In this document: in pieces, positions 1-53,901 of the stretch
How the letters are laid out: each line of letters opens with the position of its first letter
Position numbering within the stretch: the first letter of the stretch is position 1
From: an uncultured Rubrobacteraceae bacterium
GTDB lineage: Bacteria > Actinomycetota > Rubrobacteria > Rubrobacterales > Rubrobacteraceae
Assembly (NCBI GenBank): GCA_902806065.1
Contig: CADCVE010000005.1
Coordinates: forward strand, 1 to 53,901
Reading direction: 5' to 3'
DNA: 53,901 nucleotides
The notes under the pieces: model-generated
Seen by the model: only the letters and a program-made list of their open reading frames with translations
The model's database searches: none
Told to the model about the DNA's origin: nothing
Position numbers and translations under genes: made by a program

Positions 1-187
1 TACTCCCACTCGTAGAGAGCCTTGGCCTCGTCGAGGCCCTCGTAGCACTGAAGCCGGATGAGTTGACGGTCAAGAGCGGAGGCGAGGGCTTTGGCGAGTT
101 CGGTCTTGCCGACGCCAGCGGGACCTTCGGCGAGGATGGGCTTGTCCAGGCGCGTTGCCAGGAATACTACTGTCGCCAGCTTACGGT
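1..187. repeat. Near-identical repeat shared with 20802-20988 (two MoxR genes)
   Basis: Bases 1-187 match 20802-20988 with about five differences. Each difference I can place is a silent third-position change (for example GTA/GTG, TTC/TTT, AAG/AAA, GAA/GAG, GAC/GAT). The match stops abruptly in the codons for Arg-Lys-Leu near the N-terminus, and its left end is the window edge, so the true length is unknown. Confidence 0.93.
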
Positions 188-284
188 TGGAGACGTAGCC
201 CTGTGATGCCAAGCGAGGCTCTACCTCGTCGATACTTGCGAACGCGGCGCCGTCTGTGTTGACGCCCCCTGTATTTGTAGTCAC
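1..284 (-). CDS. MoxR-family AAA+ ATPase, N-terminal part (3' end outside window)
   Basis: MoxR ATPases are AAA+ chaperones that help mature metal- or cofactor-containing enzyme complexes. The visible 94 codons run from a GTG at 284-282, with a GGAGGT ribosome site 4 bases upstream, to the window edge. The Walker A motif GPAGVGKTE is clear, followed by the family signature IRLQCYEG. The gene continues leftwards out of the window, so sensor and lid regions are not visible. From the codon for Arg-Lys-Leu onward it is almost identical at DNA level to the MoxR gene at 20054-21046, whereas the first 34 or so residues are unrelated to that copy. Family assignment is firm; the specific client is unknown. 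Confidence 0.88.
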   Translation of the reverse strand, partial: MTTNTGGVNTDGAAFASIDEVEPRLASQGYVSNRKLATVVFLATRLDKPILAEGPAGVGKTELAKALASALDRQLIRLQCYEGLDEAKALYEWE

Positions 285-373
285 TCTACCTCCACCTATG
301 GATCCCTTATATGCTTTCTTTTATCAAATGCATTTTCTTTTATCAACTCGCTCGTGCGTGCCGCCGATGCTCG

Positions 374-406
374 AAAAAGCGGGGACATCGCCAACGATGC
401 CCCCGC
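374..406 (-). terminator. Intrinsic terminator downstream of the dipeptidase operon
   Basis: Read on the minus strand, a GC-rich stem (GCGGGG paired with CCCCGC, then CATCG with CGATG, one mismatch, 4-base CCAA-type loop) is followed directly by five T residues. It lies 33 bases past the stop of the small reading frame at 439-642, which is the natural place to end a minus-strand transcript. Confidence 0.65.
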
Positions 407-438
407 GACACGACGATTGATTCGCCGCTTTGCTACGC

Positions 439-642
439 TCAGTTTCCTCCGCCGTATCCTTCTTCTATGCGTATATCGGGACTGCAAATAGGCGCGACCG
501 GAGGATTGACCTGGGCACTGCCCTGGACGGTACGTGGGTCCGTGGCACCTTGCATACGGTACTGACCCGGCAAACTCGACATTTTCGAATGCATGCTGAA
601 ATCGTCGTAGATCATATCGAGCAGGAGCTCACAGCAAGCCAC
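439..642 (-). CDS. Possible small protein co-transcribed with the dipeptidase
   Basis: A 67-residue frame starts with GTG three bases after the dipeptidase stop codon and ends just before an intrinsic terminator. Position and terminator suggest it is transcribed. I recognise no family. It has two Cys near the N-terminus and ends in a Gly-rich tail (GYGGGN). It could equally be untranslated 3' sequence; no strong ribosome site is visible apart from GAGTAAGAG across the upstream stop. Confidence 0.3.
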   Translation of the reverse strand: MACCELLLDMIYDDFSMHSKMSSLPGQYRMQGATDPRTVQGSAQVNPPVAPICSPDIRIEEGYGGGN

Positions 643-645
643 CTC

Positions 646-1686
646 TTACTCACCCCAGGTCTTGCTCAGGACACGGATCCAATTCTCGTGAGCGAGCTTT
701 CGGAGCGCCCCGTCGTCGTAACCTCGGTCCCTGAGCGCCGACATCAGCCTCGGCAGGCCCGACACGTCACCTATCTCCCGCGAGATCAAAACCCCGTCGA
801 AGTCGGAGCCGAAGCCGACCCTGTCGATCCCGACTCGCTCTACCAGGTAGTCGATCTGCCGGACCATCACTTCCAGAGGAGTGTTTGCATCCCGGGCCGC
901 ATCCTCACGCAGGAAGTTGACCGCGAAGTTGAGGCCGACCATTCCGTCGGAGGCGGCTATGGCGTCGAGCTGCGGGTCCGTGAGGTTTCGGGTGGAGGCG
1001 CAGAGAGCGTAAGCGTTGGAGTGGCTCGCGACGAGTGGGGCATCTGAGAGAGCCGCCACATCCCAGAAGCCTTTCTCATTCAAGTGGGACACGTCGATCA
1101 TGATGCGGAGGTCGTTGCAGGCGCGAACCAACTCCCTACCGGCTTCTGTTAGCCCCGGCCCTGTATCCGGTGAGCGCTGAAAGTGCACGGCGACACCCTC
1201 GGCAAAGGCGTTCGGCCGGCCCCAGACAAGGCCCAGTGAGCGCAGCCCTGCCTGGTACAGCACGTGCAGCGCGTCGAGGTCAGTGTCGATCGCGTCGGCG
1301 CCCTCCATGTGGAGCACCGCCGCCATTACTCCCTCCTCCAGGCACCGCTGCAGCTCGGCGACGGAGCGGACGACCCGGAATTTCCCTTCCGAGCGGTCCT
1401 CGATCCTGAACAGCGTGGCAGTATCGGCCATCGTGCGGCGCAACGCGTGCGCGACATCAAGTGCGGGTGGAAGCCCCCTCGGAGTTCGTTCGGGCGTTTT
1501 AGGCGAGGGAATCCAGACGGCAAAGAAGCCGCCCCCGAAGCCCCCTTCCCGTGCCCGGGGCAGATCCAGGTGTCCCCCCTCACCGTGCTCGAAGAACGCG
1601 TCGGGTCCGCCCCCATCCGGCCCACCGAGCCTCAGCAGTACATCGTTGTGGCCATCGAACACGACCGGAAACGCATTCCGACCCAT
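646..1686 (-). CDS. Membrane dipeptidase-like metallopeptidase (M19 family)
   Basis: A 346-residue zinc hydrolase of the renal (membrane) dipeptidase family, which cleaves dipeptides including D-containing ones. The metal-site landmarks are all present: DGHND (His13, Asp15), the HMEGAD glutamate, DVSHLN and ASHSNA histidines, and the C-terminal GSDFDG. The start ATG is preceded by GAAGGGAG at good spacing. No signal peptide is seen, so it probably acts in the cytoplasm, as do other bacterial members without a leader. Length is normal for the family. Substrate is not predictable from sequence; roles in peptidoglycan peptide turnover or dipeptide catabolism are possible. Confidence 0.9.
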   Translation of the reverse strand: MGRNAFPVVFDGHNDVLLRLGGPDGGGPDAFFEHGEGGHLDLPRAREGGFGGGFFAVWIPSPKTPERTPRGLPPALDVAHALRRTMADTATLFRIEDRSEGKFRVVRSVAELQRCLEEGVMAAVLHMEGADAIDTDLDALHVLYQAGLRSLGLVWGRPNAFAEGVAVHFQRSPDTGPGLTEAGRELVRACNDLRIMIDVSHLNEKGFWDVAALSDAPLVASHSNAYALCASTRNLTDPQLDAIAASDGMVGLNFAVNFLREDAARDANTPLEVMVRQIDYLVERVGIDRVGFGSDFDGVLISREIGDVSGLPRLMSALRDRGYDDGALRKLAHENWIRVLSKTWGE

Positions 1687-1830
1687 ACGAGCATCTCCCT
1701 TCTCGACGACTTAGTATTGTAAGCCAAGTTGCCCCCTACCCGAACAGTCAACATCCTCCCGTACCCCGAGAGACGCCCAAAACCTGCTCTGGATCGAGAG
1801 GACGAAATAGACGATGCCATAATTTAGAAT

Positions 1831-3063
1831 CTACAGGCTCCAGATCTGTCGACGGGCGGCGAGCACCGCCAGCGTGATGGCAATGCAGCCACCCCCCATG
1901 ACCATGCCGGCCCACAGGGCGCCTGCCCATTCGGCGACGGCGCCGATCAGGATCGCTCCCAGCGGCATTAGTCCTCTATCCATTAGTGCGATGCTCATAA
2001 TCCGGCCCCGGAGTCGATCCGGTACTCTTGTTTGGAGGGTGACACGGCTCATCGTACGATATGTTGAGCTGGCGAGCCCCACCAGGAACATCATGACTGC
2101 CGCCGTAACGAGGGTTTGGGCGAACATAAACAGGAGAAGAAACAGGCCGAAGCCGATGGTCGAACATACCAGCCATTTTCCCGCCCCTTCCGTTTCGCTA
2201 CCCAGCGACAGCCAAACTGACCCTGCGAGAGCACCCGCCGCGGCGACCGAAAGCAGGATGCCAAGCCCTTCCGGTCCGAGTTGCAAGAGATCCTCCGCAA
2301 ACAGCGGCATCATGGCGGTGTAAGGAAACGCGAACACCATGGGCACCACGGCCAGGATCAATAGAGACTGGACGGTTGGGCTGTTCTTCACGTAAACAGC
2401 CGCCTCTTGAATATCCGCTTTTAGGCCGTTGGAAACGGCATACCTGTTGGATTTCGGGTGAACAACAAGCAGAGAAAGCAACACGGCCACGATGCTGCAC
2501 CCGCTGATCCAGAACACATCCGCGACCTCCATCACGGCCAGCAAGGCTCCGGCAATCGCCGGTCCCAGGATGCGAGAAAGGTTTCGCACGGCGCTGTCGA
2601 CCGCGACCGCGTTGGCTACCTGGATCTCCGGTACCAGATTCGGGATCAGTGAATTGCGAACCGGGATAACCACGGCCATCAAGGCCGAGCGTAGCGTTAC
2701 CACGACGGCTAACAGCCAGAACGGACTGCCCGTCCCCAACAAGTATCCGACGCAGAACGTTAATGGCATGATCCCGGCCTGCAGCAGGATCAACAGCTTT
2801 CGACGATCGCTTCGATCCGCCAGTACGCCGGCGGGGACGCTAAGCAAGAAAGCGGGAACCATCCGACAGGCGTTGATCAAGCCCAGGTACAAAGCGGAGC
2901 CGGTGAACTCGAGAACCGCCCAGTTCAAAGCGACCAGGGTCATCCACTCACCTGCCTGGCTTACCAGGTTCCCGGCCGCGAAGATCCCGAAGGACCGGGA
3001 ACGCAGGGCAAAACGCGTCGAAGAGGAACGCACCTCTACTCGTGCCCTAGCATTTAAATTCAT
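1831..3063 (-). CDS. MFS transporter, MFS_3/EntS-like exporter family
   Basis: A 410-residue, 12-helix-type major facilitator. The N-terminus shows the typical pattern of this family, with GNLVSQAGEWM and the loop motif GVLADRSDRRK between helices 2 and 3. Relatives (EntS, macrolide efflux type) export siderophores or drugs, but the substrate here is not known. The start ATG has only a weak ribosome site. It lies on the same strand as the dipeptidase, 144 bases upstream of it, so the two may or may not share a transcript. Confidence 0.85.
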   Translation of the reverse strand: MNLNARARVEVRSSSTRFALRSRSFGIFAAGNLVSQAGEWMTLVALNWAVLEFTGSALYLGLINACRMVPAFLLSVPAGVLADRSDRRKLLILLQAGIMPLTFCVGYLLGTGSPFWLLAVVVTLRSALMAVVIPVRNSLIPNLVPEIQVANAVAVDSAVRNLSRILGPAIAGALLAVMEVADVFWISGCSIVAVLLSLLVVHPKSNRYAVSNGLKADIQEAAVYVKNSPTVQSLLILAVVPMVFAFPYTAMMPLFAEDLLQLGPEGLGILLSVAAAGALAGSVWLSLGSETEGAGKWLVCSTIGFGLFLLLFMFAQTLVTAAVMMFLVGLASSTYRTMSRVTLQTRVPDRLRGRIMSIALMDRGLMPLGAILIGAVAEWAGALWAGMVMGGGCIAITLAVLAARRQIWSL

Positions 3064-3356
3064 CTAGAGGCTCGGGGACCCTCGACCAATGCAGCAAAAT
3101 TGCGCTGCTCACCGTTGTACCTCTCTCGCTGCTTGTACCATCGGGTTGAAGTGCTCCCGAGCAGGCGCATAGTGGTCACCGCTTTCGAGTCCATTGTAAT
3201 ACTGTTGGTTTTGGCGCACGAGGACATGATGATGATAGCCAATTTCGAGGTGGTCTGAGGATAGGAGCGGGGACGGTATCGAGTTGCCGGTCTTGCTGAG
3301 ACGCCCCTCCGATATACTAGAACAATCCCGTACGCACAACGGCCAACAGGAGAGAT
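3064..3356. other. Intergenic region between divergent genes
   Basis: This 293-base gap separates the MFS gene (minus) from the ferredoxin gene (plus). A TATACT box near 3314 could be the ferredoxin -10 element, but no well-spaced -35 is apparent. No convincing gene is seen. Confidence 0.4.
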
Positions 3357-3626
3357 ATGGCGAAGACCCACAAGGTAACCTTTCGGCGCCGCAGCGTAAC
3401 CATAGAGTGCGCCGAGGACGAGTACATCCTCGAAAAAGCCGAAGACGCTGGGCTCAGACTCCCCTACAACTGCCGCAGTGGCACCTGCACGACCTGTATT
3501 GTGAAGTGCCTCGAAGGCGAGATGGACCAGGATCTCGCTTTTGCACTGGACGACCTTGATCTGGAGCAAGGCTGGCGCCTCATCTGCATCGGCAGCCCGC
3601 TTTCGGACGTGGTGCTGGATAGATAG
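3357..3626 (+). CDS. 2Fe-2S plant-type ferredoxin
   Basis: An 89-residue ferredoxin. It has the YNCRSGTCTTC cluster loop (Cys-x4-Cys-x2-Cys) and the fourth cysteine in LICIGSP, matching the plant/cyanobacterial [2Fe-2S] fold. The ATG at 3357 has AGGAGAG upstream. It is monocistronic as far as can be seen; the next gene, a flavoprotein, starts 167 bases later on the same strand and might be an electron-transfer partner, but this is inference. It would carry single electrons in the cytoplasm. Confidence 0.93.
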   Translation: MAKTHKVTFRRRSVTIECAEDEYILEKAEDAGLRLPYNCRSGTCTTCIVKCLEGEMDQDLAFALDDLDLEQGWRLICIGSPLSDVVLDR

Positions 3627-3793
3627 TAGCTAGAGTGTGTAGCTGTCCCAGGGGCAAACCGGAACCTTTTGGAAGCTTGAACCAGCCTGGTTCGGGGGAG
3701 AGCCCGTATCCAGGTCATAGCTCCCTCTCGGATTGCGTATATTTCATAGGATAGGGGAAGCCGAAAGGCAAGCGACCTGGAGAGGAGAAGGTT

Positions 3794-5200
3794 TTGCCAG
3801 ACTACGATATGGTGGTCATCGGTAGCGGTTTCGCAGGATCGACAGCTACGTTGAGCTTCCTGGAGACGACGGAGAAGGCCGGCCAGGTTGGCCGTGTGGC
3901 GTTGATCGAGGCGGGAAAGAAAGGCACATGGCCGGGAGGTTCGCGCTGGACGAGGCCTTTTCTGCGACTCAATCGCGACACCACACTCTTAGGCGACCGG
4001 GCCGAAAGAGTGGAGCAGAACCTGTTGGACCTCGACTACTGGCGCAAGCTCGAGGACGAGGTGCCGAACACGGTCAAGTTCATGCAGGATCACGGCGTCA
4101 AGCTAATCCATCACGACGAGGAGAACGCCGCCCTGGACTTCGAGGAGCAGCACTTCGCCTACCCGGTAGGTGGTGGTAAGGAAATCATAGATGAGTACTT
4201 GATCCTCATCGCGAAGTACGAGACCGCCAATGTTTTCTATGATCACGAGGCGACCGAGCTGACCCTCGACGACGAGGGGCGGGTCAACGGCGTCGTCGTG
4301 AGTGAGTCTGACGGTCAACAGCGCACCGTCACGGCCGGTACGGTCGTCCTGGCCTGTGGTGGCTTCGAGGGAGATCCAGAGATGCTCAAGCAGTATACCG
4401 GCAGGGATGCGGATGACCTTCCGATCATCGTCCCCGGCATCAAGTACAACCGCGGCGCTGGCATCCGCATGGCGATGGATATCGGGGCCGGCACGGCCGG
4501 ACAGTTCGACATGGTCCACGCAGAGCTCGTCGACCCGCGAGCGAAGACGCCCCACTCGGTCATCTGGGGCCAGAACTACGGGATCGTGGTCAACGAGAAC
4601 TGCGAACGCTTCCACGACGAGGGCGAGGACTACCTCTTCGCTACCACCGAGTTGATTGCCTACGACACCTGGCGTCACCAGAACCAGAAGTCGTACTTCA
4701 TCACCGACAAGACCGTGATGGATCGCTTTGAGGGTAGTTGGGTCTACGAGACGGCCGCCCTACCGCCGGAACAGTCCGACACGATCGGTGGTCTGGCCGA
4801 GAAGCTCGGCCTCGACCCAACGAAACTCGAGGAGACCGTCAGCGAGTTCAACGCGGCCTGCGGCTCCGGCGACTGGGACCCGGTCGAGATGGACGGCAAA
4901 GAGACCTCGGGGATCACGCCGCCGAAATCGAACTGGGCAAACCCGATCGTCGAAGCGCCGTTCTCGGGGTTCCCGATGACAGCACAACTCAAGTTCACCT
5001 TTGGCGGGCTAAAGGTCGACCCGGACGGGCGTGTGCTAAACACGAACGAGGAGCCAATCCCCGGTCTCTACGCCGCCGGCGAGATCACGGGTCTCTACCA
5101 CAAGCATCCACCGGCAACGTCGGTGTTGCGGGCGAATACCTTCGGATGCATCGTCGGCACGAACGTCGCCGAATCACTCTCGGCTGCGGCGACCGGATAG
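3794..5200 (+). CDS. FAD-dependent oxidoreductase (fumarate reductase/tricarballylate dehydrogenase-like)
   Basis: A 468-residue FAD_binding_2-family flavoprotein. The N-terminal dinucleotide site GSGFAGSTA, the mid-protein ACGGFE motif and the C-terminal FAD-contact region (GLYAAGEITG) are present, as in fumarate reductase flavoproteins, TcuA and 3-ketosteroid dehydrogenases. The start is TTG at 3794 with GGAGAGGAG upstream. No heme or transmembrane parts are seen, so it is probably soluble. The substrate cannot be decided from sequence. The ferredoxin upstream could serve as its electron partner. Confidence 0.82.
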   Translation: MPDYDMVVIGSGFAGSTATLSFLETTEKAGQVGRVALIEAGKKGTWPGGSRWTRPFLRLNRDTTLLGDRAERVEQNLLDLDYWRKLEDEVPNTVKFMQDHGVKLIHHDEENAALDFEEQHFAYPVGGGKEIIDEYLILIAKYETANVFYDHEATELTLDDEGRVNGVVVSESDGQQRTVTAGTVVLACGGFEGDPEMLKQYTGRDADDLPIIVPGIKYNRGAGIRMAMDIGAGTAGQFDMVHAELVDPRAKTPHSVIWGQNYGIVVNENCERFHDEGEDYLFATTELIAYDTWRHQNQKSYFITDKTVMDRFEGSWVYETAALPPEQSDTIGGLAEKLGLDPTKLEETVSEFNAACGSGDWDPVEMDGKETSGITPPKSNWANPIVEAPFSGFPMTAQLKFTFGGLKVDPDGRVLNTNEEPIPGLYAAGEITGLYHKHPPATSVLRANTFGCIVGTNVAESLSAAATG

Positions 5201-5384
5201 AACCTGTTTCGCTCATCGCTTCCGGGGCGGGAAGGTATTCTGCCCCGGCGCCTGGACTTTGGTGCTTTACCCAACCCTTCACCGCCATCCCGCTCGGCGC
5301 AGGCCAGGAAGAACCAAGGGTGTGCTAGACGCCTTCGTGCAAAAGGGGGTAGTATTCGGAAGAGCGATCAGGAAGGGGAATGCC

Positions 5385-5570
5385 GTGGACGATCTTAACC
5401 CCATAGCCGCTAAAGGCGCGCAAAAGATAGAAGAGCAACAACGACAGTTTTACGGACCGCGTATAGAAAGACTGGTTGAGATAGGCGCGCCTCGCGAACT
5501 CGCCGAGTACCTCGTCGGCCTCGAAATAAGGGTCACCCAGCTCGAACAGGGACCACCCAGGAACCGGTAA
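5385..5570 (+). CDS. Small hypothetical protein
   Basis: A 61-residue charged, helical protein beginning at GTG 5385, preceded by GGAAGGGGA. Codon use resembles neighbouring genes, and the frame also extends upstream to GTG 5259, but the upstream part looks non-coding. I recognise no family. The repeated Glu, Gln and Arg pattern and the segment IERLVEIGAPRELAEYLVGL suggest a small helical protein. Confidence 0.5.
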   Translation: MDDLNPIAAKGAQKIEEQQRQFYGPRIERLVEIGAPRELAEYLVGLEIRVTQLEQGPPRNR

Positions 5571-5868
5571 CGGCACGCTGAACGCGCCAACCGCGCGCGC
5601 CCTTCATCCGCGCCATTGCCAGTTCCCGGTGCCCTTGCCGCAGACGTTGGGGGCAACCTCATCGCGGTCGAAGAAGGTGTAGGCGGCTTTGACAGCGTAG
5701 AGCCAGGGGACCTTGTGGCCGGGGTTTTCGGACATCACCGATGCGATAGACTACGCTCGCCGGAATCGTCCAGGGAAGCTCCGGCAAAGTGTAGCTGTGT
5801 CCACGTCAGTAGGATATTGAAGATGAAGCGCATCAATCATCGGACCACTCCAACCCATCAGCGAAGAT
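5571..5868. other. Mostly intergenic stretch with one possible small minus-strand frame
   Basis: About 300 bases between the small hypothetical gene and the ClpC-like gene. Apart from the 43-residue minus-strand frame at 5604-5735 I see no gene, and no clear promoter for the downstream AAA+ gene. Confidence 0.4.
5604..5735 (-). CDS. Possible 43-residue protein or gene remnant
   Basis: The short frame encodes a protein-like composition rich in aromatic residues (KVPWLYAVKAAYTFF, then a Cys-Gly-Lys-Gly stretch and WQW near the end). An in-frame stop lies 15 bases upstream of the GTG-ATG start, and no ribosome site is seen, so it may be the relic of a longer gene. Not recognised. Confidence 0.25.
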   Translation of the reverse strand: MSENPGHKVPWLYAVKAAYTFFDRDEVAPNVCGKGTGNWQWRG

Positions 5869-7875
5869 TTGGGTAATGACAAAATAAATATCGCCAGGGT
5901 CCGCGACGAGTCCCGGACCAGCGCGACGCCGACGGTGGACGAGTACAGCCGCGACCTGACGCGGATGGCGAAAGAAGGGAAACTCGACCCCGTCGTCGGG
6001 CGGGCCGAAGAAATCGAGACCATCATCGAGATCCTCTCCAGGAGAACCAAGAACAACCCGGTGCTCATAGGGGATCCCGGCGTCGGCAAGACGGCCATCG
6101 TCGAGGGGCTTGCTCAATGGATCGTCAACGATGAGGTCCCGGATACGCTCGCTGATAAGCGCGTCCTCGCGCTGGACCTGCCGGGAATGGTCGCGGGGAC
6201 GCAGTATCGCGGGGAGTTCGAGGCGCGCCTCAAGAAGGTCATAGAGGAGGTCCGGGAGAACCCGGATGACCAGATAATCTTCCTCGATGAGATGCATACT
6301 GTGGTTGGAGCCGGCGCGGTAGAGGGCTCGATGGATGCCTCCAACATGCTCAAGCCCGTCCTGGCATACGGTGAGATGCGTCTCGTGGGCGCAACCACGG
6401 TAGACGAATACCGCAAGAACATAGAGAAGGACGCGGCGCTGGAACGCCGCTTGCAGCCGGTCCTCATCGGCGAGCCCTCCGTAGACGAGGCTATCGAGAT
6501 CCTGCGCGGCCTCAAGAACCGCTACGAGGCGCACCACCGCGTCAAGATCACCGAAGAAGCAATCGTCGCCGCCGCTGAGCTCTCCGACCGCTACGTTACC
6601 GGCCGCTTCCTCCCGGATAAGGCTATCGACCTGATGGACCTGGCGTCGGCGAGGGTGCGCCTGCGCGCGAAGACCAAACCTGGGGGCACGAAAGCTCTGG
6701 AAGAGGAGCTGAGGAGTCTTCAGAGGGAGAGGGATCACGTGGTCGCCGCCGAGGACTTCGGGAAGACGCAGGAACCCAAAGAGAAAGTGGCCGGACTGCC
6801 CGAGCCGATCAAGGAATCCGGCGGCGATGGTCTTCCGACGGCGGTGGGGGAGGTGACGGCCGAGGACATCGCCGAGGTCGTCTCTCGGGCCACCGGCATC
6901 CCGGTAAGCCAGCTCACCAAGGAGGAGCGTGAGCGCCTGCTGCGCCTGGAAGGTCAGCTCCACGAGCGCATCGTCGGCCAGGAAGAGGCCGTCGAGGCGG
7001 TGGCCGAAGCCATAAGACGCGCCCGCGCCGGGCTCTCGGACCCGAACAGGCCCATCGGCAGCTTCCTGTTCCTCGGTCCCACCGGCGTCGGCAAGACCGA
7101 GCTTGCGCGCACCCTTGCCGACGCCCTCTTCGGTGATGAGGCGGCGATGGTCAGGATAGACATGTCGGAGTTTCAGGAGAAGCACACGGTGTCGCGGCTC
7201 GTCGGCGCGCCTCCGGGATACGTCGGCTACGAGGAGGCCGGGCAGTTGACGGAGGCCGTGAGACGCCGCCCGTATTCGGTGTTGCTGCTCGATGAGATCG
7301 AGAAGGCGCACCCGGACGTGTTCAACGTCCTGCTCCAGATCCTGGACGACGGACGGCTCACGGACGCCCAGGGAAGAACTGTGGACTTCAAGAACGCGGT
7401 GGTCATCATGACGAGCAACCTCGGGGCGGAGCGCATCAAGGTACACGCCCAGCGAAACGAGCCGTTCGAGGAGCTCAAGGAGGACATGAACCGGCTACTC
7501 AGGAACACTCTGCGGCCCGAGTTCGTGAACCGCATAGACGAGGTGATCCTGTTCCGCTCCCTGGGCAAGGATCAGATAGCGGAGATAGCGTGCCTCTTTC
7601 TCGACCACACTTCGAGACGCCTGAAAGCCCAGGGGGTCGGGATCGAGTTCACCGACGCCGCCGTGGCACTGATCGCCGAAGAAGGTTTCGATCCCGAGTT
7701 CGGCGCCCGTCCCTTGCGGCGCACCATCCAGCGCCGGGTGGATAACGTGCTCTCGCGCATGGTCCTCGATGGCTCACTCAAACGGGGCGACAAGCTGGTT
7801 GTCGATGCCGGGGAAGGCAAGCTTAGCTTCGAGATAATCCAGGGAGCGACCGGCGAGGAGAGAAAGGAAGAGTAG
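5869..7875 (+). CDS. ClpC-like AAA+ unfoldase lacking the N-terminal Clp domain
   Basis: A 668-residue Hsp100 protein with two AAA+ modules. D1 has Walker A GDPGVGKT (residues 68-75) and Walker [11 protein letters not shown]2 has GPTGVGKTE and [13 protein letters not shown], then the conserved C-terminal domain. The short middle region carries a UVR-like segment ([14 protein letters not shown]), as in ClpC. The usual ~140-residue N-domain repeats are absent: coding begins at TTG 5869, and an in-frame TGA lies 45 bases upstream. The region after SNLGAE in D2, where ClpP-dependent family members carry a (V/L/I)GF loop, lacks that tripeptide, so it may act as a disaggregase rather than feed ClpP. 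Family call is firm, role is inferred. Confidence 0.88.
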
Positions 7876-7883
7876 AGTGGCAG

Positions 7884-8084
7884 CTAGCCCTCGTTTAGAA
7901 GCGCCTCGAGATCTTCATCCAGCAAAACCAACTCCCAACTTTGCACCAGCGCCCCGTTCTCGAAAGCACCGAAGCCTTTCACCCGCATCAGCTCGGGATG
8001 GCTGGCAACGGGTTCAGCTTCCACGACGATGCCTTCGGTGAGGCGGGCGTACCTGGGGACGTTTTGTTTGAGGCGTATCTTCAT
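7884..8084 (-). CDS. Small conserved-looking hypothetical protein
   Basis: A 66-residue protein convergent with the ClpC-like gene (8-base gap). It has a lysine/arginine-rich start (MKIRLKQNVPRYARLTEG) and an acidic C-terminus, and reads like a compact beta-rich domain, possibly nucleic-acid or small-ligand binding. AGAAGAG lies upstream of the ATG. I do not recognise the family. Confidence 0.6.
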   Translation of the reverse strand: MKIRLKQNVPRYARLTEGIVVEAEPVASHPELMRVKGFGAFENGALVQSWELVLLDEDLEALLNEG

Positions 8085-8297
8085 CGCTCTTCTACTTACT
8101 ATTATGCATGTGGGTGGGAGCCGGTTTTGTCCGTTTGCTTACACTTCCGTTTTTCGCCCGCCTTGTCTGGCTGAGTACTATAGCCTCGCATAAACCGGGA
8201 GACAAAGCGTCGATACAGGGTGGTGATATCTTCCTCAACCGGGAGTCATGCTTGAGTAGTGGTACTCGAAAGGCCGATAGGAAAGGAGGCAATTCTA
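8085..8297. other. Divergent intergenic region upstream of the PQQ module
   Basis: About 210 bases between the small minus-strand gene and the leader frame at 8298. It should contain the promoter for the PQQ dehydrogenase genes, but no confident -35/-10 pair could be assigned by eye. Confidence 0.35.
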
Positions 8298-8405
8298 ATG
8301 AAACGATACGAACGAACCCTTCTCTTGGTGTTGGAAATTACAGACCGTTCGAGTCTTGACCCTCAGTATGCTTATGTGATACCTTGCAAAAGGTCGGGGA
8401 AGTAA
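8298..8405 (+). CDS. Possible 35-residue peptide with a strong ribosome site
   Basis: A short frame starting ATG 8298 is preceded by AAAGGAGG, as strong as the site in front of pqqA. It encodes a basic peptide (MKRYERTLLLV, then a Cys near the C-terminus, ending in KRSGK). It ends 110 bases before the cupredoxin-like gene in the same orientation. It could be a leader peptide controlling the operon or a small secreted or membrane peptide. No homologue is recognised. Confidence 0.45.
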   Translation: MKRYERTLLLVLEITDRSSLDPQYAYVIPCKRSGK

Positions 8406-8515
8406 ATGTTGGGGAATACTAGGGAAGGAGATCAAGCAGGCTAATTCGTTCGATTGATACCTTCCTACAGGTATGAGGCGAAGCATTGGGGAAAGCAAGG
8501 AAAGGAGGCAAGTCG

Positions 8516-8983
8516 ATGGCGAGAGCCAGAGAGAAGCAGCTATCCCAGGTGGTGAGTGAGCTTGGGCTGGATAAGCAAAACAGCGGGACGATAGGTCGCC
8601 TGCTCAACCACGGAGGCCTCGGGCAAGTCCAGGAGGGCTCCGACGGGCGCATGAGCATCCAGGTCCATATTCCCGAAGATGAGCTGACCTATTCGCCCTC
8701 GATCATCGTAATGCCCCATGCGGGCGAACTCGAGATCGAGTTCTTCAACGATGACACGAACACTCACTGCGCGATGGTGCCGAGCAATGGTGACTACCAA
8801 TGGATATGGTTGCCGAACTTTTCGACAGGCAAGGTCACCGTTACCCTCGACGGCCCGGGCTATTACTGGTATGGCTCCAATGTAGGCAACGATGAGGGCC
8901 GGGGCCTGACGGGGGCGATCGTCGTGATGGGGGACGTTCCCGAGGAGGCCAAACTCGACCGCCCGCCCCAGCCACGGCCATAG
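8516..8983 (+). CDS. MSMEG_3727-type PQQ-associated protein, cupredoxin-like fold
   Basis: A 155-residue protein resembling the actinobacterial family found beside PQQ-dependent dehydrogenases. ATG 8516 has AAAGGAGG at 8501-8508. The C-terminal half reads as a cupredoxin barrel: beta strands, then a YYWYGSNVGNDEGRGLTG loop (residues 116-133) that lines up with the copper loop of blue copper proteins. However, the positions equivalent to the copper Cys, His and Met are Gly120, Asn125 and Leu131, while an upstream His84 is kept. It therefore probably does not bind type 1 copper. No signal peptide is visible. The gene ends 13 bases before the dehydrogenase, which suggests they act together. Confidence 0.78.
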   Translation: MARAREKQLSQVVSELGLDKQNSGTIGRLLNHGGLGQVQEGSDGRMSIQVHIPEDELTYSPSIIVMPHAGELEIEFFNDDTNTHCAMVPSNGDYQWIWLPNFSTGKVTVTLDGPGYYWYGSNVGNDEGRGLTGAIVVMGDVPEEAKLDRPPQPRP

Positions 8984-8996
8984 ATAGGAGAATCAG

Positions 8997-10694
8997 TTGA
9001 CGCAGGAATATATAGACGCACCGCCTCCCGTCAATCTCGGGAATTTGAGTACCGAGGTCGGGAACGCGCCGCCGGTGGCCAGGGATGTCACGCACGAGCG
9101 CATCCTCAATGCCCGCGAGGCGGAACCGCATAACTGGATCACCTACTACGGCGCCTACGACGGGCAGCGGTACAGCCTGCTGGATCAGATCAACACGGAG
9201 AACGTGAAGCGCCTCGCTCCCGCGTGGGTGTTCCAGGCCGGCTCGCAGGGCCTTCACGCGGGTCCCTCGACGTACGCGTTCGAGGCCGCCCCGCTCATCG
9301 TGGACGGCGTCATGTTCGCCTCGGGCTGGGATGGCTTTGTCTGGGCCATCGACGCCAAGACGGGGCGGCTACTGTGGCAATACAAGCACGCGATCCCGTT
9401 CGATGTTTCGCTGTGCTGCGGCAACGTGAACCGCGGGGTCGCCGTGGCCGAGGGGAAGGTCTTCGTCGCCACCCTGAACGCCCATGTGATCGCGCTCGAC
9501 GCCGAAAGCGGCGATAAGATCTGGGACACCGTACACGGTGACGTGCGGGCCGGTGAGAGCGCCACGGTCGCTCCCCTCGTCGTGAAGGACAAGGTCATCG
9601 TAGGAAGCTCCGGCGGGGAGTTCGGGTCGCGTGGCCACCTCGACGCCTACGACATCGAGACCGGAGAGCGCGTCTGGCGCCGCTACATGGTGCCGAAGCC
9701 CGGCGAGCCGGGGTCGGAGACCTGGCCGGACGACGGCGAGGCCTGGCAGCGGGGCGGTGGGAACTGCTGGGTCACGGGAACGTACGATCCGGAGCTGAAC
9801 CTCCTGTACTGGGGGACCGGCAACCCGGCGCCCGACTTCGACGGAGAAGTTCGCGAGGGCGACAACCTCTTCACCGACAGCGTCGTCGCCGTGGACCTCG
9901 ACAGCGGCGAGATACAGTGGCACTATCAGTTCACCCCGCACGACCTGTGGGACTACGACAGCAATATGGAGAGCATCCTCTTCGAGCAGGACGGCCGGAA
10001 GCTGCTGGCGCACTTCGACAAGAACGGGTACTTCTTCGTCCTGGATCGCACGAACGGTGAACTGGTCCGGGTAACACCCTTCGTCGACCGTATCACCTGG
10101 GGCGAGATCGACGCCGAAGGCAACGTAACACCCAGGATATACCCCGAGAAAGAGGGGGAAGAGGTCCACTTTTACCCGGGACCGGCCGGGGCCAAGGAAT
10201 GGACACACGCTGCATACAGCCAGAGGACGGAGCTCTTCTACTGCCCGGTGCAGAATACCGGTGCGACGATCGCGCGGCGGCGCAGGGAGTTCAAGGAGGG
10301 CATGCCTTACTGGGGAGCGCATGTCATCGTGGACACCGAGGGCATGAGTGGGGCCGTGACCGCCTACAGTGCGTCCACGAGCGAGGAGGTCTGGAGGTGG
10401 GAAACCAACGGCCTTCCGGTGTGTGCCTCGGTGCTCGCCACGGCCGGCGACCTCGTGTTCGTAGGCTTACCCTCGGGTGAGCTCACCGCACTAGATGCGC
10501 GCACCGGGGAGCACTTGTGGGAGTTCCAGTGCGGAAGCGGCCACCACAGCAGCCCAACGACCTACAGCATTGACGGAAGGCAGTACATAGCCGTGCCGGT
10601 CGGCTGGGGCGCTTGGACCGAAGGGTTCCTACCCGGGCTGATGGGGGGGGCCCACGGATCCAGTATCTTCGTGTTCGCGCTGCCGGAGGAATAA
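8997..10694 (+). CDS. PQQ-dependent alcohol/methanol-type dehydrogenase
   Basis: A 565-residue quinoprotein of the eight-bladed propeller family, oxidising alcohols with PQQ and a metal. Start TTG 8997 with TAGGAG upstream. Landmarks: vicinal disulfide Cys140-Cys141, metal ligands Glu208 (GGEFG) and Asn276 (GTGNP), and WDYD at 318-321, where Asp319 is the catalytic base. Asp321, two residues on, matches the extra Asp that marks lanthanide-dependent (XoxF-type) enzymes; calcium enzymes usually have Ala or Ser there. Tryptophan-docking repeats occur along the protein. Oddly, it begins directly with MTQEYIDAPP and has no signal peptide, although PQQ enzymes normally work outside the cytoplasmic membrane. 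No cytochrome c domain is fused. Confidence 0.92.
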   Translation: MTQEYIDAPPPVNLGNLSTEVGNAPPVARDVTHERILNAREAEPHNWITYYGAYDGQRYSLLDQINTENVKRLAPAWVFQAGSQGLHAGPSTYAFEAAPLIVDGVMFASGWDGFVWAIDAKTGRLLWQYKHAIPFDVSLCCGNVNRGVAVAEGKVFVATLNAHVIALDAESGDKIWDTVHGDVRAGESATVAPLVVKDKVIVGSSGGEFGSRGHLDAYDIETGERVWRRYMVPKPGEPGSETWPDDGEAWQRGGGNCWVTGTYDPELNLLYWGTGNPAPDFDGEVREGDNLFTDSVVAVDLDSGEIQWHYQFTPHDLWDYDSNMESILFEQDGRKLLAHFDKNGYFFVLDRTNGELVRVTPFVDRITWGEIDAEGNVTPRIYPEKEGEEVHFYPGPAGAKEWTHAAYSQRTELFYCPVQNTGATIARRRREFKEGMPYWGAHVIVDTEGMSGAVTAYSASTSEEVWRWETNGLPVCASVLATAGDLVFVGLPSGELTALDARTGEHLWEFQCGSGHHSSPTTYSIDGRQYIAVPVGWGAWTEGFLPGLMGGAHGSSIFVFALPEE

Positions 10695-10711
10695 GCACCG
10701 TTGTCTTCTAC

Positions 10712-10745
10712 ACTGGGTGGCATAGTACCTTCTACGCCACCCAGT
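10712..10745 (+). terminator. Hairpin after the PQQ dehydrogenase gene
   Basis: ACTGGGTGGC pairs perfectly with GCCACCCAGT across a 14-base loop, 18 bases after the dehydrogenase stop. There is no T-run (AAAGG follows), so it may be an RNA-stabilising or weak terminator stem rather than a classic intrinsic terminator. Confidence 0.4.
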
Positions 10746-10889
10746 ACAAAGGAAGAACTTCTCCGGTGCGGAGTGGCCCCTGAGCCATAGTTGCCTGATA
10801 TAACTGGGGACGGTGGAGGTGAGCGGGCAGGGTCGGTTAGGACACGATGAGCCTGCACAACAAAGTCTATACGAAAGGAGGTAATAGCC

Positions 10890-10985
10890 ATGGAACTCCA
10901 AAAATGGGAGACCCCCGAGTTCGAGGAAATCGGGACCAGCGCTGAGGTTACTGCGTATGCTGGTATCTGGCCGGATTCGGAATAG
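10890..10985 (+). CDS. pqqA: PqqA, precursor peptide of pyrroloquinoline quinone
   Basis: A 31-residue peptide, too short for most gene callers. It carries the diagnostic Glu-x3-Tyr pair (Glu19 and Tyr23 in EVTAY), whose side chains are cross-linked by PqqE and become PQQ. ATG 10890 has a perfect GGAGGT site 7 bases upstream. A strong hairpin follows the stop, and pqqB to pqqE lie downstream in order, so the identification does not rest on the peptide alone. It lacks the usual MxW start of proteobacterial PqqA but keeps a Trp at position 6. Confidence 0.93.
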   Translation: MELQKWETPEFEEIGTSAEVTAYAGIWPDSE

Positions 10986-10993
10986 GCGTACAG

Positions 10994-11019
10994 GGCGCCG
11001 GGCTGAATGGTCCGGCGCC
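10994..11019 (+). terminator. Attenuator-type hairpin between pqqA and pqqB
   Basis: GGCGCCGG and CCGGCGCC form a perfect 8-base-pair stem around a 10-base loop, followed by TTCTTGTT. Just 8 bases after the pqqA stop, it fits partial termination giving more pqqA message than message for the processing enzymes. Confidence 0.7.
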
Positions 11020-11100
11020 TTCTTGTTCGCCTATTCCCATCTTGCCGTGGAATGACCCCGGCTAGAGAAAATGACTGAGGTAAATGGATGGAGGATGGGT

Positions 11101-11994
11101 GTGTGGGTGCGGGTGCTCGGAGCGGCGGCGGGAGGAGGATTTCCGCAGTGGAATTGCAGCTGCCCTCAGTGTGGGGCCGCACGCGACGGCTCGCGTCCCT
11201 GCCGTTCTCGCACCCAGTCGTCGGTCGCGGTAAGCGCCGACTACCGGCGGTGGTTCCTGCTCAACGCTTCACCAGACATTCGTGCCCAGATCGAGTCCTT
11301 CCCGGCCCTGCACCCACGCGGGATCAGGGATTCTCCGCTGCAGGCCGTGCTGCTCACCGACGCTGAGCTAGATCATACCCTCGGTCTACTGTTGCTACGG
11401 GAGGCTGGTGACCTCGAGGTACATGCCACTGCGGCAGCTCACGAGACACTCTCCACGGGCACTTCACTGCTCCAGACGCTTGGCGCCTACGCCCACGTTG
11501 AGTGGCGGCCGGTTTCTACAGGAGTAGAGGTATCGCTAGCGGATGATTTGTCCTACCGGGCCTTCCCCGTTCCCACGAATAAGCGGGCGCGGTTCGGGAC
11601 CGGAGAGGGGGAAGAGAGCGTGGTGGGGTACCGAATTACCGACGAACGTACCGGTCGGACTCTAGTGTACATACCGGGTGCACAGGAGTTGACGGCGTCG
11701 GTAATTGCCCATTTGGAAGACTGTACATGCTTGCTCTTTGACGGGACCTGCTGGCAGGACGACGAGTTGATCCAGCTCGGCATCGCCGGTAAGACCTCGC
11801 GCGATATGGGGCACCTACCGATCAGTGGTGCAGATGGCAGCCTGGAGCAGCTAGCTCCGCTTCCCATCGAGCGCAAGATCTATATCCACATCAACAATAC
11901 CAACCCCATCCTGCTCGAGGACGCGCCCGAGCGGCGCCTCGTCGAGGAGCACGGATTGGAAGTGGCCGCGGATGGCCTAGAACTGGAGATCTGA
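11101..11994 (+). CDS. pqqB: PqqB, PQQ biosynthesis hydroxylase (metallo-beta-lactamase fold)
   Basis: PqqB oxygenates the cross-linked Glu-Tyr intermediate in PQQ synthesis. The protein opens with the family signature [23 protein letters not shown] and keeps the later metal-site patterns ([29 protein letters not shown]). I chose GTG 11101 because GGAGG sits 6 bases upstream and the homologous N-termini begin here; in-frame ATG codons at 11071 and 11095 are alternatives. The next gene, pqqC, starts 2 bases after the stop. Confidence 0.92.
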
Positions 11995-11996
11995 AG

Positions 11997-12704
11997 TTGG
12001 TGGTATCCGAAACCGAGAGCTTTATCGAAGCCCTGCGCGCTCAGTCGCAACGCTACCACAGCCGGCATCCGTTCCATGCGATCATGAACGAGGGAGGCCT
12101 GAGCCGCCAGCAGATCCAGGGCTGGGTGGCGAACCGCTTCTACTATCAGGAGAATATTCCACGCAAGGACGCCGCCATCCTCGCCAACTGCCCCGACCGT
12201 GAGGTACGCCGACGCTGGATCCGGCGCATCCACGACCATGATGGCACAGCGGACGAGGAGGGAGGTATCGAGGCCTGGCTGCGCCTGGGCGAGGCTGCGG
12301 GATTGACGCGGGAGGAGATGTGGGACGAGCGGCACGTCGTGCCAGGGGTGCGGTTCGCCGTTGATGCCTACGTAACCTTCGCCCGCACCCGCCCGTGGGT
12401 CGAGGCGGTGGCCTCCTCGCTGACCGAGCTATTTGCGCCAGATCTGATGGCAGAGCGCCTGGCCGCGTTCGAGCGCTTCTACACCTGGATCGACCCCGCC
12501 GGGCTGGCCTATTTCCGCGCCCGGCTTACGCAGGCCCCGCGCGACTCGGAGCACGCTCTGGAGGTGGTGATGGAACACTGCCGGACACCGGATGAGCAGG
12601 CGCGGGCCGTGGCGTCGCTATCTTTCAAGAACGATGTGCTGTGGAGCATGATGGATTCTATCGACAGGGCCTATCCGGGCAGCAATCGACAGGGGAACAA
12701 TTGA
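11997..12704 (+). CDS. pqqC: PqqC, pyrroloquinoline-quinone synthase
   Basis: A 235-residue helical, heme-oxygenase-fold enzyme that performs the final eight-electron oxidation and ring closure to PQQ without a metal or cofactor. Conserved features are [13 protein letters not shown], the [17 protein letters not shown] stretch and the IHDHDG segment. Length is close to known PqqC proteins. Start TTG 11997 directly follows pqqB. A 127-base gap with no gene separates it from pqqD. Confidence 0.95.
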
Positions 12705-12831
12705 TTGCATCTACTGGACCATCGTATACTGGGCATTGGATTTGCCGCTCGACTTCAGATTGTGTTCAGCTAGATATCGAGCGTTCATCACACCTGGCGT
12801 CCGTGGTGCGCGCAATGGCACAGGGGGTGAC

Positions 12832-13113
12832 ATGAGCGTTGCGGTACTAGCTACGAATCGACCTCGTCTGGCGCGACAAGTCAGACTGCAGTGGGACCCT
12901 GTGCGGGAACAGCAAGTACTGCTAGCACCGGAGGGAGTGTTGGTCCTGAATCAAACAGGCGCAACCATCCTGGGTCTGTGCGATGGGGAGCGGACGGTCG
13001 TCGAGATCGTGGAGGAGTTGCGCGGACAGTATAACCGCGTGGCCGGTGACGAGGTGCGGGATTTCCTAACGCGGCTCGTTGCCAAGCGATTGGTGGAGCT
13101 TGGTGATGAATAA
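12832..13113 (+). CDS. pqqD: PqqD, PqqA-binding chaperone
   Basis: A 93-residue PqqD-fold protein that binds the PqqA peptide and presents it to the radical SAM enzyme PqqE. Typical features are RPRLARQVRLQWDP, then VLNQTGATILGLCDG and a C-terminal helix. ATG 12832 follows AGGGGGTG. It overlaps the start of pqqE by 8 bases, consistent with translational coupling of these partners. Confidence 0.93.
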   Translation: MSVAVLATNRPRLARQVRLQWDPVREQQVLLAPEGVLVLNQTGATILGLCDGERTVVEIVEELRGQYNRVAGDEVRDFLTRLVAKRLVELGDE

Positions 13114-14245
13114 CAGGCCGTACGGTATGCTGGCCGAGCTCACCTATGACTGCCCGCTCCACTGCCCGTACTGCTCCAACCCGCTCAACCTCGCGGACTA
13201 CCGTGAGGAGCTGACTACGGTCGAGTGGCAACGGGTGATGACCGAGGCACGGGCCCTCGGCGTCCTGCAGCTTCACCTCTCAGGCGGTGAGCCGCTCCAG
13301 CGCCGCGACCTTGAAGAGCTTGTGGCTAGCGCCCGTGATCTGGGTCTGTATACTAACCTCATTACGAGCGCCCTGGCCCTGACGTCCCGGCGGGCGGAGA
13401 GGCTGAAGGCCGCTGGTCTCGACCACGTACAGATTAGCATCCAGGCTGACGAGCAGTCCCTCTCTGACCGTATAGCTGGCACTCCTTCCTATGAGCGCAA
13501 GATCGCGGCGGCTCGTATGGTCAAGGAGCTGGATTGGCCGCTTACTTTGAATGTGGTCATACACCGCCACAACATCGACAGGATCGGCCGCATGCTTGAT
13601 CTAGCCGAGGAGTTGGGGGCTGATCGGATCGAGCTGGCCAATACCCAGTACTATGGCTGGGCCTGGCGCAACCGTGCGGCCCTACTGCCCAGCAGGGCTC
13701 AACTCGATGGGGCCGAGGCGGTAGTACGCGCTGCACGCCAGCGCCTGGAGGGGAAGATGGAGATCATCTATGTTATCCCCGATTACTACAGCAAGTACCC
13801 CAAACCCTGTATGGGCGGCTGGGGCCAGAAGCAGCTAACGGTGACCCCCACCGGGGGTGTCCTACCCTGCCCCGCGGCGCACACCCTCAATCTTCCCCGA
13901 GCCACTGTGCGTGAGCACTCGCTAGCGTGGATCTGGGAGGAGTCGCCTGTCTTCCAGCGCTTCCGGGGAACAGACTGGATGCCGGACCCTTGCCGGAGCT
14001 GTGATCGCCGCGAGGTCGATTTCGGCGGCTGCCGCTGTCAGGCGTTTCAGCTCACCGGCGATGCTGCACGCACCGATCCGGTCTGCCACCTCTCACCCGA
14101 CCATCAGCTTGTGGCCGAGGCGGTACAGGCTGCCAACGAGGGCGTAGAGAGGGGCGAAGCAGTTCTCATCCCCCGTGCCCCTACCAGGAACAGCAACTAC
14201 TACTCACCGACCAGCGGCTTAGAGTCTGAAAGGAGTATGCCGTGA
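13106..14245 (+). CDS. pqqE: PqqE, radical SAM PqqA cross-linking enzyme
   Basis: A 379-residue radical SAM protein that joins Glu and Tyr of PqqA. The SAM-cluster motif is Cys16-x3-Cys20-x2-Cys23 (CPLHCPYC), followed by the GGEP motif. A C-terminal SPASM domain has the expected cysteines (PCMGGWGQ, VLPCPAA, CRSCDRR, GGCRCQAF, and a late Cys) for auxiliary Fe-S clusters. ATG 13106 has GGTGGAG upstream and overlaps pqqD; the pqqE stop overlaps the next start (GTGA). Confidence 0.96.
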   Translation: MNNRPYGMLAELTYDCPLHCPYCSNPLNLADYREELTTVEWQRVMTEARALGVLQLHLSGGEPLQRRDLEELVASARDLGLYTNLITSALALTSRRAERLKAAGLDHVQISIQADEQSLSDRIAGTPSYERKIAAARMVKELDWPLTLNVVIHRHNIDRIGRMLDLAEELGADRIELANTQYYGWAWRNRAALLPSRAQLDGAEAVVRAARQRLEGKMEIIYVIPDYYSKYPKPCMGGWGQKQLTVTPTGGVLPCPAAHTLNLPRATVREHSLAWIWEESPVFQRFRGTDWMPDPCRSCDRREVDFGGCRCQAFQLTGDAARTDPVCHLSPDHQLVAEAVQAANEGVERGEAVLIPRAPTRNSNYYSPTSGLESERSMP

Positions 14246-14781
14246 CCTTGGTATCGCTTCTCATCCTCGGTCTTGTCCTCAGCCTGGATAATGCCCGGTT
14301 GGCAATTGCGCTCGGGCCTTTAGTGTCCAGCTGGCGCCGCGCACTCCGCATTGCAGTGGTGTTCGGGGTGTGGGATGGCGTCTCGCCCCTGGTAGGGCTG
14401 CTGATCGGGCGCTACTTCGGGGACGAGATCGGTGAAACGGCGGACCTTGTGGGACCGATCGTCCTGCTTGTGCTTGGCCTGTACCTCGTCGTTCGGAGCC
14501 TGCAGACCGAAGCACCGGAGGAGCTGGACGAGCGTTGGATGCTCCTCGGCATTCCTCTATCTCTAAGCCTGGACAACCTGCTCGCGGGCACCGGCTTGGG
14601 GATGCTCGGCTTCCCCCCCGTGTTCTCGGCAGTGGTCTTTGGTGTCATGACGGCCCTAACTACATTCATTGCCCTGCAACTTGGGGGAGTCGTCGCCCGC
14701 TTCATACCCATCCGCCCCGATCTTCTCAGTGGTGCGGGACTCGCGATCACGGCGGCGGTCGTGCTGGTACTGGGGTACTAA
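14242..14781 (+). CDS. MntP-like metal efflux membrane protein, coupled to pqqE
   Basis: A 179-residue, six-helix membrane protein related to the manganese exporter MntP. Two internal repeats each carry the hallmark Asp-Asn pair (LSLDNARLA near the N-terminus, LSLDNLLAG in the second half). GTG 14242 overlaps the pqqE stop by 4 bases, so the two are translated together. Why a metal pump sits in a PQQ operon is not known; candidates are Mn, lanthanide or calcium handling, or export of PQQ itself. The family call is good, the substrate open. Confidence 0.8.
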   Translation: MTLVSLLILGLVLSLDNARLAIALGPLVSSWRRALRIAVVFGVWDGVSPLVGLLIGRYFGDEIGETADLVGPIVLLVLGLYLVVRSLQTEAPEELDERWMLLGIPLSLSLDNLLAGTGLGMLGFPPVFSAVVFGVMTALTTFIALQLGGVVARFIPIRPDLLSGAGLAITAAVVLVLGY

Positions 14782-14816
14782 GCGCCAGCTGAGATCGGGA
14801 AGAAAGCGTGATCTCA

Positions 14817-14935
14817 GAGCCTGTTTTGTAAGCTGCAGACTTGCCTCACCAGCGAGACGCTCATTACCACCTTGATGAGCGTCTCGCTGGTCTGCACCTT
14901 TCGCTCGTAGTCTCTGCCCGGGCGCCGATCCCTAC
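14817..14935 (-). mobile_element. C-terminal remnant of an IS5-type transposase
   Basis: The minus strand encodes RDYERKVQTSETLIKVV, matching the C-terminal DYER-x-x-x-TSE region of IS5-family transposases. It begins with AGAGCCTGT, the same terminal bases as the remnant at 17182, which fits an element end. No catalytic part remains. Confidence 0.7.
14848..14891. repeat. 17-base perfect inverted repeat inside the IS5 remnant
   Basis: ACCAGCGAGACGCTCAT at 14848-14864 pairs perfectly with 14875-14891 across a 10-base loop. It lies just downstream of the MntP-like gene and could act as a transcript-ending or stabilising stem for the pqq operon. Confidence 0.85.
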
Positions 14936-15165
14936 GCAACTATTCTAACGTCCGCTCAGTTACCAATTACATGCACGCGTAATGACTCCTTGCCTACCGT
15001 TGCTATCGGCGGGCTGCTCGGGCTGGTTGAGAAGCTCAGAGCGGCCCGAGATTCGGAGCAGGAGGAGGGAGCGGCATGTCCATACTGTTACTGAATGATA
15101 TTCTATAGTGAATGTTATCTTACTGACTATATGACATGACCACGCACGGAGAGGGTGAACGGGCA
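14936..15165. other. Non-coding stretch between IS remnant and NamZ fragment
   Basis: About 230 bases with lower GC and no recognisable gene. It probably contains the join at which the upstream part of the namZ gene was lost. Confidence 0.4.
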
Positions 15166-15336
15166 ATGAGGACAAGAAACCGTCTGCATTACCTGATCGG
15201 ACTCACCGGCTCGGACTACTTCCGCACGGCGGTAGAGGCTAACGGAAGCCTGGAGGAAATAATCACCGGCTGGCAGGACGAGATAGCCCGCTTCTGGGCC
15301 ATCGGGAGCCACTATCTCATCTATCGGGGGCTTTGA
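15166..15336 (+). pseudogene. C-terminal fragment of a NamZ (DUF1343) exo-N-acetylmuramidase
   Basis: The 56 residues match the C-terminal end of NamZ proteins: LTGSDYFRTAVE, then SLEEIITGWQDEIARF, and a Tyr-Leu-Ile-Tyr ending. The rest, over 300 residues including the catalytic domain, is missing; the sequence upstream is non-coding and then an IS5 remnant. In other bacteria namZ sits with peptidoglycan-recycling genes including a beta-lactamase-fold enzyme, which matches the intact gene 3 bases downstream. Confidence 0.75.
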
Positions 15337-15339
15337 GCC

Positions 15340-17181
15340 GTGGCCAAGCGCCGACTTCCCAGCAGACGAGAGTTCATCCTCGCCAGCGCCGGTGCCGGTC
15401 TGATCGTGGTTGGCCTGCCGCCTGCACCCGCGTACGCCAGATCCCGCAGAGTAGAGATCCCCGGCATATCCATCGAAAGTGAACTCCTGGGAGAACCCGT
15501 ACCACGTTCCGGCTCGCCTGCCAACGAGCCACTGGCCCCGCCCGCTGCCGGTTCTCTGGAGACCCTGCGCTACGGCACGCCGAAGCAGGCTGGACTACTT
15601 CCGGAGTACGTCGGGCGCATAGACGCGGACGTGGCCTCTGGCATGGAGAACTCGCCCACTTACCCACACTACCCCGGCGCCGTGGCGCTGGCCGCCCGCA
15701 ATGGCGTGATCGCTCATTACCAAGCGTATGGTTACGCCGTCAAGTACGCTGACTCTGCGCCTACCCTGCTCCCGAGAGATGAGTGGGTGCCGATGCGAAA
15801 GGATACGATCTTCGACATCGCTTCCATGTCTAAGCTCTTCACCGCCATCGCCGCGGTGCAGCTGATCGAGCGGGGTCTACTTGACCTGGAGGCTCGGGTC
15901 GCCAGCTATATCCCGGAGTTCGCCCAGAACGGCAAGGAAGACGTCACCGTCCGGCATTTGCTGACTCACACGTCAGGGTTCACACCCTCACTCAAGCTCT
16001 ACGAAGACTACAAGACGCCGGAGGAGCTCATCGCCGCCGTGTACGCGCTGGGCCTGGAAAACACACCGGGGACGCACTATGCGTACAGCGACTTCAACCT
16101 GATCTCCATGGCCAAAATCATCGAAAAGCTCTCATCCCAACCACTGGACCGCTTCGTGGCCGCGAATATAACCAAACCGTTGGGCATGGATGATACTGGC
16201 TACAACCCACCGGAAGCAGAGCTTGAGCGTGTAGCCGCAACGGAGTATCAGCCCTGGACGGATCGCGGCATGATACGGGGCAGCGTCCACGACGAGAACG
16301 CCTGGGTTCTAAACGGCGTCGCCGGACACGCCGGGGTCTTCAGTACCGCGTACGACCTCGCCATACTCGCCCAGACCATCCTGAACGGCGGCCGGTATGG
16401 CAAGGCCCGCATCTTGTCCTCCAAGTCTGTCCAGACTCTCCTCCTGACGAACTACAACGCGGACTTCTCTGGCCACGACCATAGCCTGGGCTTCGAGTTG
16501 TACCAGCACTGGTACATGGACGCCATGGCGACGCCGTTAACCGTCGGGCACACTGGCTACACCGGCACCTCTATCGTCATAAACACATTCGACCGCTCAT
16601 TCGCCATCTTTCTGACGAACCGGGTCCACCCAAGCCGCGACTGGGGAACCATCCTCCCCTACCGGCGCGCCTTCGCCCGCAACGTGGCCCGCGCCATCGC
16701 CGTGAAACCCTCCGTGGGGACGAAAGCCTGGTTCTCCGGCTTCGGCGGTGGCCTGGACAAAACGCTCGACGTGCCGCTGACCCTTCCGGAAGGCCAGAAG
16801 AAACTTCGGTTCGACCTCTGGTACGACACCCAACCGGATGTCGATTTCGCGGCTGTCGAAGTCTCAGCGGATGAAGGGGCAACCTGGGAATCTCCCAGAG
16901 GAACCATCAGCGGTGAAAGCTCCGATGGCCGCTTCACTGGCTTCTCCGGCCGAAAGTGGCTGGACGCCGGCTTCGACCTGAGCCCGTACGCGGGACCGGT
17001 CACCTTGCGCCTGCGCTACCACACCACCGGCACCACCGATAACCTCAAGAAGGGCAACGGCAGGGGCGTGTACGTGGATCACGTTCGGGTGAGGGGGCCG
17101 CAAGGCGTCCTGTTCAACGACGCCCGCCCTCGGGACGCGGCCCTCTGGCAACCGCGAGGTTGGACCATAAGCCGGGACTAA
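15340..17181 (+). CDS. Tat-exported serine hydrolase of the beta-lactamase/PBP4-like family
   Basis: A 613-residue protein with a twin-arginine signal (SRREFIL, hydrophobic stretch, then PAYA cleavage region). The catalytic SxxK is Ser162-Met-Ser-Lys165; YSDFN and GHTGYTG supply the other two active-site motifs. Residues from about 430 form an extra C-terminal beta domain (DKTLDVPLTLPEGQ onward, with ETTTVDV-like strands ending VYVDHVRVRG), possibly for binding. Start GTG 15340 lies 3 bases after the NamZ fragment. By analogy to the AmiE-like gene beside namZ in Bacillus, it may act on muropeptides, but an esterase or D-peptidase is equally possible. Confidence 0.85.
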   Translation: MAKRRLPSRREFILASAGAGLIVVGLPPAPAYARSRRVEIPGISIESELLGEPVPRSGSPANEPLAPPAAGSLETLRYGTPKQAGLLPEYVGRIDADVASGMENSPTYPHYPGAVALAARNGVIAHYQAYGYAVKYADSAPTLLPRDEWVPMRKDTIFDIASMSKLFTAIAAVQLIERGLLDLEARVASYIPEFAQNGKEDVTVRHLLTHTSGFTPSLKLYEDYKTPEELIAAVYALGLENTPGTHYAYSDFNLISMAKIIEKLSSQPLDRFVAANITKPLGMDDTGYNPPEAELERVAATEYQPWTDRGMIRGSVHDENAWVLNGVAGHAGVFSTAYDLAILAQTILNGGRYGKARILSSKSVQTLLLTNYNADFSGHDHSLGFELYQHWYMDAMATPLTVGHTGYTGTSIVINTFDRSFAIFLTNRVHPSRDWGTILPYRRAFARNVARAIAVKPSVGTKAWFSGFGGGLDKTLDVPLTLPEGQKKLRFDLWYDTQPDVDFAAVEVSADEGATWESPRGTISGESSDGRFTGFSGRKWLDAGFDLSPYAGPVTLRLRYHTTGTTDNLKKGNGRGVYVDHVRVRGPQGVLFNDARPRDAALWQPRGWTISRD

Positions 17182-17640
17182 GAGCCTGTGTGAGAAGCTA
17201 TAGCTATCTGGCTCCTATCGGTGGAACATCAGGTTGATCATTGCAACCAGGACGCTTGCTTCTTCACTCTCCGGTCGCTCCTCATAATCTCTGCTCAAAT
17301 GCCGGTGTGGGCCGAACCAACCTGGTGTTTGGTCCACGCAGGTCGTTTCGACAGAACCTCAAACCCACTGACCTTCCTATTGGGTTCGACGACCTCAATA
17401 CCCTACCCTCCTTGCTCCTCTCACCACCTCGCGAGCCCTTTACCATCATAATCTCCGTCCGCCCAGATCTTCTTCAGGCGGGGCACCAGCGCTTTTAGTC
17501 CAGCAAACAACAGGCACACTCCGGCCCGGTCCTGTACGTCGGCGGGCGTGACACAGATCGGGAGCGGCATACCCCCAGGTGTCGGCCAACAGGTGTCGCT
17601 TGCGATCCTGGACGTTCTTGCTGGACACCTCTTAACCTCC
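17182..17640 (-). mobile_element. Decayed IS5-type transposase gene
   Basis: Read on the minus strand, transposase blocks are recognisable in different frames: KNVQDRKRHLLADTWG, then PADVQDRAGVCLLF and LKKIWADGDY, a degraded middle, and C-terminal LSRDYEERPE followed by MINLMFHR and a stop at 17215. Several frameshifts and a stop separate them, so it is inactive. The end AGAGCCTGT matches the other remnant. Confidence 0.8.
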
Positions 17641-17844
17641 AGTTCCAACCAGCTTGCGACTCAGGAATCTGCGAACATTCCTACCTTACCACCAGAACAA
17701 GGTGCACGACGCGCGATCCTCTCTGCTTCGCCAGCTGCTTTCAACATAACCTCGAGAGCCCTACCTCCTCGGTGATCTAGGAACCTGGCGCTCGCACGGA
17801 CTTGGCTCGTGCCTCGCCGGATATCTTTGCCTTACGCTTCATAA
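17641..17844. other. Non-coding stretch upstream of the ChrB-like gene
   Basis: About 200 bases next to the IS remnant with no gene I can support. It becomes AT-richer towards the start of the next gene. Confidence 0.35.
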
Positions 17845-17860
17845 TATAACCGCTGTTATA
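17845..17860. promoter_or_regulatory. Palindromic operator candidate before the ChrB-like gene
   Basis: TATAAC-CGCT-GTTATA is a perfect inverted repeat 8 bases upstream of the GTG start, overlapping a TATACT-like -10 box at 17857. A repressor bound here would block transcription. ChrB-type proteins can themselves act as chromate-responsive regulators. Confidence 0.45.
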
Positions 17861-17868
17861 CTTATGAC

Positions 17869-18435
17869 GTGACAGATAATGAAAGAGAAGGCGAGCGGAG
17901 GTGGTTCGTGCTGGTCTACAAGCTGCCTTCGGAGCCGAGCCGCTACCGGGCGAGTGTTTGGAGAAAGCTCAAAGCTGCCGGGGCGGTCTATTTGCAGAAC
18001 GGGGTGGCGGCTCTGCCGGACGATCCCGGTGGGGAGCGGACGATGCGCGGCGTGGTGCGGGAGATCCGGGAGGTTAAGGGCACGGCACACCTTCTTCGGG
18101 GTGCTTCGGTGGGCGATCGGGAGGAGCTGGAGAAGATCTTCGACGAGGCGCGTGACGCCGAGTACGCGGAGGTTTTGGGACGTTGCCGCGATTTCCACGC
18201 CGAGTTGGACAAGGAGCGTGGTACCGGCAACCTCACCTTCGCCGAGCTAGAGGAGAACGAGGAGGACCTTGCCAAGCTGGAGGCATGGGTGGGCAAGATC
18301 CGGGCCCGCGACCGCTTCGGCGCGCCGCTCTTTGAGGAAGTCGAGCGGGAGCTCATGGCGTGCCGGGAGGACCTGCAGGCGTTCGCGGCCTCCGTCTATG
18401 AGGCCGCCGACCACGGCTCGGCCGGTTCGCCGTGA
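17869..18435 (+). CDS. ChrB N-terminal-domain protein
   Basis: A 188-residue protein matching the N-terminal domain of ChrB, the chromate resistance regulator ([28 protein letters not shown], split here as a family pattern of Trp, Tyr-Lys-Leu-Pro and RYRxxxWRxLK). No C-terminal ChrB domain or chrA transporter follows. Start GTG 17869. The C-terminal two-thirds are acidic and helical. Function could be sensing of oxyanions; this is an inference from the domain name only. Confidence 0.75.
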
Positions 18436-18487
18436 GCGACCCGTCTGTCGGCAGGGAAGGGTGCCGTCGTGGATCTTCGGAGAGGTC

Positions 18488-18889
18488 GTGGTAGGGGTGA
18501 ACCTGGAGGAGTGGAAGCGGTGGGCCGGGCGGCTGAAGTCCGAGACCTACGCTCTATACCTGGCCTACGGAGATCCGCGGATGCCCTGGTATGCCAAGCT
18601 GTTCGCCGCTCTGGTGGTCGGTTACGCCTTCAGCCCCATAGACTTGATCCCAGACGCCATACCGGTCCTTGGCTACCTGGACGACCTACTCCTGGTCCCC
18701 CTGGGCGTGGCACTCGCGGTGCGGATGATCCCCGAGGACGTGCTCTCCGAGAGCCGGCAGAAGGCGCGGGAGATGATAGAGAGGGGCGAGAGACCCGTGA
18801 GCCGGGCGGCGGCGGCCGTCATCGTAGTCCTCTGGTTGGCCCTGGCGGTGCTCGGCGCCTTCATCGTGGTGCGAATGGTCCGGGGTTAA
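18488..18889 (+). CDS. DUF1232 (YkvA-type) membrane protein
   Basis: A 133-residue protein with the YkvA core [21 protein letters not shown] and one C-terminal membrane helix ([18 protein letters not shown]). The start is probably GTG 18488 with GGAG 5 bases upstream; a GTG at 18497 is also in frame. The function of DUF1232 proteins is not established. It is 52 bases downstream of the ChrB-like gene and may share its transcript. Confidence 0.8.
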
Positions 18890-18951
18890 ACGATCCCGGA
18901 GACGGACCTTGTAATGTAGTCAGTGGCTCGGGTTGTCAGGCCGGACCGAAA

Positions 18952-20034
18952 TCACTCCTTGTGCTCCTGGCTCTTGGCGAGCTTGTCGACCAGATCCTGG
19001 AGGACTGGCCTGATGTGATCCAGGTTTTCGTCATAAGTGAAGCGAATTGGATGAACAAAGCGCCTAACTTGCGTAGAGGGAATTAGGAGGCTACCCTCTT
19101 CGTATGGGATCTCCAGGTTCTCCAAGAGGATTGCCAGAGTTGAACGATCACCCTGTTGTGGCCAAATAAAACTTCTCCATCCTCGAGAATCGAGCATCGT
19201 GTCTATGGACACTAATAGATCCTCTGAGACGCGGATATCATGGATGAGATCGTCAAACAATCCTATCTTCTCCCGATAGAAGTATTGCCGCACATTATGG
19301 CGTCCTTCCAGTTCGATAAGAGCACCCAACTCTCGAACCTTCTTCCGTAACTCGTCCTTAAACTGCATCAGTTCGCCAAGGAGATGTTCAGCATCATCAC
19401 CCCGTTCTGCGAGGAACTTGACGAACTCCTGATCCATGCGGGTCCCCTTTTGCAGGCTTTCGAGCGTGTTCAGAAAATCCAAAAACATAGTCAAGTAACG
19501 TGTGTCCGCGCTGGAGACATATCGACCCAGCAGCGAGCGTATCCAATCTACAAACTCGGCATACGTGAGGTTCGCGAATCCCCACTCCCTACCTTCGCCT
19601 GTTGGAAACAGAGTGAGAAGTATTTTGTGCTTCCCGCGGTCATTAGACGTTCGCCGTTCTAAATGAGCGGCGTAATCAGCAAAAGGGTTCCCGACGGCTG
19701 CGAAAATTTTGTTCTCGATGAGGACAGCCTGAGTATCGGATTCGATCAAGATATCGATTCTGTTGCCAGCCTCGGTGGAAACCTCACGCTCGACAGAGAC
19801 GTTTGCTCCTATCCCTCCGTCTGTGGCAACGATGCTTCCCGCACTCGCTAGAGCATCGAGTACCAAGGTTCCGAGGCCGTGCGGTTCTCCTGGATCGAGA
19901 AAGAAGGCGAGTATGTTGCTACAGACGTTTTCGTAGTGAGGGTATCCGGCAATATCCATGAAAGTTCGCGGACGTTCGATTCGATCCGGGAGCTCCTTGA
20001 AACCATCCAGAAGGGTCGCTGCCGCGTGGACCAC
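18952..20034 (-). CDS. PD-(D/E)XK nuclease-superfamily protein
   Basis: A 360-residue protein of the PDDEXK_4 type. The core shows AGYPHYENVCSNILAFFLDP, followed by RIDILIESDTQAVLIENKI, in which the Asp and the Glu-x-Lys form the nuclease active site. The C-terminal half is helical. I take GTG 20034 as start because the frame upstream overlaps the MoxR C-terminus and looks non-coding; the start lies 20 bases after the MoxR stop, so both are probably one operon. Relatives are found in mobile or defence settings, but target and role here are unknown. Confidence 0.78.
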   Translation of the reverse strand: MVHAAATLLDGFKELPDRIERPRTFMDIAGYPHYENVCSNILAFFLDPGEPHGLGTLVLDALASAGSIVATDGGIGANVSVEREVSTEAGNRIDILIESDTQAVLIENKIFAAVGNPFADYAAHLERRTSNDRGKHKILLTLFPTGEGREWGFANLTYAEFVDWIRSLLGRYVSSADTRYLTMFLDFLNTLESLQKGTRMDQEFVKFLAERGDDAEHLLGELMQFKDELRKKVRELGALIELEGRHNVRQYFYREKIGLFDDLIHDIRVSEDLLVSIDTMLDSRGWRSFIWPQQGDRSTLAILLENLEIPYEEGSLLIPSTQVRRFVHPIRFTYDENLDHIRPVLQDLVDKLAKSQEHKE

Positions 20035-20053
20035 CAGAGATATCCGATCCTGG

Positions 20054-21046
20054 TTAGTGGGGGTGCTTGTGGACGCTGCGGTGCATCTCGTACATCGCTT
20101 CGTTTGGCTTCTCGCCCGTGATCTTCTTCTGGCCGAATTCCTTTTTCTCTTCGCCACCAATGTAGGCGAGGACTTTCTGGGCATCGCGGTCGTACTTGAC
20201 GATCACGCTGATCGTCTCCTCTATCAACTCCTTCGAGAGCCTCGACGCTCCCAGCACCGCCAACGACTGCGCCCAGTCTATCGTCTCCCCTATACTCGGC
20301 GACTTCCTGAGATCCAACCCCCTTATCCCCTGTATCGCTACCACCAACTCCTCCGCCAACGCCTCCCCTATCCCCGGTGCCTTCAGCCTCACTATCTCCA
20401 ACTCCACCTCCGCACTCGGATACCCTATCTGCAGGTGCAGACATCTCCTCTTCAACGCCTCCGACAGCTCCCTCGTGCGGTTGGAAGTCAGGATGATCAG
20501 CGGCTTGTGCTTCGCCCTTATCGTCCCTATCTCAGGAATCGACACCTGGTACTCACTCAAGAACTCCAGCAAAAAAGCCTCGAACTCCTCGTCGGCGCGG
20601 TCTATCTCATCTAAGAGCAGAACAGGGGGCTTCTCAGAGCGGATAGCTTGCAGGATGGGACGCTCCACCAGGAAGTTCTCACTAAAGAACACATCCTCGC
20701 GCTCACGGAGGGCCTCGGCGGCCTCTTGGAGGTCCCTGGTGGGGCCAAGGACCTCGCCTATCTTCTCGCGGAGGACCTGAGTGTAGAGGAGTTGCTTGCC
20801 GTACTCCCACTCGTAGAGAGCCTTGGCCTCATCGAGGCCCTCGTAGCACTGAAGCCGGATGAGTTGACGGTCAAGAGCGGAGGCGAGGGCTTTGGCGAGT
20901 TCGGTCTTGCCGACGCCAGCGGGACCCTCGGCGAGGATGGGTTTGTCCAGGCGCGTTGCCAGAAACACTACTGTCGCCAGCTTACGGTCGCACAGGTACT
21001 TCCGCTCCTCGAGACTCTGCCTTACCGCTTCGGTGTTCTCGAACAA
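20054..21046 (-). CDS. MoxR-family AAA+ ATPase
   Basis: A 330-residue MoxR ATPase with Walker A GPAGVGKTE, Walker B VLLLDEIDRAD, sensor 1 LTSNRTRELSEALKRRC and the lid domain. Start TTG 21046 follows GAGGGAG. Such proteins remodel partner complexes, often with VWA proteins, but here the neighbour downstream is a PD-(D/E)XK protein, and upstream is a methanol dehydrogenase gene on the same strand. Its first 190 bases after the variable N-terminus duplicate the copy at 1-187. The C-terminal tail (EKKEFGQKK) is charged. Confidence 0.92.
   Translation of the reverse strand: MFENTEAVRQSLEERKYLCDRKLATVVFLATRLDKPILAEGPAGVGKTELAKALASALDRQLIRLQCYEGLDEAKALYEWEYGKQLLYTQVLREKIGEVLGPTRDLQEAAEALREREDVFFSENFLVERPILQAIRSEKPPVLLLDEIDRADEEFEAFLLEFLSEYQVSIPEIGTIRAKHKPLIILTSNRTRELSEALKRRCLHLQIGYPSAEVELEIVRLKAPGIGEALAEELVVAIQGIRGLDLRKSPSIGETIDWAQSLAVLGASRLSKELIEETISVIVKYDRDAQKVLAYIGGEEKKEFGQKKITGEKPNEAMYEMHRSVHKHPH
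20802..20988. repeat. Second copy of the MoxR repeat (partner of 1-187)
   Basis: See the entry at 1-187. Identity spans Arg-Lys-Leu through the Walker A region to Tyr-Glu-Trp-Glu-Tyr. Differences are silent. Confidence 0.93.
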
Positions 21047-21133
21047 AATCTCCCTCTCAAACTCTGTTTCGTGGAACGAGAGCGGGAGCGGGTGGATGCC
21101 CGCTCCCGTGCCGTTAGGAGTTGCAAGTGATCT

Positions 21134-22534
21134 TTAGCTATCCACCGGCTCTTGCGTCGGCTGGCGGCCTTCTCCCTGACTTCCTCGCGCCGAGTAGCCG
21201 TGGGTCTCGCGGCCCATGGCTGGGGAGACGCCCCAGATATTCTGCCGGTAGCCGTTCGTCGTCTTGCGGACCATCGGGTCGTAGACGCAGTCGCGCAGGA
21301 TCTCCTTGGCCGCCTCGACAGTGAGGTCGCGTGGGTTGCCCGGCGTGCAGACGTCCTCCATTACGTGCTCGGCCATTGCCTGCAGCTCCGCGTCGTCGCT
21401 CTCGATCTTGGTCGGCCGGTTCTCGTAGAATTCCCCCTTGCCCATCTCCGACTTGGCATAGTTGGGATCTACCTCAGAGAAGTTGTCGGGGATGCCGCAG
21501 TCCCTGGCTAACCGTATCACCGCGTCTATGGCCTTGTCAGCTGCCTGCGCCGGGTTCAGGCCTCGTGTGTCCTCGCCCATCGCAGTCGCGATGTCCGCGT
21601 ACCTCTCGGGTGTCGCCGGTTGGTTGAAGGTCATCACCCTGGCGAGGCCGATGCCGTTGTTCAGGCCGTGGTGGATGTCATAGTAGGCGCACACCGCGTG
21701 CGAGAGCGAGTGCATGATCCCGAGAAGGGCGCTGGAGAAGGCCTGCGCGGCTATGTACTGCGCCCACGTCATGGCCTCCATCGCCTTGTAGTTGTTCGGG
21801 TTGTAGGTCGCCTCGCGCAGGTTCGACTGTACCATCTCGACGGCCTTGAGCGCCAGCGGCGTACACGAGAGGTGCTGGACGCGCCCCACGTAAGCTTCCA
21901 TACCGTGGGCGAGCGTGTCGAAGCCCGTGAACGCGACGAACTCCGGCGGCTGCGTCATGCACAGGACCGGATCGTTGATCGCCAGCGTCGAGGTGAAAGC
22001 TGTATCGAAGCCGACCCACTTATGCGGCCGCTCTGGCGAGGAGAGGTCGGTGACCACGACGGCCGGCGTGGTCTCCGCGCCCGTGCCGACGGTAGTGTTT
22101 ATCGCGATCAGGGGCGGCGTGTCGAGCCTCTCGGTCTGGTTGACGCCCTGGAACTCGTTGACGTTGCGCCCGTCGTGCGCCGCGACCACCTTGGCGCTTT
22201 TTGCGGTATCGTGCGAGGAGCCGCCGCCGATGGAGACGAAACCGTCGCACTCGGCCTCGGTGAACCTACTATAGGCATTCATGACCTGGAAGTCCTTGGG
22301 GTTAGACTCTACCTCGTCGTAGACCGTGACGGAGACCCCCGCGTTCTCGAAGTTGCTCCTGCACTCATCTATTATGCCCGTGCCTCTCAAGCCCGAGGTC
22401 ACGAAAAGCACATGTCTCATGCCCATCTGCGCCGCCTCCGGGCCGGCCTGCTCGTACGCCCCCGCGCCGAACAACGACCGTGGCTGCTTGAAGAATTCCT
22501 TTACCGGAAACTCGAACATCCGTGAAGTATCCAT
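21134..22534 (-). CDS. NDMA-type methanol dehydrogenase (iron-containing alcohol dehydrogenase)
   Basis: A 466-residue group III iron-containing alcohol dehydrogenase, resembling the actinobacterial Mno/Mdo methanol:NDMA oxidoreductase. Features: the GGGSSHD nucleotide-binding loop, TTVGTGAETT, the metal-site segment GFDTLAHGMEAYV and the histidines in GIMHSLSHAVC and IHHGLNNGIG. These enzymes keep a tightly bound NAD(H) re-oxidised by an electron carrier; mycofactocin is the natural partner proposed for the class. No mycofactocin genes lie in the window. Start ATG 22534 with GGAGAGGAG upstream. The C-terminal tail beyond GVSPAMG is charged and unusual. It lies 87 bases upstream of the MoxR gene on the same strand. 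Confidence 0.9.
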   Translation of the reverse strand: MDTSRMFEFPVKEFFKQPRSLFGAGAYEQAGPEAAQMGMRHVLFVTSGLRGTGIIDECRSNFENAGVSVTVYDEVESNPKDFQVMNAYSRFTEAECDGFVSIGGGSSHDTAKSAKVVAAHDGRNVNEFQGVNQTERLDTPPLIAINTTVGTGAETTPAVVVTDLSSPERPHKWVGFDTAFTSTLAINDPVLCMTQPPEFVAFTGFDTLAHGMEAYVGRVQHLSCTPLALKAVEMVQSNLREATYNPNNYKAMEAMTWAQYIAAQAFSSALLGIMHSLSHAVCAYYDIHHGLNNGIGLARVMTFNQPATPERYADIATAMGEDTRGLNPAQAADKAIDAVIRLARDCGIPDNFSEVDPNYAKSEMGKGEFYENRPTKIESDDAELQAMAEHVMEDVCTPGNPRDLTVEAAKEILRDCVYDPMVRKTTNGYRQNIWGVSPAMGRETHGYSARGSQGEGRQPTQEPVDS

Positions 22535-23060
22535 CAGTTAACTCCTCTCCTCTCCCTTATTTATACACCCGCGTACGTTGATCCCAACAATCCGAACGTT
22601 GGGACGCATACGAGCTATCCACCCACTGCTCTCTGCCCCGCAGCCGCGTGCACCCCCTCTTGGATCCCTTGCCACACAGAAACCCCACGTCTCTGTAACA
22701 GCCGACATTCTAGAGCATCCAAAACCTCCCGCAATTAAGCACATACAAACAACACAGGTTAGCTCCTGCTAGATACTTGCAGATGGACTTGCTCTGCCCT
22801 GTCTCCATCCGTTGCTCAACAAACATTCTTAAAAATTCATACTTCGTTATGGCTTCGACAGGTGCTCGGTCGAAGACGCCCGTAAAATGCACTAAAAAAG
22901 CCACCGTGCTACACTGCCCGCAGGTTGAAGAGAAAGGGGAAAAGGGGGCAAAGCCGCCGGATATAGTGGGATTATGTGCACGCAATTACACTAGTTGTTC
23001 CGGGTGGGTGGCAGTGTGGTTGGCGACGATGCAAGGGACGTCGGAGGGAAGGGAGAACAG
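22535..23060. other. Long, AT-richer divergent promoter region
   Basis: A 526-base gap between the methanol dehydrogenase (minus) and coxS (plus). It has lower GC than the surrounding genes, with no frame I can support as a gene. It probably holds the promoters of both units, but I could not fix -35/-10 pairs. Confidence 0.45.
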
Positions 23061-23525
23061 GTGCGGAGGATGCAGGTAAAGGTAAACGGGGTTACCTATG
23101 AGCATGAGGTCGAGCCTCGGCTGCTGTTGGTGCATTACTTGCGAGAGGTATTGAATCTGACGGGGACTATGGTTGGGTGCAATACGTCGAATTGCGGGGC
23201 ATGCACGGTTTTGCTAGGTGAAGAGTCGGTGAAGTCGTGTACGATGTTCGCGGTGCAGGCTGACGGGCGTGAGATCACCACGGTGCAGGGGATAGCGGAG
23301 AACGGGGATTGGCATCCCATGCAGACGGCGTTCCACGAGAACCATGCTCTACAGTGTGGTTACTGCACGCCGGGCATGATCATGGCCTCCATAAGCATGC
23401 TTAAAGAGAATCCGGACCCGAGCGAAGAGGAGATCCGGGAGGCTCTCGAAGGCAACTACTGTCGCTGCACGGGCTACGAGAATATCGTAAAGGCCGTACA
23501 GCAAGCCGCCGGGCAGTCGGCTTAG
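23061..23525 (+). CDS. coxS: CoxS-like [2Fe-2S] subunit of a molybdenum hydroxylase
   Basis: A 154-residue small subunit with two 2Fe-2S clusters: the plant-type N-terminal cluster (CNTSNCGACTVLLG and a later SCTMFA Cys) and the helical C-terminal cluster (QCGYCTPGM, NYCRCTGYENI). It moves electrons from the Mo centre to the FAD subunit. I start at GTG 23061, with GGGAG 5 bases upstream; ATG 23070 has its ribosome site too close. Followed by coxL and coxM. Confidence 0.94.
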   Translation: MRRMQVKVNGVTYEHEVEPRLLLVHYLREVLNLTGTMVGCNTSNCGACTVLLGEESVKSCTMFAVQADGREITTVQGIAENGDWHPMQTAFHENHALQCGYCTPGMIMASISMLKENPDPSEEEIREALEGNYCRCTGYENIVKAVQQAAGQSA

Positions 23526-23552
23526 ACATGCTAGAGAAAGAGAGGCTATAGA

Positions 23553-26081
23553 GTGACCCAGGCACCAGAGCGGTATATGGGGGGTGGCCTACCCCGCAAA
23601 GAGGACCCGGCGCTGGTAACTGGCCGGGCCAATTGGACCGATAACATCCAGCTCCCGGGGATGCTTCACTTGGCACTCCTACGCAGCCCGTTCGCCCACG
23701 CCAAAGTAACCCACCTGGACGTTTCGGGCGCTTTGGATCGCCCCGGCGTCGTCGCGGCCTTCACGGGCGAGGATCTCGCGGACGAGTGGCCGGGCGGCGT
23801 TCCCTGCGCAGCGGTGGTGACCGAGGAGCAGAATACTCCCTTTCAAGCTCCAATCGTCACGGACGAAGCAAGGTACATGGGCGACGTTGTGGCGGTGGTG
23901 TTGGCGACGGATCGCTACAAGGCCCAGGACGCTTTGGAGTCTATCGAGGTGGACTATGAGCCCCTGGGCGTGGTCGTGGATATGGAGAGTGCTTTAGAAG
24001 AAGGATCTCCGCTGGTACACGAGGAACTGGGAACCAACGAGTGCTTCACCTTCACCGCGGGGGTCGGGAACGTAGACGAACTCTTCGACAAGACGGACGA
24101 CCCGGATGACCAGGCTGCGGCCGCACGAGCACCCGATGTACAAGGCGAAGGGGACACGGACGCCGCCTTCGCCAAGGCGAACGTAGTTATCAAGGAGCGT
24201 TACATCCAGCAGCGGCTCCTACCGACCGCCATCGAGCCTCGTGCTACCGTCGCCTTTCAAGACCCCGGACACAACGGGTACGTGGTGTATTCGGCAACCC
24301 AGGTGCCGCATCTCGCGAAGATCGTGCTCTCTCTGGCTACCGGAATACCGGAGAACGAGATCCGGGTCGTGGCTCCGGACGTGGGCGGGGGGTTCGGTTC
24401 CAAGCTGAACGTGTACCGCGAGGAGATCCTGGCCCTCGTACTGGCCAAGAAGTTGGGCACGCCCGTCAAGTTCAACGAGGACCGCTCGGAGAACTACCAG
24501 GCGACCATCCACGGGCGCGGCCAGATCCAGGACATAGAGTTGGCCGCCACATCGGAGGGCAGGATCCTCGGTCTGAGGGTTAAGCTCCTGGATGACATGG
24601 GTGCCTACCTGCAGCTTCTGACCCCTGCTATCTCGGTCAGTGGGGCCGCCATGTTCCCCGGCGTCTACACCTTTGACGCGTTCTCTATCGAGATCAAGGG
24701 AGTCTTCACCAACCTGACCCCGACCGACGCTTACCGCGGCGCTGGCCGTCCCGAGGCGGCATACGCTATCGAGAGGGCCGTGGACTCCCTGGCCCGCAAG
24801 CTGGACATGGACCCGGCCGAGGTGCGGCGCAAGAACTTCTATGAGCCGTTCGACGAGCCGACCGAGACCCCCGGCGGTTTGCAGTACGACTCCATGAACA
24901 TGCAGGCAGCGATGGACCGTCTGGTAGAGCTGGCGGATTACGAGGGCCTGCGCCGCGAGCAGCAACAGCGGCGTGAGAACAACGATCCCGTCCAGCTCGG
25001 CCTCGGTTTCTCGACCTACACGGAGATCTGTGGTCTGGGACCCTCGCAGGCCCTCGCCGGGCTGGGACTCGGTGGCGGCGGCTGGGAGGCGGCCAACGTC
25101 AGGATGCTCGTGACGGGCAAGGTCGAGGTCGCAACCGGCACCTCCCCCCACGGCCAGGGCCACGAGACCTCCTGGGCTCAGATAGCCGCCGACGCCCTGG
25201 GCGTCACCCCCGACGACGTGGTGGTCATTCACGGAGATACGGCGGCCGTGCCCTTCGGCCGTGACACGTACGGCTCAAGGAGCCTCGCTGTGGGCGGCAT
25301 AGCGGTGCATCTGGCCTGCGAGAAGGTCGTGGACAAGGCCAAGAAGATAGCCGCGCACATGCTGGAGGCCGCCGAGGACGACCTGGAGTTCGAGGGTGGC
25401 AAGTTCAGTGTAGCTGGCTCACCCGACCAGAACGTCAGCATACAGGACGTCGCGGGCGGCGCGTACCTGGGTGCCGACATTCCAGAGGGGATGGAGCCAA
25501 CCCTCAACGAGAATATGACCTTCGACCCGCCCAACTTCACCTTCCCGTTTGGCGCGCATCTGTGCGTCACGGAGGTGGATACCGAGACCGGCAAGGCGTG
25601 GGTACGTGATTACTACGCGGTGGACGACTGTGGTCCGGTGATCAACCCGATCATCGTGGACGGCCAGTTGCACGGCGGGTTGGCTCAGGGTATCGCGCAA
25701 GCCCTGTACGAGGGGGTCATCTACTCCGAGGAAGGCAACCTGATGACCGGCTCGATGGTGGATTACATGATCCCCGGTGCCCCCGAGCTTCCCAACTTCA
25801 CTCTGGACCGGACGGTCACCCCTTCCCCGAGCAACCCGCTGGGAGTCAAGGGCGTGGGCGAGGCTGGGACTATCGGCTCACCGCCCGCCGTCATGAACTC
25901 CATCATCGACGCCCTGTCACCCCTCGGAGTGAAGCATATGGACATGCCCGCGCTCCCGATGCGGGTGTGGAACGCTATCCAGGATGCCCAAGGCAACGCC
26001 GCCGCATCGGGTGAGTACGACGCCGCGCTCGGGTCCCGCGAGGCCGACGTGAAGCAAGAGGGAAGGAGTGAAGAGAAGTGA
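23553..26081 (+). CDS. coxL: CoxL-like molybdenum-binding large subunit, form II
   Basis: An 842-residue xanthine-oxidase-family large subunit carrying molybdenum cytosine dinucleotide. The active-site loop reads AYRGAGR (residues 393-399), the form II signature, not the AYxCSFR loop of true aerobic CO dehydrogenase. The essential Glu lies at 770 (GVGEAG), and GGGFGSK, GHQ-type and QGHE segments contact the cofactor. An acidic low-complexity insertion at about residues 175-205 (DKTDDPDDQAAA) is unusual. Substrate of form II enzymes is mostly unknown, with weak CO activity reported for some. GTG start 23553. Confidence 0.93.
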   Translation: MTQAPERYMGGGLPRKEDPALVTGRANWTDNIQLPGMLHLALLRSPFAHAKVTHLDVSGALDRPGVVAAFTGEDLADEWPGGVPCAAVVTEEQNTPFQAPIVTDEARYMGDVVAVVLATDRYKAQDALESIEVDYEPLGVVVDMESALEEGSPLVHEELGTNECFTFTAGVGNVDELFDKTDDPDDQAAAARAPDVQGEGDTDAAFAKANVVIKERYIQQRLLPTAIEPRATVAFQDPGHNGYVVYSATQVPHLAKIVLSLATGIPENEIRVVAPDVGGGFGSKLNVYREEILALVLAKKLGTPVKFNEDRSENYQATIHGRGQIQDIELAATSEGRILGLRVKLLDDMGAYLQLLTPAISVSGAAMFPGVYTFDAFSIEIKGVFTNLTPTDAYRGAGRPEAAYAIERAVDSLARKLDMDPAEVRRKNFYEPFDEPTETPGGLQYDSMNMQAAMDRLVELADYEGLRREQQQRRENNDPVQLGLGFSTYTEICGLGPSQALAGLGLGGGGWEAANVRMLVTGKVEVATGTSPHGQGHETSWAQIAADALGVTPDDVVVIHGDTAAVPFGRDTYGSRSLAVGGIAVHLACEKVVDKAKKIAAHMLEAAEDDLEFEGGKFSVAGSPDQNVSIQDVAGGAYLGADIPEGMEPTLNENMTFDPPNFTFPFGAHLCVTEVDTETGKAWVRDYYAVDDCGPVINPIIVDGQLHGGLAQGIAQALYEGVIYSEEGNLMTGSMVDYMIPGAPELPNFTLDRTVTPSPSNPLGVKGVGEAGTIGSPPAVMNSIIDALSPLGVKHMDMPALPMRVWNAIQDAQGNAAASGEYDAALGSREADVKQEGRSEEK

Positions 26082-26929
26082 TTCCGGTAGCCTTTGACTA
26101 CGAGGTCGCCGAGTCGGTCGACCACGCAATAGAGTTGCTCGGGCAGCATGGGGAGGATGCCAAGCTCATAGCCGGGGGGCACTCCCTCATACCGATTATG
26201 CGGCTCAGGCTGGCCGCGCCGTCCGTGCTGATCGACCTGGACAGGCTGGACGATCTGAACTACGTCCGCGACGAGGGTGACCACCTGGCTATCGGCGCCA
26301 TGACCCGCCACCGCGATGTGCATTACAACGAGCTGGTCCGGGAGCACTGCGGCATCCTGGGTTATACCGCCGGGCTACTGGGCGACCCTTCGGTCCAGCA
26401 CCGGGGAACCCTCGGCGGGACTCTCGCTCACGGCGACCCCGCCGGCGACATGCCGAGTGTGATCTCCGCACTGGAAGGGACCATAGTGGTAAAGGGTCCG
26501 GACGGAGAGCGCACCGTGGGCGCTTCGGACTTCTTCAAGGACTACCTGTTCACGGACCTCGACGAGCAGGAGGTTGTAACGGAGGTTCGGGTCCCCAAGC
26601 TCAGCTCGGATACCGGCTGGTCGTACAAGAAGTTCAGCCGCCGGTCGCAGGACTGGGCCATAGTCGGCGTGGCGGCGGTCGTGGAGAAGTCCAACGGTAA
26701 CATCGACTCCGCTCGCATCGGGCTTACCAGCATGGGCTCCACTCCTATAAGAGCCACCGCCACCGAGCAAGCACTCTCGGGAGCCAGCCCGGATCAGGTC
26801 GCCGAAGCGGCCAATTCCGCCGATGAGGGCACTAGCCCCGGTACGGACGACGCAGCCTCGGCCGAGTTCCGGCGGCACCTGGCCCGGGTGTGGACCCGGC
26901 GAGCCATAGAGGAGGCTCTGAATCGTTGA
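26078..26929 (+). CDS. coxM: CoxM-like FAD-binding medium subunit
   Basis: A 283-residue FAD subunit of the molybdenum hydroxylase. N-terminal AGGHSLIPIMRLRLA and central GDPSVQHRGTLGG-type motif (here LGDPSVQHRGTLGGTLAHGDP) bind FAD, and the C-terminal CO_deh_flav_C domain follows. GTG 26078 overlaps the coxL stop by 4 bases. It accepts electrons from CoxS and passes them to the respiratory chain. The order S-L-M differs from the M-S-L order of classic form I clusters. Confidence 0.94.
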   Translation: MIPVAFDYEVAESVDHAIELLGQHGEDAKLIAGGHSLIPIMRLRLAAPSVLIDLDRLDDLNYVRDEGDHLAIGAMTRHRDVHYNELVREHCGILGYTAGLLGDPSVQHRGTLGGTLAHGDPAGDMPSVISALEGTIVVKGPDGERTVGASDFFKDYLFTDLDEQEVVTEVRVPKLSSDTGWSYKKFSRRSQDWAIVGVAAVVEKSNGNIDSARIGLTSMGSTPIRATATEQALSGASPDQVAEAANSADEGTSPGTDDAASAEFRRHLARVWTRRAIEEALNR

Positions 26930-27858
26930 GCGAAGCGGTTGACGGACGCCGGGGGGCCTTGCCCCCCGGCGTTTCGCATTCCCCGCAACTACGAGAGAGA
27001 CTTCGGGAAGACAGTTACCTGGCCGACGAAGGTCTCAGTACAGCTATCTTCCTCGCTCTCAAGCTCGGCCGTCCGCTCTTTCTCGAAGGCGAGGCCGGGG
27101 TCGGAAAGACCGAGGTCGCTAAAGTCCTCAGCAGGCTGCTCGACACCCCGCTCATCCGGCTGCAGTGCTACGAGGGGATAGACGTCCATCAGGCGGTCTA
27201 TGAATGGGACTACGCTCGCCAGCTCCTGCACATCAGGACGGCGGAGGCGTTTGGGGAGAAGGAGGATAGGCAGCGTTTCGAGGATGAGCTTTATACGCGG
27301 CAGTTCCTGGTAAGCCGACCGCTGTTGCAGGCGCTTGAGCATCAGGGGCCGAGTCCGCCGGTCTTGCTTATAGATGAGGTGGACCGGGCTGATGATGAGT
27401 TCGAGGCTTTTCTGCTGGAGATCCTCTCGGATTTTGCGATCACCATTCCGGAGCTTGGGACCGTGGCGGCCGAACGGCCACCGGTGGCCGTCCTCACCTC
27501 GAACCGGACGCGTGAGGTCCACGACGCGCTAAAGCGACGTTGCCTGTACTTCTACATAGACCATCCTGACGTGAAACGGGAGATAGAGATAGTACGGTTG
27601 AGGGTCCCCGGTGCGGAGGAGCACCTGGCCCGGCAGGTGGCGAAGGCCGTGCAGAACCTGCGGAGCATGAACCTGTACAAGCCGCCTGGCGTTGCCGAGA
27701 CCCTGGATTGGACCGAGGCGTTGGTTGCTTTAGGGGCTAAGGAGTTGGACGAGGGCCTGATCGAGGCTACGTTAGGGTCGGTAGTGAAGTACCGTGAGGA
27801 TCAGCAGCGCGTCCTTGGGGAGAGTCTGAGGCTGCTCGTGGCGAGCGGTGGTATCTAG
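26926..27858 (+). CDS. coxD: CoxD-like MoxR AAA+ ATPase
   Basis: A 310-residue MoxR ATPase with GEAGVGKTE, VLLIDEVDRAD and LTSNRTREVHDALKRRC. In CO dehydrogenase clusters CoxD is needed for assembly of the copper-sulfur part of the active site; here with a form II enzyme its exact task is uncertain. TTG 26926 overlaps the coxM stop by 4 bases, with GGAGG 10 bases upstream. A very strong hairpin lies within the first codons. It overlaps coxE, its VWA partner, by 11 bases. Confidence 0.9.
   Translation: MSEAVDGRRGALPPGVSHSPQLRERLREDSYLADEGLSTAIFLALKLGRPLFLEGEAGVGKTEVAKVLSRLLDTPLIRLQCYEGIDVHQAVYEWDYARQLLHIRTAEAFGEKEDRQRFEDELYTRQFLVSRPLLQALEHQGPSPPVLLIDEVDRADDEFEAFLLEILSDFAITIPELGTVAAERPPVAVLTSNRTREVHDALKRRCLYFYIDHPDVKREIEIVRLRVPGAEEHLARQVAKAVQNLRSMNLYKPPGVAETLDWTEALVALGAKELDEGLIEATLGSVVKYREDQQRVLGESLRLLVASGGI
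26946..26972 (+). repeat. 12-base perfect hairpin at the 5' end of coxD
   Basis: ACGCCGGGGGGC pairs perfectly with GCCCCCCGGCGT around a CTT loop, followed by TTC. It looks like a terminator or attenuator stem but lies inside the coding start of coxD. Confidence 0.8.
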
Positions 27859-29011
27859 GGACGTGCCGCAACAGAAAGCGCCGGTGCTCCAGGCGGCGGT
27901 GGCCTTCGGGCGCCTCCTCCGGCGGGCCGGTATAGCGGCGGGGCCAGACCGGGTAGTCGAGTTTACCCGGGCCTTGGAGGAGTTGGACGTTACCCGTCGT
28001 GAGGACGTCTACTGGGCAGGTAGGTTGACGCTGTGCTCCCGTCGGGAGGACCTCGACCTCTACGACAAGTTGTTTCGGGTGTTCTGGGAAGGGGCGGGGC
28101 TCACGCAGGCTCGGAAGCCGAAGATGCGTGTCTCGATCTCCCTCAGCGAAGATTCCGTGCAGCCGCCGAAGAAGACCGCCGAGAAGAACGATCAGGGTGA
28201 GGAGATGGTCCGTCTCCGCTACAGTCCCGTCGATGTACTGAGAAAGAAGGATTTCGCCCTTTATACGCCTGAGGAGTTCGCCGAGCTACACAAGCTCATG
28301 GCGAACCTCGACCTCTCTGGGACGCCGCGCAGGAGCCGCCGCCTCGACCCCGCACCCCGAGGCCGCCACGACCCGAGGATGACTCTCCGCGGCGCCCTGC
28401 GTACCGGAGGCGAGCCGCTTCGCCACCGCTTCCGGAAGCCCAGGAGCCGGCCGAGGAGGTTAGTGCTTTTGTGCGACATCTCCGGTTCGATGGCCCCCTA
28501 CAGCCGGACGCTTATACGATTCATGCATGCGGGCGTGGTCTCTGGAGTGCAATTGGAGGCTTTTGTTCTCGGCACCCGGCTGACCCGAATAACGCGGGAG
28601 CTTACGAGCCGGGACCCGGATCGTGCCATGAAGGAGGCATCTGAGGCGATCCGGGACTGGTCCGGCGGAACGCGGCTCGGGGACACTGTAAAGGAGTTCG
28701 TGGATCGCTGGGGCCAGCGCGGTATGGCCCGCGGCTCGGTCGTCGTGATACTCTCCGACGGTTGGGACCGGGGAGACGTCGAGGTGCTCGCCGAGCAGAT
28801 GATGCGCCTGCACCGCCTGGCCTACAAGGTCATCTGGGTCAACCCATTAAAGGCTGCACCTGGATACCAGCCGCTAGCGCGGGGTATGGCGGCGGCGCTA
28901 CCCCACGTGGACGTCTTTCTCTCCGGTCATAACTTCGAGTCTTTGGAGAAGTTAGCCCGGACTATAACTGGGGCGGCTTCAGAGAAGCAAAGAGGAGGAG
29001 GTCCGGGATGA
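27848..29011 (+). CDS. coxE: CoxE-like VWA-domain protein
   Basis: A 387-residue protein with a C-terminal von Willebrand A domain. The MIDAS metal motif is DISGSM at 210-215, with downstream Thr and Asp positions (GGTRLG, LSDGWDRGD). N-terminal region is helical. CoxE partners the AAA+ ATPase CoxD in maturing the molybdenum enzyme. GTG 27848 overlaps coxD; its stop overlaps the next start (ATGA). Confidence 0.88.
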   Translation: MVSRDVPQQKAPVLQAAVAFGRLLRRAGIAAGPDRVVEFTRALEELDVTRREDVYWAGRLTLCSRREDLDLYDKLFRVFWEGAGLTQARKPKMRVSISLSEDSVQPPKKTAEKNDQGEEMVRLRYSPVDVLRKKDFALYTPEEFAELHKLMANLDLSGTPRRSRRLDPAPRGRHDPRMTLRGALRTGGEPLRHRFRKPRSRPRRLVLLCDISGSMAPYSRTLIRFMHAGVVSGVQLEAFVLGTRLTRITRELTSRDPDRAMKEASEAIRDWSGGTRLGDTVKEFVDRWGQRGMARGSVVVILSDGWDRGDVEVLAEQMMRLHRLAYKVIWVNPLKAAPGYQPLARGMAAALPHVDVFLSGHNFESLEKLARTITGAASEKQRGGGPG

Positions 29012-29604
29012 AGGTAGAGATCGTGGTGTTTGACGGATTCGATGAGCTAGATGCCATCGCGCCTTTCGAGGTGTTGAAGGAAGCGGCCTTCGGCGGGGCC
29101 GACGTAGAGGTCGGTCTTGTTACCCTAAACGAGACCGAGGAGATCGTCGCCGCTCACGGGTTGCGGGTAAGGCCCGACGGCAGGCTCGGCGAGAGGCCGG
29201 AGGTGTTGATCGTTCCCGGAGGCGGTTTTGTCGGCCACTCCTCGCGGGGAGTTAGGGCCGAGATCCGGCGTGGCGACTTGCCAAAGGCTATCGTCCGCTT
29301 GCATGACGCCGGTGCCATGGTCGCATCGGTCTGCACGGGGGCCATGCTCCTTGCCGCCGCAGGATTGACCAAAGGCCGACCGGCAACCACGAACCACGCG
29401 GCGATGCAAGAACTCGGAGATACTGGCGCCGAGGTTGTAAAAGCTCGCGTCGTAGATGACGGAGACCTCGTGACGGCGGGAGGGGTGACTTCAGGGCTCG
29501 ATTTGGGGCTGTGGCTGATCGAACGTTACTTCGGCGCTCCGGGCGCTTCCGTGATGGAGAATGTGCTGGAATACGAGCGCCGCGGAGTGGTATGGCGACG
29601 CTAG
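29008..29604 (+). CDS. DJ-1/PfpI-family protein inside the cox operon
   Basis: A 198-residue DJ-1/PfpI-like protein. The nucleophile-elbow Cys109 sits in SVCTGAMLL, and an N-terminal Glu-containing stretch (FDGFDELDAIAPFEVL) supplies the usual acidic partner. Members act as isocyanide hydratases, glyoxalases, chaperones or regulators; GATase1-like AraC regulators have the same domain, but no HTH is fused here. It overlaps coxE by 4 bases, so it belongs to the operon. Its task beside a molybdenum hydroxylase is not known. Confidence 0.85.
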   Translation: MKVEIVVFDGFDELDAIAPFEVLKEAAFGGADVEVGLVTLNETEEIVAAHGLRVRPDGRLGERPEVLIVPGGGFVGHSSRGVRAEIRRGDLPKAIVRLHDAGAMVASVCTGAMLLAAAGLTKGRPATTNHAAMQELGDTGAEVVKARVVDDGDLVTAGGVTSGLDLGLWLIERYFGAPGASVMENVLEYERRGVVWRR

Positions 29605-29626
29605 AGGAAAGAGAAGGAGACGTTAC

Positions 29627-29941
29627 GTGAATCCAGTCGTGGACAAGGTTGCAAAGTGGCGTGAGGAGGATAAGAAGGTCGCCATGGCCACGGTGGTCAA
29701 GGTCGAGAGATCCGGGCCTCTAGGTCCCGGTACCTCGATGGCTGTCTCCGAGGATGGTCAGGTGGCGGGGTCGGTGAGCGGCGGGTGTGTGGAGCCGGCG
29801 GTCTACGAAGAAGCGATGGAGGCGATAGAAAGCGGGAGGCCGAAGCTTCTGACGTACGGCATCTCCGATGACGAGGCGTTTGGCGTGGGGTTGACGTGTG
29901 GTGGGATCGTTCACATCTTTGTGGAGAGGGTAGATTGGTAG
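29627..29941 (+). CDS. XdhC/CoxI N-terminal-domain protein
   Basis: A 104-residue protein equal to the XdhC_CoxI domain (VDKVAKWREEDKKVAMATVV then GSVSGGCVEP and GLTCGGIVHIFVE). XdhC binds molybdenum cofactor and helps its sulfuration and insertion. GTG 29627 follows GAAGGAG. The partner Rossmann domain is coded separately by the next gene, one base overlapping, so the classic two-domain protein is split. Confidence 0.88.
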   Translation: MNPVVDKVAKWREEDKKVAMATVVKVERSGPLGPGTSMAVSEDGQVAGSVSGGCVEPAVYEEAMEAIESGRPKLLTYGISDDEAFGVGLTCGGIVHIFVERVDW

Positions 29942-30792
29942 TGAGCATCCTCGAACGCTGGCACGCGGCCCTCGTCGGGCAGTCACCCGTGGCGATCGCG
30001 ACCGTAATACAGGGTCCGGGGACGGGGGGCAAGGTGCTGGTCTCCCCGGAGGACCACGTCGGCAGCGCGGGCAACGAGGACCTCGACCGGGCTATCATCG
30101 AGGGGGCGCGGGCGATGCTCGAAGGCGGCAAGACCGGGACGGCGCACTACGGTCCGCGCGGGCAGCGACGCATGGAGGACGTCGCGGTCTTTATCCAGTC
30201 CTTCGCTCCGCCGCCCAAGATGTACGTATTTGGGGCCATAGACTTTGCAAGTGCGGTAGCGCGTATTGGAAAGTTCATGGGTTACCGGGTCACCGTTTGT
30301 GATGCGCGGGCGGTCTTTGCCACGCGGGACCGGTTCCCTTCGGCTGATGAGATTGTGGTGGCGTGGCCGGACGAGTTCTTGAAGACGGCCGAGGTGGACA
30401 AGCGCACGGTCATCTGCGTGCTCACCCACGACCCCAAGTTCGACGTGCCGGTTCTGAAGGCCGCGCTCGAAACTCCGGCGGGTTATATAGGGGCGATGGG
30501 TAGCCGGCGGACTCACGACAACCGGACGGCGCGTTTGAAGGAAGAGGGGATCACAGATGAGGAGCTTGCGCGTATTAGTAGTCCGGTTGGGTTGGATATC
30601 GGGTCGCGCACACCGGAGGAGACGGCCGTAGCGATAGCCGGAGAGATCATAGCGCAGCGCACCGGACATTCGGGAGGGCGGCTCGCGGAACGGTCGGGAC
30701 CCATACACGCGCAGGAGCCGGACACGGCTACCTCGCCTGACGCGAGGGACGCGGAACGAAGCGCCGCGGAGGCCGCAGTTCGGGAGAGATGA
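29941..30792 (+). CDS. XdhC C-terminal-domain protein (Moco maturation factor)
   Basis: A 283-residue protein with an N-terminal XdhC-like part and the XdhC Rossmann fold (YVFGAIDFASAVARIGKFMGYRVTVCDAR, VAWPDEFL, IGAMGSRRT). It should hand sulfurated molybdenum cofactor to the CoxL subunit. GTG 29941 overlaps the preceding stop by one base and the next gene begins in the last codons. The C-terminal 35 residues are a charged, low-complexity tail. Confidence 0.87.
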   Translation: MSILERWHAALVGQSPVAIATVIQGPGTGGKVLVSPEDHVGSAGNEDLDRAIIEGARAMLEGGKTGTAHYGPRGQRRMEDVAVFIQSFAPPPKMYVFGAIDFASAVARIGKFMGYRVTVCDARAVFATRDRFPSADEIVVAWPDEFLKTAEVDKRTVICVLTHDPKFDVPVLKAALETPAGYIGAMGSRRTHDNRTARLKEEGITDEELARISSPVGLDIGSRTPEETAVAIAGEIIAQRTGHSGGRLAERSGPIHAQEPDTATSPDARDAERSAAEAAVRER

Positions 30793-31421
30793 GCGGGATC
30801 TCGGCCATCGTGCTGGCGGCGGGGGCGGGGAGCCGGTTCGGGGGTGGCAAGCTGCTGGCGGACTTCGAGGGTCGGACCCTGATAGAGGCTACTTTGTCGA
30901 AACTGCGCGAGGCGCCGGTAGATGAGATAATCGTGGTGGTCGGAGCCGAAGGGGAAAGGCTACGCAGCATAAGCATCGCGTACGAGACCCGCATAGTCGA
31001 GAACCCGGACTGGGCAGAGGGTATGTCTACCTCGGTACGTGCCGGGCTATTAGCCTGTGCCCCCGACACGCGAGCAGCGGTCGTCTCCCTGGCGGACCAA
31101 CCGCTGGTCGGGGCGGAGGCGGTGGAGAGGCTCGTTGGGGCTTTCGAGGACGGGGCGGAGGTGGCGGTGGCGACCTACGGAGGCGAGCCCCGCAACCCGG
31201 TGCTCTTCGGCCGGCGGGTCTGGCCGCTGCTGTTGCGCGAGTTGTCGGGTGACAGGGGTGCGAGAGTGTTCCTCAAGCGCCATCGAGAATCGGTAACGGA
31301 GGTGCCTTGCGATGATGTAGCTGACCCGGCCGACGTAGATACCGTGGAGGACCTGCGGCGTCTGGAGGAGCGTTCGGAAGCCAGACGCGGCGGGAAGATT
31401 GGTCAAAGGAGGAACTGGTGA
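30789..31421 (+). CDS. MocA-like molybdenum cofactor nucleotidyltransferase
   Basis: A 210-residue NTP-transferase. The N-terminal loop LAAGAGSRFGGGKLL binds the nucleotide; LADQPLV and RNPVLFGRR motifs fit MobA/MocA-type enzymes. It most likely adds CMP to molybdopterin to form MCD, the cofactor form used by CO dehydrogenase-type enzymes. ATG 30789 overlaps XdhC by 4 bases, and its stop overlaps coxG. Confidence 0.85.
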   Translation: MSGISAIVLAAGAGSRFGGGKLLADFEGRTLIEATLSKLREAPVDEIIVVVGAEGERLRSISIAYETRIVENPDWAEGMSTSVRAGLLACAPDTRAAVVSLADQPLVGAEAVERLVGAFEDGAEVAVATYGGEPRNPVLFGRRVWPLLLRELSGDRGARVFLKRHRESVTEVPCDDVADPADVDTVEDLRRLEERSEARRGGKIGQRRNW

Positions 31422-32197
31422 AGCTAGAGAATGAGTTTACCGTAGACGTACCGGTAGAGGACGTCTGGAGCGTGTTGCTCGACCTGGAGCGGATAACGCC
31501 TTGCCTGCCGGGGGCCGCTCTGACGGAGGAGACTGGTGATAGCGAGTACGACGGGAAGATGAAAGTGAAGCTCGGACCCGTCACGCAAGAGTACAAGGGC
31601 ACGGTCAAGATCGAGGAGGCCGACGAGTCCCAGCACCGGGCGGTGCTCAAAGCCGATGGTAAGGACGCCCGGGGACAGGGTACGGCTTCAGCGACCATCA
31701 CCTCCACCCTGCACGATGAAGGGAACGGTAGCACCCGGGTGCAGGTCGAGACCGACATGCAGATCACCGGTCGCGCGTCGCAGTTCGGCCAGGGCATCCA
31801 GCAACAGGTCTCCGAGAAACTCCTCACCCGGTTCGCCGACTGCCTGGAGCAAGAGATCGTGGGCGGCGGAGGAGCCGGAGACGGTACCGGGTCCGCTGCG
31901 ACACAGACCGAGCCGTCCGCGAACGGCTCGTCTGGAGAGTCTCAACCTCAGAGCGGTACCAACCAGCAGGGGGGCGGCCGGCAGGGGGGCGCCCAGCAGG
32001 AAGAAGACGTCGAGGCACTGGACCTCGGCGAGGCGAGCCAGGGTGTGATCCTGGAGCGCGTCAAGCCGCTTGTGCCGATAGCAGCCGGCGTCGGCGTTCT
32101 GCTCGTGTTGTTGTGGCTCTTCAAGAGAGGCGGAAACGGATCCGCAAGCCAGCCAGGTAAAGGGCGAGCGGAATTCGAGGCCCACTTGAGGTTCTGA
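31418..32197 (+). CDS. coxG: CoxG-like SRPBCC protein with C-terminal membrane anchor
   Basis: A 259-residue protein with an N-terminal SRPBCC (CoxG) domain (FTVDVPVEDVWSVLLDLERI, CLPGA), a Gln/Gly-rich linker and a single C-terminal membrane helix (PIAAGVGVLLVLLWLF). CoxG proteins anchor CO dehydrogenase to the membrane and can bind quinones. GTG 31418 overlaps the MocA-like gene. It is the last gene before a terminator. Confidence 0.87.
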   Translation: MKLENEFTVDVPVEDVWSVLLDLERITPCLPGAALTEETGDSEYDGKMKVKLGPVTQEYKGTVKIEEADESQHRAVLKADGKDARGQGTASATITSTLHDEGNGSTRVQVETDMQITGRASQFGQGIQQQVSEKLLTRFADCLEQEIVGGGGAGDGTGSAATQTEPSANGSSGESQPQSGTNQQGGGRQGGAQQEEDVEALDLGEASQGVILERVKPLVPIAAGVGVLLVLLWLFKRGGNGSASQPGKGRAEFEAHLRF

Positions 32198-32271
32198 GCA
32201 GCCGGGACCGCTGGCCGTCCCGAACCGCTTGTAGAAGGGAGCGTCGAAAGGCGCGGTCAGCGGAACATAGC

Positions 32272-32309
32272 AAGGAAAGGCTCCGGGGTTGTCCTCGGAG
32301 CCTTTCCTT
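32272..32309 (+). terminator. Terminator after the cox operon
   Basis: AAGGAAAGGCTCCG pairs with CGGAGCCTTTCCTT (14 base pairs, 10-base loop), 75 bases after the coxG stop. It lacks a T-run beyond the TT of the stem, but stem strength and position fit transcript ending. Confidence 0.65.
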
Positions 32310-32337
32310 AGTTCAGGAAACAGGCGAGATGGCGCCT

Positions 32338-32362
32338 GGGTAGCCTAAACTGGAGGCTACCC
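32338..32362 (-). terminator. Possible terminator for the 32367-32705 gene
   Basis: GGGTAGCC pairs with GGCTACCC around a 9-base loop immediately after the minus-strand stop codon. No T-run. Confidence 0.35.
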
Positions 32363-32366
32363 GGAC

Positions 32367-32705
32367 CTACCCGCCGGAGAGCCTGTTTCTGGCCTTGGCC
32401 AGGAGCCCGTCCGCTTTGTCTACCAGGCCCGTCTCCCGAGCTTTCTCCGCCACGGAGCCGTACACCCAGTTGTTCTCCTGAGCCTTGTCCATTGCCCTGG
32501 CTACAGGGCCTTTGTCTCCCTGAGATGTTTCATCCGCTGGAGGAGCCGTTTGCCCTTTATCCTCCCCGCGGGTTTCGTCCTGCTCTCCCTCCGTCTCCCG
32601 CGTAACTTCCGCTTGCTCTTCGCTGGCCGACCTCGCCAACTGTTGCTCGCTGATCGGTCTGGCCAGGGGCTGCTCGTCCTCGGGCCGCATGTTCCGTATT
32701 GGCAA
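32367..32705 (-). CDS. Hypothetical charged protein
   Basis: A 112-residue hydrophilic protein, start TTG 32705 with AAGGAGGG upstream. The N-terminal two-thirds are low-complexity and acidic (Glu, Gln, Asp, Thr). The C-terminal ~40 residues are amphipathic with a repeated Ala/Lys pattern (KARETGLVDKADGLLAKARNR), faintly like stress-related CsbD or LEA-type repeats. Not recognised with certainty. Confidence 0.55.
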   Translation of the reverse strand: MPIRNMRPEDEQPLARPISEQQLARSASEEQAEVTRETEGEQDETRGEDKGQTAPPADETSQGDKGPVARAMDKAQENNWVYGSVAEKARETGLVDKADGLLAKARNRLSGG

Positions 32706-32998
32706 CGATGCCCTCCTTTCCCCGGTAGGTGCTTACACCTTCTTTATACTCCTAAACCCGCCCCGGCGCTGGGATGATAGCGGTCGTATGTCTGATCCGC
32801 CAAAAGCAAAACGATGCGGAGCGTACCTGGAGCTTTCGGACGAAGCCAGTGGGCCGAAGAAGCCGGGCGGCGCAACGTTGCGGGACACTGCTCCGGTCAC
32901 GCGAGGGTGTGTGGCACCTTCCAGCCTCACCTTGGGACGCATGTGACGCGGTTCGCGAGGGGGGGCGCGGCCCGGCGTTTACCCTTTGTTCGACGCTC
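32706..32998. other. Intergenic region
   Basis: About 290 bases between two minus-strand genes, holding presumed promoter sequence for the small charged protein. No gene supported. Confidence 0.35.
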
Positions 32999-33787
32999 TT
33001 ACGTCGTATTTCGGAGGTCCTGAATCAAGGGCGCATCATCGTCTACCTCTCCGTCTGTCTCGGTACCGCCGATGGGGATGAGGGTGCCCCGGATCTCCTG
33101 ACCGAGGTCTCCCTTCGGGTTCGTCCGGGTCGGCAGGGCTTCGACGAAGGGCAACATCTGCACCTTGAACACCTCGTAGATCCGCCGCAACTCGACTATG
33201 GGATCCGAATGTTCGTCTACCCGCAGGTCTACATAAGGGTAGGGCTGGTCCTTGACCGTAAATACGGCGGCGCTTTGCTTACCTCGTTTGTCTCCGCCTG
33301 CCGCCTGCCCCGCCTCCAGCACACGCATCAGGCGTTCCGGCAGAGGCTCGTTCATAGATGTTTCGAAGGTCTCGGCCATGGCCGAGACGACTTCTTCCCC
33401 GGCGACCAGGTTCCCGGTTACCGCGTAACCGTCCCCTGTGATGTGTCCGCGCCAGGGATCCGTGTCCGCGCCGGTGTGGGCGGCGGAACGTCCCTGTGAG
33501 TCGACGATGCCGACCTGCCTCTTCTCCGGCTCAGGGTCGGAGCCGAGGAGTATTCTCAGAGTCTCCGTGGCATCGTAGCCTCGCTGCAGCAGGTCTAACC
33601 CATCGTACCCCAGAAGGGGATTGGTCCGTGCCTGAGTAGCTATCGCCCCGACCCCGGCTCGGGCGTAGGGTACCAGGACCCCCACCGCCGGGAGCTTGGT
33701 GCTCGCGGCGACCCCGAACATCCCGGAGGCGGAGTCGTAGGCGGCGATAGAGAACGTATTTAGGGTCAGCGAGGTAGTCGAGTGCAT
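32999..33787 (-). CDS. DUF1028 putative Ntn-hydrolase
   Basis: A 262-residue DUF1028 protein (NTFSIAAYDSASGMFGVAAST, RAGVGAIATQARTNPLLG). The family is predicted to be an N-terminal nucleophile hydrolase-fold enzyme, with Thr or Ser near the N-terminus exposed after processing (Thr in NTFSI here). A short C-terminal extension (PYVDLRVDEHSDPIVELRRI) matches the peptidoglycan-related tail of some members. It starts 29 bases after the AsnB gene and is likely its operon partner, possibly hydrolysing the product made by the upstream ligases. The start has a weak ribosome site. Confidence 0.82.
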   Translation of the reverse strand: MHSTTSLTLNTFSIAAYDSASGMFGVAASTKLPAVGVLVPYARAGVGAIATQARTNPLLGYDGLDLLQRGYDATETLRILLGSDPEPEKRQVGIVDSQGRSAAHTGADTDPWRGHITGDGYAVTGNLVAGEEVVSAMAETFETSMNEPLPERLMRVLEAGQAAGGDKRGKQSAAVFTVKDQPYPYVDLRVDEHSDPIVELRRIYEVFKVQMLPFVEALPTRTNPKGDLGQEIRGTLIPIGGTETDGEVDDDAPLIQDLRNTT

Positions 33788-33816
33788 TTTTGGGCTTTCT
33801 GTAGTTGTTCGGAGTT

Positions 33817-35592
33817 TTAGATTCCTCGCGACTGGAGCCAGAGCTCGAGGAGGGCTATCTGCCAGAGCTTGTTGCTCCCGAGCCGGGTGGAATGATCGTT
33901 GGGCTCACCGAGGAGCTTGTCTATGTACTCTTTCCGGAAGATGCCACGCTCTCTGGCGGCCGGGGCGAGGAGGGCTGACTTCACGAGGTTGAGGTAGGGA
34001 CCTTCGAGGTGCTTGAGGGCCGGTACCGGGAAGTAGCCTTTCTCTCGGTCGATGACTTCCGCGGGGATTACCTGTCGAGAGGCCTCTTTCAAGACGCCCT
34101 TGCCACCCCCTTTTAACTTTAGCTCCGGCGGGCAGGCGGCGGCGAGCTCGACGAGGTCGTGGTCGAGAAAGGGTACGCGGGCTTCTAGTCCCCAAGCCAT
34201 GGTCATATTGTCTACCCTTTTTACCGGGTCGTCTACTAGCATTACCTCGGTATCCAGCCTGAGGGCGCGGTCGAGCGGGCTGGCGGCGCCGGGCTTGCCG
34301 AAGTGCTTCGCCACGAATGCCCGGCTTACGTCCTTCTCGACCCGATACTCGGGGTTCAGCACCTCTGACATCTCGGCGTGCGGGCGGTCGAAGAACTCGG
34401 CCTCGTAGGTGTTGAGTCCGTCGCCGTTGGCGTCGGCCAGCGGCGGGTACCAGTCGTAGCCCGCGAAGATCTCATCGGCCCCCTGGCCCGACTGGACTAC
34501 TTTGATGTGCTTCGCTACCTCCTCGCTGAGGAGGTAGAAGGCCACGACGTCGTGGCTGACCATCGGTTCGCTCATCGCGTGGATCGCCCCGTCGAGAGCC
34601 GGCAGCATGCGGTCGCTGGAGACGCGGAAGCGGTGGTGCTTCGTGCCGTAGTGCTCGGCGATGATGTCCGAGAACTCGAACTCGTCGCCCTCTATGTCTC
34701 CGACTGTCTCGAAGCCGATGCTGAAGGTCTGCAGGTCTGGCTGGCCCATCTCGGCAAGCAGGCCGACGATCATGCTTGAATCCAGCCCGCCTGAGAGGAG
34801 CACCCCGACCGGTACGTCGGAGACCATGCGACGCTCGACTGCTACGCGCAGCGCCTCCAGAACGGCCTCTTCCCAGTCGTCCGCGGACATACCGGCGTGG
34901 GCGGGGTTTCGGGAGAAGCTCGGGCTCCAGTACCGCACTTCGCGGCGGCTGCCGTCCGGCTCTATCACCAGCAGTGTCCCCGGCGCGAGCTTGCGGACTC
35001 CCTTGAGCATGGTGTACGGGGCCGGGACGACGGCGTGGAACATCAGGTAGTGGTGCAGCGCTACGGTGTCGATGGAGGTATCCACGCCGCCCCCGGCGAG
35101 GAGTGCCGGGAGGGTCGAGGCGAAGCGCAAGGCGCCACCCGCTTCGGAGAGGTACAGCGGCTTGATGCCGAGCCTATCGCGGCCCAGGATTACGCGTCCG
35201 GTATCACGTTCGGTGAGGCAGAAGGCGAACATGCCCTTGAGTCGATCCACGAAGCGTTCGCCCCAGCAGTGGTAACCCTTCAGGAGGACCTCGGTGTCGG
35301 AGGTCGAGAAGAAGCGGTAGCCTTTCTGGGATAGCTCCTTGCGTAGCTCGGGGTAGTTATAGATGCAGCCGTTGAAGCTAATTGTCAGGCCGAGTTCGGG
35401 GTCGGTCATGGGCTGGGAGCCGTTTTCGGAGAGGTCTATGATCTTCAACCGGCGGAAGGAGAGGGCTAGGGGACCGCTCGCCCAGGTCCCGCTGCCATCC
35501 GGCCCGCGGTCGTCCATCGTGGCGGCCATACGGGTGACCGCCTCTACGTCGGCCAACTCTCCCACGCGTAGCTCACCGGCGAAACCGCACAT
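33817..35592 (-). CDS. asnB: AsnB-type glutamine-dependent amidotransferase
   Basis: A 591-residue protein with a class II glutaminase domain (MCGFAGEL, with nucleophile Cys2) and an asparagine-synthetase PP-loop domain (LLSGGLDSSMIVGLL). Both catalytic parts look intact. Members of this subfamily amidate side chains or C-termini of small peptides, for example in N-acetylglutaminylglutamine amide synthesis; free asparagine synthesis is also possible. ATG 35592 with AAGGAGGG. It follows the ATP-grasp gene by 9 bases. Confidence 0.88.
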   Translation of the reverse strand: MCGFAGELRVGELADVEAVTRMAATMDDRGPDGSGTWASGPLALSFRRLKIIDLSENGSQPMTDPELGLTISFNGCIYNYPELRKELSQKGYRFFSTSDTEVLLKGYHCWGERFVDRLKGMFAFCLTERDTGRVILGRDRLGIKPLYLSEAGGALRFASTLPALLAGGGVDTSIDTVALHHYLMFHAVVPAPYTMLKGVRKLAPGTLLVIEPDGSRREVRYWSPSFSRNPAHAGMSADDWEEAVLEALRVAVERRMVSDVPVGVLLSGGLDSSMIVGLLAEMGQPDLQTFSIGFETVGDIEGDEFEFSDIIAEHYGTKHHRFRVSSDRMLPALDGAIHAMSEPMVSHDVVAFYLLSEEVAKHIKVVQSGQGADEIFAGYDWYPPLADANGDGLNTYEAEFFDRPHAEMSEVLNPEYRVEKDVSRAFVAKHFGKPGAASPLDRALRLDTEVMLVDDPVKRVDNMTMAWGLEARVPFLDHDLVELAAACPPELKLKGGGKGVLKEASRQVIPAEVIDREKGYFPVPALKHLEGPYLNLVKSALLAPAARERGIFRKEYIDKLLGEPNDHSTRLGSNKLWQIALLELWLQSRGI

Positions 35593-35601
35593 CAGCCCTC
35601 C

Positions 35602-36954
35602 TTAATCCTCTAGAACCCAGGTGTCCTTGAAGCTCCCTCCAGCTGAGGAGTTTACGACACGGGTGCCGGGGCTCGCTACCCTCGTCAGGCCCCCGGGCAT
35701 GACGTAGCCGATGGCCGGGAGCACGAAGACCCGCAGGTCTATGAACGCCTCTTCAAACGCCGAGCCCTCGCCTTTGAGGACGTGCGTGGAGATGTCCAGG
35801 AACTCCTGGGCTGAGTACTTCGTCGGGTCCTCCTTCATGTCACGGCGTGCCTGGTCCAGGTCCTCCTTGCTGGCTTCGGGGCCCATGACGAGGCCCTTGC
35901 CCCCGTAGCCCTCCCGGGGCTTGAGGACCATCTCGTGCAGGCGGTCCAGCACTTCCTCTCTCTGATCCGGATCAGAGGTGGAGAACGTAGGGGCGTTTTG
36001 CATGAGCGGTTTCTCTCCGAGGTAGCGCTCTATCATTGCCGGGACGTAGGGGAACACGGCCTTGTCGTCGGCTACGCCCACGCCCGGAGAGTTGACGATG
36101 TTGACCTTGCCTTCGAGGTAGGCGGCTCTGAGTTCGGGGAAGGTAGTGTCCAGGAAAGCCTCGTCGAAGCGACGGTAGATCACATCTATCCTCCGCCCGT
36201 CGGAGCGGTCCCGAACCTCGCCATTGATGACTTGGCAATCGGCGAGCTCGACGAGCTGGATGTTGCACGCCTGGGCTATGCGGCTGTGCTCGAAGTACGC
36301 TGAGTCGTCTTTGCCGGTAGTGACGACCGCGACGCACGGCTCCTGGATCCCGGGGAGGGCTGCCGTTTCGAGGGACCTGCGGAGCACGGCGTAGTAGGTA
36401 GAGATGGCGCTGATGCGGTAGGGTTCGTACAGGGCTCTCATGGCCTCCAGCCCGGCCCGCCGGATGGCCTCAGAGTAGGCGACGCCGCTGGGTACCCGTA
36501 CGTTGTCCTCCAGGACCACGTACTCCCTGGGTCCGAGCTGAACCACATCCGGGCCGTAGACGTGGACCGGGACGGAGTGCTCGGGTAATGGACCGGGCCG
36601 GTAGTTGATGCTGGTCTCTACTATCTCCTCCGGTACCACGTCTTGCTCGCCGTTGTACAGGTCGGCGAGCCAGGCGTTGATCGCGTACCCTCTCTGCAAC
36701 AACCCCCTGGAGAGTATCTCCCGGTGGTCTTTAGGGACGATTCTAGGGAGCCAGTCCGCCGGTAGTATGCGGTCTTTCCCCTCAGGGTCATCGGGCAACG
36801 GAAAGGTCGCCCCAAGCTCGCGCAGCTTCTCGCCGGCCTTTGCAAGCTCCTCTTCCCCAATGCGCTCCAGGGCCTCGAACAGCGGCTTGTATCGCTCGCG
36901 GAGTTTGCCTCCAGGCTCGAAGACTTCGTTGAAATGCTCCGTCTCAATCTCCAT
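35602..36954 (-). CDS. Circularly permuted ATP-grasp ligase (DUF404/DUF407 type)
   Basis: A 450-residue protein with permuted ATP-grasp signatures (YGPDVVQLGPREYVVLEDN, YLEGKVNIVNSPGVGVADDKA, VLKPREGYGGKGLVMGPEA). Such enzymes join carboxylates to amines, making peptide or glutamate amide bonds. The ATG at 36954 overlaps the upstream GCS2 gene by 11 bases and is preferred over an upstream in-frame ATG at 36987. GGGGG precedes it. Substrates unknown; the genomic partners suggest it extends the product of the carboxylate-amine ligase. Confidence 0.85.
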   Translation of the reverse strand: MEIETEHFNEVFEPGGKLRERYKPLFEALERIGEEELAKAGEKLRELGATFPLPDDPEGKDRILPADWLPRIVPKDHREILSRGLLQRGYAINAWLADLYNGEQDVVPEEIVETSINYRPGPLPEHSVPVHVYGPDVVQLGPREYVVLEDNVRVPSGVAYSEAIRRAGLEAMRALYEPYRISAISTYYAVLRRSLETAALPGIQEPCVAVVTTGKDDSAYFEHSRIAQACNIQLVELADCQVINGEVRDRSDGRRIDVIYRRFDEAFLDTTFPELRAAYLEGKVNIVNSPGVGVADDKAVFPYVPAMIERYLGEKPLMQNAPTFSTSDPDQREEVLDRLHEMVLKPREGYGGKGLVMGPEASKEDLDQARRDMKEDPTKYSAQEFLDISTHVLKGEGSAFEEAFIDLRVFVLPAIGYVMPGGLTRVASPGTRVVNSSAGGSFKDTWVLED

Positions 36955-38290
36955 TAGCCCCCGCTCTCGTCGCTTTCGCTGCTCCACGCCGGGGCGATGT
37001 TACCTGTTTCTCGAACTCACTACAGGCTTCACGTACCAACTCCAATCCTCTCTCCGGGGAGATCCGCGAGACCGGAGACGGGAAGCCTCGCAGAATCCCC
37101 GCCTCCGTGGTCCTGTAAAACCTACCGTCCCTCAAACCCTCGAAACCGGTCTCTTCACCGGACGCGCTCAAGACATTGCCACCTGCGAACCGCAGCACGG
37201 AGTCGAGGTAGGCGACGACCTCCGGGCTCTCGACCCCTTCTGTCACGGCGGCGCGGAAGAGTTCCCCATTGAGGTACCCGAAGTCCGGTACGAGGAGCCT
37301 ATCGCCGGAGACCTCGAAGGCGTGCAGGCTCTCCCTCGGAGTGACCGCGAGGCGTTCCTGCCGAACCCGGTCGGCGGCGGCGCTTACAAGGGCGCAGATC
37401 TCCAACACCTTTTCGGGATAGTTGCTGTCGATCCCCCGCAACTCGACCGTACCGTGTTGGTTGAGGCGCACGGGGTTCCAGGAGGACGCCCGGAGCAATG
37501 TGCCTCCCGTCTCAAAGAAGAGCCTGCGCTCCACTCTCGCCCGGTCGAGTGCTTCGAGCCAGGCATGATAGCGAGCGAACTGCTGCCCGATCAACTCCTC
37601 GACGCTACCGGCGTAAGGCAGCAAGCCTCCGACTTCTTGCAGACGGGCGTACAGGCCGTGAGGCGCGAGGGACGGGTCTCCGCGGTAGAGCGCGGTACGC
37701 GCGGCCATTCCATCGGCTAGGCCCTCGTGGAACGGGCACGAGCGGGTAAGCGCTATGAGCGCGGCGTCCAGCGCCGTCGCCAGGTTGTAGAGGTTCAGCA
37801 GTTCCTCCCGCCCGGCCTCTTCGGAGTCGTAGGAGACGCCAGCCTGTGGGTCTACTGTTCCTTCCGCTACCTCCAGGTGTAGATGCGCCCCGGCGCAGCG
37901 GCCGGCATGCCTGAACCGCTCCCGTCCGACCGCGCGGGCCTGAAGATAATAGTGGGGCTCGTCGCGTATCTCGGGTTGCACGGGGAGCGGGTAGGTCGCC
38001 AGCGGGTAGAGCCGGAGCCCTATCTCCCGCCCGGCGTTCAGGGCCAGCCCTAGGCTCGTCACGTACTCACGCGTGAGCTCCGCGAGGGAGTGTACCGGGG
38101 GCGTGTTTATCTCCACCATGCTTCTGGCGCACTCCGGCGAGAAGCTCTCGGGGTCCCGCCCCGACTCCCTCGCCGCCTCTCGACACAAGACAAGGAACTC
38201 ATCCGCCCGGTTCGAGAGGATGCCGTCCTCGTCCACCAGGAAGAATTCCTGCTCCAGCCCCACACATCGATCCGCTACAGTCGCCAACAA
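36944..38290 (-). CDS. GCS2-family carboxylate-amine ligase (YbdK-like)
   Basis: A 448-residue glutamate-cysteine ligase-like enzyme. The N-terminal VGLEQEFFLVD motif and the later HLHLEV, GTVELRGID regions are family landmarks for binding ATP and Mg. It likely forms an amide between a glutamate-type carboxylate and an amine. I prefer TTG 38290, with GGAG 7 bases upstream; TTG at 38296 is also in frame. First gene of the four-gene operon. Confidence 0.85.
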   Translation of the reverse strand: MLATVADRCVGLEQEFFLVDEDGILSNRADEFLVLCREAARESGRDPESFSPECARSMVEINTPPVHSLAELTREYVTSLGLALNAGREIGLRLYPLATYPLPVQPEIRDEPHYYLQARAVGRERFRHAGRCAGAHLHLEVAEGTVDPQAGVSYDSEEAGREELLNLYNLATALDAALIALTRSCPFHEGLADGMAARTALYRGDPSLAPHGLYARLQEVGGLLPYAGSVEELIGQQFARYHAWLEALDRARVERRLFFETGGTLLRASSWNPVRLNQHGTVELRGIDSNYPEKVLEICALVSAAADRVRQERLAVTPRESLHAFEVSGDRLLVPDFGYLNGELFRAAVTEGVESPEVVAYLDSVLRFAGGNVLSASGEETGFEGLRDGRFYRTTEAGILRGFPSPVSRISPERGLELVREACSEFEKQVTSPRRGAAKATRAGANGD

Positions 38291-38660
38291 TACCAAGCTC
38301 CAGACTCAGAGATTACAGTCGTAAATCTAAACGCCAGACCGGGACGTTGCCAATGGCCCGGTGGAGAAGGCCGCGCCGCCACGGTTGGCCCGATGGAGAA
38401 GACTGCGCACCGCTCGGGTACGAAAACTGTATCGTAGGCCCGGCATGGGCCCCTTTCGGAGGGTTCGAATGGCCTCGTGTCCAAACGAAGGCGGTGTTTG
38501 CGAGGGCAACCTTGTACTTGTGGCGGAAGAATCCGTATGGCAGCGACCCTTATAGTTGAGCCGCTTTCCCTTACCCTCCGGCGGGGAGCTGCGAGCCTGG
38601 AGTCCGCCGGAACTCTTTCTCGGGAAGGGACGTTGCTGGAACTACAATCAGGAGGACGAG
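38291..38660. other. Divergent intergenic region
   Basis: A 370-base gap between the amidoligase operon (minus) and the 38661 gene (plus). It has two imperfect copies of a GGCCCG(A/G)TGGAGAAG motif about 40 bases apart. No gene supported. Confidence 0.4.
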
Positions 38661-38975
38661 ATGGATGTTGCAAAGCCTAACGGAGCTGGAGACGAGCGAA
38701 ACGTCGCAAGGGTGCTGCACAATGCGCAACAGGAGGCCGAGGCGTGCGGCGGGTATGCGGCGGGGGCCAAAGAGGCCGGTAACGAGTTGCTCGCCGGTTT
38801 CTTTGAGGACGTGCGGGAGACGCACATAAAGATCGCCAGACGGGCGGAAGAGATGCTCGGTAGGCTTGATGAGCTGCATGCTGGCGTCGTTCGACCAGGT
38901 AGCATTGGGCTTGTTGATGGGCCATCTGAGGGGGACCCGGGCGATGTCTCACCGGGCCAGGACGATGTTGCATAA
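38661..38975 (+). CDS. Hypothetical helical protein
   Basis: A 104-residue protein, start ATG 38661 with AGGAGG upstream. The middle part (residues 15-75) is a helical, ferritin-like pattern (LHNAQQEAEACGGYAAGAKEA, FFEDVRETHIKIARRAEEMLG), and the C-terminus is Gly/Pro/Asp-rich. Not assigned to a named family. Confidence 0.6.
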   Translation: MDVAKPNGAGDERNVARVLHNAQQEAEACGGYAAGAKEAGNELLAGFFEDVRETHIKIARRAEEMLGRLDELHAGVVRPGSIGLVDGPSEGDPGDVSPGQDDVA

Positions 38976-39022
38976 CAGATAAAGGTTCAGTGGCGGTCGG
39001 GCCGGGTCCTGGGAGTCTCGGC

Positions 39023-39235
39023 CTACTTACGGGGGTCTTTGAGGATCTCGAAGATCTCCTCGATCAGGGCTTCACGCTTCTGGGGCGGTAAGTCTCTGGG
39101 ATGGATGGTCTGCTTGTCGGACTGGAGGTTGCGGAGGTTCGCCTCCTCAGCCAGGTACCGGTCTATGAGGCGTACGACAGCGTCAACCTTCTCGCGAGGG
39201 AGACCGTCGCCACCGCGGGTTAGTCTGCTCCACAT
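39023..39235 (-). CDS. Small hypothetical protein
   Basis: A 70-residue basic/helical protein starting ATG 39235 with GGGGAGGT upstream. It reads like a small helical adaptor (VDAVVRLIDRYLAEEANLRNL, PPQKREALIEEIFEIL). Function not recognised. Confidence 0.6.
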   Translation of the reverse strand: MWSRLTRGGDGLPREKVDAVVRLIDRYLAEEANLRNLQSDKQTIHPRDLPPQKREALIEEIFEILKDPRK

Positions 39236-39291
39236 GCTCTCTACCTCCCCTTCCCGGTGGTCGTGACGCGGCAGATTATACTCGCCGAACC

Positions 39292-39626
39292 TCAGGCGCG
39301 AGATGGGAAAATTATTACCAAGGCTCCCGCTAGGGCGATGGCGGCGCCGAGGACATTGTACCTGTCGGGCTGGAAGCCCTCGATCAGGATACCCCAGACA
39401 AGCGCCAGTACTATAAAGATGCCGCCATAAGCGGTGTAGACCGCCCAAAGGAGGTAACCGGCTGTAAGGCCGCAATCACTCCGTACAAGGCGAGTATTGC
39501 GGCCCCGGCGAGTCCCCAGAACAGGGGCTTCTGCTCGCGCATCCAGCCCCAAACAAGGTATCCACCGCCAATCTCACAGAGACCGGCCAATACGAATAAA
39601 CCTCCAACGATCAACGACTTGCCCAT
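39292..39626 (-). pseudogene. YnfA (UPF0060) membrane protein with a frameshift
   Basis: The first frame encodes the N-terminal helices of a YnfA protein ([16 protein letters not shown], then TSFGR), and the second frame, about 39300-39450, encodes the rest ([26 protein letters not shown]). The two frames join at GGGCGGTCTAC near 39440-39447; one G fewer than expected would split FGRVYTAYGG. It is either a broken gene or a sequencing error. ATG 39626 has AAGGA upstream. Confidence 0.75.
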
Positions 39627-39640
39627 GCTTTTCCTTAACA

Positions 39641-39770
39641 CCTATCGGTTCGTTAAATACGCTTATCGTGGCCCACGCTCTTGGACTGGGTTTGAGGCTG
39701 GTGACCAACAATGAACGCGAGTTCCGTGCGTACCGGACACCTCGAAATCGACCAATGGGCCAGCCTTTGA
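39641..39770 (+). pseudogene. C-terminal remnant of a VapC-type PIN-domain toxin
   Basis: Translation shows [22 protein letters not shown] and then NNEREFR, the hallmark end of PIN-domain toxins, followed after a frameshift by GHLEIDQWASL and a stop. The N-terminal half of the toxin and the antitoxin are missing. Confidence 0.7.
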
Positions 39771-39812
39771 GACACGTTTCCTCATCCGCGCACGTTGTGT
39801 GTGAACTTTACT

Positions 39813-40679
39813 TCAGGCAGAGCGCGAGGCGGCGTGACGAGGGAAGGAGCGTTGCTGTGAGGGGGCGAAGCCCGTGGGGTTTTGCCACGCGTGCGTGATT
39901 ATGCGCAGCTCTCTGTCATCTATCTCCACGAGGTTGAAGCTCGACGGGCGTCCGGCGCGGAGGCGGTTGGAGATCGTGCCGGCGGTCGAGACGACGAGGC
40001 CGGGGGTGCTCTCCTCGATGGTGTGGATGGCTACCTGATGGTCGTGTCCGCAGAGGACTAGCTCGGCGCCGAGGTCCACGAAGGCTGTGAGGGCCTGTCT
40101 AGTGTTGGAGAGGCCATGACGGCCGGTAGTCTCGCCTCTTATCGGGTTGTGGTGAATCATCACTATTCTGGCAGCGTCCGGGGGCGCTTGGGAGAACGCC
40201 TCTTCGACCTTCAGGAGGTCGCGCTTGTTGACGTGCCCGATCACGCCGAGGTCCCGAAAACGGCGGGTGAGGGAGCCGCGTGAGATGCCGTGGGCGGTGT
40301 TGCAACCGGCGATCACCGCACCCGGGTCCCCGGATGCTTCCAGCGACGGGTTCAGTTCCGGTGAGATGTACTTCGTGTACCGGGAGTACTTGAACTCGTG
40401 GGCGGTCCTGCCCCATATACCAAGGTTGCGTGCGACCGCGCCTATCCAGCGCACGTCGTGATTGCCAGGGATAACTATGACAGGAGCGGTCTCGCGGATC
40501 TCATCGAGGTAAGCGCGCGCCTGCAAGAACTCCGAAACCGAGCACCGCTGCGTGAGGTCTCCGGAGACCGCCACCGCGTCCGGCGCCAACTCCTTGATGC
40601 TGCCCTTTAGAGAATCGAGTTGCTCCGCCACAGCAGGCCGGCCAAAGTGCAGATCAGACGTATGCAATATCCTCGTCAC
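39813..40679 (-). CDS. Calcineurin-like metallophosphoesterase
   Basis: A 288-residue phosphoesterase with the full dimetal site: HTSDLHFGR, VSGDL, PGNHD, MIHHNP, GHDHQ. It is in the class of class III cyclic-nucleotide phosphodiesterases or icc/MPE-type enzymes. Substrate not assignable. ATG/GTG start at 40679. Confidence 0.88.
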   Translation of the reverse strand: MTRILHTSDLHFGRPAVAEQLDSLKGSIKELAPDAVAVSGDLTQRCSVSEFLQARAYLDEIRETAPVIVIPGNHDVRWIGAVARNLGIWGRTAHEFKYSRYTKYISPELNPSLEASGDPGAVIAGCNTAHGISRGSLTRRFRDLGVIGHVNKRDLLKVEEAFSQAPPDAARIVMIHHNPIRGETTGRHGLSNTRQALTAFVDLGAELVLCGHDHQVAIHTIEESTPGLVVSTAGTISNRLRAGRPSSFNLVEIDDRELRIITHAWQNPTGFAPSQQRSFPRHAASRSA

Positions 40680-40757
40680 GGGACAGGAGTGTACCCTAAA
40701 CAGCGCCCCGCTATCCGTATTTCGGCCCCAGCACGCCAGTAGCGCTGTGGATAGCTC

Positions 40758-41555
40758 TCAGACCTTTTCGAGGAACTCGCGCAGGGTGGTGTTGAACTCT
40801 TCCGGGGCTTCGAGGTTCGAGAGGTGGCCGGCTTCGGAGATGATGTGGTAGTGAGAGCCGGGGATGTTCGCCGCCATCTCGCCCATGACCTCCGGGGTGG
40901 CAATGGTATCTTTTTCGCCGCTGATAACGAGCGTGGGGACGTTTATCTTCCCGAGTAGATCGGTCGAGTCGGGGCGGTCGCGCATGGCACCCAGGGCCGC
41001 GACGGCCCCGTCGGGGGAACTGTCCAGCATGATGCCGCGTACGAACTCCACGACTTTTTTGTTGTTCTTCAAGACTTCAGGGGCGAACAGACGGTCTATC
41101 TGAAGCTCCGGTATAACTTCGACGCCTTCTTCGGCAATCCGGCGGGCCATTTTGCGGCGCGTCTCTCTAACGTCCTCGTCGTCGGGGTCGGGGCGGGTGT
41201 TGGCGAGGAGGAGCGCGGAAATCCTCTCGGGGAAGAGCCTGAGACAGGCGAAGGCGACATAGCCACCCATCGAGAGGCCGCCAAGGACTACGCGGTCCAG
41301 CCCGAGCTTGTCGAGGAGCCCCAGGACTCCTTCGGCATAGTAGCGCATGTCGGGTTGCGCGCAAGGACGGGGCGAGGCGCCGAAACCCGGGTAGTCCGGG
41401 GTTATGACGCGCCGGGTGGCGGAGAACGCCTCGACCTGCGGCGCCCACATCTTCCGGTTGAGCGGGAAACCGTGGAGCAGGACCAGCGGGTCCCCGGGTC
41501 CCTCCCCGCGCTCCCCATAGGACATTAGGCCACCACTCGTACGGTACTCCGTCAT
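40758..41555 (-). CDS. Alpha/beta-fold hydrolase
   Basis: A 265-residue alpha/beta hydrolase with oxyanion stretch LVLLHGFPL, nucleophile GLSMGG (Ser95) and catalytic His244 near the C-terminus (SEAGHLSNLE). The closest pattern is the 3-oxoadipate enol-lactonase/haloperoxidase-like group. Substrate unknown. Reads away from the metallophosphoesterase operonically (79-base gap, same strand). Confidence 0.88.
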   Translation of the reverse strand: MTEYRTSGGLMSYGERGEGPGDPLVLLHGFPLNRKMWAPQVEAFSATRRVITPDYPGFGASPRPCAQPDMRYYAEGVLGLLDKLGLDRVVLGGLSMGGYVAFACLRLFPERISALLLANTRPDPDDEDVRETRRKMARRIAEEGVEVIPELQIDRLFAPEVLKNNKKVVEFVRGIMLDSSPDGAVAALGAMRDRPDSTDLLGKINVPTLVISGEKDTIATPEVMGEMAANIPGSHYHIISEAGHLSNLEAPEEFNTTLREFLEKV

Positions 41556-41671
41556 GATTGCTACCTCTTTTCGTCAAAGCCTCTTCGCGTGCTCACGTAT
41601 CCTAACAACTCCCCTACAATAAGACTGATGCGAGGATCTTCTACTCGCTCCCTCTGGTCCGGGTGACGATA

Positions 41672-42000
41672 GTGTGGGGTTGGACGTTCGTCGTGGTTCA
41701 AGATCCCTCGCCCTCTATGACGTTTTGGGCTTCCTCTTCGTCCGCTTCGCACTGGCCGCCGCTGCCCTCGCCCCCATCACGCTAGCCAGGGTGACGCCCC
41801 GGACCCTCTTTGTCGGAGGCGGCATCGTCCTCGTCCTCGCTTCCGGTTACCTGTTGCAGACTACGGCCTTGCTGTTCGCTACCTACCTGGTTAGCGTGAC
41901 TGGCAGCCCGCTAGCACCAGCTCTCTACTTCGGGGTGGCCGCGCTTATCTCCCTTGCCGCCGCCTCGAGCTCAAGGAGACCGCCGGACGACAATCCCTGA
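41672..42000 (+). pseudogene. Chimeric remnant: EamA-transporter start joined to an MFS-transporter end
   Basis: The first part encodes VWGWTFVVVQD in one frame and, after a shift, ALYDVLGFLFVRFALA and GGGIVLVLASGYLLQTTALLFA, which is the N-terminal portion of an EamA (DMT) transporter. The rest (TYLVSVTGSPLAPALYFGVAA) resembles the last two helices of an MFS permease instead. The product of 108 residues lacks most helices, so it is probably non-functional. Confidence 0.65.
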
Positions 42001-42357
42001 GAAACTAGTGAGCGCGCCATGAGCCGCGCGGATGGAGGCTGGTCAGCAAGGGGGCGAAGTCTACTATGCGGCACCACCTTTCTTTGGGAGAAGGTCGGGT
42101 ATCAGCATGGAGTTTCGGTTCCTTCCCTGTCTTTCGCAATTTAGGCTGCATAGTATGTTGGGCAGCGCAGGTTAAAGAGGCATTAGAGGGAGATTAGAGT
42201 GCTCTAATCTCCCTGGAGAATAGCGCCTGGCCGGCCACCCTGCACAGCATGATCTCAGCTACGCTCGAAGATCGTCCAGTTAAACGAGGACTCCTCCAAC
42301 AGAGGCGGTGACGATCAGCGCGAGCTCGCGGGCGAGATCGACCGACTCTCGCAGGCG
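42001..42357. other. Non-coding stretch with a palindrome
   Basis: About 350 bases without a convincing gene. It contains the palindrome at 42187-42214; the final 90 bases may be the 5' relic of the histidine kinase fragment that follows. Confidence 0.4.
42187..42214. repeat. 13-base perfect inverted repeat
   Basis: AGGGAGATTAGAG and CTCTAATCTCCCT are perfect inverted repeats separated by two bases. There is no T-run, so an operator or cruciform is at least as likely as a terminator. Confidence 0.75.
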
Positions 42358-42848
42358 GTGGCGCGAGTGACCGAGTTCGGCTTTTCGCTGGACCTGAGCC
42401 TCCCGTACACCGATGTCCGCGCCTTGCTCTACTGGGTGTTTATGCGCTTTCAGGACGAGTTTGTCGAGCGCGTCGTAAGTATAGAGCTGGAGATAACCCC
42501 AGAGGCCGACCATGCGATCGTGGACCGCCTGAAGCTGCGCGAGGTGGTGGGAGAGCCGTTACGCAACGCCCTGGCCGCGCTGCCGGAGTACGGGGGACGG
42601 TTGGGGCTGCGCTCCCGGCTCTCCAAGGATGGAATCTATCTCCTGGTCGAGGTCGCCGACGAGGGCGGCGCTGCCGAGTAGTCCTTATCGACGAGGCGTT
42701 CGACCCGACAATAGATTCAGACGATCAGCCCCGCGTCAGTCTCGCTCTGACCAGGGCTATAGTCGAGCAGCACGGCGGCTCCTTTGAGATCGACAGCGAA
42801 CCGGGAGGCGGCACTTATACTTCAGTCCGGCCCCCTCTACGTGACTGA
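42358..42848 (+). pseudogene. Histidine-kinase ATPase-domain remnant with a frameshift
   Basis: One frame covers an N-box-like part (REVVGEPLRNALAAL, LLVEVADEGG) and stops at 42681. One base shifted, the C-terminal G2-like ATPase end continues (ALTRAIVEQHGGSFEIDSEPGGGTY) and stops at 42848. No H-box or sensor domain is present. The gene is probably dead; a sequencing error cannot be excluded. Confidence 0.7.
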
Positions 42849-42908
42849 CCCGGCCGTAAAAGTCTCGGTATCTTTACTAAAGAGATCCATACCGGCTGCT
42901 CTCGAAGA

Positions 42909-42973
42909 ATGTCCCGGATAGCTTTGGGACATGTCCCGGTTACTCTATAGGACAAATGTCCTATAGAGTAACC
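42909..42973. repeat. Array of nested palindromes
   Basis: Contains ATGTCCC/GGGACAT arms (42910-42931), the palindrome GGGACATGTCCC (42926-42937) and a 17-base perfect inverted repeat (42938-42954 with 42957-42973, AA spacer). It lies 51 bases before the response-regulator gene at 43024 and may be a regulator-binding site or a former mobile-element end. Confidence 0.75.
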
Positions 42974-43023
42974 ACGCTTCGTTGGTTAGTATGTTCGGTG
43001 GTGACGCTTGTTTGAGGAGAGAG

Positions 43024-43464
43024 GTGGACAAGATAATACTGCTGATCGAGGATAACAGAGACGACGAGGCACTTACCCGTCGGGCCTTGAAGAAGAATAA
43101 CATCGGCAACGAGGTCGTCGTCGCCCGCGATGGGGCGGAGGCTCTCGACTTCCTCTTTGGCATGGGGTCGCACGCGGAGCGGGACCTGAGCTATATGCCG
43201 CACCTGGTGCTGCTAGACCTCAAGCTCCCGAAGGTAGGCGGGATCGAGGTTCTACGGCGGATGCGCGCCGACGAGCGAACGAAGCTCCTTCCGGTGGTGA
43301 TCCTCACCTCCTCCAAAGAGCAGCAAGACCTCATGAACGGCTACGGCTACGGGGCGAACAGCTATATCCGTAAGCCGGTGGACTTCGCCCAGTTCATCGA
43401 AGCGGTGCGACAGCTCGGCCTCTATTGGCTGGTCCTGAACGAGACGCCTCAGACCGGAGCCTAG
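43024..43464 (+). CDS. Single-domain response regulator (Rcp1/CheY-like)
   Basis: A 146-residue receiver protein with phospho-acceptor Asp65 (VLLDLKLP), the conserved Thr/Ser (LTSS) and Lys (RKPVDF). No output domain. The long insertion typical of Rcp1-like regulators from phytochrome systems (FGMGSHAERD) is present. GTG 43024, with GAGGAG upstream; an upstream GTG at 42982 is in frame. It is followed by a CHASE-domain kinase 7 bases later, its likely phosphodonor. Confidence 0.9.
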   Translation: MDKIILLIEDNRDDEALTRRALKKNNIGNEVVVARDGAEALDFLFGMGSHAERDLSYMPHLVLLDLKLPKVGGIEVLRRMRADERTKLLPVVILTSSKEQQDLMNGYGYGANSYIRKPVDFAQFIEAVRQLGLYWLVLNETPQTGA

Positions 43465-43471
43465 AAGAGCC

Positions 43472-45382
43472 GTGCGGTACGCAAGGCCCGTCTTCGAGCA
43501 CCTCAAGCGCGCGGCGGCGGCGTATGCCGTCCTGCTGTTTGCCCTGATGCTCACGTTCCTGGCCTACGATTACGTGCGCCGGAACGTCTCGGAGGTCGCG
43601 GAGGATCGGTTCGACGAGACCGTGCGGACGGCGCACGACGTAATAGAGGGCCAGATGAACTCCTACGTAGATGCCATGCTCGGCGCTCGCGCTCTCTTCT
43701 ACGCCTCGCGGTCGGTCAATAGAGAAGAGTGGCGTGGCTACGCAAGCGGCATGGACCTGGAGGACCGTTACGAGGGCATGCAGATACTCGGCTACGCTGA
43801 GCGTGTCGAGCCCGAGGAGATGAGCGCATTCGAGGAACGCCTCGCGAGTACGTTCGAGGACGAAGAGCCTCGCAACGGCCTCGACGTGCGGCCCGGCGGC
43901 GAGAGAAGTGAGTACTTCCCGTTGACGTACCTCGAGCCGTTGGACGAGGCCAACCGTGTATTGATCGGCTACGACGCATATACGAAGCCTACCCACCGCA
44001 CCGCCATGGACCAGGCGCGGGATACGGGGAGACCAGAGGCTACAGGCAGGACGTTTGTGTTCTCCAGCCCACCCGAGGGCTCCAGGTCAGACCTTGCCCT
44101 CGAGCCCGGGCTCGTCGTGTACCTGCCGGTCTATAGAAAGGGCGAGCCCACAGAGACCGTCGCCGAGCGCCAGGACGCCCTCGAAGGGTTCGTTACCTGC
44201 TACCTGACCGCGGAGGAACTCCTGCGGGGCATCTTCGAGGAGCCATACGAGCCTTCGATAGACTTCGAGGTCTACGACGACGGAGGGTTTACCCCTAGAA
44301 ACCTCCTCTACGACGACGACGGCGTCCTACGTGCCGGAGAGGCCCAGGCTCCGCTGACCACTATAGGCGCGATCGGTGAGTCGATCGCGCCTATAGGAGC
44401 GTCCAAAGGTCCCCCGGACCTCAAGTATGCTGATGAGCTCGACGCGGCGGGGAGAGAGTGGTCAGTGTACTTCGAGGCACTACCGGAGTTTCAGACGGAT
44501 GGCGAGAGCCACCTTCCACTCTTCGTTTTCCTAAGTGGACTCGCCGCGAGCCTTGCGCTCTTTGCCATAACCTTCCTGCTGGTACGCAGCCGCGTGCGCG
44601 CCGAAAGGGCCAGTGAGGACCTCGAACACGCCAACCGCGAGCTGGAGGCGACCAACAGCGAGCTAGAGGCATTCTCCTACTCCGTCTCACACGACTTGAG
44701 GGCACCACTGAGAAGTATAGACGGCTTCTCCCAGATCATCCTCGAAGACTACGCCGACGACTTCGATGAGGAGGGCAAAGACTACCTGGGCCGGGTGCGG
44801 GCCGCCAGCCAGCGCATGGGCCGTCTGATAGACGACCTTTTGGGACTCTCGCGCGTGACGCGAGGCAACATGGAGCGCAGGCGCGTGGACCTGAACGCTC
44901 TGGCCATGGAGGTCGCCGGGGAGCTGCGGGAGGCGAAGCCGGAACGAAAGGTCGAGTTCTCTGCCCAGAAAGGGCTAGAAGTCTGGGGAGACTCAAAGCT
45001 CTTGAGGGTGGCGCTGGTGAACCTCATTGGCAACGCCTGGAAGTTCACCGAGAAGGAGCCCGAAGCTAAAATAGAGTTTGGCCAGGACGAGGATCTTTCG
45101 TGGAGGGGTCACGTGTCGGTCTACTATGTGCGCGACAATGGGGCTGGCTTCGAGATGGCTTACGCTGATAAGCTCTTCGGCGCCTTCCAGCGGCTGCACG
45201 GGGAGGACGAATTCGAGGGCACGGGCATAGGGCTCGCGACGGTCCAGCGCGTCGTCCACCGCCACGGCGGCAGGATCTGGGCCGAGGGCCAGGTGGGCCG
45301 CGGGGCGACCTTTTACTTCACCCTGCAGCCCGGACTCAGGCTCGATCCCAAGCGGCCGCAAGAGGAGGCTATGTCGAAGTGA
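43472..45382 (+). CDS. CHASE-domain sensor histidine kinase
   Basis: A 636-residue kinase: N-terminal membrane helix (about residues 15-33), extracellular CHASE-like sensor, second membrane helix (LPLFVFLSGLAASLALF), short coiled coil, HisKA with His407 (SVSHDLRAP) and HATPase with N, G1 and G2 boxes (NLIGNAWKF, RDNGAGF, GTGIGLA). It senses an unknown extracellular ligand. A perfect 15-base inverted repeat lies inside the CHASE-to-membrane part. Operon with the flanking regulators; stop overlaps the next gene. Confidence 0.92.
   Translation: MRYARPVFEHLKRAAAAYAVLLFALMLTFLAYDYVRRNVSEVAEDRFDETVRTAHDVIEGQMNSYVDAMLGARALFYASRSVNREEWRGYASGMDLEDRYEGMQILGYAERVEPEEMSAFEERLASTFEDEEPRNGLDVRPGGERSEYFPLTYLEPLDEANRVLIGYDAYTKPTHRTAMDQARDTGRPEATGRTFVFSSPPEGSRSDLALEPGLVVYLPVYRKGEPTETVAERQDALEGFVTCYLTAEELLRGIFEEPYEPSIDFEVYDDGGFTPRNLLYDDDGVLRAGEAQAPLTTIGAIGESIAPIGASKGPPDLKYADELDAAGREWSVYFEALPEFQTDGESHLPLFVFLSGLAASLALFAITFLLVRSRVRAERASEDLEHANRELEATNSELEAFSYSVSHDLRAPLRSIDGFSQIILEDYADDFDEEGKDYLGRVRAASQRMGRLIDDLLGLSRVTRGNMERRRVDLNALAMEVAGELREAKPERKVEFSAQKGLEVWGDSKLLRVALVNLIGNAWKFTEKEPEAKIEFGQDEDLSWRGHVSVYYVRDNGAGFEMAYADKLFGAFQRLHGEDEFEGTGIGLATVQRVVHRHGGRIWAEGQVGRGATFYFTLQPGLRLDPKRPQEEAMSK
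44361..44396. repeat. 15-base perfect inverted repeat inside the kinase gene
   Basis: CTATAGGCGCGATCG (44361-44375) pairs perfectly with 44382-44396 around GTGAGT. In frame it encodes TIGAIGESIAPIGAS, a segment that looks inserted compared with its surroundings. Confidence 0.85.
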
Positions 45383-47505
45383 CCACACAAGACCACATAT
45401 CTCGTGCTTCCTCGAGCGTCTCGCGTAGAGCAAAGGACGTGGCGGGGGTCGCGACTCTGCGGGTGCTCATGGTGGAAGACTCCGCCGATGACGCCCTTTT
45501 CATGCTGCGCGAGCTCAAGCGTGGAGGATACAAGGTCCTGCACGAGCGGGTGGACACCGCGGAGGGCATGAAGGCCGCTCTAGAGAAACAGGTCTGGGAC
45601 GTAGTCGTTTCGGATCATGCCATGCCATCCTTCAGCGCGCCCGCGGCGCTGGAGCTACTGAAGGAGAATGGATGGCTGGATCTCCCGTTCATCATCGTCT
45701 CTGGACACATCGGCGAGGACGCAGCGGTTAGGGCCATGAAGGCCGGTGCCCACGACTTTATCGCCAAAGATAGCCTTGCCCGGCTCGTCCCCGCCATCGA
45801 GCGGGCCTTGCGCGACGCCGAGGAGCGCCGGCAGCGCCGGCAGGTCCAGGACGCGCTCAGGCTGGCGGAGGAGAAATACCGGGGCATCTTCGAGAACGCG
45901 GTGGAGGGGATCTTCCAGACCACGGCCGGCGGGAAACTCGTGACGGCGAACCCGATGATGGCGCGTATCTTCGGCTACGAATCCCCGGAGGAAATGATAG
46001 AGGCCATCCGGGACCTCAAGGAGCAACTGTATGTCGAGCCCATGCGGCGGGCCGAGTTTGTCCGACGCATGCGCCAGGATGGCAGGGTTTTGGATTTCGA
46101 GACCCAGTTCTACCGCAAGGACGGCGCCGTCATCTGGACCTCCACGAACGCCCGCGCCGTACGTGGCGACTCCGGTGAGATAGTGGGCTTCGAGGGCTCG
46201 GTGGAGGACATCACGGATCGCAAGAGGGCCGAGTCAAAGCTGCGGCGAAGCCTGGACCGGCTCGTAGCGCTGCACGAAGCGGGCAGCCTGCTCGGCTCGA
46301 CGCTGGAGCCCGAGGAGATAGCCACGCGCCTGCTGGAGATCATGCGCCGCATCTCCGGACTTACGGCAGCGGTAATCTCCTTGCATAAGGCTGGACATCT
46401 ACATGTCTGGCGATCCGTGGGTCTGGAGAACTTGAAACCGAAAACGCGCTACTCGCCGGAGGTGAGGGAGGCCCAAGAGGACGTTATGAAGAGCGAGAAG
46501 TCCCGCGCCTTCCTGCTGGACGACCGGAGAGACGGGGAAGGTGAGTCGACGGCGGGACTATGCATGCCCTTGCGGGTGCGGGAGCGCACGATCGGGGTCC
46601 TCGAGGCGTATGGCCCAGAGGTGCTGGCGGAGAGAGATACTGTGGAGATCCTGGAGAACCTGACTAACCAGGCCGCGAGCGCGTTCGAGAACGCCCAGCT
46701 CTACGGAGAGCTCGCCAAACGTGAGAAGAGGTTGCAGGAGCTTGTTGGCAAGGTCCTGGTCGCCCAGGAAGAGGAGCGGCGCAGGGTATCGTACGACGTA
46801 CACGACGGCCTGGCACAGGTGGCCGCCGCGGCCTACCAGCACTTGCAGGTCTTCGCCCAGTACAACACGCCATCCTCGGAAGAAGGCCGCGAGGACCTGG
46901 AGCGAGTCTCGGGGCTCGTTCGCCAGACCGTTGGGGAGGCACGTCGGATCATCGCGAACCTCAGGCCAACCGCTCTGGACGACTTCGGGCTCAAAAGCGC
47001 GGTGCGCCTCCACCTCGATACCTTGCGAGCCGATGGGTGGGATATCAGCTACAAAGCCGACATAGGCAACGAGCGGCTCCCGGCCGTCACGGAGACGGCC
47101 ATCTTCCGGGTTATTCAGGAAGCCTTGAACAACGTCGGCAAGCACGCGGGTTCCAGGAGGGTAGACCTCTCGCTCGAACGGCTCCCGGTGGGGCCGCTAG
47201 CGCCGGGTGAGAGGCCCAGGATACGGCTCACCGTGCGGGACTATGGAAGGGGCTTCGTGGTCGAGTCGCCGGAGAACCGCGGGGCTCCGAGCGGTCCCGG
47301 CGAACGGGTAGGCATGACGGGCATGCGCGAGAGGATAGCGCTGCTCGGCGGTGACTTCCGGGTTGCGAGCCGTCCCGGCGAGGGCACCCTTGTAGTCGCC
47401 GAGGTCCCCTTGCTCGAAGGACCAGTCGGGGGAATCGCCGAAGACGTAACCGGTCAGGCGGCCGACCATTTCGTCAGCGATCCGTTCGGCGATGGGCTGG
47501 AGTAG
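45379..47505 (+). CDS. REC-PAS-GAF sensor histidine kinase (NarX/DegS-type)
   Basis: A 708-residue hybrid. N-terminal receiver with Asp79 (VVSDHAMPS), PAS domain (residues about 170-290), GAF domain (about 300-440), then HisKA_3 with His475 (SYDVHDGLAQ) and HATPase (EALNNVGKH, RDYGRGF, GMTGMRERI). Such kinases pair with NarL-type regulators, and one follows 2 bases later. GTG 45379 overlaps the previous gene by 4 bases (AGTGA). Confidence 0.92.
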   Translation: MTTQDHISRASSSVSRRAKDVAGVATLRVLMVEDSADDALFMLRELKRGGYKVLHERVDTAEGMKAALEKQVWDVVVSDHAMPSFSAPAALELLKENGWLDLPFIIVSGHIGEDAAVRAMKAGAHDFIAKDSLARLVPAIERALRDAEERRQRRQVQDALRLAEEKYRGIFENAVEGIFQTTAGGKLVTANPMMARIFGYESPEEMIEAIRDLKEQLYVEPMRRAEFVRRMRQDGRVLDFETQFYRKDGAVIWTSTNARAVRGDSGEIVGFEGSVEDITDRKRAESKLRRSLDRLVALHEAGSLLGSTLEPEEIATRLLEIMRRISGLTAAVISLHKAGHLHVWRSVGLENLKPKTRYSPEVREAQEDVMKSEKSRAFLLDDRRDGEGESTAGLCMPLRVRERTIGVLEAYGPEVLAERDTVEILENLTNQAASAFENAQLYGELAKREKRLQELVGKVLVAQEEERRRVSYDVHDGLAQVAAAAYQHLQVFAQYNTPSSEEGREDLERVSGLVRQTVGEARRIIANLRPTALDDFGLKSAVRLHLDTLRADGWDISYKADIGNERLPAVTETAIFRVIQEALNNVGKHAGSRRVDLSLERLPVGPLAPGERPRIRLTVRDYGRGFVVESPENRGAPSGPGERVGMTGMRERIALLGGDFRVASRPGEGTLVVAEVPLLEGPVGGIAEDVTGQAADHFVSDPFGDGLE

Positions 47506-47506
47506 G

Positions 47507-47950
47507 ATGCGGATGGACAACGAGGAGGGCGGTTCTTCAGTACGGCTCCTGATCGCTGACGACCACGCGCTAGTGCGGAGTGGTCTCCGTAGCCTGCTAA
47601 AGAGGGAGCCGGGCTTCGAGATAGCCGGAGAGGCCGAGGACGGGCGCGAGGCGGTCGAGCTGTGCCGGGATTTGAGGCCGGATCTCGTTCTTATGGATAT
47701 GAGGATGCCGAGGATGGACGGCCTGGAGGCGACCCGTGCCATAAAGCGCGAGCACCCGGAGACCAAAATCCTCATGGTAACCATGCACGACGACCAGGAC
47801 TACATGCTGGAGGCCGTCAAAGCCGGCGCCGCCGGCTACGTGCTTAAAGACGCCCCCCGCGAAGAGTTGATCGCCGCCGTGTGGCGCGTGATATACGGCA
47901 GGTCCCCAGATTCCCAGGACTCCCCATCCGATTACAAGATGCCCAGCTAA
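47507..47950 (+). CDS. NarL-type receiver protein lacking the DNA-binding domain
   Basis: A 147-residue receiver with Asp64 (VLMDMRMPRMDG), the conserved Thr/Ser position (MVTMHD), Lys (YVLKDAP) and a switch region. The C-terminal LuxR HTH expected for NarL proteins is absent; the frame ends after a short non-homologous tail and nothing downstream resembles an HTH. Start ATG 47507 or 47513. It is probably a 3'-truncated regulator or a phosphate sink. Confidence 0.85.
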   Translation: MRMDNEEGGSSVRLLIADDHALVRSGLRSLLKREPGFEIAGEAEDGREAVELCRDLRPDLVLMDMRMPRMDGLEATRAIKREHPETKILMVTMHDDQDYMLEAVKAGAAGYVLKDAPREELIAAVWRVIYGRSPDSQDSPSDYKMPS

Positions 47951-48265
47951 CCTCAAAAAGCGGTAGCCCACACCTATCTGAGCGCTCGTCACCGGCGAGG
48001 CCAGATATCCGTCACGGACAAAAGCGTCTCGCCGAGGAGAAGTCTCCGCCGCCAGAGATCAGGCGAAAAGACCGCTACTGATCTCCTCCCGATTTGGAGA
48101 GGCGAGACTCCGGCCTCGCCCAATTACTAGCTATGTCCTGAACTCCAACGATGCTGCTTCTTGGCGATTGCGGCGGCTTTTTACGGAGTCGCCAGGAGAC
48201 TTGCTTCGGTTGTGAAACAGCTATCAGATCTAAGACGTAACAACTACGTTCGAAGAGGATGCATT
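47951..48265. other. Intergenic region after the signalling operon
   Basis: About 315 bases with no gene. I could not find the missing LuxR HTH in any frame. Some short inverted repeats (for example GGCGAG with CTCGCC near 48101-48119) are present. Confidence 0.5.
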
Positions 48266-48297
48266 GAGAGGCCCCACATCGAAATATGGGGCCTCTC
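48266..48297 (-). terminator. Terminator hairpin after the ActP-like gene
   Basis: GAGAGGCCCCA and TGGGGCCTCTC pair (11 base pairs) around a 10-base loop, 42 bases past the minus-strand stop. It may work in both directions between the signalling operon and the transporter operon. Confidence 0.65.
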
Positions 48298-48338
48298 CTT
48301 CGGAGCGCGCTCCGGTTGTGTTGGAGCCCTCTTCTTGG

Positions 48339-49928
48339 CTAGTGGCCCGTTGGCCTCTGGACCGTCTCCTGGTCGATGTCTTCTGGTCTGAGACCGGTGA
48401 GGGAGCGGACGTAGATCTCGTCATAGTCGATCTGCAGGCCTTGCTCGCGCTCCCTCTCGGCTCCGCGGCCGCCCAGGACGGTACCGAGATAGCACGCCAG
48501 GAAGCCCAAGGGCACCGAGATCAGAGCCGGACTTCCTCTTTCGAACGGGAAAATCGCCGCTTCGCCTAATACTAGTGGGCTCAGGATCACGAGCCCGACG
48601 GAGGAGACGAGACCGACGATCATGCCAGCGACGGCCCCGGTCGAGTTGAACCTCCTCCAGAAGATCGTCAGCAGTATGACGGGAACGTTTGCGCTGGCCG
48701 CGACCGCAAAAGCCAGAGCCACGAGAAAGGCAACGTTCGCGCCCTGCAGGGGCAATGCCAGAACTATCGCCGCTACCGAGATGCCGATGGCCGCAATGCG
48801 AGCGGCCCTGAACTGCTCGCTATCGCTAGCCTCGCCGTTGCGGATGACATTAGTGTAGAAGTCGTGGGCAAAGGCGCTGGAGGCGGCGAGCACGAGCCCT
48901 GATACGACGGCGATGATGGTGGCGAAGGCGACCGCCGAGACGAAGGCGAACAAGATGGGGCCACCGAGCGTGGATGCAAGCTGCGGAGCAGCCAGGTTGC
49001 CCTCGGGGCTTGCCGCCCTGATGGCGTCCTGCCCGACAAAAAGAGCCGCGCCATAGCCTAGGACTGGCGTTATCAAGTAGAACAAGCCGATGATCCAGGT
49101 CGACCAGACGATTGAGGAGCGGGCTGTCTTGGCATCCGGTACGGTGAGGAAGCGTATCAGGATGTGTGGAAGGCCCGCCGTACCCAGAACGAGGGCGATG
49201 TTTAGCGAGATCACGTCGAGGCTCGCCGTTATGCTGCTCGGCGCGGGCGGGTGGAGCGCCGTGGAGCCGATCTCACTCTCGACTGCGTTGAACAGGGCAA
49301 ACGGGTTGAAGCTGTAGTTGGCAAGCACGATGAGCACGAGGACTACGGAGCCGGCGATGAGCAGAACGGCCTTGATGATCTGGATATAGGTCGTCGCTAC
49401 CATACCGCCCACCACGATGTAGATGGTCATGAGGATTCCTATGCCAATGACCGAGTACGCGTACGGGATGCCGAGTAAGAGCTGGATCAAGGCTCCGGCT
49501 CCAACCAACTGGGCGATCATGTAGAACATGCTTATGGCGATCGTGCTGACGGCTGCCGCCGAGCGTATGCTGCTCATGTTAAACCTGGCCGTAAGCATGT
49601 CGGCCAGGGTGTACTTGCCGAGGTTCCTCAACGGCTCCGCCACGAGCAGGAGCACCACGAGGAACGCTACCAGAAACCCTATCGAGAGATAGAAACCCGC
49701 GAAACCTTGTAGGGCGATGGCTCCCGCTATCCCGAGGAAGGAGGCCGCCGAGAGATAGTCGCCGGCAATGGCGAGGCCGTTCTGCCAGCCCTTGATCTTG
49801 CCGCCCGCCACGTAGTGGTCGCTGGTGGACTTGTTCTGCATGGACGCATAAGCGGTGATGCCGAGCGTCAGCAAGATGATCAGGACAAAGAAGATTATAG
49901 CTGTGGCGTAGTCACTTAATCCGAACAC
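48339..49928 (-). CDS. Sodium:solute symporter, ActP-like acetate permease
   Basis: A 529-residue SSS-family symporter with many membrane helices. Features: AGGKIKGWQNGLAIAGDYLSAASFLG, then GLVLAASSAFAHDFYTNV, typical for ActP/cation-acetate symporters. GTG 49928 starts 1 base after the DUF485 stop. ActP takes up short carboxylates such as acetate. The DUF485 gene directly upstream is the standard partner. Confidence 0.88.
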   Translation of the reverse strand: MFGLSDYATAIIFFVLIILLTLGITAYASMQNKSTSDHYVAGGKIKGWQNGLAIAGDYLSAASFLGIAGAIALQGFAGFYLSIGFLVAFLVVLLLVAEPLRNLGKYTLADMLTARFNMSSIRSAAAVSTIAISMFYMIAQLVGAGALIQLLLGIPYAYSVIGIGILMTIYIVVGGMVATTYIQIIKAVLLIAGSVVLVLIVLANYSFNPFALFNAVESEIGSTALHPPAPSSITASLDVISLNIALVLGTAGLPHILIRFLTVPDAKTARSSIVWSTWIIGLFYLITPVLGYGAALFVGQDAIRAASPEGNLAAPQLASTLGGPILFAFVSAVAFATIIAVVSGLVLAASSAFAHDFYTNVIRNGEASDSEQFRAARIAAIGISVAAIVLALPLQGANVAFLVALAFAVAASANVPVILLTIFWRRFNSTGAVAGMIVGLVSSVGLVILSPLVLGEAAIFPFERGSPALISVPLGFLACYLGTVLGGRGAEREREQGLQIDYDEIYVRSLTGLRPEDIDQETVQRPTGH

Positions 49929-49929
49929 G

Positions 49930-50250
49930 TTACCGTCCCTTCTCCTCGGCAACCTCTTGCCGCGCCCGCTCTACGAGAGCGTCCCACTTGTTCGCCCGGT
50001 TCACGTACAGGTGCATCATTATCCAGGTCATGAAGAACTGCGCGATACCGTAGATGTAAGCCCAGGTCAGCGGCCCTACGGCTTTGCCGTTCAACACGGT
50101 AGTGAACGCCGCCAAAAGCGGCAGACCCATGAAGAACAGCAAGAAGAAGATCGTCGCCGGAATGAGGAACGCTTTTCTCTTCCGCGAATACTCCTGGAAC
50201 GCCGATGTTCGCTCCACGGCGACCCACTCTTGGTTTCTATGGCTATCCAT
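49930..50250 (-). CDS. DUF485 membrane protein, ActP partner
   Basis: A 106-residue protein with two membrane helices (ATIFFLLFFMGLPLLAAF, WAYIYGIAQFFMTWIMMHLYV) typical for DUF485, encoded just upstream of ActP-type permeases. ATG 50250 with AAAGGGG upstream. Function likely assists or regulates the symporter. Confidence 0.85.
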   Translation of the reverse strand: MDSHRNQEWVAVERTSAFQEYSRKRKAFLIPATIFFLLFFMGLPLLAAFTTVLNGKAVGPLTWAYIYGIAQFFMTWIMMHLYVNRANKWDALVERARQEVAEEKGR

Positions 50251-50629
50251 CAAACCCCTTTCCCATAACCAAACCGTCTCCGAAACCTGATCCCGAGACT
50301 CTCCCTGAGGCGGCACTATATACCAAACTGGATGCTCGCAAAACCCCACACGCGTGATCGTATATAAAGCAAAACGATCCATGAGGGACGCTAGCGGAAG
50401 CCGTTAGTGATGCGAAAGGTTTTTCGGGCCGCGCTATTCACCATGCATTGGACGGCGGGAAGAAGCACCTGGCGAAATCCGGGTGGGAAGGTTGCTTTGG
50501 ATACGGCTTACGGCATAGAATGCAGCACGGTAGGGTATGAGAGGTTGCCTAAGGAAAGGAGGGTAATAGCTGGCGTCTGAGTCGAGGTAGACCACGTTTT
50601 AGGGGAAAATTGGGGAAAAGGAGAAATCT
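50251..50629. other. Divergent promoter region of the acetate transporter genes
   Basis: A 379-base gap between DUF485 (minus) and the SatP-like gene (plus). It contains a possible promoter at 50492-50521 and a purine-rich AAAGGAGGG stretch near 50551-50561 without a following start codon. Confidence 0.5.
50492..50521 (+). promoter_or_regulatory. Candidate sigma-A-type promoter for the SatP-like gene
   Basis: TTGCTT (50492-50497) and TAGAAT (50516-50521) with an 18-base spacer, 108 bases before the start codon. Confidence 0.3.
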
Positions 50630-51286
50630 ATGTCACAGGACGTATCCAGGTCGCGAGCAGAAGAAATACCCGTAGCGCCGGCGGAGCCGGGCTATGCCGA
50701 TCCCGCACCTTTAGGGTTAGCTGCTTTCGCGCTTACGACCTTTATCTTCTCGATGGTCAACGCCGGCATCATAGCCCAGGGGGCGAATCCATCGCAGCAG
50801 ATAATAAACCTTTATCTCCCGCTGGCGCTTATCTACGGGGGATTCGCCCAGCTCATAGCGGGGGTATTGGAGTTCCGGAACAAGAACACCTTCGGGCTTA
50901 CAGCATTTACCTCCTACGGAGCGTTCTGGATTGGCCTGGCCATAATGAATATCTTTGCGAGGCAATTCGACATAGCGCCGTCGCAGTTGGTGGAGGCGCA
51001 GGGCTGGTTCTTTTTAGGCTGGACCATCTTCACCGCTATCCTGCTTATAGGGTCGTTCGGCGTCAACGTAGCTCTGATAACGGTCTTCGTGTTACTGTTC
51101 ATTACCTTTGTCTTGCTAACTATCGGTGACCTGCTTGGCGGACCCGAGGGCTCCGGCGGTCTCTTTATCAACCTCGGTGGTTACCTCGGCATCCTCACGG
51201 CCTTCGCGGCTTGGTACCTGGCGGCGGCAGACGTGATTAACGACACCTTCGGACGGGCGGTCCTGCCCGTCGGCGCGCGCGGCTAG
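50630..51286 (+). CDS. SatP/YaaH-like acetate uptake channel (GPR1/FUN34 family)
   Basis: A 218-residue, six-helix protein of the acetate uptake transporter family. The signature ADPAPLGLAAFALT near the N-terminus is the hallmark of this family (NPAPLGL-type). ATG 50630 with AAAAGGAG upstream. It is likely for acetate or succinate and pairs functionally with the ActP-like system divergent to it. Confidence 0.9.
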   Translation: MSQDVSRSRAEEIPVAPAEPGYADPAPLGLAAFALTTFIFSMVNAGIIAQGANPSQQIINLYLPLALIYGGFAQLIAGVLEFRNKNTFGLTAFTSYGAFWIGLAIMNIFARQFDIAPSQLVEAQGWFFLGWTIFTAILLIGSFGVNVALITVFVLLFITFVLLTIGDLLGGPEGSGGLFINLGGYLGILTAFAAWYLAAADVINDTFGRAVLPVGARG

Positions 51287-51314
51287 AACAGAGCCGCCGA
51301 AACCAGATACGAAC

Positions 51315-51353
51315 ACAGAGGAGGCCGGGACGAACAGCCCCGGCCTCCTCTGT
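51315..51353 (+). terminator. Terminator after the SatP-like gene
   Basis: ACAGAGGAGGCCGGG pairs perfectly with CCCGGCCTCCTCTGT (15 base pairs), followed by TTCTT, 28 bases after the stop. Confidence 0.8.
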
Positions 51354-51452
51354 TTCTTCGAACGCCTATTACGTGCTGGGCTGGTCGGCGCCGGAGTTCT
51401 ACACTGAGTGCCGACCCGAAACCTCGCTCTCTTATCCCTACTTCTCCTCTTC

Positions 51453-51614
51453 CTACTTCTCCTCTTCCTTCTTCTCCTTGTCCTTCTCTTCCTTCTTCTC
51501 CGCTTCCTTCTTCTTCTCTTCCTTGTCCGCGCCACCGCCGCAGCCGGCCACGGTCAACGACAGGGCCACGAGTAACGTTCCCATCAACAGACTCAAGCGC
51601 CTTGCCTTGCTCAT
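51453..51614 (-). CDS. Small Lys/Glu-rich lipoprotein
   Basis: A 53-residue protein: a signal sequence with lipobox LTVAGC and then a low-complexity tail of Lys and Glu. ATG 51614 with AAAGGAGG upstream. The tail DNA is a (GAGAAG)n-like repeat continuing past the stop codon, so its length may vary between strains. No known family. Confidence 0.7.
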   Translation of the reverse strand: MSKARRLSLLMGTLLVALSLTVAGCGGGADKEEKKKEAEKKEEKDKEKKEEEK

Positions 51615-52009
51615 CCATCCTCCTTTGCTGGGGCCGCCTCGCTTGACGGCCTCGCTTACGTCGCCCGTCTCCCTACCCGAATTTCGGGGCGGCAACACGC
51701 ACTATATACCCGGCTTCTAGTTGCAAGAGGTAGCCGCCCTGAACCACCTGGTCTTCGTTCTGAGCAACGGCTTGCTTACCTTCCGCCAACAACTTGCTGC
51801 CGGGTAGATACGAGACTCCGGCCTGTGCAACCTCCGGTGTACAACTCGTGTACCGGATGAAAGAGCCTTTCTGCTATGTGGAGGGCTCCTAATCCTTCCC
51901 GCCCACTAAATACGTTGGAGCCATTGTCTCTCAAGTACCTAGAAGATGGTAGCGAGCCTCCAGGCTAACCGTGTCTGGTGGATACCTCTCAAGGCGCGCG
52001 TCGAGAAAA
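51615..52009. other. Intergenic region
   Basis: About 395 bases between the lipoprotein and the OFA-type transporter terminator, with no gene I can support. Confidence 0.45.
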
Positions 52010-52035
52010 GGCCCTCCAGATACTTCCGGAGGGCC
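52010..52035 (-). terminator. Intrinsic terminator after the OFA-type transporter
   Basis: On the minus strand GGCCCTCC pairs with GGAGGGCC around a 10-base loop, followed by TTTTC, 55 bases past the stop. Confidence 0.75.
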
Positions 52036-52090
52036 CGCATCCTACTGTGGTAAACGACTACATAGAACTGCTATGAAGGTCACTGCATGG

Positions 52091-53365
52091 TCAAGCTCGG
52101 GCCTCTGCCTCCTGGCCGCCCGCCCCGGCCTCCCGAGGGGACTGGGGAGGCTTGATGACGAGCGGGATGGCGGCGCTGACTAGCATGATACCGGCCGAGA
52201 TGTAGAGGGCGAGGTCGTACGTGCCGGTTATGTCCGTGGAGATGGCCAGGACCAGCGGACCAAGGAGGGTGGCGAGCCCCCAGGCGGTAAGCATGGCCCC
52301 GTAGATCGTTGCGACGTTTCGGGACCCGAAATACGCGCTCGCGAACGTGGGCATCGTGCTGAAGCCGCCGCCGTAGCACGTCAGAATGATGAAAGAGAAG
52401 ATAGTGAGGAGGAAGAACACGTCTCTCCCCACTAACGGTATCAGCAGGAACAGTACGGCCTGAATGAGGAACATCGTCAGGAAGACGTTTCTCGGGCCGA
52501 TGTAGTCCGAAAGAGTGGCCCAGCCGAGCCGCCCTGCCGCGTTGGCGACGGCCAAGACGACGACAAAGATCGAGGCGAGGGTTGCGGTAGCTCCGCCGAG
52601 CTCAGAGGCGATCGCTTTAGCGTCGGAGATGATCGAGAGTCCGGCGGTCACGTTCAAAAAGAGCATGGCCCACAGGGCGTACCATTGCCACGTCTTGAGG
52701 GCGCCACTGAAGTCTCTCGTACGCTCCTCCTCCTGGCTGCTCTCCTCCTCGGATGGTTCGTGTCCTTCGGGACTGTAGCCCTCGGGCGGGTTCGTGATGA
52801 AGAAGGCCGCGCCGCCGACGAAGACGATGTAGGCAAGCCCCAGGATACCGAAGGTCCCGAACAGCCCGACGGCCGGGACCAGGTACCCTGCGACAGGCAC
52901 GGTAACCGCCGACCCGCCACCGAAGCCCATTACCGCTATGCCGGTGGCGAAGCCGGGCCTATCCGGGAACCACTTGGGGAGCACCTGAATCGGGATGATG
53001 TAGGCTAGCCCCAGACCGATCCCCGCGATGAGGCCGTACGTCAGGTACAGGATGACGAGGCTATCCTGGGCGAAGTAGGCGAGGCCAACTCCTATCCCGT
53101 ACACCACGCCGCCCATCACGCCGACGATGCGGGGTCCCAGCCGTCCCACTAACTGGCCGCCGGCAAAGGCCGCGAAGCCGATCATAAGGATCGTGATAAA
53201 GAACGCCCAGTTAACGGCAGTGATACCTGTACCGTAGTTCTCCGAGAGCGGCACCCTGAAGATGCTCCAAGCGTAGACGGCTCCCAGCCCGAGTTGCATC
53301 AACACCGCGGCCGCGGCAACCACCCACCGGTTTGGGGTAGACGTGCTTGCTGTCTGACTAGACAC
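52091..53365 (-). CDS. OFA-family MFS transporter (oxalate/formate antiporter-like)
   Basis: A 424-residue MFS protein, 12 helices, with the OFA N-terminal pattern (LGAVYAWSIFRVPLSE, GGQLVGRLGPR) and a charged central loop. Members exchange oxalate for formate, or carry other anions. GTG 53365 with GGAGGAG upstream. An fdhD gene on the same strand 112 bases upstream suggests, but does not prove, a link with formate. Confidence 0.88.
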   Translation of the reverse strand: MSSQTASTSTPNRWVVAAAAVLMQLGLGAVYAWSIFRVPLSENYGTGITAVNWAFFITILMIGFAAFAGGQLVGRLGPRIVGVMGGVVYGIGVGLAYFAQDSLVILYLTYGLIAGIGLGLAYIIPIQVLPKWFPDRPGFATGIAVMGFGGGSAVTVPVAGYLVPAVGLFGTFGILGLAYIVFVGGAAFFITNPPEGYSPEGHEPSEEESSQEEERTRDFSGALKTWQWYALWAMLFLNVTAGLSIISDAKAIASELGGATATLASIFVVVLAVANAAGRLGWATLSDYIGPRNVFLTMFLIQAVLFLLIPLVGRDVFFLLTIFSFIILTCYGGGFSTMPTFASAYFGSRNVATIYGAMLTAWGLATLLGPLVLAISTDITGTYDLALYISAGIMLVSAAIPLVIKPPQSPREAGAGGQEAEARA

Positions 53366-53477
53366 TCAACTCCTCCTTCTCCCTAAAGTGCCTTTTCCTT
53401 ACCCAACTGGAATTCTAGTGTTCCCCTTTTCCCTCCCCGCGAATCTTCGGAAGCCGTGCGCTTCTCCTTATCCGAGA

Positions 53478-53901
53478 TTAGGCGAGGACTCTTTCGTGCC
53501 CACTATATATGTTGAAGCGATTGCCTCGCAAGAAGCCGACCAGCGTCATCCCGAACTGTCGGGCTACGTCTACCGCGAGGCTGCTCGGGGCGGAGATGGC
53601 GCACACGACGGGTACTCCGGCGGTCAGGCACTTCTGCAAAATCTCGAAACTGCTGCGCCCGCTGACCATCACCACGTGCTCCGAGAGAGGTAGCCGCCCC
53701 TCTAATAGCGCCCAGCCGACGAGCTTGTCGGTCGCGTTGTGGCGGCCCACGTCCTCCCTGAGCGCCACGAGCTCGCCCTCTTTGTCGAAGAGCGCTGCAG
53801 CGTGCAGCCCGCCTGTCGCCTCGAAGAGCCCCTGCGCCTCCCGCAGCTTCTCCGGCAGCGCGTAGATGGTCTCCACCGGAACCTCCGGTCCAGGGGGTAT
53901 C
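53478..53901 (-). CDS. fdhD: FdhD, formate dehydrogenase accessory sulfurtransferase (5' end outside window)
   Basis: The visible 140 residues are the C-terminal half of FdhD: GLHAAALFDKEGELVALREDVGRHNATDKL is the conserved molybdenum-cofactor-binding region, followed by SGRSSFEILQKCLTAG. FdhD sulfurates the molybdenum cofactor of formate dehydrogenases. The coding frame is open to the window edge (before Val53876, IPPGPEVP), so the start and the N-terminal Cys loop are not visible. A formate dehydrogenase gene is not in the window. Confidence 0.9.
   Translation of the reverse strand, partial: IPPGPEVPVETIYALPEKLREAQGLFEATGGLHAAALFDKEGELVALREDVGRHNATDKLVGWALLEGRLPLSEHVVMVSGRSSFEILQKCLTAGVPVVCAISAPSSLAVDVARQFGMTLVGFLRGNRFNIYSGHERVLA

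Follow-up and report, generated by a model that had tools for sequence, protein, structure and literature searches.

What would a bacterium make with two peptide ligases, a glutamine amidotransferase and a hydrolase encoded side by side? Four such genes are tightly packed on the minus strand (32999-38296) of the window, as we call the entire stretch of 53,901 nucleotides analysed. Its source is a 3.75 Mb genome of the Rubrobacter family (95% complete), of the same genus as Rubrobacter marinus SCSIO 52915 (G002). The proteins were assigned to families by Pfam and NCBIfam profile searches with curated cut-offs. In order of transcription the genes encode a GCS2 ligase (36944-38296, 450 residues, TTG start; PF04107, 48.8 bits, cut-off 21), a circularly permuted ATP-grasp peptide ligase (CPATP; 35602-36987, 461 residues from a GTG start; PF14403, 305.7 bits, cut-off 32), an AsnB-type glutamine amidotransferase (33817-35592, 591 residues; PF00733 and GATase domains well above their cut-offs) and a DUF1028 Ntn-type hydrolase (32999-33787, 262 residues; PF06267, 248.5 bits, cut-off 26.2). 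A preliminary description had named the same four one-strand genes; all the open reading frames were found and every Pfam family scores above its cut-off. The gaps it gave of 9 bases (CPATP to AsnB) and 29 bases (AsnB to DUF1028) were reproduced. Its 11-base overlap of GCS2 and CPATP is obtained if CPATP starts at an alternative in-frame ATG at 36954, but from the GTG the overlap is 44 bases. The span 36944-38290 covers the GCS2 gene alone, with 38290 a slightly later start than the TTG at 38296. A consensus scan located a weak promoter-like element, TTGGCA-18-TAGATT (38324-38353, minus strand, 9 of 12 matches), upstream of GCS2; it says nothing on function. Among the operon's genes we recognised neither an osmotic-stress regulator nor a transporter. 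Elsewhere in the window, a CO/xanthine dehydrogenase-type set (MoCo large subunit, CoxE-like VWA, DJ-1/PfpI, XdhC, MobA-like and CoxG proteins) is encoded on the plus strand at 23553-32197, convergent with the operon, and a protein with a beta-lactamase fold and an immune-inhibitor-A-like MAM domain at 15340-17181, also on the plus strand.

The window AsnB scores 969.8 bits (cut-off 570.1) against TIGR03104, the model of the N-acetylglutaminylglutamine (NAGGN) amidotransferase AsnO. The protein begins MCG, in agreement with the intact Cys2 reported earlier, and carries the motifs NGCIYN, SGGLDS and SGQGADE, the first and last of which are the family's own. An ordinary asparagine synthetase was considered and rejected. 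The cut-off of TIGR01536 is also passed, but TIGR03104 scores far higher; SGQGADE and NGCIYN stand where such synthetases have SGE and NGEIYN; and the protein lies apart from the outgroup synthetases in the tree, at about one substitution per site. Clustering with those synthetases, which the preliminary description had named as an observation that would count against it, was thus not seen. The same description took the product to be unknown and knew of no characterised pathway with this gene order, overlooking that the AsnB falls within the equivalog of the characterised NAGGN pathway. In that pathway Ngg N-acetylates one glutamine and joins a second to it, and AsnO then amidates the C-terminal carboxylate using glutamine (PMC8070244); the operon supports growth of Pseudomonas aeruginosa at high osmolarity (PMC8070244). 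In Azospirillum brasilense the annotated trio runs, as is standard, from AsnO through Ngg to an M42 peptidase.

A profile search of the window's 95% complete genome did not find Ngg; for TIGR03103, whose cut-off is 569 bits, the best match scored 28. Ngg was not found either in G002 or in two further Rubrobacter relatives (G001, G024). It sits directly behind AsnO in G074, G047 and G086, and in other Actinomycetota AsnBs that are 64-69% identical to that of the window adjoin a full Ngg (>850 bits). A canonical NAGGN operon is ruled out by the genome's lack of Ngg. Since in addition the third-gene slot is occupied by DUF1028 and not by an M42 peptidase, and the AsnO residues differ (see below), the window operon is not the NAGGN system proper.

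The gene neighbourhoods of TIGR03104 place this operon in a wider pattern. TIGR03104 genes occur in 45 of 396 Actinomycetota, 31 of 299 Pseudomonadota and 24 of 121 Streptosporangiales (the order of Sphaerisporangium) genomes; neighbours were classified by tblastn for about 110 loci, and 30 Pseudomonadota loci were read. We designate as type A an AsnO beside Ngg, and as type B a GCS2 and/or CPATP (sometimes fused) that precedes AsnB, with no Ngg and usually with a hydrolase (S9 or DUF1028) after AsnB. Actinomycetota contributed 31 Ngg-type and 12 GCS2/CPATP-type loci (n = 45), with one locus having S9 only and one cut by a contig end. Pseudomonadota loci were Ngg-type in 27 of 30 cases; three had no recognised partner within 1.5 kb and none was of the GCS2/CPATP type. 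Among the 24 Streptosporangiales loci, 21 carry GCS2 and/or CPATP, three have S9 only and none has Ngg. The type-B layout is also present in Frankia gtarii, Candidatus Frankia nodulisporulans and Pseudofrankia asymbiotica. Rather than being a one-off, the window operon has a type of layout that is frequent among Actinomycetota. GCS2 and Ngg occur together in none of the roughly 110 classified loci. CPATP and Ngg meet only in L352 (5313-14277; contig 23 of G443), where a full AsnO-Ngg-M42 trio is divergent from a CPATP / alpha-E / transglutaminase / Anbu cluster. Two lone TIGR03104 AsnBs with unusual C-termini (L355, 6852-8636, Arthrobacter agilis; and L275) have no Ngg, GCS2, CPATP or S9 neighbours.

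Type-B loci vary in their ligases. In Sphaerisporangium rufum, G118, G319 and G388, AsnB is preceded by a single protein in which GCS2 and CPATP are fused. Streptomyces type-B loci have GCS2 but lack CPATP; in Streptomyces fungicidicus the locus CNQ36_RS33395-33385 is publicly annotated as glutamate--cysteine ligase, N-acetylglutaminylglutamine amidotransferase, alpha/beta hydrolase. CPATP is also missing from the loci of genus g35 (genomes of 8-9.7 Mb), and together with the S. fungicidicus locus these suggest a single ligation can suffice. GCS2-CPATP pairs that stand without AsnB (G017, G327) suggest that the ligases make a peptide and that amidation is an optional last step. On contig 32 of G327 (L071 / L267) the GCS2-CPATP fusion is followed directly by an S9 peptidase, and the AsnB found between them in sister genomes is missing. 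The preliminary logic of two ligations, an amidation and a hydrolase fits all of the findings, except that two ligations are not universal: Streptomyces does without CPATP, and in G024 the GCS2 relative lies elsewhere.

Type-A and type-B AsnBs have the catalytic motifs in common and differ at a few other positions. Residue 568 is Leu or Ile in all 60 readable type-A sequences and Arg, Lys, Ser or Thr in all 38 of type B. Residue 572 is Arg in 52 of 60 type-A sequences and Gly in 38 of 38 type-B sequences, while residue 380, just behind SGQGADE, is His in 59/61 of type A and mostly Ser, Asp or Arg in type B; at 573 the split is near-complete, as at 572 and 380. The window AsnB has Ser-568, Gly-572 and Asp-380 in place of the type-A residues, and its C-terminus, STRLGSNKLWQ, is the type-B form. 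All five S9-only loci have type-B residues. The pattern suggests that the substrate has changed while the chemistry has stayed as it was. A single type-B AsnB clade is not rejected (p-AU 0.208 and 0.498) and the type-B proteins may be one clade; the 38 sequences are therefore not independent, and the link between residue and context possibly reflects only one or two evolutionary events. These data bear on whether the product could be NAGGN itself, with GCS2 and CPATP in place of Ngg, one of them making Gln-Gln, an acetyltransferase elsewhere supplying the cap and AsnO forming the same amide. Membership of the NAGG amidotransferase equivalog, and the motifs in common, would be expected in that case. 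We nevertheless regard it as unlikely: type-B AsnO is separate from type A, with no overlap at 568 and nearly none at 572, 573 and 380, the type-B loci examined showed no acetyltransferase, and a gamma-glutamyl ligase would be superfluous for NAGGN.

The GCS2 ligase is most likely a gamma-glutamyl ligase, judging by its modelled fold and conserved residues. The AlphaFold model (pTM 0.84) has glutamate-cysteine ligases and YbdK as its best PDB matches, and Gly-13, Glu-15, Glu-17, Glu-55, Glu-62, His-140, Arg-200, Arg-277, Glu-285, Arg-287 and Asp-290 are invariant in alignment A4, distant relatives included. Against TIGR02050 (the YbdK subfamily) it scores 68.8 bits, below the cut-off of 176.4; two GCS2s of other type-B loci score 273-277 bits. 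The Rubrobacter GCS2s form a very long branch in the GCS2 tree, separate from the YbdK-type GCS2s of other type-B loci and far from every characterised GCS2. This tree includes two Streptomyces entries in the wrong reading frame (L041, L208) and one junk general row (L242), which leave the conclusion unaffected. The window's own genome encodes on contig 65 (L260, 4482-5801) a second divergent Rubrobacter GCS2, about 58% identical to that of the operon, with neither CPATP nor AsnB alongside. A role in ergothioneine synthesis as EgtA was ruled out, TIGR03444 giving no match. CPATP has a single sequence-level relative in the PDB, 3n6x (E 2e-81), named as a putative glutathionylspermidine synthase; the Rubrobacter CPATPs form one clade (99/97) and the fusion CPATPs a different one (99/95). 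Glutathione amide occurs in purple sulfur bacteria, and a thiol peptide amide would result here if GCS2 made gamma-Glu-Cys, CPATP added a third residue as a glutathione-synthetase analogue and AsnB amidated the product. The glutamate-cysteine ligases heading the matches of the GCS2 model and the name given to 3n6x both point this way. Neither the EgtA nor the GshA model calls the window GCS2, however, the operon has no thiol enzymes and the AsnB lies inside a Gln-Gln amidotransferase family, so that we consider a thiol product quite unlikely.

The slot for the hydrolase is filled by DUF1028 in the window operon, by S9 elsewhere and by M42 in the classical trios. The AlphaFold model of the DUF1028 protein is closest to 2imh, followed by proteasome beta, HslV and Anbu. 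Thr-11 is invariant and in several relatives comes directly after the start Met, a pattern typical of an N-terminal-nucleophile hydrolase, as which the protein is predicted to act. The operon copies form a clade separate from the DUF1028s common in the Rubrobacter family (SH-aLRT 99). The S9 enzyme of one Streptomyces-like type-B locus resembles aminoacyl/acylamino-acid-releasing peptidases, which would fit an N-blocked peptide substrate. As has been proposed for other amidoligase clusters, the GCS2-CPATP pair might instead modify a protein or peptide, with DUF1028 reversing the modification and AsnB amidating the glutamates of the tag. The proteasome-like fold of DUF1028, and the presence of Anbu beside other CPATPs, are what such a system would lead one to expect, but the operon lacks genes for alpha-E, transglutaminase and Anbu, the window CPATP belongs to a separate clade and the characterised AsnB family uses a free dipeptide. 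This makes tagging highly improbable. On the same absence of alpha-E, transglutaminase and Anbu, membership of the CPATP-Anbu clusters was rejected.

The arrangement is mostly kept together in relatives; scattering of the genes, named beforehand as a finding that would speak against a pathway, was seen only in part. G001 and G002 repeat the order GCS2-CPATP-AsnB, G002 with DUF1028 as well; G024 has CPATP-AsnB-DUF1028 together and its GCS2 relative elsewhere; and in G013 the end of AsnB adjoins DUF1028 on a short contig. Because of this recurrence we do not attribute the operon to chance. Several Rubrobacter-family genomes have CPATP orthologs standing alone. In R. marinus (L040, 2303-7493 of NZ_CP045121) GCS2, CPATP and DUF1028 are each in two frames and AsnB is intact, through either sequencing error or decay. 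It could still be argued that AsnB-DUF1028 and GCS2-CPATP serve two unrelated functions on one transcript, and each pair is indeed also found without the full set (G024, G013, G017). Against this, GCS2/CPATP ligases that are not orthologous recur beside TIGR03104 in Streptomyces, Frankia and Streptosporangiales, always replacing Ngg, and we hold two unrelated functions to be very unlikely. A single homologous type-B operon inherited everywhere was ruled out for the ligases and the hydrolase, whose subfamilies differ; the AsnBs alone may be one clade. Between the Rubrobacter operon and the other type-B loci, ligases and hydrolases differ in subfamily, and the layout is therefore built of non-orthologous parts. 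That equal slots around AsnO are filled by different proteins speaks for a genuine pathway and against a chance arrangement.

We therefore favour, with a probability of about 60%, a peptide-amide pathway that is a variant of the NAGGN type and caps the N-terminus differently. GCS2 and CPATP would replace Ngg: GCS2 would most likely activate the gamma-carboxylate of glutamate and join an amino acid to it, probably Gln or Glu, and CPATP would form another amide bond, so that a short peptide results with a gamma-glutamyl cap and Gln at its C-terminus. This end would then be amidated by the type-B AsnO. The Thr-type DUF1028 enzyme would degrade unwanted product, as would an S9 enzyme resembling acylaminoacyl-peptidases in Streptomyces, Streptosporangiales and other groups; turnover is also the presumed role of M42 in classical trios. 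The product would be a small and polar amidated peptide, probably acting as a compatible solute; any particular exact structure, such as gamma-Glu-Gln-(Gln)-amide, is a doubtful guess. If the pathway is as proposed, the small peptide amide that many Actinomycetota with an annotated NAGGN amidotransferase (Streptomyces, Frankia, Streptosporangiales, Rubrobacter) make is another, uncharacterised one, the pairing of GCS2 with CP-ATPgrasp and one DUF1028 subgroup gain a concrete and testable product class, and the AsnO 568/572 signature would separate both pathways in genome mining. A broader proposal, which we put forward tentatively, is that Actinomycetota widely make amidated peptide osmolytes of a second class, with a gamma-glutamyl cap and no N-acetyl group. 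GCS2 and CP-ATPgrasp ligases, non-orthologous parts brought together with a re-specialised AsnO, would build them, and the amidotransferase would cause this class to be labelled at present as NAGGN biosynthesis. A literature search for the type-B layout, DUF1028, circularly permuted ATP-grasp with GCS2, and N-acetylglutaminylglutamine with ATP-grasp found none of these; an earlier description may stand in older amidoligase or NAGGN work outside that search.

Compared with known systems, the window operon resembles the CP-ATPgrasp / alpha-E / transglutaminase / Anbu clusters in combining a type 2 CP-ATPgrasp with an Ntn-fold hydrolase, but its CPATP is only about 40% identical and of a separate clade. 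Its GCS2 has the fold and catalytic residues of YbdK, EgtA and the glutamate-cysteine ligases, yet falls under the TIGR02050 cut-off, has no EgtA match and sits on a very long branch. With the NAGGN system (P. aeruginosa PA3459-PA3461, Sinorhizobium asnO-ngg, Azospirillum brasilense) it has in common the amidotransferase equivalog, at about 56-69% identity, and the general plan of a peptide ligase, an amidotransferase and a hydrolase; it differs in having GCS2 and CPATP and no Ngg, DUF1028 where NAGGN has M42, ligases that precede AsnB where Ngg follows it, and other residues at 380, 568 and 572. The GCS2(-CPATP)-AsnB-S9 loci of Streptomyces and Streptosporangiales likewise place GCS2 and/or CPATP ahead of a type-B AsnB and a hydrolase behind it, whereas their GCS2 is YbdK-type, their CPATP is of another clade, fused or absent, and their hydrolase is S9 instead of DUF1028.
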